64,000 nt of DNA from Bacteroidota bacterium (GCA_029237825.1 JAQZBQ010000004.1:124001-188000), one strand, 5' to 3'. Counted from the stretch's first letter, positions 1 to 64,000 are shown. Made by a program: numbers and translations. Notes: a model not told the origin generated them from the letters alone.

Positions 1-1570
1 GTAGTTCAGCTTCTTTACTTTCTAATTTGTCACTGGTTGCATCAATCTCTGAAATTAAGGAGCTGTTTTCTGCGAGAAGCTTGTTAAACTCAATAACGGA
101 ACTTTCTTTTTCGGATTTATACGTTTCCGTTAATTCATTAAATTCGGTTTTTAGATGTGACGATGTCTGAATTAAAGCATCTAATTCATTCGTTTTTGAT
201 TCAACTGTAGTTGTAAGCTCCGAAATGATCTGTTCTTTATCCGAAACACTGCTCTCCAATTCTATTATTTTCGAATTTAATGCGCTAACCTGTTCATCAA
301 TACTTTTTAGTTGAGAATTTTTGTAAGTTTCAAACTCGGCAGAAAGTGTTGCATATGAATTCACATGTTGTTGAATCTCTTCTTGTTTACGTTCAACTTG
401 TAAAGCGAGTTCTTCTGTTTTGGTGTTTTGTGAATCGATATGATACACCATTTCACGAATCTTTTCTTTGAAGTGCTCATTCTCAACTACCATTTTACTG
501 AGATCATCAGACAGTTTGGAATTCTGTGTGTTGGAATGAAGGACGGCATTAGACAATTTTTCCTCATACTCCGCCTTAATACTTTCTAAAAGTGTACCCG
601 AAGAGCTGGAAGTTTTTAAAAGTTCACTTTCATAAAAAGATCTGAGTTCACTTTCTTTTTCAGCGTAAGATGCGTTGAGGGACTCAATGGTCGAATTTAA
701 TTCACTTTCATATTCAACCTGTTTCATTTCTAATTGTGAATGAAGTTCAGAGATTTGTGATTCGTATGAACAGGTTAGTTCCGATTTCTCGCTTTGGTAT
801 GCACCGGATAAAGAAGAGATCTGGTTTTCATAAGAAGATGTAATTTCAGTTTTTTCACATTCCCATTGCGCTACTAAGGCACTTATCCGTGTTTCATAAT
901 CTGCAGTGAGCCTGGAAACACTTTCTTCACTGGATCCGGATAACGATTGAATGCGTTTTTCAGATTCCTGCTTTAACTCTTCTATCTGAACATTGAACTC
1001 GGATTTCAATTGTTCAATTTGCGCCTCGTATCCTGATACCGTCTCTTTTTGAGTAGCAGTATAGGAAGCGGTAAGTTCATTTATTTTTGCTTCCAGTTCT
1101 GTGCGGATGCCGCTTTGCTGATACGTTGTATTGGATTTTAATTCCGCTAACTCATTTTCGTATGAAGCTTTTAAGTTGGAAATCTCTTCCTGAGAAGAAC
1201 GTTGCATTTCTGCGATCTGTGTTTCATAATCGGCAGAGATATTCGCAAGTTGATTATTCAATTCATCGATCTGATTTAACAACTGTGCTATTTCATCCTG
1301 TTTCTCCTGCAATTGTTCGCGGATACTGTTGCGAAGTTCCTTAAAAGAATTTACCTCGCTTTTGTAATTGGTATTGTCGCGCTCCATCACAACAAGCTTA
1401 GTGTTCAACACGTCAATAGAAACCTGCAAACGCTTGCAGTCTTCATCGCGCTGAATGAGCTGATTGCGATAGTCGCTTAATGAACGTTTAATCTCATTGT
1501 ACTCCTTACGCAGCGCTACATCGCTGTCTAACACGTGTTGTAATTCTGATTTGATGGTTTCTACGTTCAT
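1..1570 (-). CDS. Long coiled-coil protein, C-terminus beyond window
   Basis: An open frame runs without a stop from the ATG whose complement is at 1568-1570 to the left edge, giving 523 residues of an unfinished protein. It starts MNVETIKSELQHVL and is almost wholly heptad-like, rich in Glu, Lys, Ser, Leu and Gln. Recurring phrases of the type SYESQISELHSQLE and ADYETRISAL suggest internal duplications of roughly 15-25 residues. There is no signal peptide and no membrane segment in the visible part. The composition is that of a cytoplasmic filament or scaffold coiled coil (SMC-like or crescentin-like in texture only). No enzymatic domain is visible and the family is not recognised. The gene is divergent from the M23 peptidase, with about 120 bp between the starts. 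Confidence 0.8.
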   Translation of the reverse strand, partial: MNVETIKSELQHVLDSDVALRKEYNEIKRSLSDYRNQLIQRDEDCKRLQVSIDVLNTKLVVMERDNTNYKSEVNSFKELRNSIREQLQEKQDEIAQLLNQIDELNNQLANISADYETQIAEMQRSSQEEISNLKASYENELAELKSNTTYQQSGIRTELEAKINELTASYTATQKETVSGYEAQIEQLKSEFNVQIEELKQESEKRIQSLSGSSEESVSRLTADYETRISALVAQWECEKTEITSSYENQISSLSGAYQSEKSELTCSYESQISELHSQLEMKQVEYESELNSTIESLNASYAEKESELRSFYESELLKTSSSSGTLLESIKAEYEEKLSNAVLHSNTQNSKLSDDLSKMVVENEHFKEKIREMVYHIDSQNTKTEELALQVERKQEEIQQHVNSYATLSAEFETYKNSQLKSIDEQVSALNSKIIELESSVSDKEQIISELTTTVESKTNELDALIQTSSHLKTEFNELTETYKSEKESSVIEFNKLLAENSSLISEIDATSDKLESKEAEL

Positions 1571-1635
1571 GCTCAATAAACAGTTTGTTGTTGGTTAAAA
1601 ATAGACTTTAGACGAACCCATTTCACCAGCAGCTT

Positions 1636-1643
1636 TAACTTTG
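1636..1643 (+). promoter_or_regulatory. Candidate -7 element TAACTTTG
   Basis: This is an exact match to the Bacteroidota -7 consensus TAnnTTTG, 49 bp before the ATG chosen for the M23 peptidase. No clear -33 TTG lies at the usual distance. Confidence 0.45.
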
Positions 1644-1692
1644 CATCAACAACTCGTTGTTAATTAACTTCATACAATTTAATCTTGCCGTC

Positions 1693-3312
1693 ATGATAAA
1701 TTTCCGAATGCATTTTTCCATATTATTAAGTGTTTTGGGACTTGGGGTAAGTTCTCAGACTAACGGTCTGGGCTTTATTTATCCTCTTGACCGATCTATT
1801 GCCATCACGGGAAATTATGGCGAAATCAGGCCCAACCATTTTCACGCCGGTTTAGACTTCAGTACAGATCAACGGCTTAACCTTCCTTTAAAATGTGTTG
1901 CAGATGGTTATGTGAGCCGAATTAAAATTAGCAGGGGAGGCTATGGGAAAGTGTTATACGTTACTCATGCAAATGGTTATGTTACGGTATATGCCCATCA
2001 AAAGCGGTTTGCAGGCAAAATTGAGTTGTATGTTGCCGATCAGCAAAAAGAATTGAAGAAAAATGAACTTGAATTATTTCCTAAACCTGATGAACTTATT
2101 GTTAAACAAGGCGACATAATAGGTTACAGTGGAAATTCTGGAAGCTCAACCGGGCCGCATCTGCATTTTGAAATACGAACTTTAAAATCCGAGATTCCGA
2201 TCAATCCATTATTGATTTATGACGTTAAGGATGCGGTTAAACCGGTTGTCACTCACATCGCCCTTTACAATACACAGGATACAAATCGCATTCACCAGCA
2301 AGTGTCTGCTTCTGTAAATTTATCAGGATCTGTTACGCTTCCTAACAATACATTTATTTTGAACCAGAATACTTTTGCCATTGCTTTTTCCGGTTACGAT
2401 CAAGCAAACGGGAGTACCAACAAAAACAATATCTTTGAAGCCAAATTAGAGTTAGATGGCGAGCTTATATACCATCATCAGCTCAATTATATCAGTTTTG
2501 ATAACGGCCGTTACGTTAATTATTTTAGTGAAAAAGCGAAGGGTGTAAAATTTCAAAAATGTTTCGTTCCAAGTTGTTTTGACATTGATATTTATAAAAC
2601 CCATTTAAACCGAGGTAGGATTGAACTTAAGGATACGCTTTTGCATCACATTAAACTTACGGTTACAGATGAAAAGGGAAATTCTACATCTATACCTTTT
2701 AAAGTAAAAGCGAGGCAATTGACCGGTTATAGCGAAAGCCCGGGGATGAATGTTGGGTGTTCTAAAGATTTCAGGATTAAAAAGGAGGATATTGAGTATA
2801 CGATAAAAGCCGGTTCATTAACTAAGGCAGTACAAGTTGGGGCGTATTTTAATAAATTGGGTAAGGCAATAATTGGAAATAAGAACGATGTGTTATTAAA
2901 GCCGTTTACGATGTCCCTTAAAGTTTACAAGCCCCTAAAAGGAAAGGAAGATAAGCTGATTGTTATGAACGAAGAGGATTGCCTGCTTGGTAAATATGAG
3001 AATGGTTGGTTCACAACTGAGAGTAAATCATTTGGTGTATTTTCATTAGTCTATGATACACTGCCGCCTGTCCTTGGTTTTCCGAAAGAAACCAAAAAAA
3101 AGGTAAAGCCAGCTGTTTTTAGTTTTAAAGTGGCAGATACCCAAAGTGGAATCGGTGACTACAGTATTTACCTGAATGATGTTTGGATCATTGCGGAATA
3201 TGATGCTAAGTCTTCCTCGATATCGTTTGATACTGGCGGAAAATCAGGCATATTGAAAATCGAAATCACCGACCGTGTAGGAAATTTGGCGGTTATGAAA
3301 CGAGATCTTTGA
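1693..3312 (+). CDS. M23 family metallopeptidase, secreted
   Basis: A LytM/M23-type zinc endopeptidase, predicted to cut peptidoglycan cross-links in the periplasm. The catalytic domain lies at about residues 30-175. It has the first-site motif HAGLD (H51, D55) and the second-site HLHFE (HxH at 156 and 158), so zinc ligands are present and the enzyme looks active. About 360 residues of mixed beta sequence of unknown role follow. I chose the ATG at 1693 because the peptide then opens with a short basic stretch and the hydrophobic run ILLSVLGLGVSSQ, a plausible signal peptide. A TTG at 1657 would add 12 residues in the same frame, and an ATG at 1708 is also possible. It is a single gene between a divergent coiled-coil gene and a convergent TPR gene. 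Confidence 0.85.
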   Translation: MINFRMHFSILLSVLGLGVSSQTNGLGFIYPLDRSIAITGNYGEIRPNHFHAGLDFSTDQRLNLPLKCVADGYVSRIKISRGGYGKVLYVTHANGYVTVYAHQKRFAGKIELYVADQQKELKKNELELFPKPDELIVKQGDIIGYSGNSGSSTGPHLHFEIRTLKSEIPINPLLIYDVKDAVKPVVTHIALYNTQDTNRIHQQVSASVNLSGSVTLPNNTFILNQNTFAIAFSGYDQANGSTNKNNIFEAKLELDGELIYHHQLNYISFDNGRYVNYFSEKAKGVKFQKCFVPSCFDIDIYKTHLNRGRIELKDTLLHHIKLTVTDEKGNSTSIPFKVKARQLTGYSESPGMNVGCSKDFRIKKEDIEYTIKAGSLTKAVQVGAYFNKLGKAIIGNKNDVLLKPFTMSLKVYKPLKGKEDKLIVMNEEDCLLGKYENGWFTTESKSFGVFSLVYDTLPPVLGFPKETKKKVKPAVFSFKVADTQSGIGDYSIYLNDVWIIAEYDAKSSSISFDTGGKSGILKIEITDRVGNLAVMKRDL

Positions 3313-3365
3313 TGAATTCAATTATTTTTGATCATTCGGGAAAGAAAGTTCTGCTCATGAAGAGG

Positions 3366-3686
3366 TTACTCCTCAAGCATCCAAATGGCCTCGTTAAGTT
3401 CGCCCAGGGCTTTTCTGTTGTTTTGAAGGCTGGCCAGTTTCACGCCTTCTTTATAATAGGATAAAGCAGTTTGGTTGTCCCCAAGTTTTTCGTTTAATTG
3501 CCCCATTTGGTAGAAGCAAGGGAGGTAATGTGGGTTAATGGCGAGCACCTTCTTGAGTTGTTTTTCCGCATCGGGTAAATCACCGGAAGATAAATGTTCC
3601 ATAGCCAGAGCATAATTCAAAAACACATCGTTAGGCTCTTTTTCCAACATGTCAAAAATCATTTCCTTTCTGGGAAGTTTTTCCAT
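3366..3686 (-). CDS. TPR repeat protein, 106 aa
   Basis: A small all-helical protein with about two and a half tetratricopeptide repeats. Residues 17-50 (EPNDVFLNYALAMEHLSSGD) and 51-85 (INPHYLPCFYQMGQLNEKLGD) show the TPR pattern, with Tyr/Ala at the packing positions and Pro near the helix ends. It has no signal peptide. The start codon overlaps the pheS stop by one base (TAATG on the coding strand), so it is translationally coupled to pheS. TPR units bind peptides, and a chaperone or adaptor role is only inference. Confidence 0.8.
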   Translation of the reverse strand: MEKLPRKEMIFDMLEKEPNDVFLNYALAMEHLSSGDLPDAEKQLKKVLAINPHYLPCFYQMGQLNEKLGDNQTALSYYKEGVKLASLQNNRKALGELNEAIWMLEE

Positions 3687-4711
3687 TATTCTCCTGAAAA
3701 TTGCTTTAAAAAACGCACATCGTTTTCAAAAAACAGACGCAAATCTTTCACTCTGTATTTTAACATGGTAATGCGTTCAATTCCCATCCCAAATGCAAAC
3801 CCGCTGTATTTTTTGGAATCAATACCACAATTATCCAACACTTGAGGGTCTACCATGCCGCAGCCTAAAATTTCAACCCAACCTGTTTGTTTACAAACGT
3901 TGCAGCCATCGCCTTTGCAAATCGTACAGCTGATGTCCACTTCGGCGCTTGGTTCTGTAAAAGGAAAATAACTCGGACGCATCCTGATTTTTGTATCCGT
4001 ACCAAACAATTCTTTAGCGAAAAAGTTCAGTGTTTGTTTTAAGTCGGCAAAGGAAACTTTCTCGTCAATGTATAAGCCTTCAATTTGGTGAAACTGACAA
4101 TGCGCGCGAGCGCTAATGGCCTCGTTACGGTAAACCCTTCCTGGTGAAATGGTCCGGATAGGCGGCTTTTGATTTTCCATTATATGGACCTGAACCGATG
4201 ACGTTTGGGTGCGGAGTACCATTTCAGGATTTAACTCTACATAAAAAGTGTCCTGCATGTCGCGGGCGGGATGGTTTTCGGGTGTATTTAAGGCTGTAAA
4301 ATTATGCCAGTCATCTTCGATTTCCCTTCCGTCGCTAACCGTAAACCCAATTCGTGAAAATACATCAATGATTTGATTTTTAACCAGAGACAATGGATGA
4401 CGCGATCCTAACTGGATTGAAGGATCTCCAGGTATCGTTAAATCAAAGTTTTTATCATGGTTCGTTTGACCTGACGAATCATGTTTTTCTTTAAGGGTAT
4501 TAATTTTGTCTTGGGCTTTGTTTTTTAGTTCATTCAGTTTCTGACCAACCTCACGTTTAATTTCAGGTGCAACGGATTTAAAATCATCGAACAAAGCGGT
4601 GATTTCTCCTTTTTTACTTAACCACTTAATGCGGTATTCCTCAACTTGTTCTTTGCTTTGTGCTACAAACTCTTCCACTTCCGCTAACAAACTGTTTATT
4701 TTTTCTAACAT
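3686..4711 (-). CDS. pheS: Phenylalanine--tRNA ligase alpha subunit
   Basis: Alpha subunit of the class II alpha2-beta2 phenylalanyl-tRNA synthetase, which activates Phe and charges tRNA-Phe in the cytoplasm. The N-terminal about 90 residues form the tRNA-binding coiled coil. The catalytic domain shows GREIEDDWHNFTALN, the motif 2 region around FHQIEGLYIDE, and motif 3 GMGIERITML. At 341 residues it matches the usual length. The ATG at 4709-4711 gives the typical MLEKINSLLAE start, and an in-frame upstream ATG (start 4744) would add 11 atypical residues. The beta subunit gene pheT is not adjacent and not in this window. Confidence 0.97.
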   Translation of the reverse strand: MLEKINSLLAEVEEFVAQSKEQVEEYRIKWLSKKGEITALFDDFKSVAPEIKREVGQKLNELKNKAQDKINTLKEKHDSSGQTNHDKNFDLTIPGDPSIQLGSRHPLSLVKNQIIDVFSRIGFTVSDGREIEDDWHNFTALNTPENHPARDMQDTFYVELNPEMVLRTQTSSVQVHIMENQKPPIRTISPGRVYRNEAISARAHCQFHQIEGLYIDEKVSFADLKQTLNFFAKELFGTDTKIRMRPSYFPFTEPSAEVDISCTICKGDGCNVCKQTGWVEILGCGMVDPQVLDNCGIDSKKYSGFAFGMGIERITMLKYRVKDLRLFFENDVRFLKQFSGE

Positions 4712-4731
4712 ACTTTTATTGATAATTCCAG

Positions 4732-4739
4732 CAAATTTA
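4732..4739 (-). promoter_or_regulatory. Candidate -7 element TAAATTTG for pheS
   Basis: A TAnnTTTG match on the minus strand, 20 bp ahead of the chosen pheS ATG. It lies inside the alternative longer reading frame, which argues for the shorter pheS start. Confidence 0.4.
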
Positions 4740-4867
4740 AACAATTTAGGGAGCCTATTAAAATTTAAGTTTATAGCTTTGTTAGTCTTGGTTCAGGAAG
4801 GTTTGACGTTCCCAACTATTAAAAGTACTAATTTGATATTTTTAGAATTCATGCTTAATTAAATGTT

Positions 4868-6013
4868 TTGAAACCACTGTTCGGGTATATTTTTTTTATT
4901 TTACTTTATGGGTCCACTCTACAAAGTCAGATTGGTGTCTTTAAGATATATGAAAATGACACGATCAATGTGATCGATCGTGATAGTTTAAAACAAGGTG
5001 TCTGGAAAGAATTTTGGCCAAACGGAGATTTAAAAAGAGAGGTAACCTATAAAAATAATAAGAAGCAAGGATTGGAAATTAACTGGTATGACGAGCCGGA
5101 TTGTGTTGAAAAAGAATCTTATTACAAAGACGGATTACTTGATGGCCCAACCATAAGCTATACACGGAAATGCAGGAAGCTCTTGTTTGAAACGTACAAA
5201 AACGGGCTAAAAGACGGGTTGGAGCTGGAGTATTACTCGAATGGACATATCAAAGCTGAAGGTAAATACAAGAAAGGAAACCTGGAGGGTTATTACCGTG
5301 TCTACGACAAGAAAGGAAATTTCTCATTTGAAAGCCGAACCACTGAAACTGAAAGCGACTTGAACCCGAATATTGCAGACACGGCTAACAGCATTGTATT
5401 TAATGTACTCAAGCGAAATCCAACATGGAAGAATAAATTGATTGTAGCAGATCTTACAGGAAGTATGTACCCTTATGCTCAGCAAATCAGTACCTGGCTT
5501 AAGCTTCATTTTATGAAGGATACCACCAGCCAGCATTTTGTTTTTTTTAATGACGGAGACAATAAGAAAGATGAGAATAAAAAAATTGGGGCAACGGGAG
5601 GTGTTTACCATTGTAAAGCAAAATCCATAGAAGAATTAATTTCAACGATGGAATCAACCATAAAGAAGGGCCAGGGCGGCGACGCACCAGAAAACCCCGT
5701 AGAAGCTATTCTTTTTGGACTCAATAAAAGCGGAAAAGTTGATGATGTAATTCTGATTGCAGATAACTGGGCAAAAGCACGGGACATCAAATTACTTGCG
5801 CGTATCCGTGTTCCGGTGCATGTTGTGTTGTGTGGTGTGTTTGAAGGGATGGAAATAAGTGAAGATTACCTGAACATTGCTTATAAAACAAAGGGGTCGT
5901 TGCATACCATCGAACAGGATATTACTGATCTGATGAAGCAGAGCTCGGGCAAAAAATTTAATATCAATGGCGTAGATTATATCATCAAAAACGGAAGCGT
6001 TAAAGTCTTTTAA
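4868..6013 (+). CDS. Secreted MORN-repeat plus VWA-like domain protein
   Basis: A 381-residue protein with a signal peptide (MKPLFGYIFFILLYG..LQSQ). Residues about 35-150 are MORN/YwqK-type repeats (GVWKEFWPNGDLKREVTYKN, KDGLELEYYSNGHIKAEGKY). Residues about 180-365 form a von Willebrand A-like domain: a MIDAS-type DLTGSM preceded by hydrophobic KLIVA, then HFVFFNDGD, GGDAPENPVEAI and the strand VPVHVVLCG. MORN units usually mediate surface or lipid contacts, and VWA domains bind ligands through a metal. Extracytoplasmic adhesion or sensing is inferred. No ATG fits this frame (the codon three upstream is a stop), so TTG at 4868 is the likely start, supported by the signal peptide. MORN stretches are often auto-annotated as YwqK antitoxin, but nothing here supports a toxin pair. 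Confidence 0.8.
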   Translation: MKPLFGYIFFILLYGSTLQSQIGVFKIYENDTINVIDRDSLKQGVWKEFWPNGDLKREVTYKNNKKQGLEINWYDEPDCVEKESYYKDGLLDGPTISYTRKCRKLLFETYKNGLKDGLELEYYSNGHIKAEGKYKKGNLEGYYRVYDKKGNFSFESRTTETESDLNPNIADTANSIVFNVLKRNPTWKNKLIVADLTGSMYPYAQQISTWLKLHFMKDTTSQHFVFFNDGDNKKDENKKIGATGGVYHCKAKSIEELISTMESTIKKGQGGDAPENPVEAILFGLNKSGKVDDVILIADNWAKARDIKLLARIRVPVHVVLCGVFEGMEISEDYLNIAYKTKGSLHTIEQDITDLMKQSSGKKFNINGVDYIIKNGSVKVF

Positions 6014-6052
6014 TAACCGCCAGCCGCTCCTCTATTCTCATAATAAATCTCT

Positions 6053-6060
6053 TATCTTTG
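6053..6060 (+). promoter_or_regulatory. -7 element TATCTTTG for ribF
   Basis: An exact TAnnTTTG element ending 13 bp before the TTG start of ribF. This leaves room for only a few untranslated bases. Confidence 0.55.
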
Positions 6061-6073
6061 TTGTCCAAAACCA

Positions 6074-6997
6074 TTGGAAATCCATCGTCACATATCCGGC
6101 TTCAAATCACACTCTGATTCCATAGTAACAATTGGAACATTTGACGGCGTTCACCTTGGGCATCAAAAGATCATTAAGCGTTTGGTTGAATTAAAGAAAA
6201 AGAATGGCGGACAAACCGTGATTTTTACATTCGACCCACATCCCAGGAAAATTCTTTTTCCTGAACAAAGGGATCTGAAATTAATTACAACAACCGTAGA
6301 AAAGTGTGAATTACTGAAACAATACGGAATTGATCATGTTCTGGTGTTTCCTTTCACTCGCGAATTTTCCCAAATGAATGCTGTAGATTATGTTTCTAAC
6401 ATTATTTCCCACGGATTGAAAACAAAAACCCTGGTGATAGGTTATGATCACCGATTTGGAAGTAACCGTGAGGGGAACATTGATACTTTAAAAGATCTCG
6501 CCTCTGTTTACAATTTTGAGGTAGAAGAAATTCCGGCGCAGGAGATAAACCAATTAAGTGTGAGCAGTACAAGAATCAGAAAGTCGCTTGAAGATGGGGA
6601 TGTTCAAACGGCCAATGAATACCTTGGATATAATTTTTTCATCACCGGTAAAGTAGTAAAAGGGAAACAATTGGGACGAACAATCGGCTTTCCTACTGCT
6701 AACATTTATATTTCGGACCGGGATAAGCTGGTTCCAAAAATTGGCGTGTATGCGGTAAATGTTATTTTAAGAGAAAAAATGTTTAAAGGTATGCTCAATA
6801 TTGGCTATAATCCAACTACAGATTTTGACCGTTCAATTAAAACAGAGGTCAATATTTTCGATTTTGATCAGAACATTTATGGCGAAACTATGAAGTTAGA
6901 ATTTGTTAAGCGCATCCGTGATGAGGAAAAATTTGCTAATTTAGAGGAACTCAAGAACGCCTTAGCGCAAGATAAAATAGCCTGTCAAAATGTATAA
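6074..6997 (+). CDS. ribF: Bifunctional riboflavin kinase / FAD synthetase
   Basis: Makes FMN from riboflavin and ATP, then FAD from FMN and ATP. The N-terminal nucleotidyltransferase domain (about 1-180) has TIGTFDGVHLGHQ, FTFDPHPRKIL and the GYDHRFGSNREG loop with SVSSTRIRKSLEDGD. The C-terminal riboflavin kinase domain (about 185-305) has GRTIGFPTANI and NIGYNPTTD. At 307 residues it has the normal family length. No ATG precedes the conserved domain, so the start is TTG at 6074, just after a -7 promoter box. The 3' end overlaps the LRR gene by 8 bp, so the two are probably co-transcribed. Confidence 0.97.
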   Translation: MEIHRHISGFKSHSDSIVTIGTFDGVHLGHQKIIKRLVELKKKNGGQTVIFTFDPHPRKILFPEQRDLKLITTTVEKCELLKQYGIDHVLVFPFTREFSQMNAVDYVSNIISHGLKTKTLVIGYDHRFGSNREGNIDTLKDLASVYNFEVEEIPAQEINQLSVSSTRIRKSLEDGDVQTANEYLGYNFFITGKVVKGKQLGRTIGFPTANIYISDRDKLVPKIGVYAVNVILREKMFKGMLNIGYNPTTDFDRSIKTEVNIFDFDQNIYGETMKLEFVKRIRDEEKFANLEELKNALAQDKIACQNV

Positions 6998-7595
6998 AAT
7001 TGTTATCCGAACGGTATTCCTGGTGGCTATAATTTTCGCCACCTCGTCATTAAGTGCGCAGTTGCTCGATTCGCTGGCACTTGATACACTCCATGAGTTC
7101 CAGTCGTTGCAGGAAGCTATGAAAAACCCTGATGCAGTTGTAAAATTGGTTTTACGAAAGCAGCGATTAAAGGTTTTTCCTAAAGAGATCTTACAGATGA
7201 AAAATCTGCAGTACCTAGACCTCAGTAAAAACTCTATTCCTGAAATTCCTGACAGCATCGATGTTTTATCTAACCTGCAGTACCTGGCAGTCAGTAAATC
7301 CGGTCTAAAGCATGTTACTAAAGATATTGGAAAATTAACCAATTTGAAATATCTGAATTTAAATCAGAATGACCTGGAAAGTCTTCCACCGCAAATTGCA
7401 AACCTGGAGAAGCTGGAAATCCTGGATCTGTGGAGTAATAACTTCGAGAACTATCCATCCTTTAGCAATTTAAAATCTTTAAAGGTTCTTGATTTACGGA
7501 ACATTTTAATCAGTGATGAAGTGCAGAAAAGCATTACAAACAGTTTGCCCAATACAAAAGTTTACCTCTCACCCAGCTGCCGTTGTAAGTGGTAA
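6990..7595 (+). CDS. Secreted leucine-rich repeat protein
   Basis: A 201-residue exported protein with a signal peptide (MYKIVIRTVFLVAIIFATSSLSAQ). It carries about five LRR units of about 23 residues each, following LxxLxLxxNxLxxLPxxI. Clear copies are NLQYLDLSKNSIPEIPDSI, NLKYLNLNQNDLESLPPQI and KLEILDLWSNNFENYPSF. It ends in Cys-rich SPSCRCKW, which may be a cap or disulfide site. It overlaps the end of ribF by 8 bp (ATGTATAA arrangement). Repeats of this type bind proteins, but the partner cannot be read from the sequence. Confidence 0.85.
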   Translation: MYKIVIRTVFLVAIIFATSSLSAQLLDSLALDTLHEFQSLQEAMKNPDAVVKLVLRKQRLKVFPKEILQMKNLQYLDLSKNSIPEIPDSIDVLSNLQYLAVSKSGLKHVTKDIGKLTNLKYLNLNQNDLESLPPQIANLEKLEILDLWSNNFENYPSFSNLKSLKVLDLRNILISDEVQKSITNSLPNTKVYLSPSCRCKW

Positions 7596-7714
7596 CGCGA
7601 TCACATCTTCTATTACCATACTTATAAAATAAGCTGATCTACTTTATTTTTGATTTTCAATAAAGACCACCATCAACTCAAAATTAAATGTAAAGTTTAG
7701 TAGCCTTCTGGCAT

Positions 7715-7746
7715 AAAAAAACCCGGACAGCTCCCGGGTTTTTTTA
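7715..7746. terminator. Bidirectional intrinsic terminator
   Basis: A hairpin with arms AAAAAACCCGG and CCGGGTTTTTT around a 7-base loop, flanked by A and T tracts. It lies between the convergent LRR gene and T9SS esterase gene and can serve both. Confidence 0.85.
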
Positions 7747-7765
7747 TTTCTATAAAGAACGATAG

Positions 7766-9088
7766 TTATTTAAAAATGATTTTTTGCGTCACTGAGGATC
7801 CTGATTGCTCTGTAACTTTCAGGAAATACAATCCTGCCGAAAGGTTATTCTTTTTTAATCGGTAAGTTGATTGTTCGCAAATATCCGATGCAATGGTTTT
7901 ACCGGTAACGTCGATGAGCTCAATACGGTGTGGCGTGGAACCATTTAAAAACTCGATTGTTACTTCATTATCAGAAGGATTTGGGAAAACCGAGGAAATA
8001 ACCGTGTTCGCGTTTAATTCAGCAATATTTACAAAACCTGGTGCCGAACATGTCATTTGTACATTCGTCGTACACGTTGTGTATGTATATAATGACGCGG
8101 ATTGCGCAGTTGCGTTTTCAGGCAACAACGGAGCATCACCGCATGTTAAATTAGATACGAGGAAATCACGGACAAAGTTTACAGTAGAATCCATGTATTG
8201 GGTGGATGACGTGTATGGCACATGATTTTTACCGTACCAGGTATAAAAAGGATTGTTGATGCCAACTACATCAGCATGTTCTTTCAACATTCGGCTTCCA
8301 TCTAATACGATTAATGGAACACCTAATGGTGCGGCCATACCTCTGTTGTATTTAACCGTTCCGTCAATCGTACCATGCATGGAAACAAAAGGAACATCGC
8401 CCGGCTCAATCCAACCGTATTTTCCTAAAGCGCCACATAAATTGATTACGCCCTTTACCCGGGTAGGGTAGCACTGATTCCCGCTATAGCCTTCCATGCC
8501 GCCAAGTGCATTTAATGTGGTTGGATTTACATAGTAATTTACTTCGCAGGATTTGTCGAGGTAAGCAGTGTGCAACGCCGTTATAGCGCCGGCAGAACTT
8601 CCACCGATAAAAATATTATTGGTATCAATTTTATAGGTATCGGTTGTACGTCGGTCTTTGTAGAAGAAACGAATGGAGGCTTTCATGTCCTGAACAGCCC
8701 TTAACACGGCTTTTACAGCTCCAGTTGAGTCAAATGGGGTTAACCCAAGTCGGTAGTTAATCGACGCGCAAACAAATCCTTTTTTCGCAAACCTTTGGGA
8801 AAGCGCTACCACATCGGCATCATTTTTTGTGCCGCCGATGAAACTGCCGCCATGTGCCCATATAATTAAAGGGCGTGCTGTTTCAAGGTCACCGGTTGGC
8901 TGGTAAACATCCATGGTTAAAACTTGATTAGAGCCGCCAGCAGTTACGTTGGACCCAAAGGTCACATTGCTTGCGGTAGTAATAGCTGTAAATGTGTCCG
9001 AGGCGTAGCGACCAGTCGTGCACGGGGATTGTGCCGTCATTAAGGCAGAAGTAAATAGAGAGAAGCTAAGCGCGTAAATTTTTCTCAT
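7766..9088 (-). CDS. Alpha/beta-hydrolase (carboxylesterase type) with T9SS sorting domain
   Basis: A secreted esterase/lipase-like enzyme of 440 residues: signal peptide (MRKIYALSFSLFTSALMTAQ), hydrolase core at about 35-315, C-terminal sorting domain at about 365-440. The oxyanion-loop motif IIWAHGGSF and the nucleophile elbow GGSSAGA (GxSxG) are intact, and SMHGTIDGTVKYN probably carries the acidic residue. The tail has PNPSDNEVTIEF, GLYFLKV and QKIIFK, the type A signal for export by T9SS. The substrate is unknown; the HGGSF signature is shared with acetyl-hydrolase and carboxylesterase families. It is a single gene followed by a strong terminator. Confidence 0.88.
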   Translation of the reverse strand: MRKIYALSFSLFTSALMTAQSPCTTGRYASDTFTAITTASNVTFGSNVTAGGSNQVLTMDVYQPTGDLETARPLIIWAHGGSFIGGTKNDADVVALSQRFAKKGFVCASINYRLGLTPFDSTGAVKAVLRAVQDMKASIRFFYKDRRTTDTYKIDTNNIFIGGSSAGAITALHTAYLDKSCEVNYYVNPTTLNALGGMEGYSGNQCYPTRVKGVINLCGALGKYGWIEPGDVPFVSMHGTIDGTVKYNRGMAAPLGVPLIVLDGSRMLKEHADVVGINNPFYTWYGKNHVPYTSSTQYMDSTVNFVRDFLVSNLTCGDAPLLPENATAQSASLYTYTTCTTNVQMTCSAPGFVNIAELNANTVISSVFPNPSDNEVTIEFLNGSTPHRIELIDVTGKTIASDICEQSTYRLKKNNLSAGLYFLKVTEQSGSSVTQKIIFK

Positions 9089-9175
9089 GCTGTTTGGTTT
9101 AGGTTATTATAAATTTAATAAAATAAAATAATCCAAACAGCGAATTCGACTAATTGAAAAGTTCGCCTGATGAAA

Positions 9176-10492
9176 TTAAGGAAAAATTACAGCAGGGTAT
9201 TTCATGGCATTTGTTTCAGGAATGGTGGAGTTATAATGTGCATTGATTGCTTTAATAAATTCATTTGCCAGTAAAGCGTTACCACGAGGGGTAAGATTTA
9301 AACCATCCAGTGAATAGAAGCCTCCTGATACAAAAGCAGCATTTACATTCACACCGTTATATATAAACCCTATTTTCACTTTTTCAAAAAAGGCGTTAAC
9401 ATCTACAAAGGCTAGCCCTCTCGAATTCGCAACGTTTTTTAAAATTACGTTATACGCATTGATTGCGTCTTCGATGGAATCGATTTCAGATAGTGTCAAT
9501 GAATAACGGTCGGGAATCGGAATGAGAGATCCCCACTTATGGCACTTTATGGAGTCAAGCGGCGTATTTAGCAGGATCAATTCACCCTGCACTGATTGTC
9601 TGAATCCCAGGAACGGGTTTTTAGAATCCATGATCACGAAACCGTTATCACCTTCGTGGAATGTAGTTCCATCTAAACTGGAATAAAAACTCGTCAGGTT
9701 GGCTGCCGATGTGGCATCAAGTTTAAGGGCATTCCAGGCAATAGTATTGAAATAAGCCAGATTCCGAATATTTGGGATATTGGCAATAACTCCTTTTGAT
9801 CCGTTAGAAGAAAGCTGGTCAATAACCTGGATCAAACTCGCTTCAAATCCGATTCCCGCGCTACCTGAAACAGGCGTGAGACTTCCAGAGGCAGCGCCTT
9901 TAATAGCAAAATTCAGTGCATCATCCAGTCCTAACATAATAGAGAAAAATGTTGGGTTTTTGAATACGGCATCAGAAAGCACTGACGACGATGTGCTTGA
10001 CGCCATGCGCTGATAAAATGGGTTTGATAAACCGTTTACATTAGCATCGGTTATTTTCATGTCAGGAACACTCATGTTGTTGAACGGCCCCTGATTAAAT
10101 ACAATGTTACTGAATACCAAAATATCGCCTTGTGAGGCAATCTTAACAGGCCCAAGGGAAACGGCCCCTAAGCAGTCTGTTCGGTCCCCCAAACGGGATG
10201 GAGCGTTGTTGCCGCTTCCAACACCTATTGACGCCGGAGAAACATGAGGAATTTTAAATTCGCCACCCCCTACTAATTTAAATTGCTCGGCAAGAATAGC
10301 AGCGTAGGAATTTTGTTGGGCTTCATAATACAAACCTCCATTGGCATAACCAGCGGTAATTGCGGAACCCAAAGCCACGTAGTTAGAAACGTCAATGTTG
10401 CCATTGTCAGGGTCAGGTGTATCGAATTTTGGCTTACATGCGGATAGCAATCCCAAACCTATAATTACAAACGAGAATTGTTGAATTGTCAT
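9176..10492 (-). CDS. SGNH-like lipoprotein, probably catalytically dead
   Basis: A 438-residue putative lipoprotein (lipobox around GLLSAC). It has the layout of the Bacteroidota SGNH/GDSL lipoproteins encoded beside FadL-type porins: block I near residue 41 (YVALGSAITAGYANGGLYY) and block V near residue 390 (LDGLNLTPRGNALLANEF). In active relatives block I is G-[DN]-S-[LI]-T-A-G and block V is D-G-x-H. Here the Ser position is Ala and the His position is Asn, while the Asp is kept. It is therefore likely a pseudo-hydrolase that still folds and may bind lipid. The FadL-like gene lies 11 bp upstream in the same direction, so the two form an operon. Confidence 0.8.
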   Translation of the reverse strand: MTIQQFSFVIIGLGLLSACKPKFDTPDPDNGNIDVSNYVALGSAITAGYANGGLYYEAQQNSYAAILAEQFKLVGGGEFKIPHVSPASIGVGSGNNAPSRLGDRTDCLGAVSLGPVKIASQGDILVFSNIVFNQGPFNNMSVPDMKITDANVNGLSNPFYQRMASSTSSSVLSDAVFKNPTFFSIMLGLDDALNFAIKGAASGSLTPVSGSAGIGFEASLIQVIDQLSSNGSKGVIANIPNIRNLAYFNTIAWNALKLDATSAANLTSFYSSLDGTTFHEGDNGFVIMDSKNPFLGFRQSVQGELILLNTPLDSIKCHKWGSLIPIPDRYSLTLSEIDSIEDAINAYNVILKNVANSRGLAFVDVNAFFEKVKIGFIYNGVNVNAAFVSGGFYSLDGLNLTPRGNALLANEFIKAINAHYNSTIPETNAMKYPAVIFP

Positions 10493-10503
10493 GTGTGTAA
10501 ATA

Positions 10504-11733
10504 TTAAAATTTATAGCCTATAGAGATACCAGGAGCGCAAACGTTAGTTTTAAAAGTTCCACTCAGGTTGGTTTCTTTATTAGTATCAGTACGTTCAAGG
10601 TGTGTAAAAAGAAATGACGCATCAATATCTAAATGCTTACCAATGTGATACCCAATTCCCGCAGTATAATTCACACGGTTTGCATCCGGGGTTTCTGGTG
10701 TCACATAGCCATCCTGAACAGGCGTAATACCATAAGCCAGACCAAGTCGGGCAACAAAAGCACCTGTTGGCTTATATTGTACGCCTCCTCTAAAGGCAAA
10801 GGTGTTTTTGTACATACGTGCAGATTTTGTATCGACCAGAGAGGTCGTATTATTCATATAATCAAACGATAAAGTATCGTAGGCTTTCCATCCCACGTAG
10901 TTTATATCCAACGTAAAGTCAAGTTTGTTGGTTGGTTTAAACCCTAGTCCAAGTGAAGTTACACTTGGTAGGGGAAGCTCGGATTTAAAAGACCCATCCG
11001 GAAAATTTGTTGAAACTCCTGCAGGTACAGTAAAGTTTGCCTGACCGTTATTCACGGCCATCTTCACCTTAGACCGGTAGGTGACACCAATACTTATTTT
11101 TTCGATAGGTGTAAAATAGATACCCACATTAAAACCAAATCCCTGGGCTTTTCCACTTAATTCTGCGTGCCCATAATTGCCGTTTGCATCCGTGAGTGGA
11201 ATATCTTTCTGAAGATTTACTTTTCCTGTCGCATACACAATTCCAGCACCAATTCCTATAAGCTTTGTTATTTTATAGCTAATTGTAGGTTGGACAAAAA
11301 TAGCTCGTAGTTCTAAACGGGTCAGGGCAAAGCGTCCCGTCCAATTATCTTCCCATTGCACCGTGCTTCCAAAAGGCGTATAAACAGCTAACCCCATTTT
11401 TAATCTTGCACTGTCTTTCATTTCAAACAATCCGTAAGCTGCAAAAGGCGTACTAACCGGCGAGTTGGTTCTTGACACTTCATGTGTTTTATCATCCATA
11501 AAAGCTCCTCTTGCAAACGTTGGTGTTACTCCAACATTAAAAGAAGTTCCCCGAACAAATGAAGCGCCACCGGGATTAAAAAATAGTGATGATGCATCCT
11601 GCATACATGCTGTACCAGCACCGCCCATGCCTTGTTGAACCTGGCCCTGAAGATTTACCTGAAAGCCTTGTCCATAAGTTATTAAAGGTATTTGAATGCT
11701 CAGCCACAGGAAGATTTTATATGAGGAATTCAT
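10504..11733 (-). CDS. OmpP1/FadL/TodX family outer membrane transporter
   Basis: An outer-membrane beta barrel for hydrophobic compounds such as long-chain fatty acids. The signal peptide is followed by GQGFQVNLQGQVQQGMGGAGTA, the family's N-terminal hatch region, then SLFFNPGG, another FadL hallmark. The rest alternates amphipathic beta strands (VQWEDNWTGRFALTRLE, GLGFKPTNKLDFTLDINYVGW) and ends in an aromatic residue (SIGYKF). 409 residues is normal. It is the first gene of a two-gene unit with the SGNH-like lipoprotein, which suggests uptake or sensing of a lipid at the cell surface. Confidence 0.9.
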   Translation of the reverse strand: MNSSYKIFLWLSIQIPLITYGQGFQVNLQGQVQQGMGGAGTACMQDASSLFFNPGGASFVRGTSFNVGVTPTFARGAFMDDKTHEVSRTNSPVSTPFAAYGLFEMKDSARLKMGLAVYTPFGSTVQWEDNWTGRFALTRLELRAIFVQPTISYKITKLIGIGAGIVYATGKVNLQKDIPLTDANGNYGHAELSGKAQGFGFNVGIYFTPIEKISIGVTYRSKVKMAVNNGQANFTVPAGVSTNFPDGSFKSELPLPSVTSLGLGFKPTNKLDFTLDINYVGWKAYDTLSFDYMNNTTSLVDTKSARMYKNTFAFRGGVQYKPTGAFVARLGLAYGITPVQDGYVTPETPDANRVNYTAGIGYHIGKHLDIDASFLFTHLERTDTNKETNLSGTFKTNVCAPGISIGYKF

Positions 11734-11873
11734 AACAGAATTGTTTAATAGAGTTAAATGTACTAAAATGTTTGAATAGTTTACGCTATAGAACTGAAGA
11801 ACTCCGTCCGTTTAAAATCCCCCTAATAAATAAAATGTAGAAGTAAATATATTAGTATTGCAGAGTGACCGTT

Positions 11874-12464
11874 TTATTTAAAGAGATCGTATCGGGTTGT
11901 CCAGAACCTGTAATGGAGTTTGGCATCCTCTCCAGCATAGTCAACACCAATGCGGGGCCCATCCTGGATGTCCTTTTCTGGAACAACAACCTGGTCGTCC
12001 TGCAACCAGATTTCTTTACCAGTTAATGACAGGTTATTATGATTAAGATCAATGCCTAATGCTTGGGAAACTTTCCCCGGACCAATGCACAAAGTATCGG
12101 AAAATCCATGACCACGGCGTTTCATAATTTCTGGTAAGCCTTTAGTTGGAAAAATGCCCCGCACTAAAATTGCGTGTGGAATATTGTATGTATTGGTAAC
12201 AATGTTAAACAACCGGTGTATTCCGTAGCATAAATAAACATAACTCACACCGCCTTTACTGAACATGGTCTCGGTGCGGTTTGTGCGCCGCCCTCCATAA
12301 GCATGTGAGGCCTTGTCGATTACTCCAGCGTAGGCTTCCGTTTCTGTTATAATACCACAAGTATGAATGCCGTTTATATGGGAGCATAGTGTTTTACCAA
12401 TGAGATCTCTGGCGAGAAATACAACATCTGAATTGAGGTAATATGACTGTTTGAGCTTAGCCAT
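11874..12464 (-). CDS. mpg: DNA-3-methyladenine glycosylase (AAG/MPG family)
   Basis: Excises alkylated and deaminated purines (3-methyladenine, hypoxanthine) as the first step of base-excision repair. The family motifs are clear: LARDLIGKTL at the N-terminus, TETEAYAG with the catalytic Glu, ASHAYGGRRTNRTETMF, the YLCYGIHRLFNIVT segment that forms the base pocket, and CIGPGKVSQALGI. At 196 residues it is full length. It is 27 bp downstream of the RmlD-like gene in the same direction, so it may be co-transcribed, though the two share no pathway. Confidence 0.95.
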   Translation of the reverse strand: MAKLKQSYYLNSDVVFLARDLIGKTLCSHINGIHTCGIITETEAYAGVIDKASHAYGGRRTNRTETMFSKGGVSYVYLCYGIHRLFNIVTNTYNIPHAILVRGIFPTKGLPEIMKRRGHGFSDTLCIGPGKVSQALGIDLNHNNLSLTGKEIWLQDDQVVVPEKDIQDGPRIGVDYAGEDAKLHYRFWTTRYDLFK

Positions 12465-12491
12465 AAATTTTTTTAATGAAGCAGATCGTTA

Positions 12492-13424
12492 TTATTTTGA
12501 CATTTTGTTTAATTGTTCTTCAAGGAAACGTATTCCTTCAGTAAAACTGTGTGGTTGGTATCCAAGTTCCCTTATCGCTTTGTCAATAATAAATCCCGTA
12601 ATAGGCGGACGCTTCGCCGGCTGTTTGATATCCGATGATTTGGAAGCTTTGATTAAAGTTTTATCCAGTTTGTAGTAGTCTGCAACCAGGTGGGCAATTT
12701 CTAAAATACTTAAAAAATCTTTTCCGGATATATTATAAATTCCCTTCGCTTTTTTTCTGGCAATTAAAATACAACCATCGGCCAGATCTTCAGCTAAAGT
12801 CGGAGTTCGGAACTGGTCATCAACAACGTTAATTGTTTTACCCTGTTCCAGGTTCTGTTTAACCCATAATACAATATTACTGCGGCTCATGTTATCTACA
12901 ATACCATACACCAGTACGGTACGTGCTATGGCCCAATTTAGTTTGGAAGATTGAACAATTTTTTCGGCAGCCAGTTTACTTTCTGCATAATAACTTAAAG
13001 GATGCGGTTGTTCATTTTCGTCTAATGGACCATGTGTGCCATCAAAAATGAAATCAGTAGACAAATGAATGAAATGCGGATTGTATTCAGAATGCTCCTG
13101 CATCAATCCTTCTAATACACTAAGTTGATTTTCAACAGCAGTTACATTTAATAGCCAACAACTTTCCTGTTCGGTTTCACAGGCATCTACATTCGTCATC
13201 GCAGCGGTATTGATAATGATATCCGGCATGTACCGGGAAAAGATTGTTTTAACCTGGGACAGGTCAGTAATGTCAAGCGGTTCATATGTATAACCGACTT
13301 TATCAACCAGGCGGTTATCACCTCTGGCTGTTGCAATTAGTGTAACGTTAGAGTCTGCTTTAAGCTTATAAACCAGCTTTTGGCCAAGCAAGCCATTGGA
13401 ACCAGTGATCAGTATTTTTTGCAT
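12492..13424 (-). CDS. RmlD-like NAD(P)-dependent sugar reductase (SDR)
   Basis: An extended short-chain dehydrogenase of the RmlD substrate-binding family, related to dTDP-4-dehydrorhamnose reductase. The Rossmann motif is ITGSNGLLGQKL near the N-terminus, INTAAMTNVDACE marks the cofactor loop, HLSTDFIFDG the catalytic strand, and YYAESKLAAEK the YxxxK catalytic pair. At 310 residues it is full length. None of the other dTDP-rhamnose genes (rmlA, rmlB, rmlC) is nearby, so the substrate is uncertain and I give no symbol. It could also act on another 4-keto sugar nucleotide. Confidence 0.85.
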   Translation of the reverse strand: MQKILITGSNGLLGQKLVYKLKADSNVTLIATARGDNRLVDKVGYTYEPLDITDLSQVKTIFSRYMPDIIINTAAMTNVDACETEQESCWLLNVTAVENQLSVLEGLMQEHSEYNPHFIHLSTDFIFDGTHGPLDENEQPHPLSYYAESKLAAEKIVQSSKLNWAIARTVLVYGIVDNMSRSNIVLWVKQNLEQGKTINVVDDQFRTPTLAEDLADGCILIARKKAKGIYNISGKDFLSILEIAHLVADYYKLDKTLIKASKSSDIKQPAKRPPITGFIIDKAIRELGYQPHSFTEGIRFLEEQLNKMSK

Positions 13425-13493
13425 ACGTAAATATAGGAATTTGGAATTGAGTTTACACCGGGTTATGCGATTCCTGTTGTTATTGAACTCATC

Positions 13494-13904
13494 TTACTTT
13501 CTGGTAATTCCTTTGCGCTTGTTATCAAGACGCTTAAGCCACACTCTAGCTTCCCTTTCACTTTCACACACTTCTACGGGTATCCCTAAATCCTCAAACT
13601 GTCGAAAAAAGGTTGCAGATAATTGTTCGCATTTGCTTTTAGCAATAACGGCTATACAGGAACAAATATCAGGTAGTTCTTTATCAATGACCGCTGTCAC
13701 TTCTTTGTCGAACCATTGGCAGGTGGCATAGTCGAGAAGCCAACATACTTTTCTATGCACTATACCTTTCACAATCTGATAATGCTCTTTGATATTTTCC
13801 TTGTTTCTTGTGACATTATTAGACGAGATACAGAGCATGTTTGCTTCGAGCCAGCAAGTGGCTATTGGCGTTTTAAAAGTGATGATATGAGGCTTAGGAT
13901 TCAT
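13494..13904 (-). CDS. Uncharacterised 136-aa protein, STAS/SpoIIAA-like texture
   Basis: Not recognised with confidence. I chose the ATG at 13904 (MNPKPHIITF) because it clears the stop of the upstream gene by 13 bp; an upstream in-frame ATG at 13955 would overlap that gene. The pattern alternates strands and helices: KVCWLLDYATCQWFDKE, then IAVIAKSKCEQLS and EVCESEREARVWLKRLD. The final helix after a strand recalls the STAS-like domains common as stand-alone proteins in Bacteroidota. There are several Cys residues and no signal peptide, so it is probably cytoplasmic. It forms a tight pair with the 85-aa gene just upstream. Confidence 0.6.
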   Translation of the reverse strand: MNPKPHIITFKTPIATCWLEANMLCISSNNVTRNKENIKEHYQIVKGIVHRKVCWLLDYATCQWFDKEVTAVIDKELPDICSCIAVIAKSKCEQLSATFFRQFEDLGIPVEVCESEREARVWLKRLDNKRKGITRK

Positions 13905-13917
13905 GCGGGGTGATTCA

Positions 13918-14175
13918 TTATCGATAGAGATCGGAAATGTCGACTGCAATGGCAAACCAACTCAGTCTTTCATTGTCCGGGTCGAGGATCTCAACGTCTT
14001 CAATTTCATTGGTATCAATGTTATAGTAAATTTCGATAAAGTCACCCTGTGCAACGTACAAATGTATATAATAACCAAAATGTTTAATGCTGTTAATGTA
14101 CTCACCACTTTCGCTGATGATTTCCAGGCGCTCTTGTACGCTGCAGGAATAAAACATATTAATATCTAGTGCCAT
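13918..14175 (-). CDS. Uncharacterised 85-aa protein
   Basis: Not recognised. I start it at the ATG at 14175 (MALDINMFYSCSVQERL). A much longer in-frame extension to 14412 exists, but its first 79 codons are basic and unstructured (KKNGRKKHRKS) and look non-coding. The visible part is acidic with alternating aromatic residues (GYYIHLYVAQGDFIEIYYN, EIEDVEILDPDNERLSWF), suggesting a small beta-rich fold. It lies 13 bp ahead of the 136-aa gene in the same direction, so the two are probably co-expressed. Confidence 0.6.
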   Translation of the reverse strand: MALDINMFYSCSVQERLEIISESGEYINSIKHFGYYIHLYVAQGDFIEIYYNIDTNEIEDVEILDPDNERLSWFAIAVDISDLYR

Positions 14176-14524
14176 GATTTCCGAGTCTTTTAAGTTCTTC
14201 TGATACAAAATTAATTGTGTTCGATGCGGGTTTACTGAAGTTTTCGGTAATGTGGTTCGATGGATAGCCATACTTAGAAATGCTATAACGCTTTTGTAAC
14301 ACAAGGATTTACGATGTTTTTTTCGTCCATTTTTTTTCAGTGGCTGGCTTGCCATTTCGGATTTAATATAAAGAGAAGGCATATTGTAGAGGTGAAGAAA
14401 ATGAATTAGCACTTACATCTTTTTATTTTTTTCAGTCTCCTTTCTTGTTGTAAAAAAATACCGATGTAACACTTGCTGATGGCATCGGCTTTAATTTTGC
14501 TATCATTCTAATACTACAATAACT
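14176..14524. other. Intergenic stretch of about 350 bp between divergent genes
   Basis: Holds the doubtful 5' extension of the 85-aa gene, then an inverted repeat CCGATG (14461-14466) with CATCGG (14483-14488). The repeat overlaps the promoter of the FMN reductase and is followed on the minus strand by a T-run. It could be an operator or a weak minus-strand terminator. No further gene is supported. Confidence 0.4.
14473..14499 (+). promoter_or_regulatory. Promoter TTG-N16-TAATTTTG for FMN reductase gene
   Basis: TTG at 14473-14475 and an exact TAnnTTTG -7 box at 14492-14499, 25 bp before the ATG at 14525. The CCGATG/CATCGG dyad spans its -33 region and spacer. Confidence 0.55.
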
Positions 14525-15079
14525 ATGATAAAAATTGCAATTATAATAGGAAGCACGCGGCCGAACCGTGTAGGTGAACACGTTGCAAAATGGGTGTTTG
14601 AGCACGCAAAGGCAAAAGGTGGAGCAGAATTTGAACTTGTAGACCTTCGGGATCAGAATCTTCCCTTATTGGATGAGCCAATTTCGCCTTCACAGGGAAA
14701 GTATGAAAATGAGCATACTAAAAATTGGGCCAAGAAAATTGCAGGGTTCGACGGATTTATTTTTGTAACTCCTGAATACAACCACAGCACTTCGGGTGCA
14801 TTGAAAAACGCTTTGGATTTTGTTTATGCCGAGTGGAATAATAAAGTGGCAGGATTTGTTTCATACGGTGCTGCCGGGGGCGCACGTGCTGTTGAACATT
14901 TGAGGGGTATAGCCACAGAATTGCAAATGGCTCATGTCAGGTCGCAGGTTATGTTTTATCTGGATCAGGATTTTGAAAATTACTCGGTATTCAAACCTCG
15001 AGGTCAGCACTCTAAAACGTTAGAGGGAGTTATTGACCAGGTAGTTTTATGGGGTAACGCTATGAAAAGTATAAGGTAA
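14525..15079 (+). CDS. NADPH-dependent FMN reductase family protein
   Basis: A flavodoxin-like FMN reductase (chromate/quinone/azo-reductase group), 184 residues and full length. It has the FMN phosphate loop IIGSTRPNRVGEHVAKWV at the N-terminus, TPEYNHSTSGALKNALDF that cradles the isoalloxazine ring, and FVSYGAAGGARAVEHLR in the dimer/cofactor region. It should transfer electrons from NAD(P)H through FMN to quinones, metals or flavin. The physiological acceptor is not readable. It is a single gene with its own promoter and no functional partner nearby. Confidence 0.9.
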   Translation: MIKIAIIIGSTRPNRVGEHVAKWVFEHAKAKGGAEFELVDLRDQNLPLLDEPISPSQGKYENEHTKNWAKKIAGFDGFIFVTPEYNHSTSGALKNALDFVYAEWNNKVAGFVSYGAAGGARAVEHLRGIATELQMAHVRSQVMFYLDQDFENYSVFKPRGQHSKTLEGVIDQVVLWGNAMKSIR

Positions 15080-15180
15080 GTAAAGTGGAACTAATTCTGA
15101 TGGATTTATCTCAATTGCTCCTGGTCAGTTGAAAAGTTAATTCCTTTTTATTAAACGTAAGTACTGTGATCCCGACACGA

Positions 15181-15312
15181 TCAACAGCGTATGTCATTTT
15201 CGGGTGCTTCGCTGCTGTTATTGTTAATTTTTTTGATTAGGTGCTCGAAAATATTGGCCTTAGAATTCTTCTGAAGGTCACGCTTTAAATATCGTTCAAT
15301 CAGAGTACGCAT
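15181..15312 (-). CDS. Possible 43-aa small protein
   Basis: An ATG-initiated frame reading MRTLIERYLKRDLQKNSKAN and ending NDIRC. The first 30 residues would form a basic amphipathic helix. An in-frame stop seven codons upstream fixes the start. No consensus promoter was seen and no family is recognised. Confidence 0.25.
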   Translation of the reverse strand: MRTLIERYLKRDLQKNSKANIFEHLIKKINNNSSEAPENDIRC

Positions 15313-15377
15313 AAGATTATATAACAGTTTTCATTCATAAGTGTTTTAAATTTAAGAGTAACCATTACGCATAATAT

Positions 15378-15527
15378 ATGAGCAACGACGAATATCAGCA
15401 CCAGCAATACTTTGGAAAAGAGCAATCAACAGTCATTCCACCGGCATCATCGGGACTAATCGCATTAGATTCTACCACTAAAAGCTCACCCATTGAGCCA
15501 GGGGCGGTTCATAGTAATGGTGATTAG
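15378..15527 (+). CDS. Possible 49-aa small protein
   Basis: An ATG frame of 49 codons (MSNDEYQHQQYFGKEQS at the start) ending 31 bp before the DUF6766 gene in the same direction. The composition is polar and disordered. It may be a leader, a small protein or chance. Confidence 0.25.
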   Translation: MSNDEYQHQQYFGKEQSTVIPPASSGLIALDSTTKSSPIEPGAVHSNGD

Positions 15528-15558
15528 TGATCTGTATTCACTTTTGTAGTCGATTTTT

Positions 15559-16239
15559 ATGAGTGAAAAAATTAAGGATAAAGACGGTAATTTCTTATAC
15601 CGAAACGGGCTGTCTATTGTCTTTTTTATATTAATGGTTATATCCCTGATCGGTCAAGTTTATACAGGCTGGTTAGAACATAACGATTTTCTTAAGGATT
15701 ATAAGGTGAAGGAAGAGTCTTTGTCTCAGTATTTTAAAAGCGGTCACTTTATTCAGGCAACCTTTGAAAACTGGGAGAGTGAGTTTTTTCAAATGGCGCT
15801 TTTTGTTGTGTTAACTATTTTTTTGAGACAAAAAGGTTCGTCAGATTCAAAGGAATGTAGCGAAAAGATTATCGATTCCAGTGAGCTTATCGCGAAAGAG
15901 GACTCTCCATGGTCTGTACGGAAAGGTGGATTTTACCTTTGGTTTTATAAAAATTCTTTAACAACTGTATTGCTTTTACTTTTTCTTTTTTCTTTTGCAA
16001 TGCATTGGTATGGAAGCTGGATGGACTTTAATGAGAAGCAGTTTTTGGAAAACAAGCCTTTGATAAATTTTAGTAAATACATACAAAACAAGAAATTTTG
16101 GTTTGAATCTTTTCAGAATTGGCAAAGCGGATTCCTTTCTATTTTTTCTATCATTTTTCTTTCTATTTATTTGAGGCAAATTGGTTCCTCTCAATCTAAG
16201 AAAGTGAATGACGCACATTCCAAAACGGGTGATCGATAG
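15559..16239 (+). CDS. DUF6766-type membrane protein with internal duplication
   Basis: A 226-residue integral membrane protein with four predicted helices in two related halves. Half one has LYRNGLSIVFFILMV, FENWESEFFQMALF and FLRQKGSSDSK. Half two has FYKNSLTTVLLLLFL, FQNWQSGFLSIFS and YLRQIGSSQSK. The order of signatures matches the DUF6766 family as I remember it; members are usually single-copy and of unknown function. No signal peptide beyond the first helix. It stands alone with a strong terminator downstream. Confidence 0.8.
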   Translation: MSEKIKDKDGNFLYRNGLSIVFFILMVISLIGQVYTGWLEHNDFLKDYKVKEESLSQYFKSGHFIQATFENWESEFFQMALFVVLTIFLRQKGSSDSKECSEKIIDSSELIAKEDSPWSVRKGGFYLWFYKNSLTTVLLLLFLFSFAMHWYGSWMDFNEKQFLENKPLINFSKYIQNKKFWFESFQNWQSGFLSIFSIIFLSIYLRQIGSSQSKKVNDAHSKTGDR

Positions 16240-16292
16240 ATAAAAAATGGAGTAGCATGATCATTCTTTCCCTAGGCTCTCCTTGTTAAATG

Positions 16293-16331
16293 AAAACCCC
16301 TTGTAAAAATGTAATTTTACAAGGGGTTTCG
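16293..16331 (+). terminator. Intrinsic terminator after the DUF6766 gene
   Basis: A long hairpin: arm AACCCCTTGTAAAA, short loop, arm TTTTACAAGGGGTTT. It lies between the plus-strand membrane protein gene and the minus-strand tRNA and could work both ways. Confidence 0.85.
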
Positions 16332-16341
16332 TTCTTTTAGG

Positions 16342-16415
16342 TGATCCCGATTGGATTCGAACCAATGGCCCACAGCTTAGAAGGCTGTTGCTCTATCCAG
16401 CTGAGCTACGGGACC
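16342..16415 (-). tRNA. tRNA-Arg (anticodon UCU)
   Basis: A 74-nt cloverleaf on the minus strand: acceptor GGTCCCG with CGGGATC, D stem GCTC/GAGC, anticodon stem ACAGC/GCTGT with loop CTTCTAA, and T loop TTCGAAT. It reads AGA codons. The terminal CCA is not encoded (A73 is followed by CCT). Confidence 0.96.
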
Positions 16416-16546
16416 AGTCTTTAAGGTATATTAATTTATACCTTCAAAATTGGAAAGCGAATTTACTCTTTTTTTTGATAAAAATCCGACCTTTTTTAAA
16501 ATCTTCGCTATTCACAATATTTTGTTATTTTTAAGGCTTTTAGCCT

Positions 16547-18499
16547 GTGGCCAAACTATCCGTTGTTATTGTTAATTACAATGTCAAACACTTTATCGAG
16601 CAGTGTTTGTTCTCGGTATTGAAGGCGTCTGAAGGAATCAACACAGAGGTATTTGTTGTCGATAACAACTCAGTAGACGGTTCGGTTACGTTAATCAAGG
16701 AAAAGTTTCCTCAGATTCATCTCATTGTCAATAAAACCAATACTGGTTTCTCTGTTGCAAACAATCAGGCCCTCCGTTGTGCGACCGGAGATTACATTTT
16801 GTTACTTAACCCCGATACAGTTGTCCAGGAGGATACGTTCAAAAAAATTCTAAACTTTATGGACGCGCATCCTGACGCCGGAGGGTTAGGTGTAAAAATG
16901 CTAGACGGACAAGGAAACTTTGCGCCTGAGTCCAAACGGGGCCTTCCAACCCCCGCCGTCGCTTTTTATAAGATGTTTGGCTTCTCACGTCTTTTTCCAA
17001 AATCACGCCGTTTTGGTAAATACCATCTTTCATATTTACCCGAGAATGAAATTAACGAAATTGATGTGATTAGCGGAGCGTTCATGCTTATCCGAAAATC
17101 AGTACTTGATAAAATTGGGTTGCTAGATGAAACGTTTTTCATGTATGGCGAGGACATCGATCTTTCGTACAGGATAAAAAAAGCGGGTTATAAGAATTAT
17201 TATTTTCCTGATACACAGATCATACATTATAAAGGTGAAAGCACGAAACGAAGCAGTCTTAACTACGTTGTTATTTTTTACAGAGCCATGGCAATTTTTT
17301 CTAAGAAGCATTTTAGTGGTTCACATGCTTTTTGGTTCAACGCTTTAATACACCTTGCTATTTTTTTAAAAGCAGGGCTCGCACTATTATCGCGGTTTTT
17401 TAAGTCTTTCACAGTTCCTATTCTCGATTTTGGTATCATCACGCTTGGTTTATTTGCTATTAAAAATATATACCAACAAAATGCCGGACTTAATGGCGAG
17501 ATTTATTCTCAGAAATTACTAAATGTTGCATTCCCATTGTATGCCATTGCCTGGATTGTCATGGTATATTTCAACGGTGGTTATGATAAACCCGTTAAAC
17601 TATTAAAAGTCATCCGGGGCGTTTTGGTTGGGACGGTGTTTATTTTGTTAGGCTATTCGCTTTTGCCTGAATCACTCCGATTCTCCAGAGCCTTAATATT
17701 ATTAGGTACGAGTTGGGCAATGTTATGTTTTGTGTTTACACGTGTGTTGTTTCATTTGCTAAAGTTAAAATCATATAGCCTAAGCAGTGCTAAAACCAAG
17801 CGTATCGCCATCATTGGTGAGGAAGAAGAGTTTAACCGGGTTTCCAATTTGCTGGTTGATACACATGCTAACCCAGGTTTCGTTGGGTTTGTTAGTGCGG
17901 AAGTCAATGGTGTTCACCATCCGCATTATATTGGAAAAATCAATCAAATTGACGAAATTATTAAGGTGCACCAAATCAATGAAGTTATATTTTGCGCGAA
18001 AGATATCAGTTCCCAGTTCATCATCAACAATATGTTAACCCTTGTATCCAGTGGTGTGGACTTTAAAATTGCGCCTCCTGAAAGTTTATCCATCATTGGG
18101 AGTAATAACATTGATACAGCGGGTGATTTATATATCATTGATGTGAATAGCATTTCAAAATCCAAGAATCGCCGCAACAAACGGTTGCTCGATATTGCAG
18201 TTACCATACTTGTTATTTTTTTAAGTCCTTTTTTGTTAGGGATACAAGAAACCAGAAAAAATTATTTCGTGAATTGTTTTAATGTGCTTTTTGGATTTTA
18301 TTCATGGGTGGGTTACGGCAAACTATCCGATAAATCTTTACCGGAGATTAAACGATCGGTGCTGTCGCCATCCCTGCTGTTACCTGCTGATGCAGCCAAT
18401 GACAAGATTAAGCTCGCAAATTTACGTTATGCGAAAGATTACACAGTTGAAAAAGACCTGGTGTTAATCTGGAAGTGCCGAAAAAAATTGGGAATCTGA
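16547..18499 (+). CDS. GT2 glycosyltransferase fused to degenerate polyprenyl-sugar phosphotransferase region
   Basis: A 650-residue protein. Residues 1-240 are a GT2 family glycosyltransferase (VVIVNYNVKHFIEQCL, LLNPDTVV as the DxD-like site, MYGEDIDLSYRIKKAGY). Residues about 255-415 hold about five hydrophobic segments. Residues about 420-540 resemble the Rossmann-like domain of WcaJ-type enzymes (KRIAIIGEEEEFNRV). Then NKRLLDIAVTILVIFLSP matches the start of the sugar-phosphotransferase domain, but the catalytic stretch that normally follows (RxGxxGxxF...KFRxM) is missing. The C-terminus (YAKDYTVEKDLVLIWK) again looks like that family. It probably acts on a cell-surface glycan at the inner membrane, with the second half structural. 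GTG start; no suitable upstream ATG. Confidence 0.8.
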   Translation: MAKLSVVIVNYNVKHFIEQCLFSVLKASEGINTEVFVVDNNSVDGSVTLIKEKFPQIHLIVNKTNTGFSVANNQALRCATGDYILLLNPDTVVQEDTFKKILNFMDAHPDAGGLGVKMLDGQGNFAPESKRGLPTPAVAFYKMFGFSRLFPKSRRFGKYHLSYLPENEINEIDVISGAFMLIRKSVLDKIGLLDETFFMYGEDIDLSYRIKKAGYKNYYFPDTQIIHYKGESTKRSSLNYVVIFYRAMAIFSKKHFSGSHAFWFNALIHLAIFLKAGLALLSRFFKSFTVPILDFGIITLGLFAIKNIYQQNAGLNGEIYSQKLLNVAFPLYAIAWIVMVYFNGGYDKPVKLLKVIRGVLVGTVFILLGYSLLPESLRFSRALILLGTSWAMLCFVFTRVLFHLLKLKSYSLSSAKTKRIAIIGEEEEFNRVSNLLVDTHANPGFVGFVSAEVNGVHHPHYIGKINQIDEIIKVHQINEVIFCAKDISSQFIINNMLTLVSSGVDFKIAPPESLSIIGSNNIDTAGDLYIIDVNSISKSKNRRNKRLLDIAVTILVIFLSPFLLGIQETRKNYFVNCFNVLFGFYSWVGYGKLSDKSLPEIKRSVLSPSLLLPADAANDKIKLANLRYAKDYTVEKDLVLIWKCRKKLGI

Positions 18500-18533
18500 T
18501 CCTGTGTTCGTATTATATTTCCGTGGAAACCGG

Positions 18534-19505
18534 TTAAAATCCAAGTACCGATCGCACCAGCTTTATTTTTTCGCGTGCAATCGTTCTCGCTTTTTGTTCA
18601 CCAATCTGCAATTGCTTTTCAAGTTCGTTGGTATTATTCATTAAGCTCCAATAACGGTTTCGCTGCTTCTCAAATTTAGAAAGGATCATTTCGAACAGAG
18701 CGGTTTTTGCGTGGCCGTAGCCATAATTTCCTTTTAAATAGTTTTCACGCATTTCCGAAATTTGTTCAGCGTTTCCGAGTAACTGAAAAATTTTGAAAAC
18801 ATTACAAGTGTCAGGATCTTTTGGCTCTTCTAAAGTCTTAGCATCTGTTACGATACTCATCACTACTTTTTTCAAATCCTTGTCGGGTAAAAAAATATTG
18901 ATAAAGTTATTGTACGATTTACTCATTTTCTGGCCATCGATGCCGGGAACAATCATTACGGCTTCGTCGACTTTTGCCTCTGGTATAACAAATACATCGC
19001 TACTGTAATGTGAATTAAATTTCGAAGCTATATCACGTGTAATTTCGAGATGTTGAACCTGATCTTTTCCTACAGGAACAAAATGCGCATCGTATAATAT
19101 GATGTCGGCTGCCATGAGAACAGGGTAAGTAAATAGCCCGGAATTCACATCACTTAGCCTATCTGATTTATCCTTAAACGAATGAGCATTAGCCAGCATG
19201 GGGTAGGGCGTGAAGCAATTTAAATACCAGGTGAGTTCACATACTTCAGGTATACGACTCTGGCGGTAAAGCATGTTTTTTTCAATATCAAAATCAAATG
19301 CTAACCAGGTTGCTGCTACCGAATTGACGCTGTTGATTCGTTGTGTAGCTTCTTTTTGAGTGGTTAAAGAATGAAGATCCGCGATAAAAAATAAGGATTC
19401 GTTTCCCGGCTGTTCACTTAACTTAATTGCTGGCATTACGGCACCTAAAATGTTACCTAAGTGAGGAATGTTTGTGCTTTGTATACCGGTTAATATTCGA
19501 GACAT
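18534..19505 (-). CDS. trpS: Tryptophan--tRNA ligase
   Basis: A class I synthetase that charges tRNA-Trp. The HIGH-type motif is PHLGNILGA at the N-terminus and the KMSKS motif is exact (GQKMSKSYNN). FTYPVLMAADIILYDAHFVPVGKDQVQH is the Trp-pocket region. 323 residues is the normal size. It is 31 bp downstream of lpxA in the same direction and looks like the last gene of the lipid A operon. Confidence 0.97.
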   Translation of the reverse strand: MSRILTGIQSTNIPHLGNILGAVMPAIKLSEQPGNESLFFIADLHSLTTQKEATQRINSVNSVAATWLAFDFDIEKNMLYRQSRIPEVCELTWYLNCFTPYPMLANAHSFKDKSDRLSDVNSGLFTYPVLMAADIILYDAHFVPVGKDQVQHLEITRDIASKFNSHYSSDVFVIPEAKVDEAVMIVPGIDGQKMSKSYNNFINIFLPDKDLKKVVMSIVTDAKTLEEPKDPDTCNVFKIFQLLGNAEQISEMRENYLKGNYGYGHAKTALFEMILSKFEKQRNRYWSLMNNTNELEKQLQIGEQKARTIAREKIKLVRSVLGF

Positions 19506-19536
19506 AGTTTCGTGTAATGTGATTAACGTGGAGTTA

Positions 19537-20310
19537 TTAGATTCCTTTTACGATGCCGTCGCGGGATGCTTTAATGAAGGCAACAATTTGATTGCGTGTT
19601 TCAGAATCCGGAATTTCCTGCTCTACATGTTCGAGTGCGTTGGTAATATTGTGGCCTCTAACAAAAATCAAACGATAGATATCTTCTATCTGATTGATTT
19701 TTTCTTTTTCAAACCCCCGTCTTGAAAGTCCCACCGTGTTAACGCCAATGTATTGTAACGGTTCACGCGCTGCCCTGATATACGGCGGAACGTTTTTCCT
19801 GATTTGTGTGGCTGCAGCCAAAAAACTATGCGCGCCAATTACTGTAAATTGCTGCACAGCAGCGTACCCCTCAATAATTACAAAATCTTCAATGGTAACA
19901 TGTCCGGCCAATCCGACATAATTTGCCAGTATTACATTATTACCAATGATACAGTCGTGCGCAACATGAACATAGCCCATTAACAGGCAATTGTCTCCAA
20001 CAGAAGTAAGCATTCGATCGGCAGTACCCTTGTGTATGGTTACGTATTCACGAATGATGGTGTTGTTTCCAATAATAGTTTTTGCCTTTTCACCATTATA
20101 TTTCAGATCCTGAGAAACCACGCCTACCAAGGCGCCCGGGAAAATCTGGCAATTATTACCGATTGTTGTATCGGGATAAATAATGGCGTTGGGGTGAATG
20201 TAGGTATTGTCGCCAATACTAACATCCTCATAAACAGTGGCAAAAGGCTCTATTGTAACATTTTTACCGATTTTAGCTTTCGGACTAACATTTGCCAGTG
20301 GTGAAATCAT
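19537..20310 (-). CDS. lpxA: Acyl-ACP--UDP-N-acetylglucosamine O-acyltransferase
   Basis: First acylation step of lipid A synthesis: moves a 3-hydroxyacyl chain from ACP to the 3-OH of UDP-GlcNAc. The left-handed beta-helix hexapeptides run from residue 1 to about 190 (PKAKIGKNVTIEPFATV, SIGDNTYIHPNAIIYPD). The catalytic His sits in YVHVAHDCIIGN, and IREYVTIHKGTADR is the family signature. The helical C-terminus is about 190-257. 257 residues, full length. Sits between lpxC/fabZ (62 bp upstream) and trpS. Confidence 0.97.
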   Translation of the reverse strand: MISPLANVSPKAKIGKNVTIEPFATVYEDVSIGDNTYIHPNAIIYPDTTIGNNCQIFPGALVGVVSQDLKYNGEKAKTIIGNNTIIREYVTIHKGTADRMLTSVGDNCLLMGYVHVAHDCIIGNNVILANYVGLAGHVTIEDFVIIEGYAAVQQFTVIGAHSFLAAATQIRKNVPPYIRAAREPLQYIGVNTVGLSRRGFEKEKINQIEDIYRLIFVRGHNITNALEHVEQEIPDSETRNQIVAFIKASRDGIVKGI

Positions 20311-20372
20311 TATAGTATTTTCTAATTATTGTATTGGAGTTATTTTATATCACTTTGATACAAAACCCTCAA

Positions 20373-21803
20373 TTAAGCTAACTGCGTTTCGGCGGTTTTT
20401 ACTTCGTTTCCTTTTACTTTAACTATTTGTGCCATCATTTCACCTTCCATCACTGGCTTGTTATTTACATATGCTACACCGCGCATGTGGCAAATACCAC
20501 GGCGAATCGGTGTTACAAGGTTCAGACTGAAAACGAGTGTATCGCCGGGGATTACTTTTTGCTTGAATTTTACGTTGTCAATCTTAATAAAGTATGTCAG
20601 GTAATTTTCCGGATCAGGTACCGTTTTTAAAACCAGTACACCACCGCATTGTGCCATTGCTTCAATGATCAATACTCCCGGCATGACCGGGTTTTCCGGG
20701 AAATGGCCTTTAAAAAATTCTTCATTTAATGTTACATTTTTTATGCCGATGACATGTTGTTCGGATAATTCCATGATTTTATCAACTAATAACATGGGTT
20801 GACGGTGAGGTAACAATTTCATGATATCCATTGTATTTAACAAAGCTGGTTTGTTTAAATCAATTTTCGGATAATCTTTCTCAGCTTTCTGGATTTTTGC
20901 TAAGGCTTTTAATTTTTTTGCAAATGCCACATTTCCGGCATGACCTGGTAAAGCAGCAAGCACATGAATTTTCATAGGCTTTCCAACCAACGCTAAATCA
21001 CCCACAATATCCAGGAGTTTATGGCGTGCAGGCTCATTAAAGAAACGTAATCTGGTATTGTTTAATACACCTTTTCCTTTTACCTCTACATCCGGTTTAT
21101 TAAAAACCTTACGCAGGTGATTTAATTTTTCTTCCGGAATTTCGCTGTCCACTAAAACAATTGCATTGTCCATATCACCACCTTTAATCAGGTTATGAGA
21201 AATCAACGCTTCGAGTTCTCTTAAGAAAACAAATGTTCGGCAGGGAGCAATTTCTTCTTTGAACTGGCCAATGTTATACATGGAAGCGTGTTGAGTTCCT
21301 AATACTTCGCTACCGTAATCTACCATAACCGTGATGCGGAATTCATCCTGAGGCACAGCGAGCATTTCAACTTTTTTCACCGGGTCTTCGTAAGTCAGAT
21401 TTTCTGTCAATTCGTAATAGTCACGAAATGCTTCCTGTTCTACACTTCCTGCGGTTTCAAGTATCTCTATAAATTTAAGGGAGCTTCCATCCATTATGGG
21501 CATTTCAGGACCGGTAACCTGGATAAGGCAGTTGTCGATGTTCATCCCAACAAGGGCTGCCAATACATGTTCAGTTGTATGAACACGCGCGCCATTTTGT
21601 TCTAAGGTTGTTCCTCTTGAAGTGTCAACAACCAAATCACAATCCGCGTCAATGGTTGGTTGTCCTTCAACATCCATGCGCTGAAATTTATACCAATGAT
21701 TTTCCGGTGCCGGATTAAACGTTAATGTAACAGGCGCTCCGGTGTGAAGGCCTTTACCAGAAATTGACACTGCTCTTTGAATTGTTCTTTGCTTATCAGC
21801 CAT
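20373..21803 (-). CDS. lpxC/fabZ: LpxC-FabZ fusion: UDP-acyl-GlcNAc deacetylase / 3-hydroxyacyl-ACP dehydratase
   Basis: One 476-residue chain with two enzymes. Residues 1 to about 310 are LpxC, the zinc deacetylase that commits to lipid A: zinc ligands in HTTEHVLAAL and HKLLDIVGD, and GKGLHTG at the N-terminus. Residues about 325-465 are FabZ, which dehydrates 3-hydroxyacyl-ACP in fatty acid synthesis: LLPHRQPMLLVDKI and GHFPENPVMPGVLIIEAMAQ with catalytic His and Glu. Both sites are complete. The fusion is characteristic of Bacteroidota. It may set the balance between lipid A and phospholipid, since both use 3-hydroxyacyl-ACP. Confidence 0.98.
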   Translation of the reverse strand: MADKQRTIQRAVSISGKGLHTGAPVTLTFNPAPENHWYKFQRMDVEGQPTIDADCDLVVDTSRGTTLEQNGARVHTTEHVLAALVGMNIDNCLIQVTGPEMPIMDGSSLKFIEILETAGSVEQEAFRDYYELTENLTYEDPVKKVEMLAVPQDEFRITVMVDYGSEVLGTQHASMYNIGQFKEEIAPCRTFVFLRELEALISHNLIKGGDMDNAIVLVDSEIPEEKLNHLRKVFNKPDVEVKGKGVLNNTRLRFFNEPARHKLLDIVGDLALVGKPMKIHVLAALPGHAGNVAFAKKLKALAKIQKAEKDYPKIDLNKPALLNTMDIMKLLPHRQPMLLVDKIMELSEQHVIGIKNVTLNEEFFKGHFPENPVMPGVLIIEAMAQCGGVLVLKTVPDPENYLTYFIKIDNVKFKQKVIPGDTLVFSLNLVTPIRRGICHMRGVAYVNNKPVMEGEMMAQIVKVKGNEVKTAETQLA

Positions 21804-21892
21804 TTTTTTATTGGTTCAGTCTGCGGAAACAGACATTTTTAGTTCATGATTAATGCATATATACGATTAGTCGCATATGCACCAACGCTTAT

Positions 21893-22921
21893 TTATTTTA
21901 ATTTATTTTCTACTTCCTTAATACGGTCGTTCAACTTAGGCAAATTGCGAAATAGTACGTAGCTTCTTCTAAATTCACCAAGTGGGAACGAAGGAGATCC
22001 CTGAACAATTTCATTTTCTTTTTCAATGGACGCGCCAACGCCAGCCTGGCCGGCAATTTTAACGCCATTTGCTATTTTAATATGGCCCACAATTCCTACC
22101 TGCGCTGCAATCATTACATTCTTTCCAACTTTTGTCGACCCGGCTACACCAGAAAGACCTGCAATTACGGTATTGTCACCAACTTCAACATTATGAGCAA
22201 TCTGCACCAGATTATCAAGCTTAACACCCTTGCGTAATATCGTTGAGCCAAGAGTAGCACGGTCAATGGAGCAATTTGATCCAATTTCTACATTGTCTTC
22301 AATCACCACTTTACCAATCTGGGGAACTTTGGCAAACTCCTTCCCGTCCTGCGGAGCAAATCCAAAGCCATCGCTTCCTATCACTGTGCCTGAATGCACG
22401 GTGACATTATTCCCTATTTTACATTCGTGATAAACTTTAACTCCTGAAAATAAGGTAGTATTATCACCAACAGTACAATTGTCACCAATATAAACGTGCG
22501 GATAAATTTTTGTATTATTTCCAATTTTTACATTTTGCCCGATGTACGCAAAGGCGCCTATATAACAATCGGTACCGTATTTCGCGTTTTCACTTATGTA
22601 AGATGGTTGTTCGATACCGGTTTTGTTGCCTTTAAACTGATTATACATTTCCAGTAGCGTAGCAAAACTTGCATAGGAATCGTCCACACGAATTAATGTG
22701 CAGGAAGGTTTTACCGGTTTGTCAAGCACAAGTGATTTGTTCACAATCACTATGCTAGCGTCGGTATCGTAAATATAATTAGTGTATTTGGGATTTGCCA
22801 AAAACGAGAGTGTACCGGTAACGCCTTCTTCAATTTTAGAAAGGTTAGATACCGCCGTGTTTTCATTCCCTTCCACGGTTCCTCCTAACAAGGCCGCTAT
22901 TTGTGCTGCAGAAAATTCCAT
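21893..22921 (-). CDS. lpxD: UDP-3-O-(3-hydroxyacyl)glucosamine N-acyltransferase
   Basis: Third step of lipid A synthesis: N-acylates UDP-3-O-acylglucosamine. The N-terminal uridine-binding domain (about 1-100, [14 protein letters not shown]) is followed by a hexapeptide beta-helix ([20 protein letters not shown]). The catalytic His is in [12 protein letters not shown], and the C-terminal helix carries [18 protein letters not shown]. 342 residues is normal. First gene of lpxD-lpxC/fabZ-lpxA-trpS, with its own strong promoter only 4 bp before the ATG. Confidence 0.97.
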
Positions 22922-22925
22922 CTCT

Positions 22926-22955
22926 CAAATATAGAGTTTTTCTGTAAAAAGACAA
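22926..22955 (-). promoter_or_regulatory. Promoter TTG-N19-TATATTTG, apparently leaderless lpxD mRNA
   Basis: On the minus strand, TTG (complement 22953-22955), 19 bp, then exact TATATTTG (complement 22926-22933). Four bases separate the box from the ATG at 22921, so transcription should begin at or next to the start codon. Confidence 0.65.
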
Positions 22956-23073
22956 TGATTTGTACGCTTTAAAGAGCCAATTGATTTTGACAAAAATGGG
23001 TGCGTTCCCGGCTCATGAAAAATAGGATTTAACGCTTTGGAGGTTTCATCTGAATTCATAAAGGCGAACCATT

Positions 23074-23769
23074 TTAGTTGGCTTTAGCGAAATACTTTGT
23101 ATCAAACTCTTTAATAATTAGATCTTGTTTTCGGATAGAAGCTTTGAGCCATTCAATATAGATTTCACTTTTTTCTTCCTCCGTTAATCCATAGTTCGGA
23201 ATTTCTTTTCGTATTCTTGAACTCAAATGATACATACACAAAGCCGCGCAAACACTGATGTTAAAACTTTCAGTAAAACCATACATCGGTAGCTTCACAA
23301 ATTCATCGGCGTTTTCTTCCACATCTTTACTGATTCCGGTTAATTCGGTTCCGAATACCAGGGCAAAAGGCTTTGAAATGTCGAGTTCATCTAAGGATAC
23401 ACTATTTTTGTGCAATGAGGTTGCTACAATTTTATAACCCTTGCTTTTTAAATCACTGAGGCATGCCTGTGTATTATTTTCAAATTTTTGAAAGCGGTTA
23501 AGTGTCAGCCATTGTGTTGAACCCATTGAAACGTCCTCACTGATTTTATATTTATTACGGTTTTCAATAAAATTAGTCGTTTGGATACCAAAAATATCTG
23601 CACTTCGTAATACGGCACTGAAATTATGCGTTTGATAAACGTCTTCCAGCACAAGCGTCATGTGATTGGTTCTTTCTTTTAATACCTCATACAATCTTCC
23701 TCTCCTGCGTTCACTTACAAATCCTTCAAGGTAAGCGGTAAGGGCATTTTTATAGGCTAAATCAGACAT
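23074..23769 (-). CDS. TrmH-family (SPOUT) RNA 2'-O-methyltransferase
   Basis: A 231-residue SpoU/TrmH methyltransferase, closest in layout to the enzyme that makes Gm18 in tRNA. It shows the three SPOUT motifs: motif 1 in THNFSAVLRSADIFGI, motif 2 in FALVFGTELTGIS, and motif 3 in ESFNISVCAALCMYHLSSRI, which builds the trefoil knot. SAM is the donor and the protein should act as a dimer in the cytoplasm. rRNA targets are also possible, so I leave out a symbol. It is a single gene with a -7 box 4 bp before its ATG. Confidence 0.88.
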   Translation of the reverse strand: MSDLAYKNALTAYLEGFVSERRRGRLYEVLKERTNHMTLVLEDVYQTHNFSAVLRSADIFGIQTTNFIENRNKYKISEDVSMGSTQWLTLNRFQKFENNTQACLSDLKSKGYKIVATSLHKNSVSLDELDISKPFALVFGTELTGISKDVEENADEFVKLPMYGFTESFNISVCAALCMYHLSSRIRKEIPNYGLTEEEKSEIYIEWLKASIRKQDLIIKEFDTKYFAKAN

Positions 23770-23773
23770 CTCG

Positions 23774-23781
23774 CAAAGATA
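23774..23781 (-). promoter_or_regulatory. -7 element TATCTTTG next to the TrmH-like start codon
   Basis: An exact TAnnTTTG box on the minus strand separated from the ATG at 23769 by only four bases. A leaderless transcript is likely. No TTG was found at the -33 distance. Confidence 0.55.
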
Positions 23782-23880
23782 GACTTTTTATATAAACCCG
23801 CTAAATAACCTTTTAAGGGTGGTTCCGCTAGTCTAAAATCGTTAAATTTTACGTACATTCGCACAAAATAAACAACACTA

Positions 23881-25635
23881 ATGAGTAGAGATAGTCAAGG
23901 ACCTAGAAGAACATTTTCAAAAGGAGGTTCATCCGATTTTAATAAAAGAAAATCATTTTCAAGTTCTGAAAAACCAAAACGAACATATAAATCATCCGGT
24001 AACGAAGGGTCTTCTTACAAAAAGAAGGACGGAGATTCAGCCGAAAAACGTAGTTATTCAAAAAAGGAGAGTTCAGAAAGCCGGCCGCGTAAAACTTATG
24101 GAGGTTCTGAAAAATCAGGTGAAAAAAGAACATACGGGAAACGACTGGACGGCAGTTTCCGATCAAAATCGAGCAGCGGTTATGGTTCAGACGAAAAACG
24201 TTCCTATACTAAAAGGGAAAATTCGGACGATAAGCCACGCAGAAGATCAGGAGATAGTGAAGGAAAGGCATTTGTAAAACGGGCGGATGGAAAATACGAG
24301 AGTGCCAGTCCGCGTAAGAGTTATGATGACGGTGAAAAACGTTCATATACAAAAAGAGATAGTTCGGAAGAAAGACCTCGCAGAAGCTCAGGCGACGGAG
24401 AAAGAAAACCATTTGTGAAACGTGAAGACGGGAAGTACGAAAGTGCAGGACCGCGCAAAACTTATGGAGAGGGAGAAAAACGTTCCTATACAAAAAGAGA
24501 TAGTTCAGAAGAAAGACCTCGCAGAAGTTCAGAAGATGGCGAAAGAAAGCCATTTGTGAAACGTGAAGACGGTAAGTACGAAAGTGCGGGTCCGCGCAAA
24601 AGTTATGGAGATGGAGAAAAACGTTCATATACAAAAAGAGATAGTTCAGAAGAAAGGCCACGTAGAAGTTCAGGCGATGGAGAGAGAAAACCATTTGTAA
24701 AACGTGAGGATGGCAAATATGAAGGTTCTGGTCCACGTAAAAGTTACGACGATAAAGAAAAACGATCTTATTCAAAGAAGGAAGATTCAGGTAAATCTAA
24801 AAAGAGCTTCGAGAGAAGGGACTTTGACAAACCTTATGAGCCAAAATTATCCAAATCAGAAAAAATAGTTGAAAAATCAAAAAAAGCAGGTCCATCTAAA
24901 ACATCTGATCAGCAGAATGTTTCCGATGACGCGATTCGTTTAAACCGGTATGTAGCCAATGCAGGAATTTGCTCGCGTCGGGAAGCCGATGTATTGATTG
25001 CAACGGGTGTAGTAACCGTAAACGGTAAAATTGTTACCGAAATGGGTTATAAGGTAAATCCTACAGATGTTGTAACTTATGGTGGCGTACCTATTAAAAA
25101 TGAAGTAAAGAAATACCTCATCCTGAATAAGCCAAAAGATTACATTACCACAATGGATGATCCGGAAGAAAGGAAAACTGTTATGGAATTGGTTCGTAAA
25201 GCCTGCAAGGAACGTTTGTACCCGGTGGGACGTTTAGACAGAAATACAACAGGGTTATTACTTTTCACTAATGACGGTGACTTAACCGCGAAATTAACCC
25301 ATCCAAAATTTGAAGTACGTAAAGTGTATCATGTTACCCTTGATAAGAAAATGACCACGGAAGATTACAGAACCTTATGCGAAGGGGTTGAGCTTGCCGA
25401 TGGTTTTATTAAGCCAGATGCTGTGGAGTTTGTAGGTGCAGGTAAGTTTGAATTAGGTGTTGAGATACATAGTGGTAAGAATCGTATTGTAAGGCGGATG
25501 TTCGAGCATTTGGGTTACGAAGTTATAAAACTGGATAGAGTTGCTTTCGCTGGAATTACGAAGAAAGATTTACCGCGTGCGAAATACCGTTTTTTAACTG
25601 AAAAGGAAATTGCATTTTTAAAAATGCTGGGTTAA
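23881..25635 (+). CDS. RluB/RsuA-type pseudouridine synthase with repeated basic N-terminal extension
   Basis: The C-terminal half (about 350-584) is a pseudouridine synthase acting on rRNA. It has an S4 RNA-binding domain (IRLNRYVANAGICSRREADVL), the catalytic motif GRLDRNTTGLLLFTNDGD with the essential Asp, and EIHSGKNRIVRRMFEHLGYEV. The N-terminal 345 residues are disordered and rich in Lys, Arg, Ser, Glu and Gly. They contain four tandem 47-residue units (EKRSYTKRDSSEERPRRSS, then DGERKPFVKREDGKYESAGP). Relatives in other phyla have about 240-300 residues. The tail likely binds RNA or the ribosome by charge. The plus-strand gene starts 111 bp from the divergent TrmH-like gene. Confidence 0.93.
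   Translation: MSRDSQGPRRTFSKGGSSDFNKRKSFSSSEKPKRTYKSSGNEGSSYKKKDGDSAEKRSYSKKESSESRPRKTYGGSEKSGEKRTYGKRLDGSFRSKSSSGYGSDEKRSYTKRENSDDKPRRRSGDSEGKAFVKRADGKYESASPRKSYDDGEKRSYTKRDSSEERPRRSSGDGERKPFVKREDGKYESAGPRKTYGEGEKRSYTKRDSSEERPRRSSEDGERKPFVKREDGKYESAGPRKSYGDGEKRSYTKRDSSEERPRRSSGDGERKPFVKREDGKYEGSGPRKSYDDKEKRSYSKKEDSGKSKKSFERRDFDKPYEPKLSKSEKIVEKSKKAGPSKTSDQQNVSDDAIRLNRYVANAGICSRREADVLIATGVVTVNGKIVTEMGYKVNPTDVVTYGGVPIKNEVKKYLILNKPKDYITTMDDPEERKTVMELVRKACKERLYPVGRLDRNTTGLLLFTNDGDLTAKLTHPKFEVRKVYHVTLDKKMTTEDYRTLCEGVELADGFIKPDAVEFVGAGKFELGVEIHSGKNRIVRRMFEHLGYEVIKLDRVAFAGITKKDLPRAKYRFLTEKEIAFLKMLG
24193..24756 (+). repeat. Four tandem 141-bp repeats inside the pseudouridine synthase gene
   Basis: Units begin at 24193, 24334, 24475 and 24616, each opening with the codons for EKRSY. 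A partial fifth starts at 24757. The spacing is exactly 141 bp (47 codons), so gain or loss of a unit keeps the frame. The middle two are the most alike. Confidence 0.92.
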
Positions 25636-25673
25636 ATAACGAACAAAAATTAGCCGGGTTAGGCGGACAGGAA

Positions 25674-25695
25674 TTTTTAAATGGTTTTTAAATGG
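25674..25695 (+). repeat. Perfect 11-bp tandem duplication upstream of the ArsC/Spx-like gene
   Basis: TTTTTAAATGG occurs twice in direct succession, ending 6 bp before the ATG at 25702. It may alter the ribosome-binding region; each copy contains an out-of-frame ATG. Confidence 0.6.
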
Positions 25696-25701
25696 TAGAT
25701 A

Positions 25702-26055
25702 ATGAATAAAATTTATTTCCTTTCCACTTGTGATACCTGTAAGCGCATTATCAAGGAGCTCGGCTTAACCGAAAAGAAATTTATATTTCAGGATATTAAA
25801 ACTGAAAAAATAACTCCTTTGCAATTAAAGGAAATGAAGGAGGCTGCCGGTGGTTTTGAAGCATTGTTTAGTCGCGTTGCGCTGAAATATAAAGCGTTGG
25901 ATCCTAAGCCAAGTGCTGAGACCGAGTTTCGGGATTTAATTTTAAGTGAATACACTTTTTTGAAAAGACCTGTGATCTTAATCGGGGACAAAATATTTGT
26001 AGGCAATTCAAAAGGGGTTTTACAGGAAGCAAAGAAAGAGTTGGAGAAACTATAA
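25702..26055 (+). CDS. ArsC/Spx-family thioredoxin-fold protein
   Basis: A 117-residue protein of the ArsC/Spx/YffB group. It has a CxxC at the N-terminus (STCDTCKR) and the family pattern YFLSTCDTCKRIIKEL, RVALKYKALD and KRPVILIGDKIFVG with the cis-Pro before VILIG. It could be a thiol reductase or, as in Firmicutes, an RNA-polymerase-binding regulator. The arsenate-reductase Arg triad is not clear and no arsenic genes are nearby, so arsenate reduction is not supported. It is followed at 11 bp by the glycosyltransferase gene. Confidence 0.82.
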   Translation: MNKIYFLSTCDTCKRIIKELGLTEKKFIFQDIKTEKITPLQLKEMKEAAGGFEALFSRVALKYKALDPKPSAETEFRDLILSEYTFLKRPVILIGDKIFVGNSKGVLQEAKKELEKL

Positions 26056-26066
26056 ATGGTATTGAT

Positions 26067-27200
26067 TTGATATCCTCAATTAATATTGTGTGTTTGGATG
26101 TGCCATACCCGGCAAATTACGGTGGGGCCATCAATATGTTTCATAAAATTCGATGGCTTCATAAAAGCGGTGTTGAAATATATTTGCACTGTTATACCTA
26201 TGGAGAGCGTGTGCCTTCGAAAGAGCTTGAAAAATATTGCAAAGAGGTGCATTACTATCAACGTAGAACTGGTCTGCTTTCTTTTTTGTCGTTGATTCCC
26301 TATAACGTTAAGTCGCGTTCGTCGGTTGAATTGAAAGAGAACCTTCTTAAAAACGAATATCTTATTTTGTTTGAAGCGCTTCATTCCTGCTACTGGCTAA
26401 ATCACAAACGATTTTCTCACAGAAAGAAAATTTTCAGAGAATCGAATGTAGAACATGATTATTTCTTTCACCTTGCGCAAAATGAAAAGAACCTGTTGAA
26501 ACGGGTCTACCTTTATTCAGAGTCTTTTAAGTTGAAACGTTTTGAGAGAAAGCTCGTGGCCTCCGATCTAATGTTGATAGTTTCGAAAGAAGATGAAAAA
26601 TATTTTAAGAACCAATTCCCTTCAAATAACATCAGGTTTATGCCGTCTTTTCATCAAAATGATGATGTGACTATTAAGGAAGGAATTTCGGATTACGTTC
26701 TATATCATGGTAATTTAAGTGTGTCGGAAAATAATTATGCAGCGGAGTGGCTGATTGATCATGTTTTTTCGAGAATTAACTATAATGTCATCATAGCTGG
26801 TTTGAATCCACCTGCATTTCTTTCGAAGAAAATAGCTCAGTTTGAAAATATTCAGTTGATTTCGAATTGTAGTGAGAACCAAATGAATGAATTAGTTGAG
26901 CATGCGCAGGTACATTGTTTGTACACACCTCAGCCCACCGGATTGAAACTTAAATTGCTGAATGTGCTTTTTAAAGGACGTCACGTGGTGTGTGATCCAA
27001 ATATGATTGCGGGAACTGAATTAGCCCGCGCTGTAGCTATTGCAAAAAGCGCGGAAGATTTTATCCTGAGCATTCAACAACTTATGAAGGTTCCTTTTGA
27101 TACAGCAAGTATTCAAAACAGAAGGAATCTTCTCGAACGCTATACCAATCAAAGAAATATTAAAGATTTAATAGATGCGTTGGAACCGATAAAAGTTTAA
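26067..27200 (+). CDS. Glycosyltransferase, GT4-like (GT-B fold)
   Basis: A 377-residue protein with GT-B architecture. The N-terminal half begins CLDVPYPANYGGAINMFHKI, with the Gly-rich acceptor loop. In the C-terminal half, VLYHGNLSVSENNYAAEWLI and VHCLYTPQPTGLKLKLLNVL occupy the places of the nucleotide-sugar site, with Lys in GLKLKLL where the usual GT4 pattern is G-x-x-x-K. It should transfer a sugar onto a surface glycan or protein. The start is TTG (26067). It is 14 bp upstream of the 2OG oxygenase gene, probably co-transcribed. Confidence 0.8.
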   Translation: MISSINIVCLDVPYPANYGGAINMFHKIRWLHKSGVEIYLHCYTYGERVPSKELEKYCKEVHYYQRRTGLLSFLSLIPYNVKSRSSVELKENLLKNEYLILFEALHSCYWLNHKRFSHRKKIFRESNVEHDYFFHLAQNEKNLLKRVYLYSESFKLKRFERKLVASDLMLIVSKEDEKYFKNQFPSNNIRFMPSFHQNDDVTIKEGISDYVLYHGNLSVSENNYAAEWLIDHVFSRINYNVIIAGLNPPAFLSKKIAQFENIQLISNCSENQMNELVEHAQVHCLYTPQPTGLKLKLLNVLFKGRHVVCDPNMIAGTELARAVAIAKSAEDFILSIQQLMKVPFDTASIQNRRNLLERYTNQRNIKDLIDALEPIKV

Positions 27201-27214
27201 GTAATTTTGAATAT

Positions 27215-28027
27215 ATGCTAACAAGAGAGCAGATCGCCGACCTGATTTTTCAAAGACTACAATCTGAAAAGGATAATCTGAAAAATCAATTTCAAAACCC
27301 CAATCAGATTAATTCCTGCATTGTTGATGATTTGTTACCTGAACCGCTGGCGCATGAAATTTTTAATGCGTTTCCTGCTCCGGAAAAAATGGGTGAACAT
27401 CGGTCTTTGAGAGAAAATAAGAAAATTGCAGCACAACTTAATTTGTATCACCCTATTCTTGAAGAGATCACTTTTGCTTTTCAGGACCCACGAATCGTAA
27501 GTTTGGTGGAAGAAATTACGGGGATAAAAAATATGGAACCTGATTCTAAACTTTACGCCGGTGGAATTAGTTTAATGAGCGAAGGAAACTTTCTAAATCC
27601 GCATTTGGATAATTCTCACGATAGTGAACGCCAGAAATACAGAGTTTTAAATTTATTGTATTACGTGTCTCCAAACTGGAAAGAAGAATACGGTGGTAAT
27701 CTGGAGTTGTGGGACCGGGGATTAAAATATAAACAGCGTACCATTGTCTCAAAGTTTAACCGTTTGGTATTAATGATCACCAACAAAACATCCTACCATT
27801 CTGTTTCAAAGGTTGTTCATAGCGCAAACCGCTGCTGCGTTTCAAATTATTATTTTTCTGATGAACCCGCAGAAAATGAAGACTATTTCCACGTTACTAC
27901 TTTTTATGGAAGGCCGGAAGAACCAATTAAACGTTTTCTGCTTCCTATTGACGCTTTTTTGCGCCAATCGTTACGCAAGATTTTCAAAAAAGGCGTAGTA
28001 AAAACCAAGCATATTTATAAACGCTAG
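27215..28027 (+). CDS. 2-oxoglutarate/Fe(II)-dependent oxygenase (prolyl-4-hydroxylase-like)
   Basis: A 270-residue oxygenase with the double-stranded beta-helix metal site. The iron triad is HxD in NPHLDNSHD and the distal His in TSYHSVSKV, and NRCCVSNYYFS supplies the Arg that binds 2-oxoglutarate. YGGNLELWD is the conserved strand before the distal His. The family hydroxylates proteins, peptides or small molecules. Beside a glycosyltransferase, modification of a surface polysaccharide or its carrier is plausible but only inferred. The end lies 3 bp from the convergent BtuG-like gene, with no visible terminator between them. Confidence 0.88.
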   Translation: MLTREQIADLIFQRLQSEKDNLKNQFQNPNQINSCIVDDLLPEPLAHEIFNAFPAPEKMGEHRSLRENKKIAAQLNLYHPILEEITFAFQDPRIVSLVEEITGIKNMEPDSKLYAGGISLMSEGNFLNPHLDNSHDSERQKYRVLNLLYYVSPNWKEEYGGNLELWDRGLKYKQRTIVSKFNRLVLMITNKTSYHSVSKVVHSANRCCVSNYYFSDEPAENEDYFHVTTFYGRPEEPIKRFLLPIDAFLRQSLRKIFKKGVVKTKHIYKR

Positions 28028-28030
28028 TTT

Positions 28031-29068
28031 TTATTCGAACTGAAAACACGTTGAAATAATGCCTGCATTGAATTTTGTAATAAAAGTGCCATTTGGGCTG
28101 TAGATTTCTATTTTGGATTTCTGCACATAGTCAACGGCGTCCGATACATAGATCGTATAATCTTTTGGGTTAATTCCTAGCGTGTAAAAAATTTTCGAGC
28201 CTTGAGAAATCAAGGGGGATGTCGGGAGCGCAACAGAGTTGATTTGCATTTGAAAAACACCATTATTGAGAAAATAAAGCGAGTCACGTGTCTTGTTGAT
28301 ACATAGGTTTCGCGGACTCTCACCAGCGTTGAAACTCCAACTAGCTTCTATCTGCAAAGAAACAGGATCGATACGGCTTAATTTTCCTGTTTGTGCCGAG
28401 GCAGCATCGCCACTACTGAGTACCCAAATTTTTGAGTGTTTGTCAATACAAATACCGGCGGCCCCTTTACCAACTAAAACACTGTCCGTTATAATGTCAT
28501 TCATAGTATTAACGACATAACAATATTCTGAGTTTCCATTACTCACATACGCTTTTCCGTAAATCGATATCATTTCTTCAGTGCCGTTTCTGCAAGGAAT
28601 CGTTCCCGATAAAGCGTTGGTATTCAAATCAAGGACCTGAATGAAATTGGCGTACAGGTCGCTTACATACGCTTTGTTATAGGTGACTGGTAGCAGATAC
28701 CTTGGCGACACCAGTCCATTAATCGTACCGGTTTTTTTGAAATTTTCGGCATTCACTACTACAATTTTATTTGAATTGTTTACCACAACATAATAGTTAT
28801 TATTATGACGGGTAATACTCTGACACACATTTCCAAGAAGAGCGCCGTTATTTTGCTGCCCAAAATAGTCACTCACTATGGCGCCGGTTGTTGGGTCGTA
28901 AAGACTCACGGTCCCGGAACCCCAACCAAAATTTCCTTCGTTGACAATTAGAACTTTCCGGTCTGCCTGAATAGAAGCAACCGTATTTCCTGGTTCCTGC
29001 GGTTTATCTTTCACGCAGGACCAAAAACTACAAGTCATTATCAGCAATGTAATGAGTCGCATCATCAA
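28031..29068 (-). CDS. BtuG-like beta-propeller lipoprotein (DUF5074 / YncE type)
   Basis: A 345-residue lipoprotein (lipobox near TCSFWSC) whose body is a seven-bladed propeller in texture, with repeated blades of the type VLIVNEGNFGWGSGTVSLYD and KAYVSDLYANFIQVLDL. The EGNFG start followed by YVV or YVSD blades is the DUF5074/YncE pattern. In gut Bacteroides, BtuG proteins of this kind sit on BtuB and bind vitamin B12 very tightly. Here it is the third gene of a riboswitch-controlled operon with a TonB receptor and a DUF4465 protein, so the B12 role is strongly suggested by context. It should be anchored to the outer membrane and face outward. Confidence 0.85.
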   Translation of the reverse strand: MMMRLITLLIMTCSFWSCVKDKPQEPGNTVASIQADRKVLIVNEGNFGWGSGTVSLYDPTTGAIVSDYFGQQNNGALLGNVCQSITRHNNNYYVVVNNSNKIVVVNAENFKKTGTINGLVSPRYLLPVTYNKAYVSDLYANFIQVLDLNTNALSGTIPCRNGTEEMISIYGKAYVSNGNSEYCYVVNTMNDIITDSVLVGKGAAGICIDKHSKIWVLSSGDAASAQTGKLSRIDPVSLQIEASWSFNAGESPRNLCINKTRDSLYFLNNGVFQMQINSVALPTSPLISQGSKIFYTLGINPKDYTIYVSDAVDYVQKSKIEIYSPNGTFITKFNAGIISTCFQFE

Positions 29069-29097
29069 TTTTAGGGTTTTAACTTAATTTCCTCAAT

Positions 29098-30102
29098 TTA
29101 CAATTTGATAAATTTGATTTTTTTAAATGACGCGCCATCTGTGACGGTTAGAAAGTATATTCCCCCGTCTAAATTTTGAATGTCCAGGCTTTCCTGGGAA
29201 CGCCCTGAATTTATCTGGATGTTCTTAATTTCCAGTTCCTTTCCGGAAATATCAGTTAAAACGATTGACAGAATTTGCGTGGATTTCGAGAGTAAGTTTA
29301 AATTAATTATTTCTTTTGCCGGGTTCGGCTGAAGTTTCATGTCTACTAAAGATTCGATCTCATTGATGTCGACGGTACTAACGGTTGTCAGGTTGTCTAT
29401 GGAAAAAAATGCAGGAGTTTTCATACCGAACGAATTGTTGTCGGACGACTTCATGATAAACTGGATGCTATCAACTTGGCCCAGTGCAAGACAATTAACA
29501 TACTGCCAGTTTTTAACAACGTAATCATTTATAGTTCCGGTTCCTCTGAAATCCGCTAAAAAAAATTGGACGCTGTCGTTGGTAAGATTGCCTCCTCTGA
29601 AACCTCTTACAAGAACTTTGAACCAATCAGGATATTCACCTTGCGGAATGCTTGCTCCGGAACCCGTACCTGTGGTGTCTCCAAATTTCCTTCCATAACC
29701 TCCTTTTTTTATTTCTTTCCAGGCATAGGTAGTATTAGTGATGTAAAATCCACTTACTGCAGTTGTAGTATTAGAGAAAATCACTTTTGCACCGGATTGA
29801 ACCGTGGCATAATTATTACCACTAAATGCGGTTCCTGTAATACAGCCATATAAATTTGTATAGGTTCCGTTAACCGTGTCGTTTACGTTTGTGTAAGCAC
29901 TTCCTGATTCCCAGATGTTCCATGAACTGTTCCAATCATATTGAAATGTTACTCCATTGCTGCTGAAATCAGCTCCTGAATTATCCTGATAATAGGAATT
30001 AGGCGAGAGTGTAAATGTGTCGAAAGAGACAGTTTGTGCCCAGGTTTGAAGCGAAACTACTATAGCAATTACAGCGATTAGGGAGTGGCGGTTGTTTTTC
30101 AT
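29098..30102 (-). CDS. DUF4465 (BtuH-like) protein with T9SS sorting domain
   Basis: A 334-residue secreted protein: signal peptide (to about residue 22, LQTWAQ), DUF4465 domain at about 25-240, and a C-terminal T9SS signal at about 255-334. DUF4465 hallmarks are LSPNSYYQDNSGADFSSNG, NSSWNIWESGSAYTNVND and the later SIQFIMKSSDNNSFGMKTPAFFSIDN. The tail has LQPNPAKEIINLNL, GGIYFLTV and KIKFIKL. In Bacteroides, the B12-binding BtuH proteins carry this domain but are lipoproteins. Here the signal suggests export through T9SS instead. Co-operonic with the receptor 10 bp away and with the BtuG-like gene. Confidence 0.85.
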   Translation of the reverse strand: MKNNRHSLIAVIAIVVSLQTWAQTVSFDTFTLSPNSYYQDNSGADFSSNGVTFQYDWNSSWNIWESGSAYTNVNDTVNGTYTNLYGCITGTAFSGNNYATVQSGAKVIFSNTTTAVSGFYITNTTYAWKEIKKGGYGRKFGDTTGTGSGASIPQGEYPDWFKVLVRGFRGGNLTNDSVQFFLADFRGTGTINDYVVKNWQYVNCLALGQVDSIQFIMKSSDNNSFGMKTPAFFSIDNLTTVSTVDINEIESLVDMKLQPNPAKEIINLNLLSKSTQILSIVLTDISGKELEIKNIQINSGRSQESLDIQNLDGGIYFLTVTDGASFKKIKFIKL

Positions 30103-30112
30103 ATGTTTATAA

Positions 30113-32086
30113 TTAAGGTTTTTGAGTTTCTGATTTATTTGGTTTATGATAGTTCATTGTGAGCCCTATTTCGTAGTTTCGGAAAGGCATCGGACTGCCA
30201 GGCATTACCACGTAATTTGAATTGAACACATTGTTGATGCTTCCGAATATGTTTAGGGTGGAGTTGCCAATAGTATAGGCGTAACTACATTTTAAATTAG
30301 AGAAATAATAAGGCATGAGCCAGGATGTATTATCGCTGGCCGTGAATCGATAACCAGTGTAATTTTGATTAAACAGGAAACTTGTTTTTTTGTAGCTGAT
30401 TAACAGATGAGCCTGACCAGTATACCTGGGAGTAAAAATCAGTTGCCTTCCGAGGGAATTATCATTTTCCTGGTTATTTTTTTCGTATGTTGAAAGAACA
30501 TACGCCGTATTTATAGCCAATTTTATATAGAGATTTTTGTGGACGTAACAAATTTCACTTTTAGTTTCTGTACCTCTGCTGTACACTTCCGCAATATTTA
30601 CCGGACTCACATAACCCTTATCTGACGGCAGCCATGTGATCCAGTTTTTTGTATGCCGGTCGAAATACGTTGCTTCGAAATGAACCCAAACATTATTTAT
30701 GGATTTTTTGAATTCGAAAGCCCCTTCTAATTCATTAGCTTCTTCTGATTTTAACTTTTCGTTTCCACCGGGTTGCCAGTATAAATCATACAGTGTGGGT
30801 TGGCGGTAGGAGGTAGCCCCGTTTAATTTAGCAGCTAAGTGAGGAAATATTTTATAATGTAAACCCATATTTCCCGTGAATGGAATTTCAGTAAGGCTTG
30901 TTAATTCTTTCCGGATGGAGGCGTTATAGGTTAATTTAGAATGAAAGGCAGTTAATTTATAGGAGGAAAAAAACGCAATTTTATTAAGCTCATTCATTTT
31001 TGCAATGGCCTTGTTTGCATCGGGTTGAGACCTTAGCAGATAAGATGTATAATTGACACCAAAATTAATGCTATGATTTTTGAACTGCAAAGTGTTTTCG
31101 TTTTCTGTGATGAACGTGTTAGTTTGGTTTTTACTATGCGTATTTCTTAAGCTATCATTGTATGTATTCTTATCGTCAAAAAACGCCATTCTTGTTATTG
31201 ATTTGATTCTGTAACGCGAATAACTCCAATCGGCAGAAATTTTGAGGTTGTTATCTTTTTGATTTCTTGTATTATTCGTGAAGAAATACGTTGGTAAATT
31301 TCTAAAAGCATAATTGTACCAGCCCCTCAGGTTAATTTTATGATACTGATTAACCTTGAAAGAGAGTTCCTGCATAAGGCCTTGCATAAGATAGGAAGCA
31401 TTTTGCATGGTTTTATCCTGATTTTCCTTATCAAGCGTATCTTTATAGGTAAAGTTATTTTCAGACGATTGGTAGAACACTTTGGTATTTGAAACAAATC
31501 TTTTACGACTCCACAACATCCCCGTATTCATTTTATATGAGCCAAAACTCCCGGTGCTCATCATAACTTTTGATTGAAACCCTTTATTGAATGAAGGATT
31601 GTTATTCAGGTGTATCGATCCGCCAACTGTACCGCTTCCCCATAATGCACTGCCACCACCATAATTTAAGGTGAAGTCATCAAAAAACTGCACTGGAACG
31701 AGACTTAAATCGTACATCCCCAATGCTGGATTGTTGATATTAAATCCATTCCATAAAATCGCGGTTTGATTTGAGTTTCCTCCGCGGATGCTAGTAGATG
31801 CAATGTTGCCAGGTCCGTAAGATTTCACATGGACTGTGCTTAGATTGGAAAGTAAATCTGTGAGTGAAGATGTTTGATGGTGTGCAATAGACAGACTGTC
31901 CATCTTTATTATTTTCTTTGAATCTTTAATAAACGCTTCTTTATTTTCCAATATTACTATTTCATTCAGTATATGTGCTGATGTATCTTTTGTCTGACCA
32001 AACAACGGGTTATGCGTTTTCGCCAATACCCATATAAGTAACAGGTATGAAAATGAAACACGACTATGTAGTTTAATACAATTCAT
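30113..32086 (-). CDS. btuB: TonB-dependent receptor, vitamin B12 (BtuB type)
   Basis: A 657-residue outer-membrane receptor for cobalamin. After the signal peptide, the plug domain runs to about residue 170: SLTDLLSNLSTVHVKSYGPGN, STSIRGGNSNQTAILWNGFN and the GGGSALWGSGTVGGSIHL signature. The rest is a 22-strand barrel ending in an aromatic strand (MPFRNYEIGLTMNYHK region). I start it at the ATG at 32086, giving MNCIKLHSRVSFSYLLLIW; in-frame codons run to 32173 but lie next to the riboswitch and look untranslated. The upstream cobalamin riboswitch assigns the substrate. TonB, BtuF, BtuC and BtuD homologues are not in the window. Confidence 0.93.
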   Translation of the reverse strand: MNCIKLHSRVSFSYLLLIWVLAKTHNPLFGQTKDTSAHILNEIVILENKEAFIKDSKKIIKMDSLSIAHHQTSSLTDLLSNLSTVHVKSYGPGNIASTSIRGGNSNQTAILWNGFNINNPALGMYDLSLVPVQFFDDFTLNYGGGSALWGSGTVGGSIHLNNNPSFNKGFQSKVMMSTGSFGSYKMNTGMLWSRKRFVSNTKVFYQSSENNFTYKDTLDKENQDKTMQNASYLMQGLMQELSFKVNQYHKINLRGWYNYAFRNLPTYFFTNNTRNQKDNNLKISADWSYSRYRIKSITRMAFFDDKNTYNDSLRNTHSKNQTNTFITENENTLQFKNHSINFGVNYTSYLLRSQPDANKAIAKMNELNKIAFFSSYKLTAFHSKLTYNASIRKELTSLTEIPFTGNMGLHYKIFPHLAAKLNGATSYRQPTLYDLYWQPGGNEKLKSEEANELEGAFEFKKSINNVWVHFEATYFDRHTKNWITWLPSDKGYVSPVNIAEVYSRGTETKSEICYVHKNLYIKLAINTAYVLSTYEKNNQENDNSLGRQLIFTPRYTGQAHLLISYKKTSFLFNQNYTGYRFTASDNTSWLMPYYFSNLKCSYAYTIGNSTLNIFGSINNVFNSNYVVMPGSPMPFRNYEIGLTMNYHKPNKSETQKP

Positions 32087-32177
32087 TTTTAATAAAGAAA
32101 ACAAAAATTGAAAAACAACATGCGGTATTACACATTCTGTTTTTGTTTGCTTTTGTTTCCCCGAAAGCTTCAAAATG

Positions 32178-32315
32178 CAGTTTGGCAGGTCTTCTGACTC
32201 GTCTTAGTTTTTATACCTTCCCGTTTTCACAGTGGCATTTCATAAAAACATTTATAAGACTTACAGCAGCGGGCACTGTTCATGATTTGCACATGATTCC
32301 CTTTTAATTTTTAAT
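32178..32315 (-). promoter_or_regulatory. Cobalamin riboswitch
   Basis: On the minus strand the leader contains the typical B12 order: AAAAGGGAATC, AACAGTGCCCGCTGCTGTAA, GCCACTG, GGGAAGG and the B12 box AGTCAGAAGACCTGCC (complement about 32184-32200). It lies 90 bp upstream of the btuB start and should shut the operon off when cobalamin is plentiful. The limits are approximate. Confidence 0.93.
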
Positions 32316-32365
32316 CCGGAGATTTAAAAACCAAATTGCGTGGCAAATGTAGTAATAAAAAATAA

Positions 32366-32395
32366 AAACGCACATTTATAATTAAATGTGCGTTT
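32366..32395 (-). terminator. Intrinsic terminator of the Usp gene
   Basis: On the minus strand, AAACGCACATTT, a short AT loop and AAATGTGCGTTTTTATTTTTT. It separates the Usp gene from the B12 riboswitch leader. Confidence 0.8.
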
Positions 32396-32420
32396 CCATT
32401 AGAATAAATTTGATACCTAA

Positions 32421-33320
32421 TTAGGTTCCTGGAAGTATATCGCCCCAGTCGGCACTATCATCTGTTTCTGCAGCTTTAATACTAAGTACCGGAACTTTTG
32501 AATGGTGTATCACCTGCAACGCGTAGGGTCCTAAAAAGAATCCGCTTAATTCAGCGTCCTGATCAGTCATGATAGAAATTAAATCTCCACCCATCTTTTC
32601 GCAATAATTTACAGTTGCTACAGCTCTGTTCTTAACATTATCTACTAATTCGGTACTACAACTCACGCCTTTGTTTTTAGCCGCTGTTTCAACCTGGCGA
32701 AGCATTACCTGCATGGCATGTCTTTTATTATCTTCATCATCAGCTAATATTCCAACAGCGTACACATGCGAAGCGAATTGTTTCGCCAGTTCTAATGTTG
32801 CAACCACCTTGTGTCGGCTATGCTCGGATGTGTCGATCGGAAGAATGATTTTTTTGTAACCAAATGAAGTTGCATATTCACTCATAGTTAATACCGGGCA
32901 AGGGCTTTTTGTAAGCACTTTTAAGGCGTTACTGCCTATGGTAAGGTCTTCCCATGCACTATAACCATGTGTTCCCATCACAATTAAACCTGCATTTATT
33001 TCAGCGGCAAACTTCACTATTTCCGAAGTTGGATTACCGGTGTTAACTACAGTAGTTACACTAACGTTATATTCCTGCTTTATGTCATTTGCTAATTGTT
33101 CGAGCTTTGCCTGTACCGCAATTGAGGCCTTTTCAATATTGTCAAGCGTGATGCTTGGCGTAAATACATTGAACTTTTCCCAGTGTTTGGTAATAACATG
33201 TAGAAGGTAAATTTCGCCTTTAGTGTATTTTGCTAAGAATGCACCATGCCTGATCGCTAGCAACGACGTTTCAGAGAAATCCGTTGTAATTATAATTTTT
33301 TGTGTGTTAAGGTGAATCAT
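32421..33320 (-). CDS. Universal stress protein, two tandem Usp domains
   Basis: A 299-residue cytoplasmic protein of two UspA domains (about 5-150 and 155-290). The first keeps the ATP-binding signature VMGTHGYSAWEDLTIGSNA followed by SPCPVL. The second (KIILPIDTSEHSRHK at its start) ends SGFFLGPYALQVIHHSKVPVL and lacks the G-x-x-G loop, so only the first half is likely to bind nucleotide. Usp proteins help survival under stress; the molecular partner is unknown. No divergent gene shares its promoter region. Confidence 0.92.
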   Translation of the reverse strand: MIHLNTQKIIITTDFSETSLLAIRHGAFLAKYTKGEIYLLHVITKHWEKFNVFTPSITLDNIEKASIAVQAKLEQLANDIKQEYNVSVTTVVNTGNPTSEIVKFAAEINAGLIVMGTHGYSAWEDLTIGSNALKVLTKSPCPVLTMSEYATSFGYKKIILPIDTSEHSRHKVVATLELAKQFASHVYAVGILADDEDNKRHAMQVMLRQVETAAKNKGVSCSTELVDNVKNRAVATVNYCEKMGGDLISIMTDQDAELSGFFLGPYALQVIHHSKVPVLSIKAAETDDSADWGDILPGT

Positions 33321-33464
33321 AAAATTAATTGTTTGAGTAAATTTAGTAAAATAATAGAATTATGAAATTACTTTTTGGTTCCCGATATGTTGCGAATGTA
33401 TACTTTTAAATGAATTAATTGCAATGATTATCCTCATATAGTGGAATATTACAAGGCTGACTTC

Positions 33465-34721
33465 TTAATGACTTATGTGTTCTATTTCCTGAGCATTATG
33501 CTTATGCTTAAACATTAATGCGAACAGAACTGCAATTACGGCAGAATAGATACTAAAAACAAACCAGATGCCATGCCAGTCTTTATCGCCGTTTGCTTCT
33601 ATAAAATAATAGTCTATTAAATATCCACTGACCTTACTTCCTAAGTACGCGCCCACACCGTTGGTCATCATCATAAATAAACCCTGTGCACTGGATCTAA
33701 TTTTTGGGTCGCATTGGGTCTCTACAAACAGGGAGCCGGAAATATTGAAAAAATCAAATGCCATTCCATAGATGATGCAAGACAGAATGATCATCCATAA
33801 TCCATCAACTGGATCACCATAAGCAAATAGCCCGAAGCGCAAAACCCACGCCACCATACTGAAAAGCATTACATTTTTGATTCCAAAGCGACGTAAAAAA
33901 AACGGAATAGTAAGTATAAAAAGTGTTTCCGATATCTGTGAGATCGACATGATGATGGTAGAATATTTTACTACAAGGGAGTTTGCATATTCAGGAACTT
34001 TTTTAAAATCATCTAAAAAAGAATCTCCGTACATATTGGTAAGTTGAAGTGCAGCGCCTAAGAAAACGGAGAAAATAAAAAATAAAGCCATTTTATAATT
34101 TGCAAACAGTTTGAAGGCATTAAGTCCTAATTGCTCCATCAGGGATGCATTTTCAGAGATTGATTTTTGCGGCGGGCATTTAGGAAGGGTGAATGCATAA
34201 ATGCCAAGTATTACGGCAAATATTCCTGCAATCACAAATTGATTGGCATTGGCTTTACTTCCCGTTAAATTGGTCACCCACATTGCAGCAATAAATCCAA
34301 TGGTTCCCCACACTCTGATGGGCGGGAAAGTTTTAATAACATCAAATTGATTGTTTTTAAGAATGGTGTAAGCGATTGAATTTGAAAGGGAAATTGTTGG
34401 CATGTAAAATATCATTGCCAGGAAAATGACATAGTATAGAGTATCCGGATCATTCACATAAGGAACATAAAAGAGTGTCAATCCGTACAAGACATGTAAA
34501 ATACCATACAGCTTTTCTGCATTTATCCAACGATCGGCTAATATTCCTGTGATTGCCGGCATAAACAGTGAAGAAAGGGCAAGTGTAGAAAAAATTGCTC
34601 CGAACTGGGCTCCTGTCCATTGTTTTGCATTAAAACAATAAGTACCAATAGTTATCAGCCACGCTCCCCATACAAAGAACTGTAGAAAACTCATGACGAT
34701 CAGGCGCATTTTTAAATTCAT
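33465..34721 (-). CDS. MFS nucleoside permease (NupG/XapB-like)
   Basis: A 418-residue inner-membrane transporter with 12 predicted helices. The N-terminus MSFLQFFVWGAWLITIGTY and the loop ITGILADRWINAEKLYGILH are typical of the nucleoside:H+ symporter family in Bacteroidota. The segment PPIRVWGTIGFIAAMWVTN is the helix IV-V region, and SSAQGLFMMMTNGVGAYLGS lies in the C-terminal half. Uptake of nucleosides by proton symport is the likely role; related members move other sugars or nucleotides. Stands alone, with a normal intergenic space from the Usp gene. Confidence 0.88.
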   Translation of the reverse strand: MNLKMRLIVMSFLQFFVWGAWLITIGTYCFNAKQWTGAQFGAIFSTLALSSLFMPAITGILADRWINAEKLYGILHVLYGLTLFYVPYVNDPDTLYYVIFLAMIFYMPTISLSNSIAYTILKNNQFDVIKTFPPIRVWGTIGFIAAMWVTNLTGSKANANQFVIAGIFAVILGIYAFTLPKCPPQKSISENASLMEQLGLNAFKLFANYKMALFFIFSVFLGAALQLTNMYGDSFLDDFKKVPEYANSLVVKYSTIIMSISQISETLFILTIPFFLRRFGIKNVMLFSMVAWVLRFGLFAYGDPVDGLWMIILSCIIYGMAFDFFNISGSLFVETQCDPKIRSSAQGLFMMMTNGVGAYLGSKVSGYLIDYYFIEANGDKDWHGIWFVFSIYSAVIAVLFALMFKHKHNAQEIEHISH

Positions 34722-34850
34722 GGTAGTAGCTATTTAGAAATCTGGATAAACGAATTGAAAGACGATAGCAAAATGAATGGACAAGATATAAAAAAGATTT
34801 TAATGTCACTAAAATTCGGAGAGACCATTATATAAGTAAAATAAGTAGCC

Positions 34851-35705
34851 ATGAACAGAACATTCATTATTTACACTCTGGTATTTGTTATCAGTTTTTC
34901 CGGCAAATTGGAAAGTAAAAAGGTGGTTTCCATACATAAAGCGTTTGAGAAAAAATACATCTCAGCTAAAGCTGTATGCCGAGGTGGTCTTGAGTTGGAT
35001 TACACGGTGACTAACTTATTGAAAGATTCCCTCATGATTTCGATTCCGCCGGGGTGGCGGTTCAATTCAAATGCGGGTAAAAATGACTATCAGGATATAT
35101 TGGTTGTGAGGGAAGAAATGTTGGTGTTAAAACCAGGCCAGGTAAAAACATTTGATATAAAAGGGTATTGTTGTGAAGCGAGTAAAAGTGGTCCGCAAAA
35201 GGGCGCGATTTACACACTGGGAAAATTGGCAGATAGTAATTTGGTGGCGCTGGCCCGGTATTTAAGCCGCACACCGATGGATGCTAATACGGAACAATAT
35301 AGCGTGTGGGCAATAAGTGACGGCGAGGAAACAGCAAATATATCCAATGCCAATGATTCACTGGCTTCCCTTTTACGTACGTTCGTTGCAGGATTAAAAG
35401 GCGAACCCCTGCCGTGGTATACGATGATAAAGAAGGCCCGAATCACACCTTACGGAGAAGTGATCGATACTCCTTTGAAATTTAAAGCCGATATTACTTA
35501 CAGCATTTCGAAGGCAAGTTACGCGTATTGCTATATCGTGGATTCAAGCGGCCAAAAAGTTTCTGAAATTTTCGGAAGATGGCTGTTTCCCGATAATAGC
35601 GATTACAGAGCAGGTTTTAATGTGGTTGGATTAAAAAAAGGCGACTACCGCCTTATTTTGGAAACGCAAAACGCAGCTTTGTTTGATCGCGCATTTAAAA
35701 TTTAA
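34851..35705 (+). CDS. Uncharacterised exported protein, 284 aa
   Basis: Family not recognised. A signal peptide is plausible (MNRTFIIYTLVFVISFSGKL). The mature part is beta-rich. Cys residues sit in KAVCRGGLEL and IKGYCCEASKSG, so a disulfide is possible. The first half (LEYDYTVTN-type stretch, SLMISIPPGWRFNS, LKPGQVKTFDIKGYC) reads like an immunoglobulin-like domain, and the C-terminal part (LKFKADITYSISKASYAYCYIVDS, KKGDYRLILETQNA) like a second one. Probably periplasmic or surface-located. It starts 129 bp from the divergent permease gene and overlaps nothing. Confidence 0.75.
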   Translation: MNRTFIIYTLVFVISFSGKLESKKVVSIHKAFEKKYISAKAVCRGGLELDYTVTNLLKDSLMISIPPGWRFNSNAGKNDYQDILVVREEMLVLKPGQVKTFDIKGYCCEASKSGPQKGAIYTLGKLADSNLVALARYLSRTPMDANTEQYSVWAISDGEETANISNANDSLASLLRTFVAGLKGEPLPWYTMIKKARITPYGEVIDTPLKFKADITYSISKASYAYCYIVDSSGQKVSEIFGRWLFPDNSDYRAGFNVVGLKKGDYRLILETQNAALFDRAFKI

Positions 35706-35787
35706 TCAATTGATTAACAACTTGTTGCAAGAGGTTGCGAATTTTTCGTTTTTTGTAGGTTTCATTAGCATAATTCAATTAATTTTT

Positions 35788-35795
35788 TACTTTTG
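35788..35795 (+). promoter_or_regulatory. -7 element TACTTTTG for the DUF2795 gene
   Basis: An exact TAnnTTTG box 22 bp before the ATG at 35818. No TTG at the standard -33 position. Confidence 0.5.
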
Positions 35796-35817
35796 CAGGA
35801 AAATTAAACTAGAATTT

Positions 35818-36039
35818 ATGTATTGGACATTAGAATTGGCATCATGGTTAGAGGATGCGCCTTGGCCGGCAACTAAGGACGAATTAATTGATTTTGCCAT
35901 TCGTTCAGGTGCCCCAATGGAAGTGATAGAGAATTTACAGGAAATGGAAGATGAAGGTGAGGCTTATGAAACCATTGAGGAGATATGGCCGGATTATCCT
36001 ACAAAAGACGACTTCTTTTTTAACGAAGATGAATATTAA
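35818..36039 (+). CDS. DUF2795 family small acidic protein, 73 aa
   Basis: A highly acidic cytoplasmic protein starting MYWTLELASWLEDAPWPATK and ending FNEDEY, close to a single-copy family conserved across Bacteroidota. I use the ATG at 35818 because the in-frame stretch above it (from 35683) contains the promoter and the end of the preceding gene. Trp and Pro residues at APWPATKDELIDFAIRSG are the family's signature. Its function is not established. Has its own promoter and terminator, so it is a monocistronic unit. Confidence 0.88.
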   Translation: MYWTLELASWLEDAPWPATKDELIDFAIRSGAPMEVIENLQEMEDEGEAYETIEEIWPDYPTKDDFFFNEDEY

Positions 36040-36042
36040 AAA

Positions 36043-36076
36043 CTAAAAAGGTTCGTAATTCACGAACCTTTTTAGT
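36043..36076. terminator. Intrinsic terminator after the DUF2795 gene
   Basis: A hairpin with arms CTAAAAAGGTTCGT and ACGAACCTTTTTAG around AATTC. Serves the plus-strand gene and probably the minus-strand gene at 36099. Confidence 0.88.
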
Positions 36077-36098
36077 TTAAATCTAAGCACTTTAAAAC

Positions 36099-36470
36099 TT
36101 AATTTTTTACCTTCTCGTGTAGCGTCTTTAGCTGATCAGGTGTTAAGATGCGTTTTATCCCTTCTGAATAATTCTGTAAGTTCGAATCCAACTCTGTGCT
36201 CAGTCCCGATTTATCTTTTTGAGTTCTGTATCTTGCTTTAATTTCTTTTTCGCTTTTCACTTGATTCAGAGCTAATTCATAAATCCTATTCTTTTGGTCA
36301 GCATCAATTGAAACCTTTGAACTGATTCCTTCAACAAGTTTAGCTGCACGCTCTTCAACTTTTATTTTTTCATAAGCAACTTTGTCATTGTTTGCGTTAC
36401 TTATTTTTTCCTGACCATGTACACAAATACATGAGCCGATCAGAGTTGCTAACAAAAAATATTTTTTCAT
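36099..36470 (-). CDS. Small exported helical protein, Spy/CpxP-like texture
   Basis: A 123-residue protein with a signal peptide (MKKYFLLATLIGSCICVHGQ). The mature part is helical and charged and ends with ILTPDQLKTLHEKV, close to the LTxxQ repeat of CpxP/Spy-like periplasmic proteins. QKNRIYELALNQVKSEKEIKA may be the first helical segment. A chaperone or envelope-stress role would fit that fold, but the similarity is short. It lies 31 bp downstream of the lipoprotein gene, in the same direction. Confidence 0.7.
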   Translation of the reverse strand: MKKYFLLATLIGSCICVHGQEKISNANNDKVAYEKIKVEERAAKLVEGISSKVSIDADQKNRIYELALNQVKSEKEIKARYRTQKDKSGLSTELDSNLQNYSEGIKRILTPDQLKTLHEKVKN

Positions 36471-36501
36471 GGTGTTATATAAAGTCTTAAAGGATCAGGA
36501 A

Positions 36502-37509
36502 CTAATATTGTACTTTCGGGATCATTCCACGAATTCCCATGTCTACAGGGTATTCGTTTCCTGTTTCGGGTTGGTAGTAGCCATCTCCGTTCGGATCTAC
36601 AAATTCAAAACTTTTATTCGTTGAAAGTGAAACTGTAACAATGATATCGTTGGTTGGCGTTGTTGGTATGGTTAAATTTAATGGGTTTCCATTCACGTCT
36701 GTAAACACGGCAGTAACAACGCAGCTTCCCGCAGGTATGGGTGAATTAGCGAAGTTCGGATTTACAACAGTTGTAGAGCCTGATGGTGCCTGGCCATCGC
36801 CTTTCCAATAACCGTAGCCATTAATAAACGTTTCAAAACCCCAATATCCCTGGGGATGGTTTACATTTGGGCCACCAACGGACGATGAGGGTACGTAGTC
36901 CTGATCTTTGATTTTGTATTTTGTAACATAGGTTTTATAACCAAGGAACGAAGCAACAGTACCTGTTCCAATATGATTTCCTGGCAACGCGTTTGCTTTA
37001 TAAGGAATATCGTAGTTTTGGTAGGAAAGTGATAGGCGTAACCATTTATAACTTGCGCCCGCAGTTAACTGACTTAACGGAATTGAATAAAATGTAACGC
37101 CCTCTCTCACAACGGTTGATTTACTAAACTGAATTGCTGTACTTCCGCCGGCAGTTGTCTCAGACGCTTTATACAAGATATTACCGCCGCCCAGGGGAGT
37201 CATATCACCAGGTGCTAATTCAATATAATGGGCTGCCATTTGATTAAATTTAGGAGAGTATGCACTGTGACCGGATGGTAAAGTATTCATTGGATTTCCA
37301 AAGGCGTCTAAACGTACCTGAGTCGAATCAAAATTAAATTTGAATATAAGTTTTGGCCCAGTACCGCTCGAAGTCCAAACTGTGTCAGGATAGATTTTTT
37401 CTGGAGTTTCCGTGGTTGTAGGGGTTTCTTCGGGTGTAGGTTCGTCTTCCTTTTTTTTACAGGAATACATTAGTACACAAACTAGCAATAAAGAAAATAA
37501 ATGTTTCAT
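36502..37509 (-). CDS. Uncharacterised lipoprotein, 335 aa
   Basis: A lipoprotein (lipobox LMYSC at residues 13-17) with a Thr/Pro/Glu-rich linker (PTPEETPTTTETPE) and then a beta-rich domain of about 290 residues. Visible landmarks are WTSSGTGPKLIFKFNFDSTQ, HYIELAPGDMTPLGGG and the C-terminal FVDPNGDGYYQPETGNEYP, a DxDxDG-like loop that could bind calcium. No family recognised. Likely outer-membrane anchored. Not linked functionally to ftsH, whose terminator lies between. Confidence 0.75.
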   Translation of the reverse strand: MKHLFSLLLVCVLMYSCKKKEDEPTPEETPTTTETPEKIYPDTVWTSSGTGPKLIFKFNFDSTQVRLDAFGNPMNTLPSGHSAYSPKFNQMAAHYIELAPGDMTPLGGGNILYKASETTAGGSTAIQFSKSTVVREGVTFYSIPLSQLTAGASYKWLRLSLSYQNYDIPYKANALPGNHIGTGTVASFLGYKTYVTKYKIKDQDYVPSSSVGGPNVNHPQGYWGFETFINGYGYWKGDGQAPSGSTTVVNPNFANSPIPAGSCVVTAVFTDVNGNPLNLTIPTTPTNDIIVTVSLSTNKSFEFVDPNGDGYYQPETGNEYPVDMGIRGMIPKVQY

Positions 37510-37560
37510 AAAATAATATTTGTAGTGCTAATATACAAAAAGAATGCAACTCCTTAAACT

Positions 37561-37594
37561 AAAAAGATCCCTGGAATTAACAGGGATCTTTTTA
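37561..37594 (-). terminator. Intrinsic terminator of ftsH
   Basis: A hairpin AAAAAGATCCCTG / CAGGGATCTTTTT with a 7-base loop, just downstream of the ftsH stop. Confidence 0.85.
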
Positions 37595-37611
37595 AAGCTA
37601 ATAAAAAAAAC

Positions 37612-39762
37612 TTAAACTATAGGATTGTCATTAGCCGGAGGGATCTCCGGATTATTTTCCTTCCTAGTGGATTCTTCTAATGCCTTCGCTTCGGCAATAT
37701 CTTTTGCGAAAGGGCGTTTTCCAAAAATTGCTTCAAGGTCTTCCTTAAAAATAACTTCCGTTTCAAGTAATTTTTCAGCGAGTTGCGTTAGTTTATCTTT
37801 GTTAGCCAAAAGGATAGCTTTGGTTCTTGCATACGCAATATCAATCATCTTTTTAACTTCTTCATCGATTGTTTTTGCGGTACTTTCACTATAGGGCTTG
37901 TTAAAGCTATATTCATTTTGCCCGGAACTATCGTAATAACTCACGTTACCTATTTTCTCATTTAGTCCGTAATAAACAATACTCGCGTATGCCTGGCGTG
38001 TAATTTTTTCAAGATCACTCAATGCACCAGTAGAAATTTTTCCAAATATGATTTCTTCTGCAGCGCGGCCCCCTAATGTTGCACACATTTCATCCACGAT
38101 TTGCTCGGTGGTAGTGATTTGTCTTTCTTCAGGTAAATACCAGGCAGCTCCTAGTGAACGGCCACGAGGTACAATCGTAACTTTAATTAAAGGCGACGCA
38201 TGTTCGCACATCCAGCTTACAGTGGCGTGGCCGGCTTCATGAAAGGCAATAACGCGTTTTTCGGCAGGCGTGATGATCTTGTTTTTCTTTTCCAAACCGG
38301 CAATAATACGGTCCACTGCGTCCAGGAAATCCTGGCGCGTAACTTGCTTTTTATTTGCACGGGCGGCAATTAATGCAGCTTCGTTACAAATATTGGCGAT
38401 GTCCGCCCCGCTAAAACCCGGGGTTTGTTTAGCAAGAAAATCAATATCTACTGTTGTATCAATTTTGATTTTCTTTAAATGCACTTTAAAAATTTCTTTA
38501 CGCTCTACCACATCGGGCATGTCTACATAAATCTGGCGATCAAAACGCCCCGCCCGCATTAAAGCACGGTCTAAAATATCTGCCCGGTTCGTTGCCGCTA
38601 AAATAATTACTCCACTGTTTGTTCCAAAACCATCCATTTCGGTTAGTAATTGGTTCAGTGTATTTTCACGCTCATCATTTCCACCTGCTGCAGCGTTTTT
38701 CCCCCGGGCTCTGCCGATTGCGTCAATCTCATCAATAAAAATAATGCAGGGTGCTTTTTCTTTGGCCTGTTTAAACAAATCGCGAACGCGGGAAGCACCC
38801 ACGCCAACAAACATCTCCACAAAGTCTGATCCGGATAAAGAAAAAAATGGTACTTTGGCTTCCCCAGCCACCGCCTTAGCAAGCAATGTTTTACCGGTAC
38901 CCGGAGGGCCTACCAATAAAGCGCCCTTAGGAATTTTTGCTCCAAGGTCAGTATATTTTTTAGGGTTTTTAAGGAAATCAACAATCTCCATTACTTCAAC
39001 TTTCGCACCGTCTAAACCTGCTACATCATTGAATGTAACATTTACATTCGAGTCTTTATCAAATAATACCGCTTTTGATTTTCCAATATTAAATATTTGT
39101 CCTGCTCCACCATTCGCACCGCCACCCATCCGTCGCATCATGACAATCCAAAGAACAACCATTATTACTATTGGTAGCATCCATCCTAAATGATCACTCC
39201 ACTCGGTTCTATCCTGGCGGGAGGGTGAAATACGAAGAGCCATTGGTAAGTTAGCATTAGACTGAACCTGCCTCACTTGTTCAAGAAAATCTTTTACATC
39301 CGGAACAGATACTTTGAAATGCGGGCCAGGCGAACTTTTTGGATTAGGAAATAATTGAATGAGTTTACCGTTTTTATCAGGCTGAAAATAACGCGGAAGC
39401 CCTAAACTGTCCTGGCTGATAGTAATTTCTGCAACCTTCTCATTCACGATCACAATTTCTCTCACATCGCCTTTGGCAAGCATATTTTGTTCAAATTGCG
39501 TCTGGTCAACTTCGTAAATTCTGCCTTCAAAGTCCTGGCCGAAAAATACGAATCCTAAAAGACCGACAATCACTAAGCCATAAATCCAGTAAAAGCTGTT
39601 TCCCCCGTTCCCGCCGGAATTTGAACCAAAGGGATTACTCGGTTTTTTGCCGAAACGGTCTTTCATTTTTTCGAATTGTTTTTTTCGTTCATCCTCTGGT
39701 GTAGAAATAGGGGTGGGGTCCCCATTTTTTGGAATTTCATTATTTTTCTGTTCCTCGCTCAT
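37612..39762 (-). CDS. ftsH: ATP-dependent zinc metalloprotease FtsH
   Basis: A membrane-anchored AAA+ protease that degrades misfolded or short-lived proteins. The N-terminus is cytoplasmic and disordered (about 1-55). Two membrane helices follow, near 57-76 ([19 protein letters not shown]) and near 193-213 ([16 protein letters not shown]), with a periplasmic domain between. The AAA core has Walker A GPPGTGKT, Walker [12 protein letters not shown], the second region [12 protein letters not shown] and the zinc site HEAGH. 716 residues includes a slightly long N-terminus and a short acidic tail. Follows rsfS at 38 bp in the same direction. Confidence 0.98.
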
Positions 39763-39800
39763 AATTCGCGTAATATAGTATATTGTTTGTTAGTTGGTGC

Positions 39801-40358
39801 TTAATCTTCGATTCTTGTAACTTCACCGTCGGCCCATAAGCCTTCGATGTTATAAAATTCACGCGTTTCACGCATAAATATATGAGCGACAATATTGACA
39901 TAGTCAATTAATATCCATTCTGAATTCTGATAACCTTCACTGCGGTAAGGTTTTTCCCCTGTTTTTTTCATTACAAATTCTTCGAGCGTATCTGCTATTG
40001 CATTTACGTGCGTGGTGCTGTCGGCATCGCAAATCACAAAATAATCTGCTACCCTATGTTCCAATTCAGAAAGATTGATGATGGTGATATTTTTCGCTTT
40101 CTTCTCCTGCATTCCTAAAACCACTGCGTCAATTAAAGAGGTGGTTTCCTCTTTTGTAGAGGATTTTTTAGGACGTTTTGCACCACCGGAAATCTTTTTC
40201 TTTTTTTCAGTATTTGCAATTCGGTTCGCTTCTTTCTGAGCTTCTTCCTTTTCGGAAAGGGGTTTCTTCACAGCTTTTTTGACCGCTGCTTTTTTTGGGG
40301 TTGCTTTTTTGGCTGTAGCTTTTTTTGCTGTAGCTTTTTTTACTGGTGTTTTTGCCAT
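39801..40358 (-). CDS. rsfS: Ribosome silencing factor RsfS with Lys/Ala-rich extension
   Basis: RsfS (RsfA/DUF143) binds ribosomal protein uL14 and blocks subunit joining under poor nutrition. The conserved domain is about 65-185: IDAVVLGMQEKKAKNITIINL, RVADYFVICDADSTTHVNAIAD, and GYQNSEWILIDYVNIVAHIFM with REFYNIEGLW. The usual length is about 110-120. Here residues 1-35 are five KKATAKKA-type units, like a histone H1 tail, followed by KKKKISGGAKRPKK. The tail is not part of the family. Upstream of ftsH, divergent from birA. Confidence 0.95.
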   Translation of the reverse strand: MAKTPVKKATAKKATAKKATPKKAAVKKAVKKPLSEKEEAQKEANRIANTEKKKKISGGAKRPKKSSTKEETTSLIDAVVLGMQEKKAKNITIINLSELEHRVADYFVICDADSTTHVNAIADTLEEFVMKKTGEKPYRSEGYQNSEWILIDYVNIVAHIFMRETREFYNIEGLWADGEVTRIED

Positions 40359-40370
40359 TATATATTTTTA

Positions 40371-40400
40371 TTGCGAATGCTATTCCGTTTTATAATTTTG
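40371..40400 (+). promoter_or_regulatory. Promoter TTG-N19-TAATTTTG for birA
   Basis: TTG at 40371-40373 and an exact TAnnTTTG box at 40393-40400, 39 bp before the birA ATG. Confidence 0.55.
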
Positions 40401-40413
40401 TTCACTGAAGCAT

Positions 40414-40421
40414 CAAATTTA
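40414..40421 (-). promoter_or_regulatory. -7 element TAAATTTG for rsfS
   Basis: A TAnnTTTG box on the minus strand 55 bp before the rsfS ATG. It lies just downstream of the birA -7 box on the opposite strand, so the two promoters overlap face to face. Confidence 0.45.
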
Positions 40422-40439
40422 ACCTTTTTTTTGGCCTAA

Positions 40440-41207
40440 ATGGAAACATTGTTTATTGGGAAAAGCCTGCATTTTTTACATGAGGTAGAAAGTACCAATA
40501 CCTATGCCATGAACTTGTTAAGGAATGTTAATCCAATAGAAGGAACTGTTATTCATACCGATCACCAAACAAAAGGGAAAGGGCAGCGAGGTGCTGTGTG
40601 GGCCAGTAAAATGGGGCAGAATGTAACCATGTCTGTGATTTTGAAACCCACCTTTCTTATACAAAACCGTTCTTTTTACTTAAGTAAAATTGCAGCGTTA
40701 GCACTTTATGACGTATTGACTGATATCGATGCAAAGGGTCAATATGACATTAAAATTAAATGGCCTAATGACATACTGATTAATCAAAAAAAAATAGCTG
40801 GTATTTTAATTGAAAATAATCTGAGTGATAAATCCTTTCAATATTCTGTGATCGGTATTGGATTCAATGTTAATCAAACCGAATTTGACGGACTTTTAAA
40901 TGCCACTTCGCTGAGTTTTGCATTTGGAAAAAATTTTGAAAGATTGTCGGTTATGATGCACATATGTGCAAAATTAGAAAAGTGGTATTTGAAGTTAAAA
41001 GAAGGACGTATGGATTTAATTGACGAGACATACCTTAAATGCTTATTGGGTTTAAATCAGTTATTGGATTTTGAAGATTCGAATGGATACCGGTTTGCAG
41101 CAATACCTAAAAGCGTTACAACACAGGGAAAGCTGATTTTATTAATGCCAGACAACGAAGAGCGTGACTTTGATATTAAAGAGCTGAAGTTTTTATTAGG
41201 TTCTTAA
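40440..41207 (+). CDS. birA: Biotin--[acetyl-CoA-carboxylase] ligase
   Basis: Activates biotin with ATP and attaches it to carboxylase carrier proteins. Catalytic landmarks: HFLHEVESTNTYAM at the N-terminus, DHQTKGKGQRGAVWASKMGQN (the GRGRRG-type biotin loop) and KIKWPNDILINQKKIAGILIE. At 255 residues it has no N-terminal helix-turn-helix, so it is the monofunctional form without repressor activity. The C-terminal SH3-like domain is short (about 205-255). First gene of a loose birA-thyA-frr string on the plus strand. Confidence 0.95.
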   Translation: METLFIGKSLHFLHEVESTNTYAMNLLRNVNPIEGTVIHTDHQTKGKGQRGAVWASKMGQNVTMSVILKPTFLIQNRSFYLSKIAALALYDVLTDIDAKGQYDIKIKWPNDILINQKKIAGILIENNLSDKSFQYSVIGIGFNVNQTEFDGLLNATSLSFAFGKNFERLSVMMHICAKLEKWYLKLKEGRMDLIDETYLKCLLGLNQLLDFEDSNGYRFAAIPKSVTTQGKLILLMPDNEERDFDIKELKFLLGS

Positions 41208-41277
41208 TAAAGTTTGATAAGTCGTGCCCGCGTAGCCAAAAAGGATTTTTATTTTCGTAAGTATTTAATGTAAAATA

Positions 41278-42072
41278 ATGAAACAGTATCATGATTTAAT
41301 GCGACATGTTTTAGAACATGGGGTAAAAAAGGAAGACCGAACAGGAACGGGTACCATCAGTGTATTTGGATATCAGATGCGTTATAATTTAGCGGAAGGA
41401 TTTCCTTTGTTAACCACTAAAAAGCTTCATACCAAATCAATCATTCACGAACTTTTGTGGTTTCTGAAAGGCGATACGAATATTAAATATCTGAAAGATA
41501 ATGGAGTAAGAATATGGGATGAGTGGGCAGATGCTGAGGGAAATTTGGGTCCGGTTTATGGTTATCAATGGAGAAGCTGGCCTACTCCAAACGGCGGGCA
41601 TATTGATCAAATTTCCCAGGTTATTGAGATGATTAAAAATAATCCGGATTCACGCAGATTAATTGTGAGTGCCTGGAATGTGGCTGATATCAACCAGATG
41701 AAGTTACCACCATGTCATGCTTTCTTTCAGTTTTATGTGGCAAACGATAAATTGAGTTGCCAGCTTTACCAACGCAGTGCTGATATTTTTCTTGGCGTAC
41801 CGTTTAATATCGCGTCCTATGCAATTCTCACCATGATGGTGGCGCAGGTGTGCGGTTTAGGCCTTGGCGATTTTATTCATACCTTGGGGGATGCGCATCT
41901 ATATTCAAATCATATTGATCAGGCTAAGTTGCAATTAACGAGAGATCTTCGCACACTTCCTAAAATGAAAATCAATCCTGAGGTAAAGTCTATTTTTGAT
42001 TTTACAATTGACGATTTTACCCTTGAAAACTACGACCCGCATCCTCATATTAAAGCCGATGTAGCGGTATAA
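41278..42072 (+). CDS. thyA: Thymidylate synthase
   Basis: Makes dTMP from dUMP with methylene-tetrahydrofolate. Conserved segments: [18 protein letters not shown] at the N-terminus, [10 protein letters not shown], the catalytic Cys in [33 protein letters not shown], and [13 protein letters not shown]. 264 residues is exactly the family size. Folate-dependent ThyA, so the organism has the classical pathway. Lies between birA and frr, both on the plus strand. Confidence 0.98.
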
Positions 42073-42125
42073 AATAAAGTTTTTCAATCGGCAGAATACA
42101 ATTATCTTTATGCAAAATTTTTATT

Positions 42126-42686
42126 ATGAGTGATATTAAATCAGTGTTAGAGGGTGCGAAAGCGCAGATGGAAAAAACCATTTCTCATTTAGAAAGCGAG
42201 TTAGCAAAAATTCGTGCAGGCAAAGCCAATCCCACCATGCTGGATAATGTGATGGTGGATTACTATGGAGCTAGAACGCCATTGAGTAATGTAGCAAGTG
42301 TTAATACGCAGGATTCACGAACTATTCTTGTTCAGCCATGGGAGAAGTCAATGTTAACCCCAATCGAGAAAGCCATCCAGGCAGCGAATCTTGGATTTAA
42401 TCCTCAAAATGACGGTGTGTTGATTCGTATCATAGTTCCACCTTTAACAGAAGAGCGTCGCAAGGATTTGGTAAAGACTTCGAAAGCATGTGGAGAAGAT
42501 GCTAAGGTGGGTCTGCGGACAATTCGTAAAGAGTCTATAGATAAAATTAAAGCCTTGCAAAAAGCGGGTTTACCTGAAGACGAAGCAAAAAGCGGTGAAG
42601 CCAAAATGCAAACTCTGACGGATGAATTTTCTGCAAAATGTGAAAAACACCTCGAACAAAAAGAAAAGGAAATTTTAACTGTTTAA
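42126..42686 (+). CDS. frr: Ribosome recycling factor
   Basis: Splits the post-termination ribosome together with EF-G. It is 186 residues, the normal size, with the three-helix bundle (ESELAKIRAGKANPTMLDNVMVDYYG at the N-terminus; EERRKDLVKTSKACGEDAKVGLRTIRKE in the middle). A degenerate -7 box TATCTTTA lies at 42103-42110. Followed by a terminator. Confidence 0.98.
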   Translation: MSDIKSVLEGAKAQMEKTISHLESELAKIRAGKANPTMLDNVMVDYYGARTPLSNVASVNTQDSRTILVQPWEKSMLTPIEKAIQAANLGFNPQNDGVLIRIIVPPLTEERRKDLVKTSKACGEDAKVGLRTIRKESIDKIKALQKAGLPEDEAKSGEAKMQTLTDEFSAKCEKHLEQKEKEILTV

Positions 42687-42706
42687 GCAGCTAAAAAATT
42701 TACATT

Positions 42707-42743
42707 AAAAAGGCCGGGCAAGTTCTTTGACCGGGCTTTTTAA
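42707..42743 (+). terminator. Intrinsic terminator of frr
   Basis: A slightly imperfect hairpin, AAAAAGGCCGGG with CCGGGCTTTTT around an 11-base loop. It may also stop the convergent redox gene. Confidence 0.75.
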
Positions 42744-42754
42744 TTGTTATGGAA

Positions 42755-43369
42755 TTAATCTTGACGTTTTATGGTGCAACCAATAGACTTGGTTTCCTGT
42801 AATTTTGGAATTTCGTTTTTCGCTACAGCTTCAATTGCATCGTTCAAATAATGCGTTTTAACCATTGCCGGATCCTTTACATTGTCATCAATGGCGCCTT
42901 TGTAAACTAGTCCTTTCGAATTAAATAAAAAAACTTGCGGTGTACGTGTTGCGCCAAAAGCATCCGCCACCTTGGAGTTAGCATCTACTACATACGAACA
43001 GGAGAGGCTTTGATCTTTAGCATACCGGGACATGGCCTCAAAGCTATCTTCGTCAGCGCGTTGTGCTTCATTACTATTTATTATGATACACCCAATTCCC
43101 TTTTTTTGGCACTCATCAGTCAGCGATTTAATTCGTGATTCGCTGAGCTTAACATACGGACAGGTATTGCAGGAAAAAATAACCAATAAACCTTTCGATG
43201 TTTTAGAAGAATTCAAGGACACTTCTTTTCCGCTCACATCCTTCATCTTTTCATCGGCAACGGGGATGGGTGCATTTAATCCAAGTTCTGTTTTTGTGTT
43301 TGTATTGATAAACGATAATAAAAAGCCGCAAGCAATCATCAATACAAAAAATATAAATCCTTTTTTCAT
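42755..43369 (-). CDS. Thioredoxin/peroxiredoxin-like exported thiol protein
   Basis: A 204-residue protein with a hydrophobic leader (KGFIFFVLMIACGFLLSF), a thioredoxin-fold domain at about 45-185, and the redox motif SCNTCPYVKLSE (CxxC). GKEVSLNSSKTSKGLLVIFSCNTC and ATRTPQVFLFNSKGLVYKG, with its cis-Pro, fit the AhpC/TSA-like PRX family that often has the CPYV signature. Likely periplasmic or membrane-anchored. I start at the ATG at 43369 because an earlier in-frame ATG (43420) adds 17 residues before the leader. The substrate is unknown. Confidence 0.85.
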   Translation of the reverse strand: MKKGFIFFVLMIACGFLLSFINTNTKTELGLNAPIPVADEKMKDVSGKEVSLNSSKTSKGLLVIFSCNTCPYVKLSESRIKSLTDECQKKGIGCIIINSNEAQRADEDSFEAMSRYAKDQSLSCSYVVDANSKVADAFGATRTPQVFLFNSKGLVYKGAIDDNVKDPAMVKTHYLNDAIEAVAKNEIPKLQETKSIGCTIKRQD

Positions 43370-43719
43370 TTTTTTAAGTTTATTGTAATTAGCTAATTTA
43401 CGAAATTCAAATTGCATCAAATTATATTTCCTCGATGAATTACGATCGTTCGTCTAATCATTTTTCCTAATAATGACAAGGGGATTTAACAATTTGTTAA
43501 CGAAAAGGAATGAAAAATAATTTCATTATTTCCTATCTTTGAATATTATAGTGATTATCCTACAGGTGTTTTATTATTGTTTTTCGCAATGATTAAATTT
43601 CCGAAACCACTTTATTAAAAAAAGAGCGAACACCCTACAGGAGTTTTTTATTTTTAAAAAAACTAATCCGAAACCGCTTAGATATATTATTTTAAATGGC
43701 CGGTTTCCCTGAAATATAA
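43370..43719. other. Intergenic leader of 350 bp with imperfect direct repeats
   Basis: Contains the -7 box TATCTTTG listed separately and a pair of imperfect repeats. CCTACAGGnGTTTT occurs at 43559 and 43634, and TCCGAAACCnCTTA at 43600 and 43667. These would sit in a long 5' untranslated region of the next gene. No further ORF is supported. Confidence 0.6.
43534..43541 (+). promoter_or_regulatory. -7 element TATCTTTG for the Ig-like T9SS gene
   Basis: An exact TAnnTTTG box about 180 bp before the ATG at 43720, implying a long leader that includes the direct repeats. Confidence 0.45.
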
Positions 43720-46700
43720 ATGCATCGTTTTCTTCTGAAGATAATTCTACTTGTTTTTGTATTTGCTTTTTCGAAAGGATGGGGGCAGGGAACGATTCTT
43801 GCATGGGACTTCGAAATTAGCAATAGCGCAAATGTTAATTTGCCAGGCGGGGCGACAACCGTTAGTTCTAGCGGGATCACGATAGCAAGCTCAGCTTGTA
43901 CAGGAACTGTTGGTTACGGGGGGTCAGCGTGGAATGTTGGAGATTATATTCAAATCCTTGCTCCTACCACTGGTTACGCTATAGGAACGTTAAATTTTAA
44001 CGTAAGAGCTTCTGGAACAGGTCCGCTTAATTTTAAAGTGCAGTACAGTTCGACAGGAAGTGCAGGTAGTTTTACTGATTTGACTACATTTACATCTTCA
44101 AATGGAACTTGCGCGTCGAGAAGTGTCAACTTTGCTTCCGTCAGTGCATTAAACTGCAACGCGAATGTTGTCATACGACTTGTTTTCACCGGTGGCGAAG
44201 CTGATGGTTCACCTGCAACAGGTGACGCAGCTAGTGGAGGAACTTTCAGAATTGATGATTTAGTTTTAACCGGTACATCTACCGCCTGTGGTGGGAGTTG
44301 CACTCCACCAACTACAACCTTATCTTCAACTTCACAAACAGTGTGTTCAGGTTCTACTGCAAGTTTTTCTATTTCTGATAACGCCACCTCTTCATTGTAT
44401 CAATGGCAAATGTGCGCAACAGCAAATGGTACTTATTCAAACGTTATTAATAACACGCCTGCAGGTGCAACCTATAACGGTGCCACAACCAATTCACTTT
44501 CTATAACTGCAGGCTCTTCTTATTTTTATAGGTGTTTGGTTACGGATAATACTACTAGCTGTACAGCCACATCCTCAACAGCAAGCCTTACTGTAAATTC
44601 TCCTCCTTCCGTTACAACTCCTACAATAAGTAGTACGTTAAGTTGCGAAGGGTCTACAAATGCATCGGTAAAAATAAACGCTTCGGGATCATCGCCTTTA
44701 ACTTATCAATGGCAAATGACTAATGGAGGAGCTTACGTTGACATAAGCGGAGGTGCATTCATTGGAGAAACAACTGGGACATTAACCCTTGGGAATAATT
44801 TGTCTTCTGGAAATTATTCGTTTCAATGTATTGTTTCCAATTCCTGCGGAAGTATTAATAGCTTGGTATCAAGTTATACTGTCATTTCCCTTCCGGCTGC
44901 GCCAAACGTAGCACCGATGGCCTCCTCTGTTTCTTGTGAGCCGGCACTTATAACTCAAAATGGGACCTCACCTTCCGGCACTAACTGGTATTGGCAAACA
45001 TCTATAACAGGAACGAGCACAAACACATTGACTTCTTCAACATACAGTGTTTTTACAAACAATGTGAACTATGAAACCTATACGGTTTATGTCCGGGCAC
45101 AAAGCACTCTTGGTAGTTGCTGGAGTAGTACATCAACACCTGTTTCAATAACCGGAACAGTAGTAAATACTCCAACGGTTTCCTCGCCGGTTAGTACTAC
45201 TGTAACTCCAGGTGCAACTGTTCAGTTTACCGCTAACGCTACTGGAGGAACCGTTCCGGGTTGCAATCACTTATACCAGTGGCAAGAGAATTCCGGGTCC
45301 GGGTTTTCAAATATTAGTAACGGAGGCATTTATTCAGGGGTTACCACTGCCACGTTATCCGTTGGCCCTGTAGTTGAAGGAATGACAGGGTACACTTACC
45401 GCTGTGTCATTACAAGTTGCGCGTGTGGAATTTTCACGTCGAATACGGCTTCGCTGACAGTATCGAATATTTATACCTGCCTTTCTGAGGATTTTGAAAG
45501 TGGGTTACCAACCAGTTACACAACTAATACAGTTGTGTTATCAAGCGGGACGTGGTCCGGCACTCGTTTTATACGAGGTAATGTAATTCACTCCGGTTCA
45601 TTTGCCTGTCAATTAGAAAGTAATACCGGTTCTAATATAATTACACCAGTTTTAACAGACCCGGCACAACTAAGTTTTTGGGCTTCTTCTAGTACCACTT
45701 CAGGAGCATTACAAGTTAATTATAGTTCTAATGGAGGATCCTCGTGGCTTCCGGCCCCTGGTTCCCCTTTTAGTTTAACAACAAGTTATCAGCAGTTTAC
45801 TGTAAACTTAAATTTGAGCGGTACCTATATTCTACAATTTTACCGAACCGCTGCAACTGTATATTTAGACGATATAAGCGTTACCTGTGGATCTTCCTGT
45901 ACAATACCTACTACCACAATAGCGCCCGTAACCCAAACCATTTGCAGTGGAGCTTCTGCTACTTTGAGCGTTTCCAGTTCTGCAAGTGTACCATCATATA
46001 CCTGGCAATCCAGTTCCAACGGTACATCTGGTTGGTCAACTGTTTCAAATGGCACAAACGTTATAAACGTTTCTCCAGGTTCAACACTGTTCTATAAAGT
46101 GCTCGTAGCGGAAGGTGGGACCTGCACCGCAACATCTTCAACGGCACAGGTTGTTGTAAATAATGTGCCTGGTATTTCCTCCCAGCCTTTATCGGTTACA
46201 ACAACAAGTACGGGAACAGCTGGGTTTACAGTAATTGCAACCGGGGCAGGCTTAACTTATCAGTGGCAGGAAAATTCAGGATCCGGCTTTACTAATATTT
46301 CAAATGGCGGCTCAAATCCGACTTATGCAGGCGTTACAAATTCTGTTCTTACCATTTCCAATCCTCCCTTGGCAATGAGTGGTTATTCTTATCAATGCAT
46401 AGTTACCAACTTATGCGGTACATCAACTACAAATGGTTCGGCATTTTTAACCGTTACTATGCTTTTAACATGTCCAGCTTTAACATCAGCTGTTATTAAT
46501 TCCTGTGATGGTTGTGCAAATGAAGGAAACAATGAATTCCTGGTTTTAAACACAAATTCATACTCCTTTGTTGTAAATCCTACTAACGTCAAAATTGTTT
46601 ACAGCAATGGCAACACCAACCTTACTGCAAGTTTTAATGCACAACCTGCGTCTTTGGCATCATTGAATACAGCGACAATGAACTCCTGTGGAACAACCTT

Positions 46701-47604
46701 TGTGGATGTTTCAAATGGTAGTACAACTGTGCCGGCTAACAGTGTGCTTCTCATTATGAATAAAGGTGCTTGTTTTACGGGTAACTGGTCAGAGTATTGT
46801 GGTTTAGGGAATGTTTATGTAGCATTTTCGTCGGTTGCGGCATGGTCTTCTACAGGTTTCTTTGGTAATAATACTAACGATCGTGAATTTGTGACTGACT
46901 TCAGTGCGGTGAATACTTCCTGTGGCACAACTACGTATGGTTATAACCAACCAGGTATTGCAGGCACACCGAATGGGTTTACGACTGATGGCGCAGCCGT
47001 AATCTTTAATGGAAACTCCCCTCCTATCTATGTTAATGGAAATGGGAATTGTTCGCCACCGATCACGATTCTCCCAATTGAATTATTAGATTTTTACGGC
47101 ACACAAAACGGATCCTCAAATGAGTTGGTTTGGAAAGTTGCTTCTGAAAAAGATGTATCTCAATATATTATTGAAAAAAGTGAGGATGGTGCCATTTTCG
47201 GTGAATTAACAAGGATTAACGCTACTGGTACCGAAGGTAATTTAATAAAATATACTTGTGAAGATTCCAGTCCTTTCTCAGCCATTACATATTATCGACT
47301 AAGCACTTTGGAAAATAATCAAACGGTAAATCATTACAGGATTATAGATTTAGATAGAGGAAACAAAGACTGGAAATCATTAATTTATCAGGAAAATAAT
47401 GACTTGATTATTGAATGGAAAAATTATGTGCCCAAAGGCGCCTCTGTTACTATATTCGATTTATCTGGAAAGGAACTGTTAGTGGAGAATGCTTCACAAC
47501 CTCAAACAAAAATAGATACCAAGGGTCTAGCAACTGGTATTTACTTTGTACGAATGAGTACTGCTTACAAAACTGAAAATTTCAAAATTGTTATTCAGAG
47601 GTAA
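43720..47604 (+). CDS. Giant T9SS protein with Ig-like repeats
   Basis: A 1294-residue secreted protein: signal peptide (MHRFLLKIILLVFVFAF..GWGQ), a beta domain at about 25-190, then repeated Ig-like units marked by YQWQ...YRC patterns (YQWQMCATANGTYSNV, YQWQMTNGGAYVDISGG, YQWQENSGSGFSNISNGG twice). A lamin-tail-like domain follows (VINSCDGCANEGNNEFLVL), then the type A T9SS tail (EWKNYVPKGASVTIFDLSGKE, GIYFVRM, NFKIVIQR). Cys pairs in each Ig unit suggest disulfides. The function is probably adhesion or a surface coat; no ligand can be named. Followed at 58 bp by the gliding-type protein. Confidence 0.9.
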   Translation: MHRFLLKIILLVFVFAFSKGWGQGTILAWDFEISNSANVNLPGGATTVSSSGITIASSACTGTVGYGGSAWNVGDYIQILAPTTGYAIGTLNFNVRASGTGPLNFKVQYSSTGSAGSFTDLTTFTSSNGTCASRSVNFASVSALNCNANVVIRLVFTGGEADGSPATGDAASGGTFRIDDLVLTGTSTACGGSCTPPTTTLSSTSQTVCSGSTASFSISDNATSSLYQWQMCATANGTYSNVINNTPAGATYNGATTNSLSITAGSSYFYRCLVTDNTTSCTATSSTASLTVNSPPSVTTPTISSTLSCEGSTNASVKINASGSSPLTYQWQMTNGGAYVDISGGAFIGETTGTLTLGNNLSSGNYSFQCIVSNSCGSINSLVSSYTVISLPAAPNVAPMASSVSCEPALITQNGTSPSGTNWYWQTSITGTSTNTLTSSTYSVFTNNVNYETYTVYVRAQSTLGSCWSSTSTPVSITGTVVNTPTVSSPVSTTVTPGATVQFTANATGGTVPGCNHLYQWQENSGSGFSNISNGGIYSGVTTATLSVGPVVEGMTGYTYRCVITSCACGIFTSNTASLTVSNIYTCLSEDFESGLPTSYTTNTVVLSSGTWSGTRFIRGNVIHSGSFACQLESNTGSNIITPVLTDPAQLSFWASSSTTSGALQVNYSSNGGSSWLPAPGSPFSLTTSYQQFTVNLNLSGTYILQFYRTAATVYLDDISVTCGSSCTIPTTTIAPVTQTICSGASATLSVSSSASVPSYTWQSSSNGTSGWSTVSNGTNVINVSPGSTLFYKVLVAEGGTCTATSSTAQVVVNNVPGISSQPLSVTTTSTGTAGFTVIATGAGLTYQWQENSGSGFTNISNGGSNPTYAGVTNSVLTISNPPLAMSGYSYQCIVTNLCGTSTTNGSAFLTVTMLLTCPALTSAVINSCDGCANEGNNEFLVLNTNSYSFVVNPTNVKIVYSNGNTNLTASFNAQPASLASLNTATMNSCGTTFVDVSNGSTTVPANSVLLIMNKGACFTGNWSEYCGLGNVYVAFSSVAAWSSTGFFGNNTNDREFVTDFSAVNTSCGTTTYGYNQPGIAGTPNGFTTDGAAVIFNGNSPPIYVNGNGNCSPPITILPIELLDFYGTQNGSSNELVWKVASEKDVSQYIIEKSEDGAIFGELTRINATGTEGNLIKYTCEDSSPFSAITYYRLSTLENNQTVNHYRIIDLDRGNKDWKSLIYQENNDLIIEWKNYVPKGASVTIFDLSGKELLVENASQPQTKIDTKGLATGIYFVRMSTAYKTENFKIVIQR

Positions 47605-47662
47605 CATGACAACTTTTTCATTGAATTCAAATAATTATTTAGCCTCCGTAAAATAAAAATAA

Positions 47663-50590
47663 ATGAAACGTCTTTTAGTCCTGTTGTTATTGAATGTTTG
47701 TTTTTTTCACGTTCAGTCTCAATGTTTTCAAATTCAAAGCATATTAGTGGATGCCTGTGCCGGGTCTCAGGAGGGACAAAACGAGATGGTAACTTTTCAG
47801 GTTGGGAGTACCGCTCTAAATACAGCTAATATGTCAGTCAATTGGCCGAATAATAATTGGTTAGGTTTAACAAAAACATCCGCTACTGCTGCTAGTGTTT
47901 CATCAGTAAATGCAACCATTGCTGGCTGCGGCTTTTTGAAAGAGCCTGTAGGAGGATTACTTCCTGCAAACGCAAAAGTACTTTTGGTTACAAGTACAGC
48001 CTGGTCTCCCATGGCACAAAGCTTTGCAAACCTTACGGATACGTTCTACATCATTTTTCAAACTGCCGGAAATACAGCAGGGCATTTTGCAAACTACCAA
48101 AGCGGTGGAGGCTTGCGAACGTTGTCCATTTCATTTTCCTCTCCTTCAGGATGCACAGATGCAGTTACTTATGATCGCGGTTTACTGGTTAATCAGAGTT
48201 TGATAATTGGTGCCCAGGATGGTGCTGCGGTGGAATTTACGCCTGCTGGAGTAGCAACTTACATCAATAATGGGTGTCAGGCACCGTACAGCCCGTTTGG
48301 GGTAAATGCCGGGCCGGATAAAACCGCTTGTTCAGGTAGTTCACAAAATTTTACGGCAACCGTTACTGGTGACTATTCGTCGGTTTCCTGGAGCATTGGT
48401 GCAGGAGCGGCTGGCTCGGTAGTCCCCACCAATTCACTCAGTACCACTTATTTTCCGGGTCCGGGTGAAACAGGTCCGGTAAAATTGTATAGTACGATTA
48501 TGAAATCATGTGGTACGCAAACTACTACCGTTAAAGACAGTGTGATGCTTTATTATGTTGAATTACCTTCACCGGTAATTTCTGCGTCAACAAGCAGTTT
48601 ATGCCCCGGTCAAACGTCTGTCTTATCATATTCTTTAACTAACGCTCCGCTTACCGGAACAAACTCTGTAATTTGGTTGCCAGGCAATATGAATACGCCG
48701 ACTATTTCTGTAAATAGTCCAAATGTGTATTCGGTTTCAGTGGGTAATGTTTGCGGAACTGCTCAGGCAAGTTATACTTTGGGCTCATTGACCAGTCCAA
48801 GTGTTACACTGAGTGCGCCATCACTTACGGCATGTTCGGGCGGAACGGTTTCATTTTCTGCAACAAGCAATACCGGGAACTATCAATGGAATAACCCTAC
48901 CTCTAACAGTTCTTCTGTGGTGATTACCGCAGTTTCGTCGACAACGGGCGTTGTTACAACAACCAACAGTTGCGGATCAGATTATAAAACTTACACATTA
49001 ACGGTAATAAGCATTCCAACGATTTCTGTAAATAATTCAAACGTTACTTTGTGTTCAGGTCAGAGTTTTACTGTAAATGCATTTTCCAATACGCCAACAT
49101 TTACATGGCAACCAGGCGGAAGCGGTACCAATTCACTCGTAGTCAATTCGGCAGGGTCGCACACTGTTACAGTCTCCAATGCTTGTGGTTCAGGAAGTGC
49201 AACTTTAAATGTTTCGATAATCTCCGCACCAACACTTTCTATTAATTCATCGGCTGTAACAATTTGTCCTAGCGGACAAACTGCCACACTTACAGCGGTG
49301 GGTAGTAGCGGCTCCTACTCATGGAGCACTGGTTCAAATTCATCCACTACAACTATTACTAGTCCTGGAGTATATTCAGCTTCAGTTACCGTACCGGGTT
49401 GTGGTAGTGCTGTTGCAAACATTTCTCTGGGCGCAGCACCTCTGCCAATAGTAAACATTCAGGCTCCCGCGGTTAGTTCTGTTTGCGCAGGTGGTTCTAT
49501 AATCCTTACAGCTACTTCAAGTGAAGCAAATTATTTATGGCCCGGAGGAATTACTACGCAAACGTATAGTGCATTTTCATCACCAGTTGTGGTAAGTTCA
49601 ACCAATTCATGCGGTACTGCGCAAGCCACTCAATCCCTTAATTTTGTTAGTGCGCCTTCCGTGTCACTTTCGGCAAGTTCTACAACGTTATGTACCAATC
49701 AAACTATTACACTTCAGGCAATTTCTGACCCGGCGTATTCCTACAACTGGGATAACGGTGCTAATACTAGTTCAGTTACCGTTAACTCCCCGGGCGTTAA
49801 AACAGTTTCGGTAACTAACTCCTGTGGTCAGGCTGTACATTCCATTACAATTAGTGCAGCCTCACTTCCCGTTCTTAATTTATCTGCCAGCGTATATAGT
49901 ATCTGTCCCGGAGAGTCAGCTACTTTGACTGTCACTGGTGGCGTAGAACCATATGTATGGTCAAACAGTTCAGTTACGGGATCTGTCGTAACCTCTACAG
50001 GTGGTGTTGTTTCCGTTTCAAATACAAACTATTGTGGAACAACTTCGCAAACGATTCAGATTGCTCTTATTAATTTAAATGCACATTTGGTTGCAAGCCC
50101 ACAGAGTGGAACTGCTCCCCTGGTTGTTAACTTTGTTAATTTAAGTTCGGGCGCCACTGCGTATACCTGGGACTTTGGAAATGGAAACGGGTCTAGTTCG
50201 GCAAATGCCGGCCCTCAAACATACCTTTATCCTGGAGTATATATGGTTTACTTAAATGCATCAAATAGTTTTTGCAGCGACATTGATTCTTTAATGATCA
50301 CTGTTACAGATGTAGGCCCAACATTGTATGTGCCCAACGCCTTTACACCTAATGGCGATAGCATCAACGACGTTTTTAAAGTTGGGGCTACTCAAATCAA
50401 GGAATTTGACATCATAATTTTTGATCGCTGGGGTTTGAAACTTTATAGCTCCAGTGACATTAATGAGGGTTGGAACGGATATCATAATGGAAAACCGGTG
50501 AGTGACGGCACCTACTTTTTTCTCATAAATGCTATTGGTAATGATGATAAGTCAATCAAGAAGCAGGGAACTGTTACGTTATTTAAATAA
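47663..50590 (+). CDS. Giant surface protein with PKD domain and gliding-type T9SS signal
   Basis: A 975-residue exported protein with a signal peptide (MKRLLVLLLLNVCFFHVQSQ). The N-terminal domain (about 20-210) opens ILVDACAGSQEGQNEMVTFQV and resembles a segment of the preceding protein. About eight short beta repeats follow, with VSVGNVCGTAQASY / SVTNSCGQAVHSI-type ends. A PKD domain sits at about 805-885 (TAYTWDFGNGNGSS). The C-terminus VPNAFTPNGDSINDVF with DGTYFFLINAIGNDD is the gliding-associated type B signal. Export by T9SS and surface display are expected. The last 12 bp overlap the convergent GT9 gene. Confidence 0.9.
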   Translation: MKRLLVLLLLNVCFFHVQSQCFQIQSILVDACAGSQEGQNEMVTFQVGSTALNTANMSVNWPNNNWLGLTKTSATAASVSSVNATIAGCGFLKEPVGGLLPANAKVLLVTSTAWSPMAQSFANLTDTFYIIFQTAGNTAGHFANYQSGGGLRTLSISFSSPSGCTDAVTYDRGLLVNQSLIIGAQDGAAVEFTPAGVATYINNGCQAPYSPFGVNAGPDKTACSGSSQNFTATVTGDYSSVSWSIGAGAAGSVVPTNSLSTTYFPGPGETGPVKLYSTIMKSCGTQTTTVKDSVMLYYVELPSPVISASTSSLCPGQTSVLSYSLTNAPLTGTNSVIWLPGNMNTPTISVNSPNVYSVSVGNVCGTAQASYTLGSLTSPSVTLSAPSLTACSGGTVSFSATSNTGNYQWNNPTSNSSSVVITAVSSTTGVVTTTNSCGSDYKTYTLTVISIPTISVNNSNVTLCSGQSFTVNAFSNTPTFTWQPGGSGTNSLVVNSAGSHTVTVSNACGSGSATLNVSIISAPTLSINSSAVTICPSGQTATLTAVGSSGSYSWSTGSNSSTTTITSPGVYSASVTVPGCGSAVANISLGAAPLPIVNIQAPAVSSVCAGGSIILTATSSEANYLWPGGITTQTYSAFSSPVVVSSTNSCGTAQATQSLNFVSAPSVSLSASSTTLCTNQTITLQAISDPAYSYNWDNGANTSSVTVNSPGVKTVSVTNSCGQAVHSITISAASLPVLNLSASVYSICPGESATLTVTGGVEPYVWSNSSVTGSVVTSTGGVVSVSNTNYCGTTSQTIQIALINLNAHLVASPQSGTAPLVVNFVNLSSGATAYTWDFGNGNGSSSANAGPQTYLYPGVYMVYLNASNSFCSDIDSLMITVTDVGPTLYVPNAFTPNGDSINDVFKVGATQIKEFDIIIFDRWGLKLYSSSDINEGWNGYHNGKPVSDGTYFFLINAIGNDDKSIKKQGTVTLFK

Positions 50591-51556
50591 GGGAAGTTTT
50601 ATTTCGTTGCCGCATCTGAAGTGACCTTCCGGGCAGGCTTTATATCCATGCAATCCACAAGGCTTGCAATACAGATCTTTCACTTCAATTACTGATGAAA
50701 TATAGGACAAGGGAAAAAAACCAAAAGCAGGAACAGTAGAACAGAAAAACGCGGTGGTGGGTGCATTTGCAGCAGACGCTAAATGAAGTGGTCCGCTATC
50801 GTTCACAAAATTCATGCGGGCATGTTTCATTAGTTCGCAGGACTCTAACAGCGTCAATTCGCCAGCTAAACTTTTAATAGATTCGTGAGTGCTTTTTAAT
50901 TTTATTTCTTCGCAAAGTAGTGTATCATTTTCACCGCCCAATAAATAAATGTTTACATTCTCAGGAATCGTATTGCAAAGTTCAATCCATTTATCTTTTG
51001 GCAGTTGTTTGGTAAACCATACCGAAGAGGGCGCCATGCATACGAACGCGTGCGTGACTAAAGGCTCAATTTTTGAAAATTGTTTAAAAGTAGGGTAGAG
51101 TCGGGGTTTAGCAACAGTCTTATCGGTGATACTTTCGATAAGATCGTTGTAACGTTCTGTTTCATGCCTGCCGTCGCCAATTTTATGTTTTGATTTATTA
51201 TTAAATAAGAATGAAAAGGGATTTTTATCATAGCCGGATGTGTATGGAGCTTTCGAAAATGCAGTAAGGAAACCGGAACTTGCAAAGCGGTGTAAATTGA
51301 TAACGGTATCAAACTTGAGGTTCCGAATAGTTTTAAGGAGCCTGAATAAACTTTTATATTTCCCTTCTTTTTTGTTCCATATTAAAACCTGTGTCAGGAA
51401 CGGATGATCCTGGTACAAACTTTCGTTTCCTTTCCGTACCAGGATAGAAATCTTCGCACGTGGAAAAAACGTGTGAAGCTTTTCTATTACAGATGAGGCT
51501 AAAATAGCATCACCTATAAAAGCGGTTTGGATGATTAGTATGTTTTTATGAGTCAA
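50579..51556 (-). CDS. Glycosyltransferase family 9 (heptosyltransferase-like)
   Basis: A 325-residue GT9 enzyme, the family of WaaC/WaaF LPS heptosyltransferases. It has ILIIQTAFIGDAILASSVIE at the N-terminus, INLHRFASSGFLTAFSKAPY in the middle, and the sugar-nucleotide site FVNDSGPLHLASAANAP. CLHGYKACPEGHFRCG-like Cys residues lie near the end. Probably builds the LPS core; the sugar is unknown, so no symbol. It overlaps the end of the plus-strand surface protein gene by 12 bp and lies 8 bp downstream of dapD. Confidence 0.88.
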   Translation of the reverse strand: MTHKNILIIQTAFIGDAILASSVIEKLHTFFPRAKISILVRKGNESLYQDHPFLTQVLIWNKKEGKYKSLFRLLKTIRNLKFDTVINLHRFASSGFLTAFSKAPYTSGYDKNPFSFLFNNKSKHKIGDGRHETERYNDLIESITDKTVAKPRLYPTFKQFSKIEPLVTHAFVCMAPSSVWFTKQLPKDKWIELCNTIPENVNIYLLGGENDTLLCEEIKLKSTHESIKSLAGELTLLESCELMKHARMNFVNDSGPLHLASAANAPTTAFFCSTVPAFGFFPLSYISSVIEVKDLYCKPCGLHGYKACPEGHFRCGNEIKLPLFK

Positions 51557-51564
51557 AGAATTAT

Positions 51565-52374
51565 TTATACAGCAACATTATGTTCGCGCAAAGCGTCGTT
51601 CAGAGACGTTTTCAGATCGGTGCTTGCTTTACGTTTACCAATGATGAGGGCACAAGGCACCTGGTATTCACCTGCCGGAAACTTTTTTGTGTAGGACCCA
51701 GGGATCACGACACTACGCTCAGGCACAAAGCCTTTTGATTCTAAGGGTTCAGTTCCGGTTACATCAATAATTTTGGTAGACATGGTTAAACAAACATTGG
51801 CACCGAGTACTGCTTCTTTACCAACATGAACGCCTTCAACTACGATACAACGTGAACCAATAAAACAATTATCTTCAATAATGACAGGAGCCGCCTGAAC
51901 TGGTTCTAAAACTCCTCCAATACCGACACCGCCACTTAAATGGACGTGTTTGCCAATTTGTGCACAGCTTCCTACCGTCGCCCATGTGTCAACCATAGTT
52001 CCTTCATCTACATAGGCTCCAATATTCACAAAACTAGGCATCATTATTACGCCTTTTGAAATGTAGCTTCCGTATCGCGCCACAGATCCGGGTACAGTTC
52101 TCACCCCAGCGTCGGCAAATTTGGTTTTTAGTTTCATTTTGTCATGGAATTCAAATGGGCCTAATTCCATGGTTTCCATCTGTTGGATAGGGAAGTATAA
52201 AATAACCGCTTTTTTAATCCAGTCGTTAACCTGCCAGCTTCCGTCATTTTTAGGTTCTGCGACACGGATTTTCCCTTTGTCCAGATCGTCAATTATCTGT
52301 CTTATAACTTGTTGATTTGATGGATCTTTTAGTAAATCCCGGTTTTCCCAGATGGATTCAATAATGCTTTGCAT
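51565..52374 (-). CDS. dapD: 2,3,4,5-tetrahydropyridine-2,6-dicarboxylate N-succinyltransferase
   Basis: Succinylates tetrahydrodipicolinate in the lysine/diaminopimelate pathway, feeding peptidoglycan. Hexapeptide beta-helix: MMPSFVNIGAYVDEGTMVDTWATVGS, AQIGKHVHLSGGVGIGGVLEP, and SIVVEGVHVGKEAVLGANV-type turns. I use the ATG at 52374 (MQSIIESIWENRD), the usual family beginning; a TTG three codons upstream is possible. 269 residues is normal. Stands with the GT9 gene on the minus strand and diverges from the tRNA locus. Confidence 0.96.
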   Translation of the reverse strand: MQSIIESIWENRDLLKDPSNQQVIRQIIDDLDKGKIRVAEPKNDGSWQVNDWIKKAVILYFPIQQMETMELGPFEFHDKMKLKTKFADAGVRTVPGSVARYGSYISKGVIMMPSFVNIGAYVDEGTMVDTWATVGSCAQIGKHVHLSGGVGIGGVLEPVQAAPVIIEDNCFIGSRCIVVEGVHVGKEAVLGANVCLTMSTKIIDVTGTEPLESKGFVPERSVVIPGSYTKKFPAGEYQVPCALIIGKRKASTDLKTSLNDALREHNVAV

Positions 52375-52391
52375 AAATTTCAATTAAATTG

Positions 52392-52421
52392 TTTGCAATT
52401 TAACTAAAATAAGTATATTTG
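52392..52421 (+). promoter_or_regulatory. Promoter TTTG-N18-TATATTTG of the tRNA locus
   Basis: TTTG at 52392-52395 and an exact TATATTTG at 52414-52421 form a near-perfect Bacteroidota promoter. The first tRNA-like base is at 52441. Confidence 0.7.
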
Positions 52422-52440
52422 CACTCCAATTTTTTGGATT

Positions 52441-52490
52441 GGTTGTGTAGCTCAACTGGATAGAGCATCTCACTACGGATGAGACCTACA
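52441..52490 (+). pseudogene. Truncated tRNA-Arg (anticodon ACG), 5' half only
   Basis: The acceptor 5' strand (GGTTGTG), D arm (GCTC..GAGC) and anticodon arm (TCTCA / CTACGGA / TGAGA) are intact. After the anticodon stem, no variable loop, T arm (GTTCGAAT type) or acceptor 3' strand follows. The sequence ends in a terminator hairpin instead. It cannot fold as a tRNA, so the working copy for CGN codons must be elsewhere. Confidence 0.75.
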
Positions 52491-52500
52491 CGATCACACT

Positions 52501-52532
52501 AAAACCCTTTGAAAACAGAGGGTTTTATTTTT
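52501..52532 (+). terminator. Hairpin and T-run after the tRNA-Arg remnant
   Basis: AAAACCCT and AGGGTTTT around a 10-base loop, followed by ATTTTT. It would stop transcription from the strong promoter before the intact tRNA-Met unless read-through occurs. Confidence 0.65.
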
Positions 52533-52575
52533 GGTGAGGTAGCTCTCCCGGTAGTTAATGGGATTGTTAGAACAT
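52533..52575 (+). pseudogene. Degraded 5' part of a tRNA-Met copy
   Basis: GGTGAGGTAGCTC is identical to the first 13 bases of the intact tRNA-Met 57 bp further on. A palindromic stretch TCCC..GGGA follows, then TTGTTAGAACA, similar to the D-arm end TTGGTTAGAGCA. The anticodon and T arm are absent. Confidence 0.6.
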
Positions 52576-52589
52576 TAAAATGAAAGTTT

Positions 52590-52663
52590 GGTGAGGTAGC
52601 TCAGTTGGTTAGAGCATCGGATTCATAACCCGAAGGTCGGGAGTTCAAATCTCCTCCTCACTA
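52590..52663 (+). tRNA. tRNA-Met (anticodon CAU)
   Basis: A 74-nt cloverleaf: acceptor GGTGAGG with CCTCACT, D arm GCTC/GAGC, anticodon stem TCGGA/CCCGA with loop TTCATAA, and T arm GGGAG/TTCAAAT/CTCCT. The anticodon stem has a terminal A-C mismatch. The CAU anticodon could also be an isoleucine tRNA modified by TilS; the standard reading is elongator Met. Confidence 0.92.
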
Positions 52664-52665
52664 CG

Positions 52666-52695
52666 AAGGTTGTTCATCAAGAACAACCTTTTTTA
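52666..52695 (+). terminator. Intrinsic terminator after tRNA-Met
   Basis: AAGGTTGTTC and GAACAACCTT around ATCAA, followed by a T-run. Confidence 0.8.
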
Positions 52696-52880
52696 TTTTC
52701 ATTTTTTTCAGGTTTAAACTTCAAGTCATACAATTCATTTATTTTTATTTCTGTGTACATTTTGATTCGGAATCGAAACCAACCACAAATTAATTTTGAA
52801 CTAACCGGCGATTTTTTGTGTAACTCAAGGAATTATAAATAGCCTATTTTTACGCAGTTAAAATGAAAAATAATTCAAAT

Positions 52881-52888
52881 TAAATTTG
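52881..52888 (+). promoter_or_regulatory. -7 element TAAATTTG for gltA
   Basis: An exact TAnnTTTG box about 51 bp before the citrate synthase ATG. Confidence 0.45.
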
Positions 52889-52939
52889 TTTAAACCATTA
52901 CACTGCATAAATTTACAAGGTTTTTAAAACGTTAATAAA

Positions 52940-54262
52940 ATGGATAGGTTAAAAGATAAATTTCGCGAAAAAGCTGTGCCACTTGCGGCTGAGATTAAAG
53001 ATATTATCAAAAATCATGGCGATTTTAAACTGGGAGAGATCACTGTTGCCCAGGTTTACCAAGGAATGAAGGGGATGGTAGGAATGGTAACAGAAACCTC
53101 TAAACTTGATGCGGAAGAAGGTATTCGTTTCCGCGGTTATTCTATTCCTGAGTTACGTAAGCATTTACCTAAGGCGCCCGGTGGTACAGAACCGTTGCCT
53201 GAAGGTATATTTTATTTAATGTTAGTGGGTGAATTGCCAACTCAGGAAGACGTGAGTTTTATCACGAACGAATGGCAGAAACGCAGCAATGTACCGAAAC
53301 ATGTATTTGATGTTATTGAGAAGTTGCCTACCGATACACACCCCATGACACAGTTTGTGATTGGTATTATGGCGATGCAAACCGAGAGTTTATTTGCAAA
53401 AGCATATGCTAAAGGAATTAATAAAAAAGATTACTGGGATTATGTGTATGAAGATTCTATGAATCTGATAGCACGTCTTCCACGCGTAGCAGCATATATT
53501 TATCGTCGTAAGTATAAAAACGGAGTTCATATCGAGCCAGATCATAAATTAGATTGGGCAGCAAATTTTGCTCATATGTTGGGCTATGAAGAATTTGATA
53601 TGAAGCGGTTAATGCGACTGTATCTTACTATTCACGTTGACCATGAGGGCGGAAACGTATCAGCGCATGCAACACATTTAGTAGGATCTGCTTTAAGCGA
53701 TCCGTATTTGGCATTTGCAGCTGGAATGAATGGTTTGGCAGGACCTTTACATGGTTTGGCTAACCAGGAAGTACTCGGATGGATTATGGAATTGAAAGAA
53801 AATCTGGGTGGCGGATTACCTACAAAAGAACAAATTGCAGAGTATATTAAGAAAACTTTAGCTGAAGGAAAAGTTGTACCGGGATACGGACATGCAGTTT
53901 TAAGAAAGACGGATCCTCGCTTCACAGCGCAACAGGATTTCTATAAAACCTATATTAAGCACGATAACATCTGCGAAATTGTTCAGATGGTTTATGAAGT
54001 TGCACCACCAATTTTGGAATCTACAGGTAAAATTAAAAATCCATGGCCAAACGTAGATGCACATTCAGGCGCATTACTCGTTCATTATGGCATGCACGAA
54101 TATGACTTTTATACAGTTTTATTCGGGGTTTCCCGTGCACTTGGTGTATTGGCAAGTCTGGTGTGGGACAGGGCTACCGGTTCTGCGATTGAAAGACCGA
54201 ATTCGATTACTACAGAAAATATCAAAGCAAAGATAAAGGCAGCACAGGAAGCAAAGGCCTAA
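52940..54262 (+). CDS. gltA: Citrate synthase, eukaryote (mitochondrial) type
   Basis: Condenses acetyl-CoA and oxaloacetate at the entry of the TCA cycle. Active-site segments: HVDHEGGNVSAHATHLVGSAL, MNGLAGPLHGLANQEVL with one catalytic His, VVPGYGHAVLRKTDPRF with the second, and NVDAHSGALL with the Asp. These read much more like animal mitochondrial citrate synthase (for example SDPYLAFAAGMNGLAGPLHG) than like E. coli GltA, and the NADH-binding N-terminal region of the E. coli type is absent. 440 residues. A terminator follows. Confidence 0.95.
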   Translation: MDRLKDKFREKAVPLAAEIKDIIKNHGDFKLGEITVAQVYQGMKGMVGMVTETSKLDAEEGIRFRGYSIPELRKHLPKAPGGTEPLPEGIFYLMLVGELPTQEDVSFITNEWQKRSNVPKHVFDVIEKLPTDTHPMTQFVIGIMAMQTESLFAKAYAKGINKKDYWDYVYEDSMNLIARLPRVAAYIYRRKYKNGVHIEPDHKLDWAANFAHMLGYEEFDMKRLMRLYLTIHVDHEGGNVSAHATHLVGSALSDPYLAFAAGMNGLAGPLHGLANQEVLGWIMELKENLGGGLPTKEQIAEYIKKTLAEGKVVPGYGHAVLRKTDPRFTAQQDFYKTYIKHDNICEIVQMVYEVAPPILESTGKIKNPWPNVDAHSGALLVHYGMHEYDFYTVLFGVSRALGVLASLVWDRATGSAIERPNSITTENIKAKIKAAQEAKA

Positions 54263-54274
54263 TTGATTTCAGTT

Positions 54275-54310
54275 TAAAAAAAAAACCATTCAGGAGAATG
54301 GTTTTTTTTA
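54275..54310 (+). terminator. Intrinsic terminator of gltA
   Basis: An A-tract then ACCATTC / AGAATGGT hairpin with a GG-centred loop, followed by eight T residues. Confidence 0.85.
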
Positions 54311-54365
54311 TGTCTCATTTTTAAATTGAGGGGCTAACCCCCTATTTTTTTGAAATCACACCCGT

Positions 54366-54373
54366 TACATTTG
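54366..54373 (+). promoter_or_regulatory. -7 element TACATTTG of a short transcription unit
   Basis: An exact TAnnTTTG box, followed about 25 bp later by a 10-codon ORF and, at 54483, by a terminator. No protein gene of normal size is in between. Confidence 0.4.
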
Positions 54374-54398
54374 TGTGAACCAAGAATTAAAAGAGACT

Positions 54399-54431
54399 AT
54401 GAAAAAGATTTTATTATTATTAGGCGCTTAA
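54399..54431 (+). CDS. Micro-ORF MKKILLLLGA, leader peptide or signal-peptide remnant
   Basis: ATG AAA AAG ATT TTA TTA TTA TTA GGC GCT TAA, a ten-residue peptide like the beginning of a signal peptide. It may be what remains of a lost secreted protein gene, or a leader with four Leu codons (TTA) ahead of the terminator at 54483. No homologue can be named. Confidence 0.3.
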   Translation: MKKILLLLGA

Positions 54432-54482
54432 TTCAATTCTCTGATCTCAGAAAATATTAGGCAATTATGAAGTTATGTTTTT

Positions 54483-54508
54483 GAAATCAGGCTATGCCTG
54501 ATTTTTTT
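54483..54508 (+). terminator. Intrinsic terminator upstream of the zinc phospholipase-like gene
   Basis: AAATCAGGC / GCCTGATTT around TAT, followed by a T-run, 34 bp before the ATG at 54542. It ends the short transcript or attenuates the next gene. Confidence 0.75.
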
Positions 54509-54541
54509 ATTTTATCTTTATATTCAGGTAGCCACACAGTC

Positions 54542-55531
54542 ATGAAAAGAAAATTTCTTTTAATTGTTTTTTGTTGTGTTGTTTTTCTTTTGTGCCTTCC
54601 AAAAGAGAACGCCCAGTCATGGGGTTTTTACGGACATAAAAGAATTAACCGAATGGCCGTGTTTACTTTACCTCCCGAAATGGTAACATTCTATAAAAAG
54701 CACATTGAGTTTATAACGAATCATGCAGTTGACCCCGACAAGCGGCGTTACGGAGTGGAGGGGGAAGCTCCACGCCACTACATCGACATTGATCACTATG
54801 GCATACATGCATTTGATAGTGTTCCGAAATACTGGAAGGCTGCTGTAACTAAGTATTCGGAAGATACCCTCATGGCTTATGGAATTGTTCCCTGGCAGAT
54901 TGAAAAACATTATTACAAATTAATGAATGCCTTTAAGGATGAGAATCTTGACAGGATTTTAAGTTACAGTGCCGATCTTGGTCATTACATTGCCGACGCG
55001 CATGTGCCCTTACACACTACCGAGAACTATAACGGTCAATTAACCGGTCAGCGAGGCATTCATGGATTTTGGGAGAGCCGCATTCCCGAATTAAAGGCTG
55101 AGGATTATGATTATTTTGTGGGACGGGCTAAGTATGTGGATTCGCCAATCATGGCTGCTTGGAAAATGGTGTATGACAGCCATATGGCGGTTGATAGCGT
55201 TTTAAAATTCGAGGCAATGTTAAACAGTCAATTTCCTTCTGATCAGAAATATGCTTTTGAAAACCGGGGTACTGTCATGATGAAAACGTATTCAGTTGAA
55301 TATACGAACCGTTACGACTTGTTGATTAAAGGTCAGGTTGAGCGAAGGATGCGTGAGAGCATTGCGATGGTGGGAAGTTTATGGTATACAGCCTGGGTTA
55401 ATTCAGGAAAGCCTAACCTTGAAAAGCTTGGGAACAAGGAAGTAAGTGATTCATTAAAAGCGCAAATGCAACGCGAAGAAGAGTTATATTTACAACAGAA
55501 AATAAAAAATGCCAAAGGGCATGAGGATTAA
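54542..55531 (+). CDS. Zinc-dependent phospholipase C / S1-P1 nuclease-like protein
   Basis: A 329-residue secreted zinc enzyme. The signal peptide (MKRKFLLIVFCCVVFLLCL) ends before SWGFYGHKRINRMAV; Trp at the mature N-terminus and the following His are ligands in this superfamily. Further ligands appear in HYIDIDHYG, in DLGHYIADAHVPLHTTEN and in the region after GQRGIHGFWES. All residues for a trinuclear zinc site seem present. The substrate could be phospholipid or nucleic acid; the family name does not decide. The ATG at 54542 is preferred to 54494, which lies in the upstream terminator. DUF4920 gene follows at 18 bp. Confidence 0.85.
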   Translation: MKRKFLLIVFCCVVFLLCLPKENAQSWGFYGHKRINRMAVFTLPPEMVTFYKKHIEFITNHAVDPDKRRYGVEGEAPRHYIDIDHYGIHAFDSVPKYWKAAVTKYSEDTLMAYGIVPWQIEKHYYKLMNAFKDENLDRILSYSADLGHYIADAHVPLHTTENYNGQLTGQRGIHGFWESRIPELKAEDYDYFVGRAKYVDSPIMAAWKMVYDSHMAVDSVLKFEAMLNSQFPSDQKYAFENRGTVMMKTYSVEYTNRYDLLIKGQVERRMRESIAMVGSLWYTAWVNSGKPNLEKLGNKEVSDSLKAQMQREEELYLQQKIKNAKGHED

Positions 55532-55549
55532 AAACCATTAAAACGTATT

Positions 55550-56023
55550 ATGAAAACTTTAGCAATCACACTGGCGGTTATTTTATCAAACTTTATTGCT
55601 GTTGCCCAGGCTCCGGCGGGGATGGCCAATGTTGGCGATAACTATGGGAAGAAAATAAACCAAGATGGTGCAATTTCAATTTCAGAATTACCGGAATTAT
55701 TAAAATCGAAAGACACTGTTGCTGTTAAAGTAAGAGCTAAGGCCTTGGCTTCATGTGCCAATAAAGGATGCTGGATGACGTTAAAAATTGATGAAAACAA
55801 TGAGGCGTTTGTGAAAATGAAGGATTATGGATTTTTTGTACCAACAGCTATTTCAGGTAAGAATGTGGTTTTAGAGGGAATTGCTTTTACAAAGATTACT
55901 TCGGTAGATGAACTGAAACATTATGCAGAAGATGGTAAAAAATCGCAGGCTGAAATTGATGCCATTACAAAGCCTAAAAAGGAAATTCGTTTTTTAGCGG
56001 ATGGAATTTTGATAGTTAAATAG
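55550..56023 (+). CDS. DUF4920 domain protein, exported
   Basis: A 157-residue protein with signal peptide (MKTLAITLAVILSNFIAVAQ). The DUF4920 core is at about 45-150: KVRAKALASCANKGCWMTLKI with Cys at two positions, then EAFVKMKDYGFFVPTAISGK, and EIRFLADGILIVK. The Cys pair could bind metal or form a disulfide. Function is unknown. It shares an operon with the zinc enzyme 18 bp upstream. Confidence 0.85.
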   Translation: MKTLAITLAVILSNFIAVAQAPAGMANVGDNYGKKINQDGAISISELPELLKSKDTVAVKVRAKALASCANKGCWMTLKIDENNEAFVKMKDYGFFVPTAISGKNVVLEGIAFTKITSVDELKHYAEDGKKSQAEIDAITKPKKEIRFLADGILIVK

Positions 56024-56052
56024 TTGATGAAATAGTTCTCATTTTTCGAAAT

Positions 56053-56091
56053 AAAAAACGCCTATTCGTGAAAATGAATAGGCGTTTTTTA
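56053..56091. terminator. Intrinsic terminator between DUF4920 gene and ssb
   Basis: AAAAAACGCCTATTC and GAATAGGCGTTTTTT with a short loop. Lies between convergent genes and can serve both. Confidence 0.9.
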
Positions 56092-56106
56092 ATGGGAATG
56101 ATAAAT

Positions 56107-56451
56107 TTATGAAGCTTTTTTTCCCAGCATTACAAATTCTGTAATTTCAATATCGGTTACATATCGTTTAACGCCATCTTTATCTGTGTAGTTATTGTTT
56201 TTTAATTTACCATCGATAGCAATTTCACTTCCTTTTTGAAGGTATTTTTCTGCGATGTCTGCATTTGCTCCCCAGGCTGTTAAATTGTGCCAGGTAGTTT
56301 CTGTAATTTTTTCTCCTTTTTGATTTTTGTACACTTCGTTGGTTGCGATAACTAGTTTCGCTACTTTCTTTCCACCTGCTAAAGTTTTTACTTCTGGTGT
56401 AGTTCCTAAATTTCCAATTAATTGTACGCGGTTTCTTAATGAGTTCATCAT
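56107..56451 (-). CDS. ssb: Single-stranded DNA-binding protein, short form
   Basis: OB-fold protein that coats ssDNA in replication and repair. NRVQLIGNLGTTPEVKTL, TTWHNLTAWGANADIAEKYLQKG and SEIAIDGKLKNNNYTDKDG are typical. At 114 residues it lacks the disordered linker and acidic DDIPF-type tip that recruits partner proteins, so it may be a secondary SSB. It could be a housekeeping or recombination-associated paralogue; the gene is monocistronic. Confidence 0.92.
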   Translation of the reverse strand: MMNSLRNRVQLIGNLGTTPEVKTLAGGKKVAKLVIATNEVYKNQKGEKITETTWHNLTAWGANADIAEKYLQKGSEIAIDGKLKNNNYTDKDGVKRYVTDIEITEFVMLGKKAS

Positions 56452-56671
56452 GTTTTCTTTTTTAAATTATTAAAGGTTTCTATAAATTAATGTCGTTTTG
56501 ATTTTTGAAGCGCTTCATCATTTCGACGACACAAAGGTAAGTGGAAGGAAAAATTGTATTCGGTTCTTAAACAGTTGTATCCGAATAGATTTATTTGTAG
56601 TCGTTTGTAAACGGAAAATTTTCCTTTAAAAAAGCCCTGAAATCCATTGATTCAGGACTAAGAAAGTATTT

Positions 56672-59600
56672 TTAGTTTTTAATTATTTTGTGTACTAAAG
56701 TCTTTCCACTTTCCGGGATTTTAATTTTTAATAGGTATACACCGCTTGTCAGATGTGTTATGTCGACGCTTAAATTATTATTTCCCTTTTCAACTATGGT
56801 ATGATTTTTCCAAACTGTTTCACCCGTGAAATCAACAGCTTCAATTTCTATTAATCCATTTGATGTAGAAATGTAATCATAATAGATCAAGCCTTTTGAT
56901 GGATTTGGTCTTACATTCATTATTTGTTCGATTCCTTTCGTTAAATCAACACTTACAATGTGAGAATAGATAAAGGTATTATCAAGATCCACCTGTTTTA
57001 ACCGATAATATGATAATGATTTCAAAGGGTTTTTGTCAATAATACTATAGGTTGTTTGGTTAACCGAATTTCCTTCACTCACGATTTTACCAACCAGCAT
57101 CCAATTCGTTGCGTCGGCCGATTTTTCTACCTCGAAATAGTCGTTGTTATGTTCTGACTCCGTTGCCCATGTTAATTGAACTTCTTCGTTATCATTTAAA
57201 ACAGCATTGAAATATAACAATTCTACCGGCAAAATAATGGCGCAATTGGTTGTAGCAGTTGCACCTGGAGATTGGCTTAAAGTAATATTCTGAATAATAT
57301 TAGCATAATTAGTTACTAATACAATATACACTTCTCCGGTTTGCGCATTTGCAATATCCATTTGCTCAGTATTCGAGCTTGAATAACTGCAATCGATTGG
57401 TGCAGGGTAAGAAGCGCAGTCAGCCTGTCCTGCTGCCAAATTCGGGTAAGGGCCCCACATAGCAAAGTCGACATCGGAACCCGCAGTTAAGTCAACTTCC
57501 ATAGTTCCGGGTGTGGCGATTTCAAGATAAAACCAGGTTGGATTTGGCTTTGTACTTAAACATCCATAATTGGGTCCAACAGGCGCTGCAGTACCCCCTG
57601 ACTGTGCCTGAAACACATAAGGCGATCCAGAACAAATTGGTTGCATTAAATTACACGTTGTGTTTGTAGGTGGTGGTGGCGTAGGACTGACACACAGGCT
57701 AAATGTTGTATTTTGCCCGGAAGTTGATGTTGATGAATAAATTCTCACAAAATAGGTAGCGCCAACTGTGAGGCCTGTTAATGTACTACTGTTGGGGTCG
57801 CTACATTTAATTGCCGCCCCGAGAGAGCCACATGTTCCTGCATATACTGAGTGGTACAAATCGGTTGTCGAACCTGAAACATTATTTAAATTCACATTCA
57901 TCGATGTACTATTTGCAACAAAAGAATACCATACATCATCATCTGCGGTGCCCCCGCAGGAACCCAATGCTATTCCTGTAGCAGTTGCCCCTGAAATTGT
58001 TCCCGCTGTTTGAACTGTGCATGTTGATGCTGCGGTATTGACCGGGGCGTTTGTTGCAGAGCATGGATTGTCGTTTGGCGGAGGCGGCGGCGGCGCCGAA
58101 ATACAAATATTCTGAGTAGTTATTACTGCGCTATAATAGGTATAAAGTCGTATGTAATATGTTTGTCCTACAGTTAGACCGGTTAATGTGCCACCTGTGT
58201 TATTGTCCGTACATAAAATCGAAGTCATCGTGCTTCCGCAGTTGCCTGAAAACACCTGCCAATAGATATCGGTAGCGCCTGAAACCCAGGTAGCGGATAA
58301 TATTTGAGTTGTGCTGGTCGCAACAAATTTAAACCAAACGTCATCATCTGGTGTTCCGGCATTGCTGGTGCACGAACCACTTGGTGTTACATTTGAATTG
58401 GTTGCAGCATTGGTTGATTGGTTTGTCAGGTTAGCGCAGGTTCCATCAGTGGGTATAACCGGAAAAGCAGTAGCTCCAGAACAATTATCGTTAGTAGGAG
58501 GGGGAGGAGGAGCTGAAATACAAATGTTTTGATTCGTACCACCGGTGCTCGACCAGGTGTACAGTCTGACATAATAAGTATTTCCGATTGTAAGACCAGT
58601 AATTGTTCCTCCGGAATTATTATCTGTGCAAAGGAGCGAATTCATTGTGCCGCTGCAGTTTCCTGAAAACACTTGCCAGTAAACATCGGTATTCCCAGAA
58701 TTATAAGTTGCAGTTAAAATTTGAGATGTGCTGGTTGCTACAAATTTAAACCACACATCATCATCCGGAGTCCCAGAATTGCTGGTGCAGGCACCAGTAG
58801 GTGTAACATTTGAATTGGTAGCTCCCGTAGTGTATTGATTTAATAAATTAGCACATGAACCATCTGTTGGTATGGAAGGAAATGATGTGGCGGACGAACA
58901 GTTGTCGTTTGTTGGCGGTGGTGGAGTGGTGGATATACAAATGTTTTGACTTGTCACATCTCCGCTATAATAAGTATACAACCTTACATAATAAGTTGCT
59001 CCTACGGTTAAACCCGTCATTGTGGCTCCAGCATCTGTATCGGTACATAGAATAGATGTCATGGTACCGTTGCAACTACTTGAGAATACCTGCCAATAAA
59101 CGTCACTGGCTCCTGAAACTTTTGTCGCGGATAAAATTTGAGTAGAATTAGTAGCAACAAACGAAAACCAAACATCATCATCCGGTGTTCCAAAGTTGCT
59201 GCTACAAGCACCCGAAGGTGTAACATTGGAATTCGAAGCACTTGCAGTAGACTGGTTCAGTAAATTTGCACACGATCCGTCAGTGGGAACCGAGGGAAAA
59301 GGAGTTGCGTTTGCGCAGTTATCATTTATTGGGGGGCATGAAGTAGAATTAGTTACGATTGCATTATCTGTTAAAGTACAACCGGATGAAGTATGCGTTA
59401 AGGTCCAGCGAAGTGTTACAGAAGTATTGGAAGGTATCGTACTTACATTCGATGTTGCAGAGCCTGAGTTTGAAAAGCTAATTCCGGTGCAATTAGTGAC
59501 ACAGCTCCATGATCCTGTGAAACCGGTAGGTGCTGCCGTTGCAGAAAGAGCAAACGTTCCTGTGTTACACAATAACTGATCCGGACCGGCATTAGCGGAT

Positions 59601-60304
59601 GGAGGAGTAGTGTAAGAAATTATAATTTGACCTCTTCCTCCTGCCGCACCACTACTATTCCTTGTTCCGCCACCCCCTCCGCCGCCAACGATCGAGCCGG
59701 GAAGACCTGGATCACCATTTGCTGTATTCCCATTTCCTCCATCGCCACCGATAGTTCCGGTACCACCTAATGGAATACTTCCATTTCCTGCTGTACCAAT
59801 TGGCGGCGCTCCCTCGCCCCCTCCGCCACTCCCAGTAGATAGACCTGTAGCGCCACTTCCACCATTATTACTTGAAGTTCCGCCACTACCTGTTCCTCCA
59901 GCGCCACCGGCGCCACCGGACGCGTAGGAGCCTCCAAGATTACCGCCTAAACCCGAAACTGTTGTAGATCCAACAATCAACATTGAAGTTCCACCTGCCG
60001 CTGCAGCAGTGGTAGATGTTCCTCCTGAGCCACCACTACCAACAGTATAATTATATGATGTTCCTGAAACAACAGATAATGAGGTATGCGAAGCGAAGCC
60101 TCCGCCACCACCACCACCGCCACCATTTTTATTTGCCCCGCCTCCATACCCACCGCCGCCTCCGCCACCCCAACATTGAACGGTAATGGTTGAAACACCA
60201 CAAGGTGGAATAAACGATCCTGAGGTTGTAAGTGTTAAAGTAGTAGTTTGTGAAAAAGCATATATCCATAAAATGGAAAAGAGCGAGGTTAGAAATTTTT
60301 TCAT
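56672..60304 (-). CDS. Giant T9SS protein with Gly-rich domain and tandem repeats
   Basis: A 1210-residue secreted protein, second gene of a two-gene module. It has a signal peptide (MKKFLTSLFSILWIYAFS), a glycine-rich region at about 45-235 (GGGGGGGYGGGANKNGGGGG), a short bridge, then three repeats of 139 codons and one diverged copy. Landmarks per unit are NDNC..A/S, GTPDDDVWFKFVAT and TYYVRLYTYYS. A C-terminal type A T9SS signal follows (NVRPNPSKGLIYYDY, GVYLLKIKI, LVHKIIKN). The repeats contain conserved Cys and Asp residues. Probably a surface adhesin or fibre; ligand unknown. It begins 24 bp after the small protein gene at 60329. Confidence 0.9.
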   Translation of the reverse strand: MKKFLTSLFSILWIYAFSQTTTLTLTTSGSFIPPCGVSTITVQCWGGGGGGGYGGGANKNGGGGGGGGGFASHTSLSVVSGTSYNYTVGSGGSGGTSTTAAAAGGTSMLIVGSTTVSGLGGNLGGSYASGGAGGAGGTGSGGTSSNNGGSGATGLSTGSGGGGEGAPPIGTAGNGSIPLGGTGTIGGDGGNGNTANGDPGLPGSIVGGGGGGGTRNSSGAAGGRGQIIISYTTPPSANAGPDQLLCNTGTFALSATAAPTGFTGSWSCVTNCTGISFSNSGSATSNVSTIPSNTSVTLRWTLTHTSSGCTLTDNAIVTNSTSCPPINDNCANATPFPSVPTDGSCANLLNQSTASASNSNVTPSGACSSNFGTPDDDVWFSFVATNSTQILSATKVSGASDVYWQVFSSSCNGTMTSILCTDTDAGATMTGLTVGATYYVRLYTYYSGDVTSQNICISTTPPPPTNDNCSSATSFPSIPTDGSCANLLNQYTTGATNSNVTPTGACTSNSGTPDDDVWFKFVATSTSQILTATYNSGNTDVYWQVFSGNCSGTMNSLLCTDNNSGGTITGLTIGNTYYVRLYTWSSTGGTNQNICISAPPPPPTNDNCSGATAFPVIPTDGTCANLTNQSTNAATNSNVTPSGSCTSNAGTPDDDVWFKFVATSTTQILSATWVSGATDIYWQVFSGNCGSTMTSILCTDNNTGGTLTGLTVGQTYYIRLYTYYSAVITTQNICISAPPPPPPNDNPCSATNAPVNTAASTCTVQTAGTISGATATGIALGSCGGTADDDVWYSFVANSTSMNVNLNNVSGSTTDLYHSVYAGTCGSLGAAIKCSDPNSSTLTGLTVGATYFVRIYSSTSTSGQNTTFSLCVSPTPPPPTNTTCNLMQPICSGSPYVFQAQSGGTAAPVGPNYGCLSTKPNPTWFYLEIATPGTMEVDLTAGSDVDFAMWGPYPNLAAGQADCASYPAPIDCSYSSSNTEQMDIANAQTGEVYIVLVTNYANIIQNITLSQSPGATATTNCAIILPVELLYFNAVLNDNEEVQLTWATESEHNNDYFEVEKSADATNWMLVGKIVSEGNSVNQTTYSIIDKNPLKSLSYYRLKQVDLDNTFIYSHIVSVDLTKGIEQIMNVRPNPSKGLIYYDYISTSNGLIEIEAVDFTGETVWKNHTIVEKGNNNLSVDITHLTSGVYLLKIKIPESGKTLVHKIIKN
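58098..59348 (-). repeat. Tandem 417-bp repeats within the giant T9SS gene
   Basis: Units start at about 58098, 58515 and 58932, exactly 417 bp (139 codons) apart. A fourth, diverged unit lies next to them at 57670-58097. Confidence 0.88.
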
Positions 60305-60328
60305 GAGATCGGGGCCAATAAGTTAAAA

Positions 60329-60619
60329 CTATTTGTAAGAGAGAATGTCTTCCTTTTTGATATGGTATTTTTTCAAAAGGTCAAACAAATCCGTTTCATC
60401 CATGGAAAGTTTATGTACTAACGTAAACTCGCGAACATGTTCACCGACCTCGACAGAAACCACTTTTTCGTTCCAGCTAATTAATTCATTTTTTAAATTC
60501 AGAATATTTTTTTCTGTTAGTCCCTCTGTTGAGATTTTAAGCGTTTTTGATTTAGTGAGGGTTTGAGAATAGGAAAGCTTAGCAGTAATTAAAAACATAG
60601 CTAATAATAAGTTTTTCAT
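60329..60619 (-). CDS. Small exported protein, first gene of a duplicated module
   Basis: A 96-residue protein with a signal peptide (MKNLLLAMFLITAKLSYSQ). The mature part has a beta-alpha-beta-beta-alpha-beta pattern (KTLKIST, NILNLKNELISW, VVSVEVGEHVREFTLVHK, LFDLLKKYHIKKEDILSY). It resembles a ferredoxin-like fold but has no Cys. Its second half aligns with the visible C-terminus of the partial gene at 63853-64000 (EFTLVHK..KYHIKKEDILS against ELAIEHN..KYKIPRHKIIS). Each lies just ahead of a giant T9SS protein. A chaperone, plug or assembly partner for that protein is inferred. Confidence 0.75.
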   Translation of the reverse strand: MKNLLLAMFLITAKLSYSQTLTKSKTLKISTEGLTEKNILNLKNELISWNEKVVSVEVGEHVREFTLVHKLSMDETDLFDLLKKYHIKKEDILSYK

Positions 60620-60846
60620 AATAGAAACGAGTTGTTACTATTATAAATTTAAATGTTTGGCCTGTGTGATCCTAGTTATGAAACCGGGGCAGAATAAGGG
60701 AGCTGAACATTAAACAACTGTTTATCTACCGATTAACCCAATTGATAGTCAGATTATATTGGTTAAACAAAAGTAAGTAAAAATTAACAACTAAAAATTT
60801 TAGATCTAAACAGGTTTAGGAGGCTACATAAATTTCTGACGATCCG

Positions 60847-63822
60847 TTACTGTTTAATAATTTTTTGAAGTACAGATTTGTCGGAACTTTTTAATGATAT
60901 TTTCAATAAAAAAATGCCTGACTCGAAATTTTTTAAATCCAAATTTAGTGAGTGATAGCCACTCGCCATGGCCTTAATCTCAGACATCATTAATTTTCCG
61001 GTATTATTATATAGTTCAATATTTACATGATCTTGATTAACAAGGTTGACGTCAAATAACAGATCTCCATTTGTTGGATTTGGTCGTGCATTTGATATAT
61101 AGTTCGTTAGGTTTGTATTATCCACTGCTATCATATTGGAGTATTCGCTTGAATTGTCGCCATTAACAAGCTTTAAACGGTAATAGGTAACCACCGGAAA
61201 TGGAGTCATATCAAACACGTTGTAGTTTTTTGCAGACGTACTAAATCCCGCCGCTTCAACTCTCATTAACGCTTCAAATGTTACCCCGTCCTTTGATTTC
61301 TCTACATCAAAAAATGCAGTGTTCTTTTCCGTAGCAGTTACCCATTGAACTTTATTTTTCAAATCCTCGTTGTGACCCACAAAGGTTAATAGCTCCATTG
61401 GGAGTATACCCACTGCAGTCCAACCGCTAACAGTAAAATTGCAAACGTCTCCTGCATAACCATCCACCATCAGTATGTAAGTCTGACCAGCCACAAGGCC
61501 CGTGGCAGTTACCGTGCCGCTCGATGTTGTACCTGGATTATAGCAATTCGATACGGACGTAAATGATGTACAACATCCCGATGCATTTGTACTTACCTTA
61601 TATACCTGTGCTTGTACACCGTCGTTCCATGTACATCCATTAACAGATGTAAACGGAAATGACGCGGTGGTACCAGTTGCAACAAATTGGTACCATGAAT
61701 TGTTTTCTATTGAGCCACAAAATACTGATGAAATGTTTCCTGGCAGATCAGAGGAATAAGTACTTGAGGTAGTGCTTGAAAATGTTCCTGCGCCTTGGGT
61801 TAATGTTGCGGGATTTGAACAAAAGTCGTTGTTTGAAGGGTTGCCGCAGGCGCCAACCGGTGGAGCCGTTTTTATGCAAACACTGAAAGTTGATGTTTGT
61901 CCCGGGGTTGATGTCCATGTGTAAACTCTAACATAATAAGTATTTCCTAAAATGAGTCCTGAAATTGAACTGTTATTTGGATCACTGCATAATATAGGAG
62001 AACCTATAGACGCACAAGAGCCGGAATATAGCGAATGATACATGTCACTTGTTGATCCGGCAATATTTGTAATGCTGATAGAATGGGTGGAACTTGTTGC
62101 TACAAAGCTATACCAGACGTCATCATCGGCAGTGCCTCCACAACCATTGGCGGTAAATGACGAACTAGCTCCAAGAACAGTTCCTCCTACGAGTGAGGAG
62201 CAGGTAGTACCCGAATTGGGTGTTATGGAAGTAGCACCGGGACAATCATCATTGGATGGAGGTGTAATACATGTTCTTGAAATCGTAAAAGAACCAGTGG
62301 TTGTACCCGTTGTATAATAGGCAACATAAACGTAGTACGTCGTTCCGTTAATGGTAGAAAAGGTATATTCTTCCGTACCACCTGAATATGCATCGTCCAC
62401 ACACGATATTGTAGTTATGGAGCCACAGCTTCCACTAAAAATATCTATTTCGTGATCGAATCCTGACGCACCGGTAGAGCTTATAAGCGTACTTTGTCCG
62501 TTCCCAGTAAAAGTGTACCAAACCCCATACGCACTTGCGCATCCTCCGGGAGCCGTTTCACTAACTGCACCGATTGTGGTACCGGCTAAATTTGTTGTGC
62601 CACAAGGAAGAGAGGTTGCTCCCGAACAAGCATCATTTATTGGGGGAGCAGTACAAGTTCTTGAAATGGTAAAGTTGCCTGTGGTGGAACCTGAAGTATA
62701 ATAGGCAACATAAACATAATAAGTTGTGCCGTTAACAGATGTGAATGTATAGTTCTCGTTACTTCCCGAGCCATTATTATCCACACAAGAAATATTTGTG
62801 AGTGATCCGCAGCTTCCACTAAAAATATCAATTTCGTGATCGAATCCGGATGCAGCAGTAGAACTAATAGTAGTTGATTGGCCGTTCCCGGTAAACGTAT
62901 ACCAAACACCGTACGCGCTGGCACATCCTCCGGGAGCAGTTTCGGCAACCGCCCCAACCGTTGTTCCTGCCAGATTACTTGTTCCGCAAGGTAAAGAAGT
63001 TGCTCCCGAACAAGCATCGTTGGAAGGCGGAGCAATACAAGTTCGTGAAATGGTAAAGTTGCCTGTGGTGGTGCCTGAAGTATAATAGGCAACATAAACA
63101 TAATAAGTTGTGCCATTAATAGATAAAAAAGAATAACTCTCAGTACTTCCAGAACCATTATTATCTACACATGCTATATTGGCTAAAGATCCACAATTTC
63201 CGCTGAAGATATCAATTTCATGATCAAACCCTGATGCTGCCGTAGAACTTATAGTAGTGGACTGGCCATCTCCGACAAAGGTATACCAAACACCGTAAGC
63301 GCTAGCACAACCGCTCGGCGCTGTTTCGCTAACAGCATTTACCGTTGTGCCAGCTAAATTACTGGTCCCACAAGGCAAAGAGGTGGCGAAAGAACAGTCG
63401 TCATTAGAAGGAGGAGGGGGCGGCGTTCCGCATTTTACAGACCTTGTTCTATTTGAAGAAGATGTACCACATGAACTATTGGTGTTATTATAAAATCGTA
63501 CATTTCCTGTAATAGCGGCCGTCCACACAACAGGGGTTGTTCCAAAAGCATAGACAGGTGCTCCTCCACCAGCATTTGCTATTGTTAAAAAATCGGTTGA
63601 AACACTACTGCTAAAAGTATAGGTTATTCCAGAAGTGACGTAAACCATCGAATAATCAGTTGCCCATCCCGAAGTCGTAATATTTTGTGAAGTGCCGTTG
63701 CAATTAGGTGTAAATGTCGCACTCGGATATAATGAAGTATTACTTGTACACTGACTATAACTACTGGCACCCTGTGCCAAAACAATTACAAAAAAATAAA
63801 GTTTTAAAATGCCTGATTTCAT
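60847..63822 (-). CDS. Giant T9SS protein with 128-codon tandem repeats
   Basis: A 991-residue secreted protein with signal peptide (KLYFFVIVLAQGASSYSQ), a 115-residue N-terminal domain, and three near-identical units of 128 residues. Each unit begins with SNDxCxxATSLPCGT and contains SAYGVWYTFVGDGQST, SGFDHEIDIFSG and TTYYVYVAYYTSG. Then a diverged unit (GGTADDDVWYSFVATSS) close to the last unit of the protein at 56672, and a Cys-rich domain. The T9SS type A end is ARPNPTNGDLLFDVN, SGIFLLKISL and KSVLQKIIKQ. Likely a surface adhesin. Preceded at 30 bp by the partial small gene. Confidence 0.9.
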   Translation of the reverse strand: MKSGILKLYFFVIVLAQGASSYSQCTSNTSLYPSATFTPNCNGTSQNITTSGWATDYSMVYVTSGITYTFSSSVSTDFLTIANAGGGAPVYAFGTTPVVWTAAITGNVRFYNNTNSSCGTSSSNRTRSVKCGTPPPPPSNDDCSFATSLPCGTSNLAGTTVNAVSETAPSGCASAYGVWYTFVGDGQSTTISSTAASGFDHEIDIFSGNCGSLANIACVDNNGSGSTESYSFLSINGTTYYVYVAYYTSGTTTGNFTISRTCIAPPSNDACSGATSLPCGTSNLAGTTVGAVAETAPGGCASAYGVWYTFTGNGQSTTISSTAASGFDHEIDIFSGSCGSLTNISCVDNNGSGSNENYTFTSVNGTTYYVYVAYYTSGSTTGNFTISRTCTAPPINDACSGATSLPCGTTNLAGTTIGAVSETAPGGCASAYGVWYTFTGNGQSTLISSTGASGFDHEIDIFSGSCGSITTISCVDDAYSGGTEEYTFSTINGTTYYVYVAYYTTGTTTGSFTISRTCITPPSNDDCPGATSITPNSGTTCSSLVGGTVLGASSSFTANGCGGTADDDVWYSFVATSSTHSISITNIAGSTSDMYHSLYSGSCASIGSPILCSDPNNSSISGLILGNTYYVRVYTWTSTPGQTSTFSVCIKTAPPVGACGNPSNNDFCSNPATLTQGAGTFSSTTSSTYSSDLPGNISSVFCGSIENNSWYQFVATGTTASFPFTSVNGCTWNDGVQAQVYKVSTNASGCCTSFTSVSNCYNPGTTSSGTVTATGLVAGQTYILMVDGYAGDVCNFTVSGWTAVGILPMELLTFVGHNEDLKNKVQWVTATEKNTAFFDVEKSKDGVTFEALMRVEAAGFSTSAKNYNVFDMTPFPVVTYYRLKLVNGDNSSEYSNMIAVDNTNLTNYISNARPNPTNGDLLFDVNLVNQDHVNIELYNNTGKLMMSEIKAMASGYHSLNLDLKNFESGIFLLKISLKSSDKSVLQKIIKQ
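62264..63415 (-). repeat. Three tandem 384-bp repeats
   Basis: Boundaries at 62264, 62648, 63032 and 63416 are exactly 384 bp (128 codons) apart. Sequence identity between copies is high enough to allow recombination. Confidence 0.9.
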
Positions 63823-63852
63823 TTACTAATAAAATAAATTAACTTTCATGTT

Positions 63853-64000
63853 CTATTTATCACTGATAATCTTGTGTCTAGGAATTTTATACTTGTCAGT
63901 CATTTCATAGATCTCCCGCATTTGCCAGAGGGCGTTGTGTTCAATGGCTAATTCATGATTCGTTGAATCGATTGTAATTGAAATGATTTTGCCCTTCCAG
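63853..64000 (-). CDS. C-terminal part of a small protein, N-terminus beyond window
   Basis: An open frame from the right edge to the stop at 63853-63855, giving 48 residues (WKGKIISITIDSTNHELAIE, then HNALWQMREIYEMTDKYKIP). Its pattern follows the C-terminal half of the small protein at 60329. It ends 30 bp ahead of the giant T9SS gene at 60847, so it should be the first gene of that module. The rest lies outside the window. Confidence 0.6.
   Translation of the reverse strand, partial: WKGKIISITIDSTNHELAIEHNALWQMREIYEMTDKYKIPRHKIISDK

Follow-up and report, generated by a model that had tools for sequence, protein, structure and literature searches.

A conserved gene pair of Bacteroidota joins a small, exported-looking protein to a giant type IX secretion repeat protein

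Type III chaperone-effector pairs and the chaperones of fimbrial subunits are encoded by a small gene beside the gene of the cargo, with one such gene per cargo. In the type IX secretion system (T9SS) of F. johnsoniae, a SprF-like gene adjoins 9 of the 12 genes for type B substrates (PMC12618676). T9SS effectors are considered to pass the inner membrane in an unfolded state and to acquire their fold in the periplasm, ahead of recruitment (PMC10202324), and SkpA is a general periplasmic factor of the T9SS extended translocon (PMC10994853). A substrate-specific T9SS chaperone was not found in the open-licence literature, which is weak evidence of absence. Here we describe a conserved two-gene module, in which the gene of a small, exported-looking protein is followed by that of a giant T9SS repeat protein; the small gene is a concrete and testable candidate for substrate-specific help in keeping chains of 1000-2000 residues competent for export.

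The window, by which we mean the whole stretch of 64,000 nucleotides that was analysed (G000:C15:124001-188000), belongs to a home genome assembly of 3.55 Mb. Reading of its ORFs revealed two modules lying head-to-tail on the minus strand, each consisting of a small gene and then a giant T9SS gene (Table 1). The reading frames lie exactly where the original prediction had placed them, with the predicted spacing of 24 bp (module 1) and 30 bp (module 2) between small and giant gene. The second small gene crosses the edge of the window and was completed from the same contig as a 107-aa protein (P0002). Its similarity to the first small protein (P0001) had been set beforehand as the refutation test, and the two proved to be 25% identical over their whole length (BLASTP, E = 1e-13), a kinship also recovered independently by genome search (E = 1e-7). 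The two giants (P0003 and P0004) are 33% identical over ~900 residues (E = 1e-101). The homology predicted for them extends to the repeats and tail and fails at the N-terminus (normalised N-terminal BLAST score 0.05), where P0003 carries a Gly_rich_2 domain that P0004 lacks. The duplication is therefore one of the two-gene unit; it is also old, since both types have relatives of their own elsewhere, in other genomes. The duplicated module, the small alpha/beta protein and the fixed gene order, all claimed from the window, were supported.

Table 1 Positions of the module genes and of the domains of the giants, numbered from the first letter of the window.
Feature	Position	Strand	Evidence and description
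Small partner gene 1 (P0001, 96 aa)	60329..60619	-	ORF; signal-peptide-like N-terminus, then predicted beta-alpha-beta-beta-alpha-beta domain; mature part without Cys
Giant T9SS protein 1 (P0003, 1210 aa)	56672..60304	-	Gly_rich_2 N-domain, PF23759 repeats, type A sorting tail
Gly_rich_2 (PF21722) N-terminal domain, giant 1, residues 27-231	59612..60226	-	Domain scan
PF23759 repeat, giant 1	58532..58912	-	One of several copies
PF23759 repeat, giant 1, GGTADDDVWYSFVA copy	57698..58075	-	PF23759 search
Por_Secre_tail (T9SS type A sorting domain), giant 1	56684..56908	-	Profile match
Small partner gene 2 (P0002, 107 aa)	63853..64000 in the window; complete gene, window-equivalent 63853-64176 (L004:7854-8177)	-	Contig extension
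Giant T9SS protein 2 (P0004, 991 aa)	60847..63822	-	Distinct N-domain, PF23759/PPC-like repeats, type A sorting tail
PF23759 repeat, giant 2	61882..62256	-	PF23759 search
Por_Secre_tail, giant 2	60856..61083	-	Profile match

Both window giants have the tail of type A T9SS substrates, with C-terminal Por_Secre_tail and TIGR04183 matches that lie above cut-off (PF18962 tail, 34.3 and 32.5 bits, cut-off 27; TIGR04183, 28.1 and 34.6 bits, cut-off 23). Both also match PF23759 (GBD_T9SS_assoc; 89.1 and 50.8 bits, cut-off 27), and a protein scan of giant 1 gave four PF23759 stretches. Their hydrophobic starts, identified by sequence inspection, are MKKFLTSLFSILWIYAFSQ and MKSGILKLYFFVIVLAQG, and may be Sec signal peptides.

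Homologues were sought with the small proteins only, and neighbouring genes played no part in the choice of matches. A P0001 search of 100 relatives led to G008, G024 and G017; a five-sequence profile then gave five more members in the class, a ten-sequence profile further members in family f34, and a sixteen-sequence profile added G031. A giant lies directly downstream at all 18 loci of this P0001 group. The home genome has a third PF23759 giant, with a type B tail, on contig C32. This locus was examined for its repeats, and a small beta-alpha-beta-beta-alpha-beta gene then turned up 26 bp upstream, encoding a 123-aa exported-looking protein that the first P0001-group profile had missed. A search with this protein yielded 13 more loci in f1. 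One further member of this second group (the L079 group), in f34, came from a PF23759 survey; this member (L132) was reached via its giant and is not an independent test of adjacency. At every second-group locus a giant follows directly, with PF23759 in all that were scanned. The resulting 33 loci, 18 like the window pair and 15 like the third module of the home genome, come from several families of Bacteroidota. Homologues without a T9SS repeat neighbour were looked for, and every confident full-length homologue (33/33) precedes such a gene, lying directly upstream of it on the same strand. The gap ranges from -23 to 105 bp (median 24; ≤60 bp in 32 of the 33 loci), the largest negative value depending on the ATG chosen as the start of the giant.

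The profiles also matched larger or different proteins weakly (E about 1e-5 to 1e-2), and these were set aside as unrelated or as signal-peptide matches; those covering much of the profile proved on inspection to be thioredoxin-like, ExbD, SRPBCC and other unrelated proteins. No confirmed relative came from a P0001 search of genome contigs, and a citrate synthase search, which matched only metagenome bins, places the home organism no more closely than as an uncultured member of the Bacteroidia. A phylum search with the L079-group profile returned the home genome only, and with 11 candidates scored per genome this is weak evidence of absence. A promoter motif sought upstream of the small genes occurred at 4 of 32, against 1.7 expected, and was not informative.

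The partner giants vary in their N-domains (Gly_rich_2, CUB, P-domain or none) and in their tails, which are of type A or of type B (CHU_C). Common to them, whatever the N-domain or tail type, is PF23759. Among the partner giants scanned a single one, a split gene, gave no match: in G472 the giant's first ORF is without a family match because the break falls there and leaves the DDDVW repeat in the next ORF. The G017 giant, which is also split, and the C32 giant fall just below the PF23759 cut-off (26.4 and 25.7 against 27 bits). A separate PorP/SprF gene lies near two of the small-giant loci (L079 and L080).

Of the 97 Por_Secre_tail genes of the home genome, 87 had a readable upstream region; setting apart the two window giants leaves 85 other genes. 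Such a small gene precedes 3/3 PF23759 giants and 0/85 other T9SS genes (Fisher p = 9e-6, or 9e-5 counting any short exported ORF); the test is partly circular, two of the three giants being the starting observation, while the C32 case and the adjacency tally are independent of it. The predicted link to T9SS repeat proteins thus stands for PF23759 giants and not for T9SS proteins in general. Two of the 85 other genes have a short, exported-looking upstream ORF that is unlike the small genes described here (C27:23110 and C27:129660). In the class as a whole, PF23759 matches occur in 35 of 149 sampled genomes. Of 40 PF23759 giants sampled class-wide, about 3 firmly have a comparable upstream gene, and at most about 6 plausibly do. 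The gene upstream of the L132 giant is the f34 member of the second group. In a profile comparison with shuffled controls, that of L122 (family f48) outscored all 168 decoys and so counts as related to the P0001 group, while that of L128 is marginal. G090, from the same genome sample, has a P0001-type gene, and the L118 and L136 proteins resemble the small partners by eye only. No such upstream gene was seen among the sampled PF23759 giants of families f9, f14, f21 and f30, and in G144 (L131) and f28 genomes (L135 tested) giants are preceded by short exported proteins that match neither small-protein profile. The small partner is not universal for PF23759 giants. Many giants of other families are without it, and PF23759 repeats are therefore exportable without this particular helper.

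The small proteins are 96-143 aa long. They have no match to PF11751 (PorP/SprF-like shuttles), no T9SS tail of type A or type B and, by eye, no lipobox. Each begins with a hydrophobic stretch ending in SxSQ or similar, judged by eye to be a signal peptide. We propose, with a probability of roughly 45%, that the small protein acts in the periplasm as a partner dedicated to the folding or export of its giant. Given the short spacing, the two genes would be transcribed together. The N-terminal stretch suggests that the small protein is exported by Sec and cleaved by signal peptidase I, and with neither a T9SS tail nor a lipid anchor it would remain in the periplasm and there bind its own giant. 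The likely target would be the PF23759 region, since this is what the partners have in common, and binding may preserve the solubility of the long, Cys-rich repeat chain and its ability to fold until SprA and a shuttle export it. Given that effectors are considered to acquire their fold in the periplasm, a protein that is made together with the giant, one per giant, would best be explained as one that helps the repeat chain to fold or holds it. Several points count against such an escort: many PF23759 giants in other families have no small gene (only ~3 to 6 of 40 have one), a review of T9SS effectors makes no mention of chaperones (PMC10202324), and a general periplasmic factor is known in SkpA (PMC10994853). 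A conserved operon does not prove physical contact, and binding between the small protein and the giant is putative. The original prediction of a small protein in the service of the large one, for example as a periplasmic escort or surface partner, follows reasonably from the pairing, the co-inheritance, the signal-peptide-like start and the missing sorting tail; its surface option is the less likely, with no T9SS tail and no lipobox seen by eye.

That surface option can be put more precisely. The small protein might be a co-exported subunit: having attached to the giant in the periplasm, it would pass through the outer membrane together with it or later and remain in the mature surface fibre, for example as a cap or spacer. 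The pairing evidence is the same as for an escort, and a ratio of about one small gene to one giant is as compatible with a stoichiometric or cap subunit as with a chaperone. We nevertheless regard this as doubtful, as small proteins with neither a type A/B tail nor a lipobox Cys could be exported only by hitch-hiking, and we are aware of no T9SS example of a partner that leaves the cell without a tail of its own. An improbable alternative is a periplasmic sensor or brake, which would report or limit unexported giant, for example by binding the chain for degradation, and so match expression to export capacity. The upstream position and short gap permit coupled translation, and a co-transcribed binder could perform quality control. 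Against this, neither a regulator domain nor a membrane domain occurs in the small proteins, and no conserved regulator gene adjoins the module in the loci inspected.

Across genomes, the type of small protein tracks the N-terminal type of the giant and not the genome. G000a pairs with G008 and G024 (Gly_rich_2) and G000b with G017 (CTxNTSLYPS type), and the reciprocal matches G000a-G008 and G000b-G017 cut across genomes. The similarity matrices of the small proteins and the giant N-termini are correlated (Mantel rho 0.52, reached by 0 of 5000 permutations), a correlation that owes part of its value to vertical descent and to the existence of two groups; stronger evidence is the way in which the paralogues within f1 cross. 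In pairs with unsaturated dS, dN/dS of the small gene is 0.19-0.41, and the small protein is under purifying selection yet fast-changing. These values, together with a fold predicted to be conserved in both groups, make it very improbable that the small gene is a leader ORF whose translation matters, through coupling, and whose product does not, or that the adjacency is functionless co-inheritance. The very short spacing would suit a leader, and adjacent genes would be inherited together anyway, but pairing at 33/33 loci over several families, with varied giant N-domains, would be hard to keep by chance.

AlphaFold2 modelled P0001 (10 homologues) with a mean pLDDT of 81.8 and predicted strands and helices at residues 24-30, 36-47, 53-58, 64-70, 75-84 and 92-95; the mean for the second-group model was 83.9. 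Both models have the ferredoxin-like order beta-alpha-beta-beta-alpha-beta, with the domain itself at a pLDDT of about 85-96. Among solved structures, P0001 comes closest to heavy-metal-associated (HMA) domains, the first being plant HMA domains bound by fungal effectors (Foldseek E 6.7e-4, TM-score 0.56/0.67; VIA Z 9.0 over 71 residues, 2.5 Å). S6 permutants and LarC score within 1 Z of these, in effect a tie, and the safe wording is therefore a ferredoxin-like fold with an HMA-like arrangement. For the L079 group, S6 permutants came top with ATP7B behind, and ACT and AsnC domains were also found; these model-based matches point to the general ferredoxin-like fold. In a profile comparison with four secreted HMA proteins of the home genome, hhalign gave a weak match for P0001 (62% probability), and the fraction of shuffled decoys scoring as high against single HMA proteins was 0.018-0.041. 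Descent of the P0001 group from HMA proteins is possible on this sequence evidence; the L079 group has no sequence link to them. Sequence kinship between the two small groups was set aside, only the signal-peptide half and the first strand-helix aligning, and we claim for them a shared predicted fold and not shared descent. Delivery of copper or zinc to the surface protein by a functional HMA protein, as the closest folds and the weak profile match might suggest, is hardly credible: CxxC, the metal-binding motif, occurs in 0/33 small proteins, the mature part has no Cys in 29/33, these missing ligands arguing strongly against it, PF00403 matches no member scanned, and the secreted CxxC HMA proteins of the home genome are encoded by separate genes. 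A toxin-immunity pair was also considered and rejected: no toxin domain turned up, and it is the small gene that lies upstream.

In sum, we favour a dedicated periplasmic escort, which would have a metal-carrier-like fold without the metal site. With a small gene that is tied to one repeat family, whether the giant's tail is of type A or of type B, this offers a working hypothesis for the unnamed small proteins of these loci. The small protein could further be an example, from bacteria, of an HMA-like fold that serves protein binding and not metal binding. More speculatively, and on balance unlikely, Bacteroidota may possess a class of substrate-specific periplasmic chaperones with an HMA-like fold and no metal site, one per giant T9SS repeat protein, the other short exported upstream proteins being analogous partners built on other folds, in a general and undescribed layer of T9SS export.

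In its layout alone, with a small gene adjoining the cargo gene and one per cargo, the module resembles type III and fimbrial chaperone pairs, the chaperone role here being putative. SkpA is likewise a periplasmic helper of T9SS export, a role proposed for the small partner from its genes, but it is a general translocon component with a Skp fold and is not encoded with one substrate. The HMA domain (PF00403) and the secreted HMA proteins of Bacteroidota share the predicted fold, the exported start and a similar length, whereas the small partners lack CxxC, have no Pfam match and have a different gene neighbour. The integrated, non-metal-binding HMA domains of the plant immune receptors Pik-1 and RGA5 are among the best structural matches and use the HMA fold to bind proteins; they are domains of eukaryotic receptors and alike in fold only. 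In open-licence full-text literature no paper joined type IX secretion with a heavy-metal-associated domain, which is weak evidence. The module, real and conserved, is an apparently undescribed gene pair. The nearest described arrangement is that of a SprF-like shuttle gene beside a type B substrate gene. As in the pairs of SprB and SprF (PorP-like), a T9SS substrate gene lies beside the gene of its own specific partner. SprF, however, is an outer-membrane barrel that acts on the tail, whereas the partner here is a soluble alpha/beta protein tied to PF23759 repeats and not to a tail type. The small-giant module is a new variant among cognate substrate-partner pairs, with a proposed function in the folding or export of its giant.

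In two genomes, G024 and G017, modules with a small partner of the P0001 type (HMA-like predicted fold) adjoin a further pair: a small protein that looks exported, 162 aa long in G024 and 125 aa in G017, and a T9SS-type protein. The two small proteins are 35% identical (E=4e-17), and in both genomes ~10 bp separates the small gene from the downstream T9SS-type gene. They apparently constitute a second partner family, unrelated to the P0001 type. The lysine-rich proteins encoded in genomes of family f28, exported-looking and of low complexity with a C-terminal NxTNNSNK or MNINNNSNK, appear to be another kind of partner; their genes lie 2-6 bp from a downstream giant of 2400 aa with PF23759 repeats.

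A TGNPxxDxxxYxxxKxxW-like motif recurs in short exported-looking proteins encoded upstream of large T9SS-type genes. Pfam gave no match for this motif in the L122, L129 and L024 proteins. The L122 protein combines a P0001-like domain with the motif following it, and the 213-aa L118 protein resembles, by eye only, two domains of the small-partner kind in tandem, a likeness that profile comparison did not confirm. Just upstream of the P0001-type module in G369 is another small-plus-large tandem, in which the gene for the 131-aa protein overlaps the start of the CUB-domain gene.

Loci carrying small partner proteins and associated large genes
Feature	Coordinates	Genome or family	Remark
Motif-bearing protein	L122:7948-8514	G107	
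Motif-bearing protein	L129:6920-7876	G175	
Motif-bearing protein	L024:5311-5799	G024	
Other small exported-looking protein + T9SS-type protein	L024:5311-7680	G024	162-aa small protein
Other small exported-looking protein + T9SS-type protein	L025:8151-10844	G017	125-aa small protein
Third module of home genome	L079:9031-15551, with L079:6952-8775	G000, contig C32	Small gene, then giant
131-aa exported-looking protein + CUB-domain T9SS-type gene	L081:7714-9563	G369	
PorP/SprF + small gene + giant	L080:3912-10308	G090	
213-aa protein upstream of PF23759 giant	L118:6775-7416	G188	Gap 2 bp
Lysine-rich small protein	L111:12375-13007	f28	
Lysine-rich small protein	L113:5076-5603	f28	
Lysine-rich small protein	L135:12515-13039	f28	

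The home genome has a large T9SS secretome, with 97 Por_Secre_tail matches across the whole 3.55 Mb. Its third module encodes a small protein of 123 aa followed by a giant of 2040 aa, which combines PF23759 with a tail of type B (CHU_C). The neighbouring PorP/SprF and SPOR-domain genes diverge from this module. In G090, a PorP/SprF gene, a P0001-type small gene and a type A giant follow one another on one strand, an unexpected arrangement because PorP-like shuttles have been described for type B tails.
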